27,168 nucleotides of DNA from Nitrospirota bacterium (GTDB lineage: Bacteria > NPL-UPA2 > JAADIA01), in assembly GCA_013151555.1 (NCBI GenBank), contig JAADIA010000010.1:1-27168 (forward strand), in the 5' to 3' direction. This document shows, in pieces, positions 1 through 27,168 of this stretch (position 1 is its first letter; each line of letters starts with the position of its first letter). The notes beneath the pieces are model-generated. The model searched no databases, was not told where the DNA came from, and saw only the letters and a list, made by a program, of their open reading frames with translations. The position numbers and the translations under genes were made by a program.

Positions 1-220
1 ATGTGCTTACTCACTTGCTTAGACGAAGGGGAAATTCTCTGCGGACTAATTACTTGCCCTCGGGCTAGGGATATTAATTCGCACTTATTATCCGCCTTGG
101 GCGGGCGATGTGCTCACTCACTTGCTTAAACAAGGGGAAATTCTCTTCGATAATTTCCCCTTAAGCTGCGGAGTTAATTCACACTTATCACTTAGTTTCA
201 CTAAGTGATGTGTTCATTAA
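1..220 (+). repeat. Array of structured two-hairpin repeats upstream of the LysM-mutL genes
   Basis: There is no gene here. The stretch holds two full copies (81-113 and 181-213) of a 33-nt hairpin with a fixed plan: 4-bp base, 2-nt TT bulge on the 5' side, 10-bp upper stem, 3-nt loop. The bases are GCAC/GTGC in the first copy and ACAC/GTGT in the second, and the upper stem of the second is a perfect 10 bp with a different sequence. Between them lies a perfect 9-bp hairpin, GGGGAAATT/AATTTCCCC, at 134-160. Bases 1-40 look like the tail of another copy that starts before the window. The same arrangement precedes hflX and argH. The array ends just before a strong ribosome binding site, which suggests a 5' leader. 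A mobile palindromic repeat is the alternative. Confidence 0.75.
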
Positions 221-238
221 AAGGAGGTGAATTTAAAG

Positions 239-628
239 ATGAGGAAGATTGAGGTAACAACTATCTCTTTGGCGTTGGGATCAATATTTCTTCTGGCAGG
301 TTGCAGTTTTCAGTTTCAGACTAAGCCGGTGGTGAAGACTACCGGGGAAGTTATTAAAGTACCGGCCGTGGAAAAAGCGGAGCCTGTAGAAAAAAAGGTT
401 GTTGAAGTGAAAAAGGCAGAGCCCGTAGAAAAGGTTCCTGAAGTTAAAGAAGAATTAGCAAATACTCACACTGTAGTTAAGGGAGAGACGCTGTGGGATA
501 TTGCCGGCTATAAAGATGTCTACGGGGATCCTACCAAGTGGAAGCTAATTTATGAGGCTAACAAAGATATCCTGGATAGTCCCGATTCCCTTAAGCCGGG
601 GCAACTACTTGTTATTCCTCGGGAGTAG
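239..628 (+). CDS. LysM-domain lipoprotein
   Basis: This is a small exported protein of 129 residues. It has a signal peptide ending in a lipobox (LLAGC, lipidated Cys22) and then a Lys/Glu/Pro/Val-rich linker in which KAEPVEK occurs twice. A C-terminal LysM domain runs from about residue 77 to the end, with the typical HTVVKGETLWDIA opening and LKPGQLLVIP close. LysM domains bind peptidoglycan or related glycans, so the protein probably tethers a membrane to the cell wall. I chose the ATG at 239 because AAGGAGGTGA lies 8 nt upstream; an in-frame GTG at 227 falls inside that ribosome binding site. The stop is 5 nt before mutL, so the two are probably co-transcribed. The exact role is unknown. 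Confidence 0.88.
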   Translation: MRKIEVTTISLALGSIFLLAGCSFQFQTKPVVKTTGEVIKVPAVEKAEPVEKKVVEVKKAEPVEKVPEVKEELANTHTVVKGETLWDIAGYKDVYGDPTKWKLIYEANKDILDSPDSLKPGQLLVIPRE

Positions 629-633
629 GGGAA

Positions 634-2352
634 ATGGCAAAGAGGATTGGTGTACTCTCCCCGGAAATAGCTAATAAGATTGCTGCCGGCGAAGTAGTGG
701 AAAGGCCGGCTTCTGTAGCCAAGGAGCTGGTGGAAAATTCATTGGATGCCGGGAGTAGTCGTATTATCATTGAGGTAAAAGGCGGCGGGAAAGATCTTAT
801 TCGCGTCACCGATGATGGCTGGGGGATGGAAGAGGAAGATGCTCTCCTTTCTTTACAAAGACACTCCACCAGTAAAATTTCCAAGTTAGATGATTTGGAA
901 TCCATTGTCAGCTTTGGTTTCCGGGGAGAAGCCTTACCGGCTATTAGTGCTGTTTCTCAACTGGAATTAATTACCCGTCCGGAGAAACAATTGGCCGGTA
1001 CCAGAATCCGGGTCGAAGGGGGACAGGTAAAGGAGATAAGAAAGGAAGGGTGTCCTCCGGGAACGACGATAATTGTTCGCCGTCTCTTTTTTAATACTCC
1101 TGCCCGGCGGAAGTTCCTGAAGTCGGTATCTACGGAAATCGGTCATCTGAGCGAATGGATTGGCAGGCTTTCTCTGGCGAAAGAAGATGTTTTCTTCCAG
1201 TTAATACATAATGGAGAGGAAATATTTACCCTTCCTTCAGGAAAGGGTCTGGGAGAAAGGATAGCCAGTCTCTACAGCCGGGATTTAAAAGAAAACCTGC
1301 TTGGTCTCGATTCCGGAGATGATAGCCTTCTTCAGGTAAAAGGGTTTTTGGCTAAGCCGGAGGAGAGCCGTTCCCGTCCCATGCGGCAACTTTTCTATGT
1401 GAATGGTCGTCCTATTAAAAGCCGGTTAATAAGTCATGCTCTCTTTGAGGGGTATAAGGAGTTCCTTCCTACAGGAAAGTTCCCGGTTGCTTTTCTCTTC
1501 TTGCAGATTAACCCTTCCCTGGTAGATGTAAATGTCCATCCGGCCAAGAGAGAGGTAAAATTCTCCCGGGAAAAGGAAGTGCATGATTCTATCTCTCGAG
1601 TAGTAAAAGAGACTTTGAGAAAAGGCAAGCCGGTCCCGGAGATTAAGATAGGAGAGAGTCGGGAGGGAAGAATAAAAGAAAGGATAGCAAGGTATCTGAG
1701 CAAAGAACCTTCTTCCTCCGAGTTGTTTAATCCGTCTGCTCTGCAGGAAACAACGGCTCTTCCCAAGAAAGAAGGTTCTCCTCTTACCCTGCTGGCCCAA
1801 TTTGAGAATACCTATATTATTACCCGGGAAAAAGGAAAGATAGTAATTTTTGATCAACATGCTGCTCACGAGCGCATTCTTTATAAACGATTAAAGGATA
1901 AGGCGGCTCAAGCACGTGTTGAGTCCCAAGCACTTCTCTTCCCTCTTAATTTGGAACTGACCCTTAAAGAAGCAACCGTTCTTAAGCAAAACCTTCCCGT
2001 TCTTACTTCCCTCGGTTTTGACATCGAAGGTTTCGGAGGAAATGCTTTTATCCTCAGAGCGGTACCTTCCTTGCTGAATAAGGCTAACCCCAAACAATTG
2101 CTCCTTGATATTGTTGATGACCTTTTAGGAGGGAAAAAAATAGAGGAGCCCTTAGAAAAACAAGAGCAGATTATTATCATTATGGCTTGTCGGGGAGCAG
2201 TTAAAGCCGGGGATAGATTGGAGCAGGAAGAGATGGTTTCTCTTCTCAAAGAACTTCCCCGGATGGAGCATTCTTATACCTGCCCTCATGGTCGTCCGAC
2301 GATGGTCGAGCTTACCTTAGAGGAATTGGAAAAGAGATTCAGACGCAAGTGA
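634..2352 (+). CDS. mutL: DNA mismatch repair protein MutL
   Basis: MutL couples mismatch recognition by MutS to strand incision and excision. The N-terminal GHKL ATPase is clear: KELVENSLDAG (Glu31 and Asn35 by alignment to E. coli Glu29/Asn33), the GFRGEAL lid motif near residues 95-101, and the FFNTPARRKFL region. The C-terminal half carries endonuclease motifs: DQHAAHE at 407-413, an ACRGAVKAGD motif, and CPHGRP at 550-555, as in MutL proteins of bacteria lacking MutH. One deviation is that the second Glu of the DQHA(X)2E(X)4E motif is Lys418. The length of 572 residues is normal. It follows the LysM gene by 5 nt and overlaps miaA by 4 nt, so the genes form an operon. The start is ATG after TAGGGGAA. 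Confidence 0.97.
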   Translation: MAKRIGVLSPEIANKIAAGEVVERPASVAKELVENSLDAGSSRIIIEVKGGGKDLIRVTDDGWGMEEEDALLSLQRHSTSKISKLDDLESIVSFGFRGEALPAISAVSQLELITRPEKQLAGTRIRVEGGQVKEIRKEGCPPGTTIIVRRLFFNTPARRKFLKSVSTEIGHLSEWIGRLSLAKEDVFFQLIHNGEEIFTLPSGKGLGERIASLYSRDLKENLLGLDSGDDSLLQVKGFLAKPEESRSRPMRQLFYVNGRPIKSRLISHALFEGYKEFLPTGKFPVAFLFLQINPSLVDVNVHPAKREVKFSREKEVHDSISRVVKETLRKGKPVPEIKIGESREGRIKERIARYLSKEPSSSELFNPSALQETTALPKKEGSPLTLLAQFENTYIITREKGKIVIFDQHAAHERILYKRLKDKAAQARVESQALLFPLNLELTLKEATVLKQNLPVLTSLGFDIEGFGGNAFILRAVPSLLNKANPKQLLLDIVDDLLGGKKIEEPLEKQEQIIIIMACRGAVKAGDRLEQEEMVSLLKELPRMEHSYTCPHGRPTMVELTLEELEKRFRRK

Positions 2353-3275
2353 TTCCGCTATTAATTATACTTGGTCCAACGGCAGTAGGGAAGAGCCGGG
2401 TAAGTATTATCCTGGCCCGGGAATTAAACGGAGAAATAATCTCTGCGGATTCCCGGAAGATATATAAGTATATGAATATTGGAACTGCCAAGCCTGACGA
2501 GGAGGAAAGAAAAGAGGTTCCTCATCATCTTCTCGATTTAATTGAACCTTATGAAGAATTCAGCGCCGGCAGGTTCCGGGAAGAAGCTGAGAAAGTTATC
2601 AGCCAAGTTCATCAAAGAGGAAATGTCCCTATTCTGGTAGGAGGTTCCGGTCTATACCTGAAGGCGGTGACGGACGGACTTTTCTCCGGTCCCCGGGGAG
2701 ATAAGGACAAAAGGAAGAAGTTAAAACAACTGGCCGGAGAATTTGGTTCTCTCTATCTCTACGAGAAGTTGAAAGAAGTAGATCCCCTGGCCGCTTCCCG
2801 AATCCATCCGCATGACCTGGTCAGAACAATCCGCGCTTTGGAAGTTTATGAAGAAACCGGAAAGCCTATCTCTACGCTGCAGGCTGAGGGAAAGCAAGAA
2901 AGAGATGAATTGTATGAAACAACTATTATCGGACTCAATAGACCTCGTCCTAACCTGTATCGGAGGATTGAACGAAGAACGGAGGCAATGTTTGCCCGGG
3001 GGTTGGTGGAGGAAGTAAGAAATCTCTTAAAGCAAGGATTCCATGAGAATTTGGTTTCCATGCAAGGGGTAGGATATAAGGAAGTGTGCGGATACCTTCA
3101 TCATAGGTACGGTGAGGAAGAAGCAGTAAGATTGCTTAAACGGAATACCCGGCGATATGCGAAACGGCAATTGACTTGGTTTAAAAAGGATAAACGAATT
3201 CAGTGGATCAATATAAGTGAAAATGAAAGCGCGGAAGAAGTTGTAAAAAGAATGAAGAAAACCCTTGCCAATTGA
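2349..3275 (+). CDS. miaA: tRNA dimethylallyltransferase MiaA
   Basis: MiaA transfers a dimethylallyl group from dimethylallyl diphosphate to A37 of tRNAs that read codons beginning with U. At 308 residues it has normal length. Visible motifs are the P-loop GPTAVGKS (residues 9-16), the DSRKIYKYMNIGTAKP segment near residue 35, GGSGLYLKAVTDGL, and HDLVRTIRALEVYEETGKP. The start is GTG at 2349, overlapping the mutL stop codon, which implies translational coupling. mutL-miaA-hfq-hflX is an order found in many bacteria and supports the call. A probable hfq promoter lies across the 3' end of this gene. Confidence 0.97.
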   Translation: MIPLLIILGPTAVGKSRVSIILARELNGEIISADSRKIYKYMNIGTAKPDEEERKEVPHHLLDLIEPYEEFSAGRFREEAEKVISQVHQRGNVPILVGGSGLYLKAVTDGLFSGPRGDKDKRKKLKQLAGEFGSLYLYEKLKEVDPLAASRIHPHDLVRTIRALEVYEETGKPISTLQAEGKQERDELYETTIIGLNRPRPNLYRRIERRTEAMFARGLVEEVRNLLKQGFHENLVSMQGVGYKEVCGYLHHRYGEEEAVRLLKRNTRRYAKRQLTWFKKDKRIQWINISENESAEEVVKRMKKTLAN

Positions 3276-3293
3276 GGATGGACGGAGTAGAAT
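3265..3293 (+). promoter_or_regulatory. Probable sigma-70 promoter for hfq
   Basis: TTGCCA (3265-3270), a 17-bp spacer, then TAGAAT (3288-3293); each hexamer matches the consensus in five of six positions. It spans the miaA stop codon and would start transcription near 3300, leaving a leader of about 95 nt before hfq. This is a consensus match by eye only. Confidence 0.5.
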
Positions 3294-3295
3294 AA

Positions 3296-3379
3296 CAGAA
3301 AATAGAAGACAGGGAACAGAAGACAGAGAAAAAACAGGCAAGAGGTTTTAATAGTTATATCTATCTTCTGATTTCTGAC
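3296..3379. repeat. Imperfect inverted repeat between miaA and hfq
   Basis: The left arm at 3296-3312, rich in CAGAA and AGACAG, is roughly complementary to 3361-3379 (CTATCTTCTG then ATTTCTGAC). The centre holds repeated AGACAG and AACAG words. Similar AGAAGACAGAGGACAG words lie after the Nudix gene near 5900. It looks like a dispersed simple inverted repeat and could fold in the hfq leader. Confidence 0.45.
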
Positions 3380-3395
3380 ATTAGAGGGGGGGAAG

Positions 3396-3686
3396 ATGGG
3401 GAATTCGAGCTTGAGTTTGCAGGATAGTTTTCTCAATAAGGCCAGGCAGGAGAATTTGATAGTAACCGTTCACTTGACTAATGGATTGAAGCTGGAAGGA
3501 AAGGTAAGAGGTTTTGATAACTTCACTCTTATTCTTAATAACAGTGGGCGGGAGCATCTGGTCTACAAACATGCCGTTTCTACCATCATCCCTTTCAAAC
3601 AGGGAAATAGCTTTAATCAGAACAGGCCGAGTTATCCTGAGAAGAAGAAATTAGAGGCTCTGGCCGAGAAGTATAGCAAAAAATGA
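3396..3686 (+). CDS. hfq: RNA chaperone Hfq
   Basis: Hfq forms a hexameric ring that binds U-rich and A-rich RNA and helps small RNAs act on mRNAs. The Sm1 region starts with [11 protein letters not shown] (residues 7-17) and includes [16 protein letters not shown]. The Sm2 signature YKHAVSTI lies at residues 57-64. The core is followed by a short charged tail, giving 96 residues, close to the usual 70-100. A G-rich stretch (GAGGGGGGGAAG) just before the ATG can serve as ribosome binding site. It has its own likely promoter (3265-3293) and sits between miaA and hflX, the classical location. Confidence 0.96.
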
Positions 3687-3700
3687 TATGAAAAGATTTA

Positions 3701-3945
3701 TCCCGTTTCGTATGATACCCTGAAATTCCCTCCGATAATTTTAGCGAACTCAACGAGATTAATTCGTGCTGAGTATTTTAGCTAGCTTCCCTGTGTGATA
3801 TTAATTCGCATTGATTACCCGCCTGGGGCGGGTGATATGCTCACTCACTTGCTTAGACGAAGGGGAAATTCTCTTCGATAATTTCCCCTTAAGCTGCGGA
3901 GTTAATTCGCACTTATCATCCGCCTCAGGCGGATGGTGTGCTCAT
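3701..3945 (+). repeat. Array of structured two-hairpin repeats upstream of hflX
   Basis: This fills most of the 274-base gap between hfq and hflX. Two 33-nt hairpins lie at 3808-3840 (base GCAT/ATGC, bulge TG) and 3909-3941 (base GCAC/GTGC, bulge TT), each with a 10-bp upper stem and 3-nt loop. Between them, at 3862-3888, is the perfect 9-bp hairpin GGGGAAATT/AATTTCCCC, identical to the one at 134-160. A diverged copy of the first module starts at 3701 (TCCCGTTTCGTA), with AACGAGA downstream able to pair with TCCCGTT apart from one mismatch. The last hairpin is followed by TCATTAGAGGG and then the hflX reading frame. The GCAC/GTGC to GCAT/ATGC change is a paired substitution, supporting a functional stem. 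Confidence 0.78.
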
Positions 3946-3960
3946 TAGAGGGTAAAAACT

Positions 3961-5250
3961 ATTAGCAAACAACGTCGACCAACTCTGGCTACCGAAGATA
4001 CGCAAAGGGAGAGGGCTCTTCTTGTCATTTCTAAACCGCTCCGTTCATCTGAGTGGGAACTGGAGGATCTGCTTAGCGAATTAAAACTTCTCGTTGATAG
4101 TGTCGGAGCCGAAGTTTCTTCAGTTACTATTTTGAGAAGGGCAAAACCAAGCCCGTCTCATTTCATTGGCCGGGGCAAAGCCGAGGAAATAAGAGCAAAA
4201 GTTGAAGAAGAAAAGGCTGATTTTGTTATCTTTAATAATGATTTAACTCCGACTCAACAACGCAATCTGGAAGAGAGCCTTCACACCCGGGTAATTGATC
4301 ATACGCAACTGATTCTGGATATTTTTGCCCAGAGAGCTCAGACCAAAGAGGGAAAATTACAGGTAGAGTTAGCGCAACTTAGTTATCTTCTTCCCCGGCT
4401 TACCGGATTAGGAATCGAACTTTCCCAGTTGGGTGGGGGTATTGGAACTCGGGGTCCGGGCGAGACCCAATTAGAAGTTGACCGGAGAAGAATCCGTCGT
4501 CGTCTTACCAAGTTAAAGGAAGAAATAAAAGAGGTACGGAAACACCGGACTCTCCAGAGAGAAGGAAGAAGGAAAAACCCTTTTCCTATAGTTGCTTTGG
4601 TTGGCTACACCAATTCCGGAAAGTCAACCCTTCTTAACAGCCTGACCGGCTCTGATGTCAAAGTAGAGAATAAACTCTTTGTTACTTTGGACCCGGCTAC
4701 ACGAAAGGTTAAGCTTCCTTCTAAAAGAGAAATTCTCCTTACCGATACCGTAGGTTTTATCCGTTACCTTCCCCATCATCTTATTGCCGCTTTTAAAGCC
4801 ACCCTGGAAGAGGTTACCGAAGCCGATGTCCTTATTATTGTTCTTGATGCCGGGCATCCTAAACATCAAGAACAAAGCGGAGTGGTTTTTCAAGTTCTCA
4901 ACCAACTTGGGGCTATGGACAAACCCATAGTCATTGCTTTGAATAAGATGGACCTTCTCCAAAGCAGGTTGGAACAAAGACGTCTTCAACGAGAATTCCC
5001 CGAAGGGATTCTTATCTCTGCCCGGGAGAAAGAAGGGTTAGAAAGATTAATGCAAGAGTTAGAACAAGCTCTTCCCGAAAAAAGGGAGACGGTAAAAGTG
5101 CTTATTCCGCAAAAGGAAGGAACTTTGCTGGCCTCTATTAGAAAAGAAGGGACAATATTCCAGGAGAGGTACCGGAATAGCCAGGTCTATTTAGAGGCAG
5201 AAGTGGGAAAGGAGTTGGCCAGGAGATTAGAGAAATACCAATTGAAATAA
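3961..5250 (+). CDS. hflX: Ribosome-associated GTPase HflX, probable AUU start
   Basis: HflX is a GTPase that binds the large ribosomal subunit and splits or rescues stalled ribosomes. The N-terminal HflX domain includes ERALLV near residue 18, FIGRGKAEEI, ILDIFAQRAQTKEGKLQVELAQL and GGGIGTRGPGETQLE. A G domain follows, with P-loop GYTNSGKST at residues 215-223, the DTVGF G3 motif and the NKMD G4 motif. A start at the first TTG (4132) would remove 57 residues that clearly match the family N-terminus. The frame opens after a TAG at 3946-3948 and has no ATG, GTG or TTG before 4132. ATT at 3961, 9 nt after GAGG, gives 429 residues, close to E. coli HflX. A CTG at 3985 or a sequence error are alternatives. 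Confidence 0.93.
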   Translation: MSKQRRPTLATEDTQRERALLVISKPLRSSEWELEDLLSELKLLVDSVGAEVSSVTILRRAKPSPSHFIGRGKAEEIRAKVEEEKADFVIFNNDLTPTQQRNLEESLHTRVIDHTQLILDIFAQRAQTKEGKLQVELAQLSYLLPRLTGLGIELSQLGGGIGTRGPGETQLEVDRRRIRRRLTKLKEEIKEVRKHRTLQREGRRKNPFPIVALVGYTNSGKSTLLNSLTGSDVKVENKLFVTLDPATRKVKLPSKREILLTDTVGFIRYLPHHLIAAFKATLEEVTEADVLIIVLDAGHPKHQEQSGVVFQVLNQLGAMDKPIVIALNKMDLLQSRLEQRRLQREFPEGILISAREKEGLERLMQELEQALPEKRETVKVLIPQKEGTLLASIRKEGTIFQERYRNSQVYLEAEVGKELARRLEKYQLK

Positions 5251-5391
5251 CCAATAATCAAATTTCAATAACCAAATAATAATCAATATCCAATGACCAA
5301 TGTTCCAAGCGGATGATAAAGAAAAAGTTTGGTTATTGATTATTGGTGTTTGGTGATTATTTGATGTTTGGTGCTTGATTATTGGTTATTT
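5245..5391. repeat. Long AT-rich inverted repeat after hflX
   Basis: The outer arms, 5245-5261 and 5375-5391, are perfectly complementary over 17 bp (AAATAACCAATAATCAA). Further imperfect pairing continues inward (words such as ATAACCAAATAAT against TTGGTTATTGATTATTGG) around a short centre near 5310-5328. The left arm contains the hflX stop codon. The whole could form one long hairpin in the 3' end of the hflX mRNA and may act as a processing or termination structure. It is built from repeated CCAAT/ATTGG words, as in dispersed repeats of some candidate-phylum genomes. Confidence 0.75.
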
Positions 5392-5445
5392 AGAAGTTGA
5401 GGTTTGTTTTTCATCCGTGGCTAAAAAAGTAAGTGGGAGGAGACG

Positions 5446-5898
5446 TTGAGCAAACCAACGGCTTTAATAAAGATACGCATAGCTATTATTCTGCTTAAAG
5501 ATGATAAAATCCTCTTTGTTAAACATCGGAAACATCAGCAAAGTTACTGGGTGCTTCCCGGAGGCACGGTGGAGTGGGGGGAAACTCTTGAAGAAGCAGC
5601 CAAAAGGGAGATAAGGGAGGAAACCAACCTGGAGATAGTTTTTGGGGAACCGGTCTTTATCAATGAAGCGATTCCTCAAGATGGACACCAACATATCATC
5701 GATCTTTACTGCACGGGAAAGATTTTAGGAGGGGACCTGAAAGTACCCAGGGAAAAGGTCCTCCAGGAAGCAAGGTTCTTCACTAAAGAGAGCTTCGAGG
5801 GCCTGAGTTTTTATCCGGATATTAAAGAAGAGCTGAAAGAAGAATGGAAAAAAGGCTTCCAGGGCAAGCTGAAGTATTTAGGGAATAGATGGAAGTGA
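5446..5898 (+). CDS. Nudix hydrolase
   Basis: This is a 150-residue protein of the Nudix family, which cleaves nucleoside diphosphates linked to another moiety. The Nudix box lies at residues 40-62: a Gly, then Glu46, then REIREET, with the usual final Gly-hydrophobic pair replaced by Asn-Leu. The preceding WVLPGG motif is typical of MutT-like members. The start is TTG at 5446 after GGGAGGAG, with close spacing. No signal peptide is present, so it acts in the cytoplasm. It stands alone between the inverted repeat and an M48 protease gene, and its substrate cannot be told from sequence. Confidence 0.9.
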   Translation: MSKPTALIKIRIAIILLKDDKILFVKHRKHQQSYWVLPGGTVEWGETLEEAAKREIREETNLEIVFGEPVFINEAIPQDGHQHIIDLYCTGKILGGDLKVPREKVLQEARFFTKESFEGLSFYPDIKEELKEEWKKGFQGKLKYLGNRWK

Positions 5899-5969
5899 TG
5901 ACAGAAGACAGAGGACAGACAAAAGCTTTCCGTTAAAGGTTAAAGGTTTAAAGTTTAAGGTTAAGGAAT

Positions 5970-6746
5970 ATGAAACCTGTAGTTAGAAAAAATATCAGGA
6001 TGGCTTTGTTTATCATCCTCCTTCTTTCTGCCGGCTGTGCTACTGTGTATAACCCGGCTACGGGAAAGAAGGAAGTTATCTTCATTGATCAGGAAAGCCA
6101 GGTTGCCATTGGCACCGAGATGGCAAAAAGGATGGAGAAAGAATATCCTCTTTATAAGAATGCCCGGGCGACTGAATACGTAAACCGGATCGGACAAACG
6201 GTAGCCCGGGCCGGGGACAGACCTGATTTAGAGTATCATTTTAAGATATTAAATATAAAAGCGGTGAATGCCTTTGCTCTCCCGGGAGGATTTGTTTATG
6301 TAACTAAAGGATTGCTGAACATAGCAAATAAGGATGAGCTGGCGGCTGTCCTCGGCCATGAGATCGGGCATATCGCTGCCCGGCACGGGACAAAGAAACT
6401 TCAGACGCAGTTGGGATACAGCCTTCTCTCTGCTCTCATCTTCCAGGAGAATAACTATAAAGAGAGAGAGATTGCGCGAGCTGCCAACACCGCCTTCAAC
6501 CTGATTTCCCTTGGTTACAGTCGAGAAGACGAATTTCAAGCAGATCAGCTGGGAACATTATATAGTTATCGTGCCGGGTACGGACTCTGGGGAATGTTAA
6601 GTTTTTTGAAGAAACTTAAGAAGATGGAAAAACAAGAACCGTCTCTCCTGAAGGTTTTCTTGAGCACTCATCCTCCCACCTCGGAGCGAATAAAAGTGGT
6701 CGAGGAAGAAGTGAAAAAGTTGGAGCAGGCCCGGGTGTCAAAATAA
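5970..6746 (+). CDS. M48-family metalloprotease lipoprotein (BepA/LoiP-like)
   Basis: This 258-residue protein has an N-terminal membrane segment ending in the lipobox LSAGC (Cys23), so it is probably an envelope lipoprotein. The zinc-binding motif HEIGH is at 130-134 and the third ligand is probably Glu188 in the DEFQAD segment. The block AFALPGGFVYVTKGLL ahead of HEIGH is typical of the Oma1/BepA/LoiP branch. Such proteases act in outer-membrane protein quality control in known bacteria. The start ATG follows TTAAGGAAT. The 71-base gap upstream has repeated GTTAAAGG words. It ends 28 nt before the convergent esterase gene, with no obvious terminator between. Confidence 0.92.
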   Translation: MKPVVRKNIRMALFIILLLSAGCATVYNPATGKKEVIFIDQESQVAIGTEMAKRMEKEYPLYKNARATEYVNRIGQTVARAGDRPDLEYHFKILNIKAVNAFALPGGFVYVTKGLLNIANKDELAAVLGHEIGHIAARHGTKKLQTQLGYSLLSALIFQENNYKEREIARAANTAFNLISLGYSREDEFQADQLGTLYSYRAGYGLWGMLSFLKKLKKMEKQEPSLLKVFLSTHPPTSERIKVVEEEVKKLEQARVSK

Positions 6747-6774
6747 ATGTCACAAGTTTGTCTGTGTAGTTTAG

Positions 6775-8823
6775 CTATGGTGTCTGCGGCTGGGTTTTTC
6801 CCTGCCAGTCATCAGTACGGAAGGGGCTGGCCGGCAGCCCTTCTTCATTAAAGAGATTGCACGTTGGTGAGTTGCCCCAAGCATATCGCACGGCTATCGG
6901 GTCAGGTACCTTGTCGTTCCACACGACAACGGATGGTCCTTCTATCCTAGCCTTAGCCCAGGCGAACTTGCAATCTTTGCCGGCGATGGCAAACCCTTTA
7001 AGGTCCTCACCGTCCTTTGTTACCAGTCCGCTGCCAAGATGCTTGAAGGTAAGACGGATTTCTTTTCCTTCTCTTTTCATGGAAGCGTATATCGGTCCGG
7101 AATAAATAATATCTTTACCATATTCCCGGGCCAGCGCTATCAAAGCTAAACGTTTTCCCACGTCTTGTTTATTACGCGGATGGATATTATTGGCCTCACC
7201 GATATCGATGGTAACGGCCATTCCTGTTTTTGGGACGGTTAAGAGCGTGATGAGCTGGGCTTCTCGCAGTTCCGCCCAGGTACTGTCCTGGGGTTCGGTC
7301 GGGAACGCTTCGGCCGGAATCGGTTTCCCGGGTTGGTGACGAAAGAAATTGGCCAGTTGGACGAAATAGAAGGGGAAGTCTCCTTGTCCCCAACGGGCAC
7401 GCCAATCGCGGATAAGGGCCGGGAAGAGAGTCCGGTAAGCGTAAGCTCTCCCTGTATTGCTCTCTCCCTGATACCAGATTACCCCCCGGATGGGATAGGG
7501 AAGCAACGGATGTATCATTGCGTTAAAGAGGATATTCGGGGGGCGGTAGTTTTTCTGATTCACCAGCATCCGAGGTCGTTTCAGCGTATCGACAATGGTC
7601 TTTACCTCAATGGCGTATTTCCAGTTCCCGGCCAGAGAAAGTTGCTTCCTCTCTTTTCCGCCTCGATAGACCAGGCGTAAATCTTTCGCTTGGCCGACAA
7701 AGCCTCCGCTTTGGCCGAGGTCGGTTAAACGCACCGCAATAACGTTACGACCGGTCTTGAGAATTCCCGGATTGATTATATAATTCCGTTTTACTTTCCA
7801 GGGTTTGATGGTTTCCGGACCAGTGTACCCTACCAGCTTGCCGTTCACATAAGTTACATCGAAATCATCTATCATTCCCAGGCTCAGAATCGGTTTCTCT
7901 CGTTTATTTACATCCGGCAAATAAATAGTCTTCCGGAACCAGATAATGCCGTCGATATCGAGCTTTGCAGAGCTGTCTTCGAGGGTGGAGGGAAGTTTGA
8001 TTTCCGGCCATGTGGAATCGTCAAACTCTGACTTCTGCCAGCCTGCTGCCAGGGTATTCACCTCGGCCCTGGGGAAGGTCTTCTTCATAAATTCGGTGAT
8101 GGATAGAACATACTTTCCCAGCGCTTCTTTGTATTTTTCTTTCGAGAGCACCTGCTTTTGAACGTCTTCCTTCAGGGCGGGGTTTGCTTCCAGTCCCTCG
8201 CGGCTGATCCAGAGCTCAGCCGGGGTTCCTCCCCGAGAAGCATGAATCAGGCCGATCGGAACCTTTAATTCTTCCTGAAGCTTGCGTCCGAAGAAATACG
8301 CTGCTGCAGAAAAATCGGGCACGGTTTGTGGTGAGCAAACAACCCAGTTGCCTACTACATCCGGCTCTTCTTTGGTAGAGGTAAGATAGGGCACTGTAAA
8401 GAGGCGGATATTCGTGTTTTTAGCCGAGGCAATTTCCTGCTCAGCATTAAAAGATCGTTTCAAGTTCATATGCATATTGGATTGTCCGGAAGCGATCCAA
8501 ACATCACCGACCATCACGTTATTGAGGGAGATGGTATTCTTTCCCCGAACCGTCAGTTGGTAAGGTCCGCCGGCCGGGAAGGAGGCAAGAGTTGTTTCCC
8601 AACGGCCGTTATCATCGGCTGTAGCCGTTGCCTTCCGGTCAAGTAAGTTGACGGTTATCCTTTCGCCAGGATCAGCCGTGCCCCAGACGTGGACCGGTTT
8701 CTGGCGTTGCAGGACCATGTTGTCTGAAAAGAGAGCCGGCAGCCTGACATCCGCACTTGCGGTCATGCCGGCCCAGAAATAAATAACTATGCTGATCCAG
8801 AAAATTCGTTTTCGTAGGAACAT
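6775..8823 (-). CDS. Secreted sialate O-acetylesterase-like enzyme (SASA family)
   Basis: This 682-residue protein begins with an N-terminal signal peptide ending near TASA (residues 21-24). The order is an N-terminal beta domain (about 25-105), the esterase motif GQSNM with likely nucleophile Ser115, and a galactose-binding-like jelly-roll insertion at about 260-390 (FDDSTW and DDFDVTYVNGKLVG). The core then resumes with GVIWYQGESN and a late NNIHPRN segment that probably supplies the catalytic His. The layout matches SASA/DUF303 esterases that remove O-acetyl groups from sialic acid or plant polysaccharides. The substrate here is unknown. It is a single gene on the - strand with an AAGGAGG site ahead of its ATG, converging on the M48 gene. 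Confidence 0.92.
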   Translation of the reverse strand: MFLRKRIFWISIVIYFWAGMTASADVRLPALFSDNMVLQRQKPVHVWGTADPGERITVNLLDRKATATADDNGRWETTLASFPAGGPYQLTVRGKNTISLNNVMVGDVWIASGQSNMHMNLKRSFNAEQEIASAKNTNIRLFTVPYLTSTKEEPDVVGNWVVCSPQTVPDFSAAAYFFGRKLQEELKVPIGLIHASRGGTPAELWISREGLEANPALKEDVQKQVLSKEKYKEALGKYVLSITEFMKKTFPRAEVNTLAAGWQKSEFDDSTWPEIKLPSTLEDSSAKLDIDGIIWFRKTIYLPDVNKREKPILSLGMIDDFDVTYVNGKLVGYTGPETIKPWKVKRNYIINPGILKTGRNVIAVRLTDLGQSGGFVGQAKDLRLVYRGGKERKQLSLAGNWKYAIEVKTIVDTLKRPRMLVNQKNYRPPNILFNAMIHPLLPYPIRGVIWYQGESNTGRAYAYRTLFPALIRDWRARWGQGDFPFYFVQLANFFRHQPGKPIPAEAFPTEPQDSTWAELREAQLITLLTVPKTGMAVTIDIGEANNIHPRNKQDVGKRLALIALAREYGKDIIYSGPIYASMKREGKEIRLTFKHLGSGLVTKDGEDLKGFAIAGKDCKFAWAKARIEGPSVVVWNDKVPDPIAVRYAWGNSPTCNLFNEEGLPASPFRTDDWQGKTQPQTP

Positions 8824-8988
8824 TTTATGAGCCTCCTTTTGTATTTAGAACCTGTTTGAGGATGATATCAAAAGCTCTTCTTGTTTTTCCCTTTTTTGCA
8901 AACCAAGGTATCTTGAGAAAAAGCTGATAATAGAATAGCACAAGGCAGGGAAATAGGAAAGGATTCTGGAAGTTAAAAAATAAGAAGA

Positions 8989-9016
8989 TTGCTTGCCGGG
9001 GGGGAGAAAATATGTT
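8989..9016 (+). promoter_or_regulatory. Possible promoter for the DUF6485 gene
   Basis: TTGCTT (8989-8994), 16 bp, then TATGTT (9011-9016), about 57 bases before the small cysteine-rich gene. The hexamers are only fair matches. The rest of the 249-base divergent gap (8824-9072) shows nothing else that I can name. Confidence 0.3.
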
Positions 9017-9072
9017 AAAATCACCACAATAATGGTGGGTTAAAAACCTAAAGAGGAAAGGAGTGAAAATAC

Positions 9073-9267
9073 ATGGAATGTAACCAGGCAGAAAATAAGG
9101 CCAGGTGTAATTGTACCTACGAACCCTGCAGCCGGAAGGGAATTTGCTGCCAGTGTCTTGCTTACCATTTACCCAATAAAGAGCTTCCGGCCTGTGCTTT
9201 TCCTCCCGAAAAGGAAAGAACCTACAATCGTTCCTTCCAGGCTTTTATTGACGCCCATAGTAAATGA
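9073..9267 (+). CDS. Small cysteine-rich protein, DUF6485 type
   Basis: This 64-residue protein has eight Cys in the N-terminal two thirds: a CNCTYEPCSRKGICCQC block, then ELPACAFP. The pattern CNCTYEPCSRKG with a later ELPAC is what I recall for the DUF6485 family, found in anaerobes and of unknown function. The clustered Cys suggest metal binding, as an inference. No signal peptide is seen. AAAGGAGTGA about 7 nt before the ATG is a strong ribosome binding site, so the small gene is credible. It lies 47 nt ahead of rmuC and may be co-transcribed with it. Confidence 0.85.
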   Translation: MECNQAENKARCNCTYEPCSRKGICCQCLAYHLPNKELPACAFPPEKERTYNRSFQAFIDAHSK

Positions 9268-9314
9268 GGGATAACTTGTCTCCGTTTTGCAGCAAGTAAA
9301 AAGGAATTTGGATA

Positions 9315-10421
9315 ATGGGGTTAGAGAATAGCGTCTTATTTTTTTTAGGGGTGCTCTTGATTGTCATCATCCTGGGTGCAGTCGGCATCTGGTTAACCAA
9401 TCGCAGGATTCGGGAACTTAAAGAATCAAGCCGGGATACCCAATCTCTCTCTTTGCTTCAGCAACAGATAGCCAATCTTGAAACTCAGCTAACTACTCGT
9501 TTGAGCCAGATGACCGGTCAGGTAAACGAACGCCTCCGGGAAAACGCGGAGGTGCTCCGGGACACTCATAAAACGATAGGGGAGAGGTTGGATTCTACCA
9601 CCAGTATCGTAGGAGCAGTCCGGAGCAGTTTAGGAAAACTGGAAGAAGCTAACCGGCATCTCTACGAAGTTGGAAAAGATATTGCCAGTCTCCAGGAACT
9701 TCTCCGGGCTCCTACTTTCAGAGGAGAAGTGGGAGAATTCCTTTTAGGTAATCTTCTCAGTCAACTTCTGCCTTCGGAACATTTTACTTTAAAACATGAA
9801 TTCAAGAATGGCGAAGTAGTGGATGCAGTTATTCGTTTGGGGGGGAATCTTGTTCCCATAGATTCCAAATTCCCTTTAGAGAACTTCCGGAAAATGGTAG
9901 AGAACAAGAATGAAGGAGACCGGAAATCTAACCGGAGAAAATTCGTTGCCGATGTTAAGCGGAGAATCAATGAAATAGCACAAAAGTATATCCTTCCCGA
10001 TGAAGGCACTTTTGAGTTTGCTCTCATGTATATCCCGGCTGAGAACGTCTATTATGAGACAATAATCAAAGATGAGTCCCTGGCTGAGGAGCGGGGAATT
10101 TCTTCTTATGCCCTGGCCCGGAAAGTTATTCCGGTTTCCCCCAATAGTCTTTATGCTTATCTACAGGCTATTCTCCTGGGTTTGAAGGGGTTGAAGATTG
10201 AGAAGAACGCTCAGGAGATTATTGCTAACCTGGGACGGTTGAGCACGGATTTATCAAGGTTCAAAGAAGATTTCCAGGTTATGGGAAAACATCTTTCCAA
10301 TACCAGGAACAAATATGAGGAAGCAGAGAAGAGACTGGATAGATTCACCGATAAACTGATTGGGGCAGGAAACTCCTCTCTGCCGGTTTTAGACGAGCCG
10401 GATGGCAATGAAGAAAGATAA
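9315..10421 (+). CDS. rmuC: DNA recombination protein RmuC
   Basis: RmuC proteins limit DNA inversions at short inverted repeats and are thought to be nucleases. This 368-residue copy has one N-terminal membrane helix (about residues 6-26), a long coiled coil (about 30-130, ending near SSLGKLEEANRHL), and a restriction-endonuclease-like core. The core includes GEFLLGNLLSQLLP, VVDAVIRLGGN and PIDSKFPLENF, whose Asp and Asp-X-Lys residues fit the PD-(D/E)XK fold, and FALMYIPAENVYYE. The start is ATG at 9315 with AAAAGGA about 10 nt before. The C-terminal Gly/Asn/Glu-rich tail is short. A promoter for the next leader begins right after its stop. Confidence 0.94.
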   Translation: MGLENSVLFFLGVLLIVIILGAVGIWLTNRRIRELKESSRDTQSLSLLQQQIANLETQLTTRLSQMTGQVNERLRENAEVLRDTHKTIGERLDSTTSIVGAVRSSLGKLEEANRHLYEVGKDIASLQELLRAPTFRGEVGEFLLGNLLSQLLPSEHFTLKHEFKNGEVVDAVIRLGGNLVPIDSKFPLENFRKMVENKNEGDRKSNRRKFVADVKRRINEIAQKYILPDEGTFEFALMYIPAENVYYETIIKDESLAEERGISSYALARKVIPVSPNSLYAYLQAILLGLKGLKIEKNAQEIIANLGRLSTDLSRFKEDFQVMGKHLSNTRNKYEEAEKRLDRFTDKLIGAGNSSLPVLDEPDGNEER

Positions 10422-10437
10422 CTGTTTTCCTGGTTTC

Positions 10438-10466
10438 TTGACCTTTTTATATCCGTGTGATAGAAT
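10438..10466 (+). promoter_or_regulatory. Sigma-70 promoter for the argH leader
   Basis: TTGACC (10438-10443), a 17-bp spacer, then TAGAAT (10461-10466). Both hexamers match the consensus in five of six positions with ideal spacing. The predicted transcription start, near 10473, lies just ahead of the hairpin repeat, so the repeat would be transcribed as the argH 5' leader. Confidence 0.6.
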
Positions 10467-10472
10467 TTGTTA

Positions 10473-10601
10473 AAATTGGGATGTCCCGCTTCGTAGGATA
10501 TGCGAAAATTCTTTTCAATAATTTTTGGCATACTCAGCGGGATAATTCGCACTGATCATTTATGTTCACACTTCGTACTCCATAAAGGATGTGCTCATTA
10601 A
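10473..10601 (+). promoter_or_regulatory. Structured leader of argH, third locus of the two-hairpin repeat
   Basis: The first hairpin has outer arms TCCCGCT (10484-10490) and AGCGGGA (10536-10542), and inside them TATGC and AAAATT paired with GCATA and AATTTT. The second, 10549-10594, has base GCAC/GTGC, a TG bulge on the 5' side and a 10-bp upper stem with one mismatch; its loop is 16 nt instead of 3. TCATTA follows, as at the hflX and LysM loci. The ATG at 10602 has no ribosome binding site after the hairpin. The only candidate, AAAGGAT (10584-10590), lies in the 3' arm of the second hairpin, so folding would hide it. This suggests translational control, which is an inference. Confidence 0.65.
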
Positions 10602-11951
10602 ATGAAGCTTTGGCAGAAAGGTTATAAACTGGATAAAGAGGTAGAGAAATTCACGGTAGGAGACGACTACCTCCTGGATAGAGAACTGATTGAAGCTGAT
10701 GTCCTGGGTAGTCTCGCTCATGCCGAGATGCTGGTTTCCCTGAAGATTCTCACGGCGGGAGAGTTCAAGAAGCTGAGAAAGGTTCTCCTGGAGATTCTTC
10801 TCCTCCGGGAAGAAGAAAAGTTTACTATCTCTGCCCGGGACGAAGATGTCCACACGGCCGTTGAAAATTACCTGACTAAAAAATTAGGGGATCTGGGCAA
10901 GAAAATTCATACTGCCCGCTCCCGTAACGATCAGGTCATCGTTGACCTGAGAATTTATGCTAAAGGAAAACTGTTAGAGCTTGAAGAGTCCCTTCTGGAC
11001 TTTTGCCGGACCCTCCGGAGATTCTGCCGGGAGAACAAGAATGTTCCTATGCCCGGTTATACCCATTGCCGGAAAGCTATGCCATCTTCAGTATCTTTAT
11101 GGGCGGGGGCTTTCCTGGAATCTTTACTTGATGATTTATTCCTCTTGAAGTCCGCTTACGAGATAAATAACCAATGCCCCCTCGGTTCCGCTGCCGGTTA
11201 TGGAGTTCCTTTAAATATCGACCGCCAGCTTACCTCCGACCTTTTAGGGTTTAAAAAAGTCCAGAATAATGTCCTTTATGTCAATAACAGCCGGGGAAAG
11301 ATAGAATCTATCATTCTTTCTGCTTTGTCCCAGGTCATGCTTGATTTAAGTAAATTAGCCGAGGATTTAATCCTTTTTACCCGGGAGGAATTTAATTATT
11401 TTGCTCTTCCCGATGAATTTTGTCCCGGTTCGAGTATTATGCCTCAAAAAAAGAATCCCGGGCCTTTGGAGATCGTGAGAGGGAAATCGAACGTGGTAGT
11501 CTCTTATCTCTTCCAGGTGCTCAATGTTATAAACGGTCTTCCCTCCGGGTATAATCAAGACTTTCAACTTACCAAAGGTCCTCTTCTTAAAGGACTGGAG
11601 ATTACGAATTCATCTTTGCAAGTATCTGCCCTGATCATCTCCGGGTTAAAAGTGAATAAGGAAAGTTTAAAGAAATCCTTTCCTCCGGAGATCTTTGCTA
11701 CCGATGAAGCCTACAAATTGGTAAAGGAAGGAATGCCTTTCCGGGACGCTTATCGCCGGGTAGCTAAAGACAGCAAACGTTCCCAAACCCTAACTCCGGG
11801 GAAGATTATCTCATCCCGGAAACATCTGGGAGCTTCCGGGAACTTAGGGCTGGAAAAGGTTGAGAAAAGGATAAAGGAGGAACTGAAAATTTTAAAGAAG
11901 GAAAAAGATGCCTTCGAAAAGAAGAAGAGGCGTCTCACCAAAACTGCCTGA
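10602..11951 (+). CDS. argH: Argininosuccinate lyase
   Basis: ArgH splits argininosuccinate into arginine and fumarate, the last step of arginine synthesis. At 449 residues it has normal length. Motifs of the fumarase/aspartase superfamily are present: EDVHTAVE at 81-88, HTARSRNDQ at 103-111, PGYTH with catalytic His155, and GSSIMPQKKNPG at 276-287, the flexible loop with the catalytic Ser. GYTHCRKAMP differs from the usual GYTHLQ.AQP but keeps the His. The C-terminus is Lys-rich. No argG or other arginine gene is near. It is driven by its own promoter and structured leader, and the HD-GYP gene follows 74 nt later. Confidence 0.95.
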   Translation: MKLWQKGYKLDKEVEKFTVGDDYLLDRELIEADVLGSLAHAEMLVSLKILTAGEFKKLRKVLLEILLLREEEKFTISARDEDVHTAVENYLTKKLGDLGKKIHTARSRNDQVIVDLRIYAKGKLLELEESLLDFCRTLRRFCRENKNVPMPGYTHCRKAMPSSVSLWAGAFLESLLDDLFLLKSAYEINNQCPLGSAAGYGVPLNIDRQLTSDLLGFKKVQNNVLYVNNSRGKIESIILSALSQVMLDLSKLAEDLILFTREEFNYFALPDEFCPGSSIMPQKKNPGPLEIVRGKSNVVVSYLFQVLNVINGLPSGYNQDFQLTKGPLLKGLEITNSSLQVSALIISGLKVNKESLKKSFPPEIFATDEAYKLVKEGMPFRDAYRRVAKDSKRSQTLTPGKIISSRKHLGASGNLGLEKVEKRIKEELKILKKEKDAFEKKKRRLTKTA

Positions 11952-12025
11952 AGAAGAAGGATGAAACAGAAAGTTCTGTAACCACAGATTATCATAAGAG
12001 TAAAATTTGAAATTGAAAGAGAACA

Positions 12026-13225
12026 ATGAATAAGCAACATCCCCGTATCGATCTTAATAATCTGGTTACCTCTTTGTCTGCGGCTCTCGATTTGGAACAT
12101 GTAAATATAACGGAACATTCTCAGAGGGTAGCTTACATTGCTCTTCATATCGGTGACGTTTGTGGCCTCCGGGATAAAGATAGGCAGAATCTTTTCTTCT
12201 CTGCTCTCCTCCATGATATAGGCATTTCTTCTTTAAAGGAGAAGCTGGCCGTTCGGGAACTGGACTGGATTCTCGATCCCCAACATGGCGAGAGGGGAAG
12301 TGAAATGTTGGCTGTCTTTCCTCCTTTTGAAGAGATAGCCGAGATCGTTAGATATCATCATGAGAAATGGAAAAATCTTAAACAAAAGAAATTAAAGTTC
12401 CCCTTCAATCAAACTCTGGCCAACTTGATTTGTCTATCCGACCGGGTCGAGCTTTCTATTGACAGAAGAGCGGATATCCTCTCTCAGCGGGAAAAAATCG
12501 TAGAGAAAATCTTGCCGCTGACAGAAGACTTTATCAATCCGGAACTTATCGAATGTTTTAAAAAGGTAGCGGAGAAAGAATCTTTCTGGTTTGACCTTTG
12601 GTCGCCTTATCTTCCTGCCTCTCTGCGGGATTTCGGTCATAGCCGGACTCTCTTTGTCGATATGGCGGATTTGAAGAAGGTCGTAAGTATCTTCTCCGGG
12701 ATAGTAGATAATAAAAGCAGGTTTACCGAGGAACACTCGGTGGAAGTAGCCAGAATTATTACTAAGGTGGCGGAGAAGATGAACTTCTCCGGTTATAACC
12801 GCGACTTGATAGAGATAGCCGGACACTTGCATGATTTAGGGAAATTGTCTGTTCCCGATGCGATCCTGAATAAACCGGCCCGGCTCACCCCGGCGGAATT
12901 TAATGTAATCAAACGCCATCCTTATTTCACTTATCAAATTTTAAACATGATCGAAGGCTTTGAAAACATTCGGGACTGGGCCGGGCTTCACCACGAAAAG
13001 CTTAACGGAAAAGGATATCCGTTTCGTCTCAATAGCTATCATCTCAGTCTGGGGACACGCATATTGGCCGTCACCGAGATTTATCAGGCACTTAACCAGG
13101 ACCGGCCTTACCGACCGGCCATGCCCCGAAAAGAGATCTGGAAGATACTTGATGGAGAAGTAAAAAATAAAGCTATCGATGGCGAGGTTGTTAAGATACT
13201 GAAGGAGATAGCAGACCAATTATAA
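12026..13225 (+). CDS. Tandem HD-domain protein with C-terminal HD-GYP
   Basis: This 399-residue cytoplasmic protein has two HD-type domains. The first (about 27-145) has His31, His63-Asp64 and a HHEKW motif but no GYP. The second (about 233-395) has His237, His269-Asp270 and HHEKLNGKGYP at 322-332, the HD-GYP signature, then QDRPYRP. HD-GYP enzymes hydrolyse cyclic di-GMP, or in some cases other cyclic dinucleotides. Near residue 351 the usual Asp of the A-D-(I/V)-(F/Y) motif is Glu (AVTEIYQAL), which may alter metal binding. There is no receiver or sensor domain; the first HD domain may be a regulatory module. The start ATG has a weak upstream GAAAGAGAA. Confidence 0.88.
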   Translation: MNKQHPRIDLNNLVTSLSAALDLEHVNITEHSQRVAYIALHIGDVCGLRDKDRQNLFFSALLHDIGISSLKEKLAVRELDWILDPQHGERGSEMLAVFPPFEEIAEIVRYHHEKWKNLKQKKLKFPFNQTLANLICLSDRVELSIDRRADILSQREKIVEKILPLTEDFINPELIECFKKVAEKESFWFDLWSPYLPASLRDFGHSRTLFVDMADLKKVVSIFSGIVDNKSRFTEEHSVEVARIITKVAEKMNFSGYNRDLIEIAGHLHDLGKLSVPDAILNKPARLTPAEFNVIKRHPYFTYQILNMIEGFENIRDWAGLHHEKLNGKGYPFRLNSYHLSLGTRILAVTEIYQALNQDRPYRPAMPRKEIWKILDGEVKNKAIDGEVVKILKEIADQL

Positions 13226-13298
13226 GTTTCAATCAAGCAGCAACTATTAAAACTTTTTCAGGTTCCTCTGCGAACATTCCATTTTGACATCGTTGGTC

Positions 13299-14045
13299 CT
13301 ATTCCTGTTCCTCTAATAATTTTTTGAGTCTTTGGGGGTAATTAGTCGTTATAGCCGCTATTCCCATTTTCAAGGCCTTCTGCAACTCTTTCTCTTCGTT
13401 TACCGTCCAGACATCTGTTGCAAATCCATAGCTATGACAATCTTTTAATAAAGCAGGAGTTAGATTGCAAAATATCATATCAATCATATTGATATTTTTT
13501 GCCAGGAGTTCCTTAAGATATTCCCGTTCAAGAAAACTTGCAATGAAAGTAACCGGTATAAAAGGATTCTGTCTCCTTATTTGCGCTATGCTTTCAATGA
13601 AGAAAGAACCACAAACAACCTGGTCCGTCATCTCGTATCGTTGAATTAAATCCAGCAGTTTTTTCTCTATGCCGGACTGTTTTATTTCTATCCTTAGTTT
13701 AATTTGTTTCTTTGTCAATTCAAAGACTTCCTGCAGGGTAGGCACCTTTTCCTTTTCAAAAGAAGGCGAAAACCATTTGCCGGCGCTGTATTTCTTTATC
13801 TCTTTCAGGCTATGTTGGCAGACATTTCCTTTTCCTTCCGTTGTCCTGTCCAGCATACTGTCATGAATCACTACAAGCTCACCATCCCGGCTAGCCTGGA
13901 TATCCAACTCTATGAAGTCCACTCCTAACTCCATAGCCTTACGAAAAGCAATAAGGGTGTTCTCGGGATAAAGCGAGCTTATTCCCCGATGAGCTACAAT
14001 TAAGGTATTTTTCGGCATTCTTTGTTTATCCACACTTTCCGGCAT
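13299..14045 (-). CDS. Glycerophosphodiester phosphodiesterase
   Basis: GDPD enzymes hydrolyse glycerophosphodiesters to glycerol 3-phosphate and an alcohol. This 248-residue protein has AHRG (His19-Arg20), PENT, ELDIQ (Glu46, Asp48) and HDSMLDRTTEGKG (His61), then RIEIK, the standard metal and substrate residues of the TIM-barrel GDPD family. No signal peptide is seen, so it is a cytoplasmic UgpQ-like type. Its ATG overlaps the stop of the upstream sugar-binding lipoprotein gene (TAATG), so translation is coupled. An internal Met at residue 10 is a less likely start. The coupling suggests that the binding protein captures a glycerophosphodiester or related compound. Confidence 0.93.
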   Translation of the reverse strand: MPESVDKQRMPKNTLIVAHRGISSLYPENTLIAFRKAMELGVDFIELDIQASRDGELVVIHDSMLDRTTEGKGNVCQHSLKEIKKYSAGKWFSPSFEKEKVPTLQEVFELTKKQIKLRIEIKQSGIEKKLLDLIQRYEMTDQVVCGSFFIESIAQIRRQNPFIPVTFIASFLEREYLKELLAKNINMIDMIFCNLTPALLKDCHSYGFATDVWTVNEEKELQKALKMGIAAITTNYPQRLKKLLEEQE

Positions 14046-15349
14046 TAAGGAATATCCCGCCGTTTTTCTTCCTTTAAAAGATTATTTAATTTATTTTCTA
14101 TCAACTGCAATACTTTTTCAGCAGGAGTATTGCCAATAGTAAACTTTTCCAAGGTTTCATTCATTATCTGGTCTTGTTCCAGAAAAGGAATATTCGGATT
14201 TACTATAGTGCAATAATAACTTTTTGCCTGTGACAAGGACTTGAGCATAGCTTTTTTAGCTTTCTCCGGCCGGTCGGGATCCTTCAGATAATAATCCATG
14301 GCCTCTCCCCGGGAACGAATGGGGAGAGAGTCTCCTACTTTTACCAGGAACTTTATTCTCTCCGGCTTGGTCATAAACTTAGCCAGTTCATAAGCTAATC
14401 TTGGATGTTTACTACCATTCCAAACACTCATGGATAAATAGACTAAACCAATAAATCTTTCTTTCCCTTCTCGTTTGGGGATAAGAGTAGCATCCCAATC
14501 CAGCTTTTCCGTCCCTTTGGTTTTAAAGATTGCTACTTCCCAGCTGCTGCCCCAGTACATAGCGGCTCTTCCCATAATGAAGGGTTCCCGGCCTCCCTGG
14601 TCTCTTCTCTCTAAAGGAGTAGGAGCAACTTTATATTTGGCATAAAAATCTTTCCAGAAGTTTAAGGCTTCTTTTGCCTCCGGGTTATTGATAACACACT
14701 TTGTCTTGTCCTCATTCCATATCTTGCCTCCGCTATGCAAGATAAGAGCGGGCCATTTTGTGCTCGTTATAGCACCGTATTGAATAATCCTGCCCTTCTC
14801 ATCTCTTATGGTAAGTTTTTGGGATGCCGCTAAAAAATCTTTCAGAGTCCAGGTTTCATCAGGATAAGTCAATCCTTTTTCATCAAAGAGCTTCTTGTTA
14901 TAATAAAGAATATCGACATTACAATTTCCTGGTAGGGCATAGAGCTTACCATCCCAGAAATGAGATTTTATTAAAATCGGATAGATATCCTTAAAGTATT
15001 CTTTATCTTTTTCATACCAATCGGTTAAATCCATCAGACTATTTTTAGAGATATAAGTACTTAAATCCGGGATAAAGAACATGTCCGGAGCAGTCTTACC
15101 GGCAATCTGGGTTAAGAGTTTGTTATCATACCTTAACCGTACTATGGGTTCATACCTGACGGTTACATCAGGATGTTCCTCTGTGAATTTATTAGATTCT
15201 TCTTTTCTGAATTTATTATAAACAGGATAGCTATAACCGGACCAGCGCAGGACAATCTTCTTTTCTTTTCCCGGCTTGTTTGAACAAGCAGTAGTAAATA
15301 AACTAAGCAGGATTACCAATCCTAACATTTTGAACAATAGCCTTGTCAT
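14045..15349 (-). CDS. ABC transporter substrate-binding lipoprotein (family 1, sugar type)
   Basis: This 434-residue exported lipoprotein has a signal peptide ending in FTTAC (Cys22). The mature part is a type 1 extracellular solute-binding protein: early IVLRWSGYSYPVY, then a TAPDMFFIPD segment, LYALPGNCNVDILYYNKKLFDEKGL, and RAAMYWGSSWEV. These are the usual landmarks of the UgpB/MalE-like group. The ATG has AAGGAGAT about 6 nt upstream. It is first in a two-gene - strand operon with a GDPD. No permease or ATP-binding gene is in the window, so those must lie elsewhere. The ligand is unknown; UgpB-like glycerophosphodiester binding is suggested only by the neighbour. Confidence 0.9.
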   Translation of the reverse strand: MTRLLFKMLGLVILLSLFTTACSNKPGKEKKIVLRWSGYSYPVYNKFRKEESNKFTEEHPDVTVRYEPIVRLRYDNKLLTQIAGKTAPDMFFIPDLSTYISKNSLMDLTDWYEKDKEYFKDIYPILIKSHFWDGKLYALPGNCNVDILYYNKKLFDEKGLTYPDETWTLKDFLAASQKLTIRDEKGRIIQYGAITSTKWPALILHSGGKIWNEDKTKCVINNPEAKEALNFWKDFYAKYKVAPTPLERRDQGGREPFIMGRAAMYWGSSWEVAIFKTKGTEKLDWDATLIPKREGKERFIGLVYLSMSVWNGSKHPRLAYELAKFMTKPERIKFLVKVGDSLPIRSRGEAMDYYLKDPDRPEKAKKAMLKSLSQAKSYYCTIVNPNIPFLEQDQIMNETLEKFTIGNTPAEKVLQLIENKLNNLLKEEKRRDIP

Positions 15350-15436
15350 CTAAATCTCCTTATTTTTCTGGATAATACTGTTAAATTTAACCATGGAAAT
15401 ACAAATTAGCCGGGGAAACAACAAAAACATAGATTC

Positions 15437-15511
15437 AACCACGGAGACACGGAAAAATGAGTTTAAAAAGAGTTATAAATTAAGTTTCGGTGTTTTCATG
15501 TTTCCGTGGTC
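15437..15511. repeat. Imperfect inverted repeat in the divergent gap
   Basis: CCACGGAGACACGGAAAA (15439-15456) pairs imperfectly with the end of the element at about 15485-15510 (TTCGGTGTTTTC, then TTTCCGTGG). Repeats of the CCACGGAGACACGG type are widespread in bacterial intergenic regions. It would lie in the 5' leader of the - strand operon. Confidence 0.55.
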
Positions 15512-15618
15512 TTCATAATATCTCTGACCTTACCTTTTTCCCGGAAGCAGAAAATTGCTTTTTCTCATCCTAATTATGTCATCAATAGGACCTGGTATAA
15601 GTTCCTACATTACTTTAA

Positions 15619-15647
15619 CTTGTATCACATTTCCCCGGCGTTGTCAA
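15619..15647 (-). promoter_or_regulatory. Probable promoter of the - strand binding-protein operon
   Basis: On the - strand, TTGACA (15647-15642), 17 bp, then TACAAG (15624-15619). The -35 box is perfect and the -10 box matches in four of six. It would give a leader of about 260 nt that includes the inverted repeat at 15437-15511. Confidence 0.45.
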
Positions 15648-15692
15648 GAAAGTTTTCGGAAAAGGTCATTTAAGATTTAAAATAAAAAAATA

Positions 15693-15721
15693 TTGACAGA
15701 AAAAATTGTTTGTGATATTAT
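15693..15721 (+). promoter_or_regulatory. Strong sigma-70 promoter for the pseudopilin gene
   Basis: TTGACA (15693-15698), exactly 17 bp, then TATTAT (15716-15721), preceded by an A/T-rich stretch that could act as an UP element. This is the best sigma-70 consensus match in the window. Transcription would start near 15728. Confidence 0.75.
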
Positions 15722-15727
15722 CCTGTA

Positions 15728-15869
15728 TGGAATAGGAGCGGCAAAGATTTGAAAGCCGATCCTGTTTCAAAAAAAATATTCCTATATATTGTAGGATTTT
15801 TACAGAGGGCATATGAAGCAATCTAACAAAGGAAAGGGTAAAGATGCCTAATGATGAAAGGAGGGAAGG
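15728..15869 (+). promoter_or_regulatory. Leader of the pseudopilin gene with two hairpins
   Basis: AGGAGCGGC (15734-15742) pairs with GCCGATCCT (15755-15763) with one mismatch. A second, AU-rich stem, ATTCCTA with TAGGATT and one mismatch, is followed by a run of T near 15800 and resembles a weak attenuator. A 12-codon reading frame (15813-15851, ATG after AGAGGG) comes next; it may be chance. The pseudopilin ribosome binding site AAGGAGG is at 15858-15864. No known riboswitch was recognised. Confidence 0.4.
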
Positions 15870-16544
15870 ATGAGTAAGATAAGGAAAGTTTGGGAAAAGA
15901 GCTCTGGCTTTACTCTAATTGAGCTCCTCGTAGTAATAGCGATTATAGCTATCCTGGCAGCAATGTTATTACCGGCACTGCAAGCTGCCCGCGAGAAGGC
16001 CAGACAGGCAATTTGTATAAGTAACCTGAAACAGCTCTACTTGGCTGAAGTTATGTACTCCGAGGATTATGGCAGTTACTTAACGCCTGTATGGTATGGA
16101 CCCACAGGAGCAAGATGGTACTGGATGCTAACAGATGAAGGTTATCTCCCGCAAGGTCCTAAAAATGATCTAGGTGTTGCTTCTCGAACCCCGAACATTG
16201 CGATAGATCCAACGATAAGCCCATATTCTACTTACGCCTCTGGACGTAGTGGATATGGTTTGAACAATCGTTGGGGTACCGGGGGCGGCTTGTGGAGAGA
16301 GCATCGGCTGATAGATTATTTCAACCCTGCCAATAAGATCCTTATAGCTGATGCCGGTACATTTAATATCGGCAGATGGGCCTGGTGGCGATGGTCCACC
16401 GGTCTCAACCAGGGAAACAGGGTAGATGCTCGACACAGTGGCGGGGCAAACATTTGCTATGCTGATGGACATGTGGGTCGGTTAACACCGGACGACCGTC
16501 CTTATGGAATGTACAGCAATGCTGATTGGACTCCGCGTTATTAA
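15870..16544 (+). CDS. Type II secretion-like pseudopilin with H-X9-DG C-terminus
   Basis: This 224-residue protein has a class III (prepilin) signal: KSSG then [22 protein letters not shown], with cleavage expected after Gly13. The helix continues through [21 protein letters not shown], the usual pseudopilin stalk. The C-terminal globular part ends with [15 protein letters not shown], the H-X9-DG motif of the DUF1559-like families abundant in Planctomycetes, Lentisphaerae and Omnitrophota. No secretion ATPase, secretin or prepilin peptidase gene is nearby, so it probably works with a distant system. AAAGGAGGG lies just before the ATG. It has its own strong promoter and precedes the sugar cluster by 328 bases. 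Its role is unknown. Confidence 0.9.
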
Positions 16545-16659
16545 AGTATATAACGTTTGAAGAAAACAAATATCTTCCTTATCGCCGGATGGCTGATAAT
16601 CATTAAGAGGAAGATGTCTTACAGATTTATCCAGGTATCCGATTATTAAGAAAGACAGC

Positions 16660-16811
16660 GGTTTCAGATACAAAAAAAATAAAGCCCTGGGGCTTGTAGC
16701 CAAAGAAATTTCAGAGGTAAAACGAGCTTCAGGGCTATGTATCTGACCTTTCACAAGCAGCAGGAGATTCTTACCTAAAGTAAGTGCAAGCCACTTACCC
16801 TCCGGGAATCT
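16660..16811 (+). ncRNA. Candidate structured RNA upstream of the sugar cluster
   Basis: This lies in the 328-base gap 16545-16872. TCAGATAC (16664-16671) pairs perfectly with GTATCTGA (16739-16746), and inside it AGCCCTG (16683-16689) pairs with CAGGGCT (16730-16736), enclosing a small GGCT-TGT-AGCC hairpin at 16691-16701. A second domain has AGATTC (16765-16770) paired with GAATCT (16806-16811) around GTAAGTG/CACTTAC (16780-16798). Nested stems over about 150 nt, ending 60 bases before the next gene, fit a cis-regulatory leader. An 8-bp hairpin, ATCTTCCT/AGGAAGAT, at 16572-16615 may end the pseudopilin transcript. I recognise no known riboswitch class. Confidence 0.4.
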
Positions 16812-16872
16812 TACCGGACTTAAAATCTATCATCAGTAAAATAATGTCTGAAAGGGAGGAGGCGCCTTATAT

Positions 16873-17769
16873 ATGTCTGCCCGCATCAAAGATTATATTG
16901 GAATTTCCACAAATGTAATGACCGGTGTCGACATCTGGGAAGCAGTAAGATTAACAAGACAGTATGGTCTGACTTGTATGGAGATACACCTGGGAGATTT
17001 TGAAGCTGCCGTCGGTAATCCCTGGATGATTCCTCATCCGGGAGTTTGGCCAAGAACTTTTGGGAAAGACGAAAGAGTTAAGTTAAAGAAAGAGCTTGCG
17101 CATATAAAAAACCTTATTATTCACGGAACCCCGGTTGACTTGAATATTGCGGCTTTAAATCCCGGTATCAGGGAAGAATCCCGAAAGCAATATAAAGAAG
17201 CCTTGCAGTTAGCTATAGACCTTGATGCCAAATGGCTGACTTTACATTCGGGATATCCGACAAATTCCGTGGTTCCTCCTTCTTATGCCGAAGATAAAAA
17301 CATTGAATTTATTTTTGAGATCCTTGATCTGGCAAAGAAAGAAGATATAAAGTTAGCTTATGAGAGCTTCAATGTAAACCTTATTGAAAAAATACAAGAT
17401 AAGCAATTCGGTATCTTAATTGATACCGGGCATGCCGTAATGCAAACGACGAAGTTTTCTCCTCTGGGAAGGGGCGATACAAAGACCATTGTTGATTGGA
17501 TCGGTTTTTTAAAGGACCGGCTTATTGAGATGCATCTACATAATGTAATCAACTGGAGCGAAGTTCCCATAAGAGGAATTGCCCACCGGTCGTTTGAATA
17601 TGGTCTGTGTTTAGATCTGGAAAAAATTATTAAAAAGCTCAAAGAGGAAGAACTAATTCTTCCCTTAATATCGGAAATATATGAACCCACTGCTGAAGAA
17701 GCGGTAAAAACCCTTGCGGGAACAAAGGAAAGAATTGTAAAGTGCTGGGGGGAAGTAGGGGGGAAGTAA
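16873..17769 (+). CDS. Xylose-isomerase-like TIM-barrel protein (sugar isomerase/epimerase)
   Basis: This is a 298-residue cytoplasmic protein of the AP-endonuclease-2 / xylose-isomerase-like TIM-barrel superfamily. Likely metal ligands are spread as expected: Glu in LAYESFN, Asp and His in DTGHAV, His in IEMHLHN, and Glu in ISEIYEP. Early GISTNVMTG and MEIHLGDFE strands fit the barrel start. Members isomerise, epimerise or dehydrate sugars and sugar derivatives; the substrate here cannot be named. GGGAGGAG precedes the ATG by about 12 nt. It starts a five-gene run and is 3 nt from the sugar-binding lipoprotein gene, so the pair is probably co-expressed to handle one sugar. Confidence 0.85.
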   Translation: MSARIKDYIGISTNVMTGVDIWEAVRLTRQYGLTCMEIHLGDFEAAVGNPWMIPHPGVWPRTFGKDERVKLKKELAHIKNLIIHGTPVDLNIAALNPGIREESRKQYKEALQLAIDLDAKWLTLHSGYPTNSVVPPSYAEDKNIEFIFEILDLAKKEDIKLAYESFNVNLIEKIQDKQFGILIDTGHAVMQTTKFSPLGRGDTKTIVDWIGFLKDRLIEMHLHNVINWSEVPIRGIAHRSFEYGLCLDLEKIIKKLKEEELILPLISEIYEPTAEEAVKTLAGTKERIVKCWGEVGGK

Positions 17770-17772
17770 AAA

Positions 17773-19086
17773 ATGAAAAAACTTATCGGCTATGGCATCA
17801 TTGTCTTGTTAGTTGTCCTTGTTTCAGGTTGTACGACAAGAAGGGGAGACAAGAAGTTTCACATTGAGTATATGTTTCCCGGAAGTCCGGATATCGTTAA
17901 ACGGAATACTGAACTTGTAAAACTGTTTGAAAAAGAAAACCCTGAGATAGAAGTAAAGCTGACTAACGAGCCAGACTGGGCCAGGTATACGGTCAAGGTA
18001 CTAACCCGGGTTGCCGGAGGAATGCCTCCGGACCTGATATGTAACAGTATGATGGATTCCAGCCGGTTCGTAAGGAAAGGCCTGATCAGACCTCTCGATG
18101 ACCTCATAGCGGCAGATCCCGAGATGCAAAAATTGATCGCCGATATCTACCCTCAGTCAATATATACCAATGCCTTATATAAAGGGCATTCTTATCTTCT
18201 TCCCGCCTGGCAAAATCCCGCGATCCTCTTTTATAATCTCAAGATATTCCAGGAGGCCGGAATCCCGGAACCGGACTATACCTGGGATATTCCCCATCTT
18301 ATGAAAGTCGCCCAAAAGCTCACCCGTGATTTTAATGGTGACGGCCGGTTCGACCAATTCGGATTTCTCTATGACATCTGGAACCCGGACGCCAAGCTCT
18401 GGCCCTGGGGTCTATCTTCCTTCAATAAGGATTTCACTCGCTGCCTGATCAATACGGAACCGGTAATTAAACGGTTGGAATGGTGGCAGACACAGACTGA
18501 CCGTTACCATGCAATGCCATCATTAGAAGAAAGGGCGGATCGGATCAAAGGACAGATGTTCATGACGGGAAAAGTAGCTATGATGGTCGGTATGTCCTAT
18601 AGGAAAAATCTTTTTCTCCGGAACAAAGACCTCCAATGGCGGATGACTCTCTGGGCTAAAGGGCCGGTACGTCGAACTGCTCATAATGATGTTGTTTACT
18701 GGGGAATGCTCAAGAGCACTAAATATCCGGAAGCAGTATGGAGGTTCATGAAGTTTCTCCTCGGGCCGGAAAGCCAGAGAATACATGTAAAAACAGGAGA
18801 CATCCCGGTCTTAAAAACTGTTCTGAACGAAAATCTCCATTGGGTTCCGGGGCAACCTCCCAAGTCCAACCAAGCCATGTACGACTCCTTAGCATATTCC
18901 GCTCAGGAATCTTTTTTCTGGGACCGGGAAATTTTTGATGTTGCCTGGAGAGAAATGGATCCGGCCTTAGTGCTGGTTCCCCCTCAAAAGACAGTCCGAG
19001 CAGCCAGTATGGCAGCTTATCAGGCAGTAGAAAGATTGTTAAAAGAACGGCAGGCAAATGCAGAACAAAACGGAAAACAGCGTTAA
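17773..19086 (+). CDS. ABC sugar-binding lipoprotein (family 1)
   Basis: This 437-residue exported lipoprotein has lipobox LVSGC (Cys20). The mature region has the usual family 1 solute-binding landmarks: LVKLFEKENPEIEVKL, RVAGGMPPDLICN, LLPAWQNPAILFYNLKIFQEAGI, DFNGDGRFDQFGFLYD, and GKVAMMVGMSYRKN. It is diverged from the - strand binding protein at 14045, so the two probably bind different ligands. It lies 3 nt after the TIM-barrel gene and 17 nt before the next. No permease or ATPase gene follows, which is unusual for a binding protein inside a catabolic operon. The C-terminus is Gln/Asn/Lys-rich. Confidence 0.92.
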   Translation: MKKLIGYGIIVLLVVLVSGCTTRRGDKKFHIEYMFPGSPDIVKRNTELVKLFEKENPEIEVKLTNEPDWARYTVKVLTRVAGGMPPDLICNSMMDSSRFVRKGLIRPLDDLIAADPEMQKLIADIYPQSIYTNALYKGHSYLLPAWQNPAILFYNLKIFQEAGIPEPDYTWDIPHLMKVAQKLTRDFNGDGRFDQFGFLYDIWNPDAKLWPWGLSSFNKDFTRCLINTEPVIKRLEWWQTQTDRYHAMPSLEERADRIKGQMFMTGKVAMMVGMSYRKNLFLRNKDLQWRMTLWAKGPVRRTAHNDVVYWGMLKSTKYPEAVWRFMKFLLGPESQRIHVKTGDIPVLKTVLNENLHWVPGQPPKSNQAMYDSLAYSAQESFFWDREIFDVAWREMDPALVLVPPQKTVRAASMAAYQAVERLLKERQANAEQNGKQR

Positions 19087-19103
19087 AATATTAGGAAAGA
19101 ACA

Positions 19104-19952
19104 ATGAAAATGAAGATTTCTCTCGATGCTAACATTGCCGGCAAGGACCGGGAAAAATTATTTGGATTATGTGAAGGGTTAAAGATACATAACGTAGTTT
19201 TGCCTTTACCTGACCTGTATGAACCTGACCAAGATATCGTTTCCGAATCTTTGCTGAAGGAGAACGTAAGGATATTGAAAGAAGGGGGACTCAATGTCCC
19301 GGTAGCCATGTTCCCTCTCTTTCCTTCCGGAGTCTTCCTGGGAGAAATGCCTGAGAAAATAACCGGCCTTTGTGAAAGCCTGCAGATTGTCGCTGACGCA
19401 AATATCCGCACAGCGGTTATTTTTCCCTGGCCGGAATCCTCAGACGACCCTCAGGAGAATAATCGCCGGTGGGATAAATTCCTGGATGTCTATAGCCGGG
19501 TGGTGAGAACGGCAGAAGAGGCGGGGATACGTATCGCTACCCATGGACACCGGATAAAAAAAATCCTTTTAAGTGATTTCCATAGTTACCAGAAGCTCTT
19601 TAAGGCTATCCCTTCAGCGGCAAACGGTCTTACTTTCTGCATGGGATGTTTACATTTCACCGGGGATGACTTCGAAAAATGTATTGAGGAATTGGCAGAG
19701 AGGATATTTCTGGTACATGTGCGGGATTTAAAAATAAAAGGCGAAGAAATCGAAGAGCTCCCTCTGGGAGAAGGCGAAGTGAATATTTCCGGAGCCTTTA
19801 AGGCTTTAAAAAAGATAGAGTATGATGGACTTTTAGCTATTGAACACATCCCCTCTATTCCCTGGGAAGGAAACAGGGATTTGTTAGCCCATGTCCAGGC
19901 GGTAGGATTTATAAAAGCGATGTTGAGCCGGCATTGTTCATATCCATTATGA
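19104..19952 (+). CDS. UxuA-like TIM-barrel enzyme (mannonate dehydratase relative)
   Basis: This 282-residue cytoplasmic TIM-barrel protein has the segment NGLTFCMGCLHFTGDD followed by FLVHVRDLK, resembling the NGLTFC.G and (H/V)H.R motifs of mannonate dehydratase. In UxuA the Cys and His of these motifs bind the metal. The C-terminal GLLAIEHIP closes the barrel. It is shorter than UxuA (about 350-390 residues), so a different sugar acid or sugar could be the substrate, and only a family-level call is safe. The start ATG follows TTAGGAAAGAAC. It is third in the sugar cluster. A 63-base gap with no clear terminator separates it from the aminopeptidase-like gene. Confidence 0.75.
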   Translation: MKMKISLDANIAGKDREKLFGLCEGLKIHNVVLPLPDLYEPDQDIVSESLLKENVRILKEGGLNVPVAMFPLFPSGVFLGEMPEKITGLCESLQIVADANIRTAVIFPWPESSDDPQENNRRWDKFLDVYSRVVRTAEEAGIRIATHGHRIKKILLSDFHSYQKLFKAIPSAANGLTFCMGCLHFTGDDFEKCIEELAERIFLVHVRDLKIKGEEIEELPLGEGEVNISGAFKALKKIEYDGLLAIEHIPSIPWEGNRDLLAHVQAVGFIKAMLSRHCSYPL

Positions 19953-20015
19953 AAAACAACCGGCACTTTGTAAAATGCCGCTGTCCTCGAACAGGAAAAC
20001 TCAAGAGATTCAATT

Positions 20016-21977
20016 ATGTATCATCACTTGCTGGAAATCATCAGAGAAACGATATCCCCGGGAATCTTTTCCCGGACAGCCAGAGAAATAAATAGGCATG
20101 AGCGACGGTTTTCCTATAAGGATTTCCATGAATCCGCGGCTTATTGCGCCTCTCAATTGAAGAAGTATGGAGCCTCCCAAGTCCGGATAATTCCCCTTCC
20201 GTCTGATGGAAAAACAACTTACCTGGACGAAGTTATGCCCCGGGCCTGGGACATTAAAGACGCTTCCCTGGAAATAGTAAAACCTCTTGATGCTCCTTTA
20301 AGAATGCTGGCTAAGCACCGGGAAGAACCTCATTGTATTGCCAACCGCAGTGCTCCTACTCCCCCGGCAGGAATAGAAGCCGGGGTAGTCCTCGAAGAAG
20401 ATATGCGAAAGGGTGCAGATATAAAAGGGAAAATAGTGTTTATCTCTTATGCTCACCCCCAAGAGATAAAAGGCCGAGTGGTCAAAGAGGGAGGTCTGGG
20501 AATTATTTCCGATTATTCCCCCCGCCGTTTGGATATGCCCGACAGTACCTTCTGGGTAAACGGCTGGAGTGAAGGTCCCGGTTGGTATCATACTAAAGAA
20601 GAAAAATCCATTTTTTGTTTTTCCATAACTCCCCGCAAGGGAGAAATGTTGAGAAAGTTGCTCAGAAAAGAGCGGGAAGTAATCGTAAGAGCCAAGGTGG
20701 ATAGCCGGATTTATGACGGTTCCATAGATACCATTACCGGGATTATCCCCGGCCAGAGGAAAGAAGAGATCTTGCTTCTGGCTCATCTGTATGAACCTCA
20801 GGCAAGCGATGATGCCACCGGAGGCGCAGCCGTTATAGAGATATGCCGGACCCTTAATTCTTTGATAAGCAAAGGTATATTAAAACCTCCCCGGCTGACC
20901 ATCCGATTTCTCCTGTCCATGGAATTATATGGCGTGTCCGCCTATCTTGCAGATAAGCGGAGAAGAGAAAAGATAATAGCAGCGATAAATCTCGATTCTT
21001 TTGCTCTGAACCATAGAGAAACGGAATCTCCCCTTACCCTGAGAATAAATCCGCCCAGCCGGCCTTTCTTTGGAGATATTTTAGCCAAATCCATGGCGGA
21101 ATATTATCTTACCAAAGAAGACCCTTCCTATCCCTGGGGGATAGCCAGATGTACCTTTTCTGACGATACTTTCATCTCCGATACCTCTATAGGAATACCT
21201 TTAAACTGGTTTCATCAAAAGGAAAGAAAATATTGGCATAGTTCGGCAAATACCTTTGAGAAAGTAGATTGGTTAGCTTCGACAAGGATAATGACTATGG
21301 TAACCGGCTATCTCTATTTCCTGGCTGCCGCAGGAAGAAAGGAAACGTCCTGGTTGGTTGACGAAGTTGCCAGAGAGGGGAAAAGAATAATTATTAAAGA
21401 AGCACAAATTTTAACTGACCGGTTAATCGACAAGAAAGAAAAACTGGCCCTCCCCCGGATAGAAAACGAAGTGAGACAAAGGCTCGAATTCATCTCTACC
21501 TGGCAAAAAGAGAGGCTTCTTTCTCTTTCCAGTCTGGGATATAAGAGCAGCCAGATAACAAAAGCAATGAAAGATGCCGGGAAAGACCTGGAACAAACAG
21601 CCAAAGAAGAAACGAGCAAAACATTGCATCTTCTGGCTAAAACTTTATCCTTATCTGCCCAAAAAGGAAAAGGTCTTTTCTTAACGCCCCTGGAAACAAT
21701 GGCCCGGGACATGGTCATAACAAGAAAGACCATAGGGTTTCCTCATTGTCTGGCCAAAGTGCCTTTTGAGAAGAGAATAAAAAGACCCTGGGGGGCAGGA
21801 GAAGCTTTGAGCTGGATGGATGGTAAAAGAGACCTTTTAAAGATTTTGAGATTGGTGGAACAAGATATAGAAAGAAGACTAACTGAAGACGAGATATCCG
21901 GCCTGATTGCTTATTTTTCTCTTTTAGAAAAATATAGTTACCTGGATATTAAGCATACGAGGAGGAAGAAACATTGA
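20016..21977 (+). CDS. DUF4910/M28-like aminopeptidase-type protein
   Basis: This 653-residue protein has no signal peptide. A PA-like inserted domain (about 115-230, with KGKIVFISYAHP and GGLGIISD) precedes a metallopeptidase fold of the M28/DUF4910 type. Probable metal residues are His257 (LLLAHLYEP), Asp265/Asp266, Glu303 (SMELYG), Asp327 (INLDSFA) and His408 (HSSANT). In ordinary M28 enzymes the central motif has two Glu; here only one remains, as in DUF4910 proteins, so classical aminopeptidase activity is uncertain. A Lys/Arg/Glu-rich helical tail follows the core (about 435-653). The ribosome binding site is weak. The stop overlaps the GH57-like start, so the two are translationally coupled. 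Confidence 0.8.
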   Translation: MYHHLLEIIRETISPGIFSRTAREINRHERRFSYKDFHESAAYCASQLKKYGASQVRIIPLPSDGKTTYLDEVMPRAWDIKDASLEIVKPLDAPLRMLAKHREEPHCIANRSAPTPPAGIEAGVVLEEDMRKGADIKGKIVFISYAHPQEIKGRVVKEGGLGIISDYSPRRLDMPDSTFWVNGWSEGPGWYHTKEEKSIFCFSITPRKGEMLRKLLRKEREVIVRAKVDSRIYDGSIDTITGIIPGQRKEEILLLAHLYEPQASDDATGGAAVIEICRTLNSLISKGILKPPRLTIRFLLSMELYGVSAYLADKRRREKIIAAINLDSFALNHRETESPLTLRINPPSRPFFGDILAKSMAEYYLTKEDPSYPWGIARCTFSDDTFISDTSIGIPLNWFHQKERKYWHSSANTFEKVDWLASTRIMTMVTGYLYFLAAAGRKETSWLVDEVAREGKRIIIKEAQILTDRLIDKKEKLALPRIENEVRQRLEFISTWQKERLLSLSSLGYKSSQITKAMKDAGKDLEQTAKEETSKTLHLLAKTLSLSAQKGKGLFLTPLETMARDMVITRKTIGFPHCLAKVPFEKRIKRPWGAGEALSWMDGKRDLLKILRLVEQDIERRLTEDEISGLIAYFSLLEKYSYLDIKHTRRKKH

Positions 21978-23176
21978 AATTTATCTTAATCTTTCATGCC
22001 AACTTGAACTATTCTCAGTTAAAAACAGAGAAACAAAGTTTTGTTTGTAAGGAAAGTTATGGCGCTCTGGCAGATTTCTTTACCCAGCGGTTTCCTCAAG
22101 TGAAATGGTGTTTTGAATCTTCAGGATTTACCCTGGATTATTTGGCGGAGAATACCCCGGAAGTCCTCAAAAAATATCAAGAGATTTTCAAGAAGAAAAA
22201 CTGTGAGTTTATCGGTTCTCCCTATGCTCATAGCATCTTAACGAGTTTTCCTTATGAAGATGGTCTCTACAGCCTCAAGTTTGCTTTGGAATCTTACCAA
22301 AAGCATCTTGGCTTTGTTCCGAAAGTGGGTTGGAACCCCGAGGGTTGTTGGACTGCAAAAATTCCGGAAATGTTTAAAGATGCCGGCTATGAAACTCTCA
22401 TTACCGATTGGGAATCTTACCTTAAATCCAATGATGAAGCTATAAAACAAGCTGAATCTTATCAGGACAAAACGAGCAAAGACGGACTAAAACTTCTTTC
22501 CGATAAAATCAATCCTGCCGATAGAACTCTCCATTTCCCCCTGCAGATTATTCCCGGTTTGAAAGGCGTCATGCGGACGGACCGGGTTTCCGCCAAGACC
22601 CTTTATTATTTTCAAGGAGATTTGAAATTTGAGGAACTTATTAAATCTATTGATAAGTTTTCTGCCGAGAAAGAAGGCTTCCTTATCGTTTATGCTGAGG
22701 ATGCCGAGTATCTGGGGACCACGGCCTGGTACCACCTCAAGTATCATAACCAATTTAGATTTTTCGAAGAAAATCCGGAAAGCTTTGATCGCTTGGACAG
22801 ATTGATTAAAGCCTTGCAGGAACGAGGGGATTTTTGCACAATCTCGGAAGCAACCAAAGAATTCCCGGCGATTGAGAAACCGTTTCACATAGACGATGGT
22901 CTAGCCTGGCATAACGCCTATGCCGTAGCTTGGGCTTCCACCCCCTGGGCGGAACGGCTCGATCCGGAATGCGATAAAGTGCGCCGGATGATTAAAAAGG
23001 CAGAAGACAAGGCAACGACTGACCGGGAAAAGCAGAAAATAAAGGAAGCCTGGTTTTACCTCATTCAGGCAGAAAACTCCGATGGTCGCTGGCCCCCGCC
23101 CCCGTTTGAACCGGCAGAGAATAATATAAAGTTCTGTAAAGAGGCCTTAAGGAAAGCAGAAAGAATATTAGGGTAG
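21974..23176 (+). CDS. GH57-like glycoside hydrolase
   Basis: This 400-residue cytoplasmic protein shows the landmarks of family GH57. There is an N-terminal strand with a His (IFHANLNYSQ). CEFIGSPYAHSIL (about 77-89) matches the usual E-I-x-G-S-P-Y-x-H region. WNPEGCW contains the likely nucleophile Glu123. IVYAEDAEYLG contains the likely acid/base Asp243. GH57 enzymes act on alpha-glucans and related glycans with retention; the activity here is unknown. The C-terminal part (about 300-400) is helical and ends in a charged segment. The start is TTG overlapping the TGA of the upstream gene, with GGAGGAAG at 21961-21968. The operon probably ends here, with a GC-rich hairpin 9 nt downstream. Confidence 0.85.
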   Translation: MKFILIFHANLNYSQLKTEKQSFVCKESYGALADFFTQRFPQVKWCFESSGFTLDYLAENTPEVLKKYQEIFKKKNCEFIGSPYAHSILTSFPYEDGLYSLKFALESYQKHLGFVPKVGWNPEGCWTAKIPEMFKDAGYETLITDWESYLKSNDEAIKQAESYQDKTSKDGLKLLSDKINPADRTLHFPLQIIPGLKGVMRTDRVSAKTLYYFQGDLKFEELIKSIDKFSAEKEGFLIVYAEDAEYLGTTAWYHLKYHNQFRFFEENPESFDRLDRLIKALQERGDFCTISEATKEFPAIEKPFHIDDGLAWHNAYAVAWASTPWAERLDPECDKVRRMIKKAEDKATTDREKQKIKEAWFYLIQAENSDGRWPPPPFEPAENNIKFCKEALRKAERILG

Positions 23177-23184
23177 TAAAAGCA

Positions 23185-23204
23185 CCCCGCCCTGAAGGGC
23201 GAGG
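23185..23204 (+). terminator. GC-rich hairpin after the GH57-like gene
   Basis: CCCCGCCC and GGGCGAGG pair with one mismatch around a TGAA loop, 9 bases after the stop codon. A T-run comes only about 12 bases later (GATTTTTAT), so termination is possible but not textbook. The sequence CCGCCCTGAAGGGCG resembles hairpins at the ends of IS200/IS605 elements, so it may be a scar of one. Confidence 0.4.
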
Positions 23205-23515
23205 TATTACGCCGATTTTTATAAATATTGCTGCTTTATTTCATCTTTGCCCTTCTTTTCTCCGGAATCCGGTCAGCTTATTCCTCCGCATAGGTTAAGT
23301 TGAAAAATATGAACATCTGTATAACCTTATGAAAAATAATATACTTAGGATGTCCCCGGACTAAAAAGCTTACTTTTTTGTTTATTTATTTAAACATTGG
23401 AAATAAAATAAGGAAGCTCAGAAAAAGAGAAAAAGAGAAAAAATATTCAACTTAGTGATTGTCTTAGAAGGGGATGAGAGAAGAGACAGAGAAAAAAAAG
23501 AAGGAGATGAAAGTC

Positions 23516-23532
23516 TGGCATGAAAATTGCAT
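23516..23532 (+). promoter_or_regulatory. Sigma-54 promoter for the dockerin / PEP-CTERM operon
   Basis: TGGCATGAAAATTGCAT has the -24 GG at 23517-23518, exactly 10 bp, then the -12 GC at 23529-23530, matching the sigma-54 consensus TGGCAC-N5-TTGC in all but one base. Transcription would start near 23542, leaving a short leader with the AAGGAGG site (23549-23555) and the ATG at 23563. Sigma-54 promoters need an AAA+ activator, and PEP-CTERM systems are known to carry one (PrsR, with sensor PrsK). Confidence 0.8.
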
Positions 23533-23562
23533 GTTAGTTTAGTAGCAAAAGGAGGGAAAAGC

Positions 23563-26040
23563 ATGAAAAGAAGAAATCTTTTTCTAAGTTCCCTACTCAT
23601 TTCTATGTTTTTATTCGTTTTTCTATCCCTGCCGAGTTACAGTAGTCCGATAACAGTTCAACCCCAAGAGGATACGGTAAACGTAATCAGAAATCCGGCC
23701 ATGGGCTGGGTTCTCTATGCCGATGCCTTCGCTAACTTTCCCCAAGCCAGTCAATATTGGGCCAGCCAGGATCCTTATGCCTGGAGCGCAAGCATTTTTT
23801 ATATAAGACTTCCCTGGTCCCAACTTGAACCCCAACAAGGCGTATATGCCTGGGAACACGACCAAAATTTTCAGGATCTTGTTCAAGGCGCTCTGGACCG
23901 GGGACTCCAACTTGCCTTCCGCGTCTATGTTGACAGCGAAGACTCTTACCGACAGGCAACGCCCGAGTATGTAAGAACTGCCGGAGCCAGTGGAATCGTT
24001 GATTCAAAAGGCCGCTGGAGCCCCTATGTTGACGATCCTATATTTCAGGAGAAGTTTTCCTTATTCCTTAACGCTTTCGGCAATGAGTATAATGACCCGG
24101 AGATCGTTGCTTATATTGACGGCAACGGTCTGGGACGCTGGGGAGAGGGAAACCAGTTAAAATTACTGGGAGGGAACAGCGCCAAAGATGGGGTATTAAG
24201 CTGGATTTCCGGGGCCTATGCAGCAAATTTCTCCCATGTCCTCCTGGGCGTACAATATAATAAGAATAATACCGGGTTCGGACTGAACAGCATCGATGCC
24301 ATTCCTCTGGGACAATATGGATATGTAATCCGTAAAGATACCCTGGGCTATCTCGGCAACTGGTTCTCAGATGCCGACAAAGCGAGGATCCGCAGCCACT
24401 TTCCGGAAGTCCCCTTCTACGGGGAAAACGTTTATCAGCATCTTACATCCAAGCATAAGTGGGACCAGAAATATGCGTCCTTGCGGGATACCCTTGAAGC
24501 CGTCTACAATGATGCCATTTTCTTACATGCAAATACCCTTGACCTCCGTATTCCTGAAGATACTCAAGCCTGGTTTCAAACAGCCCCGGACCTTGTCCAG
24601 GATTTTATTGTCCGGGGAGGTTACCGGTTAGTCCCGGAGGAAATTACCTATCCCGAAAGAGTAGGCCCGGGAGAAGACCTGATTATAGCCCACAAATGGA
24701 AGAATACCGCAGTCGGAGTACTCCCCAATAATAAGCCTCAATGGAATTACAAGTACAAGGTTGCTTTCGCCTTACTCGACCCGGCAACCGGGGAAGCCGT
24801 ATTCACCTCCATTGACCAACTTGCAGAACCTTCCGACTGGATCGAAGGATGGGCATATTCTTATACCTTACAAGCTTCTCTTAATTCCGTACCGGCAGGG
24901 TTTTACCAGGTAGGATTTGCAATTGTAGATACTACCAGAGGCAATGTTCCGGCCATTAATCTTGCGATTAATAATGAGAAAACAGCTTCCGGCTGGTATA
25001 TCCTCAACGATACGGCAATCGATGACTTCGAAAATTATACAAATACGGCCGACCTGGGGAGTACGTGGCAGTGGCTCTATACCCCGACCTCCGGGGCTAA
25101 TATCACCCGCTACCTGGAGGCAGGAACAAATCAGCTCATGCGGGTAGTGTTCAATTTCCCGGCCGGAAGTGCGAACGCCTGGGGAGTAGTCGGCCGTCCC
25201 GGTACCTGGGACTGGTCGACGCAGACCGGGATCAGGTTCTGGATAAAGGCCGAGACAACCGGGGATACGCCCCAGTATTACCAGGTACGCTTTCATGAAG
25301 GAAGTTCGGGTGATAAATGGAGGTCTCCACTACTGCCCATCAGCGAGCTGGATCCGAACGGCCAGTATGTAACCATTCCTTTCTCCGATTTCACCGATTA
25401 CGGCGGTTTCGGCGGCTCGAAGGATAACGGGATCCTGGATCTTACTAATGTCCAGGCCGTCTTTGTTGGATCTGCTTATTCCGGGACCGCCCCCCATGGC
25501 GGTTCAACTACCCTTTGGGTAGATGACCTTTCCGGTTATCTGCTGCCGCTCCTTGAAGTTTATTATACCGGTTCTCTTTCCGGCACGATAACCTACAACT
25601 ATGTCGGCAGTTCCGCGCTCTTTACCTTTGAGCTCAGGGAACCGGGGACAACGACGATCATTGCCGATGCCGCCGAGGACGAAGATCCCGGAACCCCGGG
25701 GACTCAGGTTACTATAACCATGGCCGGAGGGACAGGGACTTATTCCCTGAGCGGTTTATCGGAAGGTGCTTATGATGTCACCATCAAGAAGGCGAACGCT
25801 TTGCGGGAGATTCAAACCAATGTCTCCGTGGCACAAGGAAGCAATACCCCTAATATCAATTTCAACCTGAGGGGTGGAGATGCAAATGCCGATAACAGCG
25901 TTGGCATTGGTGACATGTATCTTCTGAGAAGTAACTGGGGAAGTGGAAACGGAGCCGCTGACTTCAATGGAGACGGCATTGTGGGAGTAGGCGACATGTA
26001 TATTTTGAGAGATAACTGGGGAGAAACCGGAGCTGACTGA
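23563..26040 (+). CDS. Secreted DUF4832 protein with carbohydrate-binding-like module and dockerin
   Basis: This 825-residue exported protein has a signal peptide (MKRRNLFLSS then a hydrophobic core, ending near SYSS). The order is: a DUF4832/glycosidase-like TIM barrel (NPAMGWVLY, YIRLPWSQLEPQQGVYAWE, AYIDGNGLGRWGE) with its trailing beta domain (RGGYRLVPEEITYPERV); a CIA30/CBM11-like module at about 486-660; a carboxypeptidase-regulatory-like beta domain at about 670-770; and a C-terminal type I dockerin with two calcium loops (DANADNSVGIGD and DFNGDGIVGVGD). Dockerins bind cohesins, and the next gene encodes a cohesin-like protein. The ATG at 23563 has AAGGAGG 7 nt upstream; an earlier TTG at 23527 overlaps the promoter and is unlikely. 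Confidence 0.9.
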   Translation: MKRRNLFLSSLLISMFLFVFLSLPSYSSPITVQPQEDTVNVIRNPAMGWVLYADAFANFPQASQYWASQDPYAWSASIFYIRLPWSQLEPQQGVYAWEHDQNFQDLVQGALDRGLQLAFRVYVDSEDSYRQATPEYVRTAGASGIVDSKGRWSPYVDDPIFQEKFSLFLNAFGNEYNDPEIVAYIDGNGLGRWGEGNQLKLLGGNSAKDGVLSWISGAYAANFSHVLLGVQYNKNNTGFGLNSIDAIPLGQYGYVIRKDTLGYLGNWFSDADKARIRSHFPEVPFYGENVYQHLTSKHKWDQKYASLRDTLEAVYNDAIFLHANTLDLRIPEDTQAWFQTAPDLVQDFIVRGGYRLVPEEITYPERVGPGEDLIIAHKWKNTAVGVLPNNKPQWNYKYKVAFALLDPATGEAVFTSIDQLAEPSDWIEGWAYSYTLQASLNSVPAGFYQVGFAIVDTTRGNVPAINLAINNEKTASGWYILNDTAIDDFENYTNTADLGSTWQWLYTPTSGANITRYLEAGTNQLMRVVFNFPAGSANAWGVVGRPGTWDWSTQTGIRFWIKAETTGDTPQYYQVRFHEGSSGDKWRSPLLPISELDPNGQYVTIPFSDFTDYGGFGGSKDNGILDLTNVQAVFVGSAYSGTAPHGGSTTLWVDDLSGYLLPLLEVYYTGSLSGTITYNYVGSSALFTFELREPGTTTIIADAAEDEDPGTPGTQVTITMAGGTGTYSLSGLSEGAYDVTIKKANALREIQTNVSVAQGSNTPNINFNLRGGDANADNSVGIGDMYLLRSNWGSGNGAADFNGDGIVGVGDMYILRDNWGETGAD

Positions 26041-26086
26041 GAAAAATAAAGTAAAGGTTCTTAATAATGAAAGGAGGTAAGATAAA

Positions 26087-26776
26087 ATGGGGAGAATAAA
26101 AGAAAGAATAGGGATATTGATGTTAGCAATTGCTATCTTGGTTGTGGGAGGAGCCTTCACAGTTGAAGCTGCTACCATTACTCTTAACCCCAGCAGCAGT
26201 ACCGTCGGGTTAAATGAGACCTTCAATGTTGATCTGGTTCTTAACCTGGACACGGCAGTGAACGATCTTGATGGCGTGGGTATCTACCTGAAGTATGATC
26301 CCAACATTTTAAACGTCCTGGACTATGATGCCGGCAACTGGGACACGACAGGCACAAATATTCTGGATGGTCCTTATCATGTTCCGTTTAATCTGCCTGG
26401 AGATATCTACTTTCCCAACCGGAATGTTGTTGGTCCGGAAGGCGGGATCAGTGATGGAGAAATAAGCTGGTTTGTCAGTTCCGGATTTTACGGCAGTGGA
26501 GTATCTGTTCCGGCCGGGAGCAATGTATTTGCTACCATTCAATTCCAGGCAGCCGGTGTTCTTGGCAGTACCAATCTCACCTTTTCCGGCACTAACAGCG
26601 GCGGATTTAATGATACCTGGGTTCATTCCACAGCAAGTGGTTATCTTCTTCCCACTTACGAAAAATCCTTCGTTGGGGGAGAGGTCACCGTTATTCCTGA
26701 ACCAGGTACGCTCATCCTGCTTGGCAGTGGTATCCTGGGATTAATAACAATGCGAAAACGGAGAGTAAACCAGTAA
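26087..26776 (+). CDS. Cohesin-like PEP-CTERM anchored surface protein
   Basis: This 229-residue protein has a signal peptide (about 1-28, ending TVEA). The mature region opens ITLNPSSSTVGLNETFNVDL and continues with LDGVGIYLKYDPNILNVLDY, the beta-sandwich pattern of cohesin domains. The C-terminus is a textbook PEP-CTERM signal: VIPEPGTLILLGSGILGLI then MRKRR, that is Pro-Glu-Pro, a membrane helix and a basic tail. Exosortase would process this and deliver the protein to the outer surface. The gene is 46 nt after the dockerin gene, with AAGGAGGT 8 nt before its ATG, and is probably read from the same sigma-54 promoter. Cohesin assignment is by pattern only; a related beta-sandwich is possible. 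Confidence 0.88.
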   Translation: MGRIKERIGILMLAIAILVVGGAFTVEAATITLNPSSSTVGLNETFNVDLVLNLDTAVNDLDGVGIYLKYDPNILNVLDYDAGNWDTTGTNILDGPYHVPFNLPGDIYFPNRNVVGPEGGISDGEISWFVSSGFYGSGVSVPAGSNVFATIQFQAAGVLGSTNLTFSGTNSGGFNDTWVHSTASGYLLPTYEKSFVGGEVTVIPEPGTLILLGSGILGLITMRKRRVNQ

Positions 26777-26837
26777 AAAATAAGAATTCAGGATTTCTGT
26801 TGCCGGAATGTGAGAAGTAAACGAAAGAGAGAAAATT

Positions 26838-27168
26838 ATGAAAAGCAAATTTCTGTTGATAGGATTTCTCACGACTATCCTGCTAATAGGAGGGTCCTTC
26901 TCCGTCCGGGCAGCAGATGCTTATATTGAAAACTTCGAGGGTTATTCGAATACGGCCGCTCTGCAGGCAACATGGCAAGAGATCGATTCCCCGGTATCCG
27001 GGACAAGTATTGCCCGCTATCTGGATACCGGTAATGTCCCTGTAAGTAAGGTAATGCGGGTAGCGTTCAGTTTTCCGGCCGGAAGCAAAGATGCCTGGGG
27101 AACAGTAGGCCGTACCGGTTCCTGGAACTGGTCGGGGCGGACCGGGATCACCTTCTGGATAAAGGCTC
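26838..27168 (+). CDS. Secreted protein with CIA30/CBM-like module, 3' truncated by the window
   Basis: The open frame runs from ATG 26838 to the window end (110 codons). It begins with a signal peptide (MKSKFLLIGF and a hydrophobic core, ending SVRA). The mature part starts AYIENFEGYSNTAALQATWQE and continues VMRVAFSFPAGSKDAWGTVGR and TGITFWIKA, a clear match to the module at about residues 486-575 of the dockerin protein at 23563. The DNA of the last 110 or so bases is about 80% identical by eye, so this is a fairly recent duplication. A possible site GAAAGAGAGAAA lies upstream of the ATG. It is 61 nt after the PEP-CTERM gene, so probably in the same operon. Its C-terminus is unseen. Confidence 0.85.
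   Translation, partial: MKSKFLLIGFLTTILLIGGSFSVRAADAYIENFEGYSNTAALQATWQEIDSPVSGTSIARYLDTGNVPVSKVMRVAFSFPAGSKDAWGTVGRTGSWNWSGRTGITFWIKA

Follow-up and report, generated by a model that had tools for sequence, protein, structure and literature searches.

A mobile palindromic repeat resembling REP and MITE elements, located ahead of gene starts in a small bacterial phylum

The hairpin arrays found ahead of three genes in a 27,168-nt stretch of a Nitrospirota bacterium (contig JAADIA010000010.1, called the window below) belong to a dispersed family that is mobile, as judged from sites filled in one genome and empty in a close relative and from the wholesale replacement of stems. Our verdict is that the family is a mobile palindromic repeat which resembles REP and MITE elements and differs from them in tag, Y1 linkage and gene-end position. 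We put at about 0.7 the probability that it is a phylum-restricted family of short, non-autonomous palindromes, with a putative recombinase inserting each copy on the 5′ side of a purine tract. A sequence-only reading of the three loci had proposed either a structured mobile repeat or a cis-acting RNA under selection. The mobile-repeat half of that proposal has direct evidence in the filled and empty sites and the stem replacement, whereas a role as cis-acting RNA is possible.

Hairpin arrays of the window and architecture of the unit

The five hairpins described by the sequence-only reading were all located at their coordinates in the window sequence (Table 1), and folding recovered the plan claimed for them, with a 4-bp base, a 2-nt bulge on the 5′ side and a 10-bp upper stem. 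The length of 33 nt given for four of them and the AATTC flank were both correct. In comparison with shuffled sequences four of the five were far more stable (z −2.6 to −5.8), the hairpin at 10549–10594 being weak when folded alone (z −1.1) and containing mismatches; three non-Watson-Crick positions were found within the upper stem of hairpin 81–113. The base helix continues outward past a UC/UC internal loop, where TYAAT and ATTRA pair, and the true terminal hairpin extends from TTAATTC through TCATTA, longer than the arms first claimed.

An AAATT/AATTT hairpin was present ahead of every array, as had been noted; those of loci 1 and 2 are strong, whereas locus 3 has a second sequence type. 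In locus 1 a decayed unit is followed by an internal, a middle and a terminal hairpin and then by a gene for a LysM protein located before mutL, the start of which is GTG 227 or ATG 239. Locus 2 shows the same order ahead of hflX, and in locus 3 argH (ATG at 10602) is preceded by a middle hairpin of type 2 and a terminal hairpin of greater length. All three arrays stop just 5′ of the gene start and point in the direction of the gene, in agreement with the earlier description. In the region 3948–3963, hflX has no ATG, GTG or TTG close to its Shine-Dalgarno sequence. The likely start is the in-frame ATT at 3961, soon after GAGGG, and the match to the N-terminal domain indicates that the gene begins upstream of 4132.

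Table 1. Elements of the three hairpin loci in the window.
Feature	Positions	Strand	Evidence
Locus 1, decayed upstream unit: truncated hairpin 3′ end (1–8) and broken middle module (from 9)	1–73	+	model R1 match 9–119, 44.5 bits
Locus 1, internal hairpin (arms 81–113), partly decayed	74–119	+	folding, pairing count
Locus 1, middle hairpin type 1 (ACTC..GCTT..AAGGGGAAATTCTCTTCGATAATTTCCCCTT..AAGC..GAGT)	116–177	+	z −5.5
Locus 1, terminal hairpin (arms 181–213)	174–219	+	z −4.4
Locus 1, AAAGGAGG Shine-Dalgarno immediately 3′ of the terminal hairpin	220–227	+	
Locus 2, decayed upstream middle module (AAATTCCCTCCGATAATTT core at 3723)	3714–3770	+	
Locus 2, internal hairpin (arms 3808–3840)	3801–3846	+	z −4.0
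Locus 2, middle hairpin type 1	3843–3905	+	z −3.6
Locus 2, terminal hairpin (arms 3909–3941), adjoining GAGGG and the hflX reading frame	3902–3947	+	z −5.8
Locus 3, middle hairpin type 2 (CCCGC..TATGC..AAAATT..AATTTT..GCATA..GCGGG)	10484–10543	+	z −3.5
Locus 3, terminal hairpin (arms 10549–10594), longer, with a different apical stem	10542–10600	+	folding, model match

A unit consists of a terminal hairpin, often with one or more middle hairpins ahead of it. The full terminal hairpin reads TTAAT-UC-GCAC-(2-nt bulge)-10 bp-3-nt loop-10 bp-GTGC-UC-ATTAA, and all copies keep the frame TYAAT-TC, then the stem, 2-nt bulge and upper stem, then TC-ATTRA. The UC/UC internal loop and the position of the 2-nt bulge are invariant, and 36 of the 64 rows of the catalogue described below are exactly 44 nt long. 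The middle hairpin, upstream of the terminal one, occurs in two sequence types with the common core AAATTCTCTNCGATAATTT. Between the middle and terminal hairpins at loci L024, L025 and L026 lies a three-armed palindrome cluster, CCCCTAGAAATTGC..GCAATTTC-AGGGAC..GTCCT-GGAAATTC..GAATTTC-TCAGGG, which could form a cloverleaf-like junction.

Type 1 middle hairpins contain GATAAT, similar to a −10 box, together with an extended TGC, and the unit might be regarded as a mobile promoter cassette that turns on the next gene. A TAGACA-16-TGCGATAAT-like arrangement was seen by eye in several type 1 copies, and the copies are oriented towards genes; however, many terminal hairpins have no type 1 middle hairpin ahead of them, the −10-like box is GACAAT or missing elsewhere, and type 2 and G005 modules carry no −35 (by eye). 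This explanation is very unlikely and was set aside, since the −35 and −10 boxes are not conserved across copies as compared by eye.

The paired base changes reported for the window hairpins are real. In 15 two-hairpin units of the window's genome (G000), 99.3% of the cells were paired and nine pairs had changed on both sides, and 29 distinct cores of 44 nt, drawn from five genomes, had a paired fraction of 96.4%, with both-side changes in 14 of 19 pairs and a covariation score of 0.52 against 0.20 for shuffles (reached by none of 500), all these counts taking as independent copies that are not. The outermost TYAAT/ATTRA helix also covaries, T-A being replaced by C-G in G002 and G003. Covariation establishes the structure, not what caused it, and the paired changes are no proof of RNA function because the stems are swapped as entire blocks. 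A general caution follows from this family: a dispersed hairpin can covary strongly because its stems are exchanged in blocks, and not through selection on RNA pairing. The arrays become more decayed with distance from the gene. Internal hairpins of the arrays keep 12.2 of 14 Watson-Crick pairs, as compared with 13.9 of 14 in terminal hairpins (p = 1e-4, count corrected by hand), a difference that fits array growth with the newest copy at the end or selection on the terminal copy.

Distribution and placement relative to genes

A DNA search together with a covariance model detected about 45 matching places in G000 (1.81 Mb, 99 contigs), near-identical copies among them, and the window hairpins are thus far beyond chance. 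With the covariance model, matches were obtained in six of nine genomes of the phylum (G000, G001, G002, G003, G005 and G006) and none in G004, G007 and G008; the frame pattern AATTCG-N-CTCATTR gave the same genome distribution, plus unpaired chance matches. When pairing was required, the catalogue comprised 61 terminal hairpins (36 in G000, 12 in G005, seven in G002, and two each in G001, G003 and G006), after two spurious rows and one duplicate had been removed by hand from the original 64. No match to the family was obtained in a search of plasmids, nor in one of viral contigs with the exact G000-type pattern. The family appears so far to be confined to this small phylum, as seen in incomplete draft assemblies through searches and selected stretches. 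In agreement with the earlier statement that no named family could be recognised, no Rfam match was obtained at the gathering score; with curated and loose thresholds no Rfam family was found in the window or at the other copies, except the tmRNA gene itself, and a search of one literature library yielded no description of the family.

By our own tally a gene or RNA start lies on the 3′ side, in the same orientation, of 56 of the 61 hairpins, six of them accepted by eye (the tmRNA copy, argH, hflX, C60, a C8 gene with a short frame, and dppF). A Shine-Dalgarno sequence no more than 6 nt away and, within 20 nt, the start of an open reading frame of 55 codons or more were found for 50 of 61. Among the five exceptions are one copy lying reversed where a glnA-like gene ends and a hairpin beside a tRNA-like sequence (both by eye). 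Orientation and position relative to gene starts are therefore nearly fixed, and not random. The GGAGG tract is absent at a few sites (dppF, G001:C14 and G000:C44:6424). In at least four tight gene pairs (G002:C14, C69 and C113; G005:C43) the upstream gene, a long one, terminates at the TAA of TAATTCG. The downstream genes are unrelated, including groEL, hisS, rpmA, rpsK, ilvB, ilvC, hisG, metF, ribH, clpC, cspA and others, names given mostly by eye from translations, with Pfam confirming groEL, ribH, LysM, the HflX GTPase domains and the ArgH lyase. At L154 (G000:C8) a NifU-like gene behind the hairpin is open for just 28 codons, which suggests a frameshift or a sequence error.

These data bear on the proposal that the hairpin is a selected cis-acting RNA, a 5′ leader or intercistronic insulator which stacks next to the Shine-Dalgarno sequence, holding it open or shielding the mRNA segment downstream, and has spread because it is useful. 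Fixed orientation, a spacing of 0–6 nt to the Shine-Dalgarno sequence, constant length and strong covariation amount to a conserved, covarying structure at a fixed place before genes, as in a leader RNA, an argument weakened by the block exchange of stems. The better pairing of terminal hairpins speaks for the same proposal, as does the presence of the hairpin before ribH in three families and before a PIN/TRAM gene in two, although such sharing could reflect old conserved sites or insertion hotspots. On the other hand, housekeeping genes have empty sites in a sister genome, the downstream genes share no pathway, the Shine-Dalgarno sequence is not sequestered by the hairpin, and one copy shifts the dppF start codon into the element. 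Another copy stops 3 nt short of a tmRNA gene, where there is no Shine-Dalgarno sequence, suggesting a purine-tract target (AAAGGRGG) and not a purely translational role. We consider a selected cis-acting RNA doubtful as the explanation of the family, and the placement would suit a structural leader role. Judging from the copies at the tmRNA gene and dppF and from the empty sites, the hairpins are positioned by a sequence preference (AAAGGRGG) and by tolerance rather than by a required function.

Filled and empty sites and candidate transposases

The genomes G005 and G006 are close relatives, with about 92–97% identity in matched stretches. The element is present in G005 and absent from G006 at ssrA, at a STAS-domain gene and at dppF, three filled/empty pairs that, compared with no outgroup, may be gains or losses. 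Such sites in close relatives, and the dispersed near-identical non-coding copies, are both features of MITE-like elements. At dppF only a possible ATT repeat flanks the element, and no clean target-site duplication was found at the sites compared.

At cspA the element is present in both G005 and G006, with the same frame and flanks and entirely different stems. An inner 30-nt palindrome was found at cspA in G006 and not in G005, and at clpC in G005 and not in G006. Gene conversion among ancestral leader hairpins at fixed sites, in place of transposition, would account for the orthologous cspA sites keeping their frame while the stems are swapped, but at ssrA, dppF and the STAS-domain gene the site is empty and the genes on either side are intact, which makes it highly improbable. 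At ribH, G002 has the element and its congener G001 an unrelated palindrome in the same gap; at this site (L250, G001:C57) the palindrome AGTAGCGAG..CTCGCTACT lies directly 5′ of TTTTAAAGGAGG.

The end hairpins of IS200/IS605 elements are imperfect and bulged, are recognised as single strands, and have a small target motif. The hairpins of the present family are likewise imperfect and bulged, single-strand recognition and a small target motif being only inferred for them; unlike IS200/IS605 ends, they have no linked TnpA, and their stem sequences vary freely. It is unlikely that they are a REP family moved by a RAYT or IS200-IS605 Y1 transposase acting on bulged single-stranded hairpins. The bulges and the non-autonomous dispersal agree with such an origin, GGAG or GGGA often lies ahead of the hairpin, and Y1 (RAYT-like) transposase genes are present in G000, G003 and G005. 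Nevertheless, G002, which is 90% complete and holds copies, gave no Y1 match, and G004 has six Y1 matches and no hairpin. No such hairpin was found in the flanks of the Y1 genes searched in these incomplete genomes; no Y1 gene bordered by copies of the repeat, as in RAYT-mobilised REPs, was thus encountered. There is also no constant GTAG or CGTC tag. A RAYT-like Y1 gene at L055 (G000:C1, about 1400–2250) is, by eye, bordered by an inverted GGGGACAGGCTAC repeat of its own, which has no relation to the hairpins.

Proposed insertion mechanism and comparison with known repeats

In the mobile-palindrome reading that we favour, some recombinase would recognise single-stranded DNA folded into the hairpin, probably by its frame and its invariant UC/UC mismatch, and would place the hairpin 5′ of the purine tract AAAGGRGG, in practice the Shine-Dalgarno sequence. 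Tolerance of insertion at this site would follow from the ribosome-binding site and the start codon being left unharmed, and from the TAA of the element being usable as an upstream stop. The target would outlive the insertion and later copies would join at the Shine-Dalgarno end, which would explain the arrays with decayed upstream units. Effects on expression, if any, would be secondary. Against the mobile-palindrome reading stand the lack of a linked enzyme among the Y1 genes checked, the lack of a clean target-site duplication, the few sites devoid of a GGAGG tract, and the better pairing of terminal hairpins, which could reflect selection and not youth. We further suggest, tentatively, that a mobile DNA hairpin having the Shine-Dalgarno tract itself as target would endow unrelated genes with a common 5′ leader hairpin in one orientation, freely exchangeable in its stem and fixed in its frame, which could become a shared regulatory leader. 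The family offers a natural test case of a mobile element beside an expression signal, perhaps turning into a leader RNA.

The nearest known kind is that of the REP superfamilies. The GTAG and CGTC superfamilies of REP sequences are found close to the 3′ ends of upstream genes, and their distance from downstream genes varies (PMC3733652). REPs are short mobile intergenic palindromes, often composite and tolerated beside stop codons (PMC3733652), and so are the present hairpins. Unlike REPs, the hairpins lack a constant end tag of GTAG or CGTC, the invariant stretch being AATTC, and they show the frame TYAAT-TC...TC-ATTRA, which REPs do not have. Their location, at 5′ gene ends, 0–6 nt from the Shine-Dalgarno sequence and in one orientation, is not that of REPs; in lying at gene starts, in a single orientation and a few nucleotides from the ribosome-binding site, the family is the opposite of the known bacterial REPs.

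The RU-1 and RU-2 repeats of enterobacteria are MITEs (PMC2759123), and the present family is, like them, non-autonomous, intergenic, small and mobile. It differs from RU-1 and RU-2 in being shorter, with no demonstrated target duplication, directional at gene starts and exchangeable in its stems. The TAACTGA repeats of Beggiatoaceae are heptamer direct repeats in organisms where canonical ribosome-binding sites are rare (PMC4679880). The likeness to these repeats is one of position only, both being intergenic and a few nucleotides from the start codons of unrelated genes, whereas the present family consists of covarying hairpins ahead of strong Shine-Dalgarno sequences.

Repeats were also noted in other pre-gene gaps of the window. 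A long AT-rich inverted repeat of the ATAACCAATAATCAA type occupies 5245–5400 in the gap ahead of a NUDIX-like gene, and further simple repeats are found at about 3290–3345 and 5895–5965.
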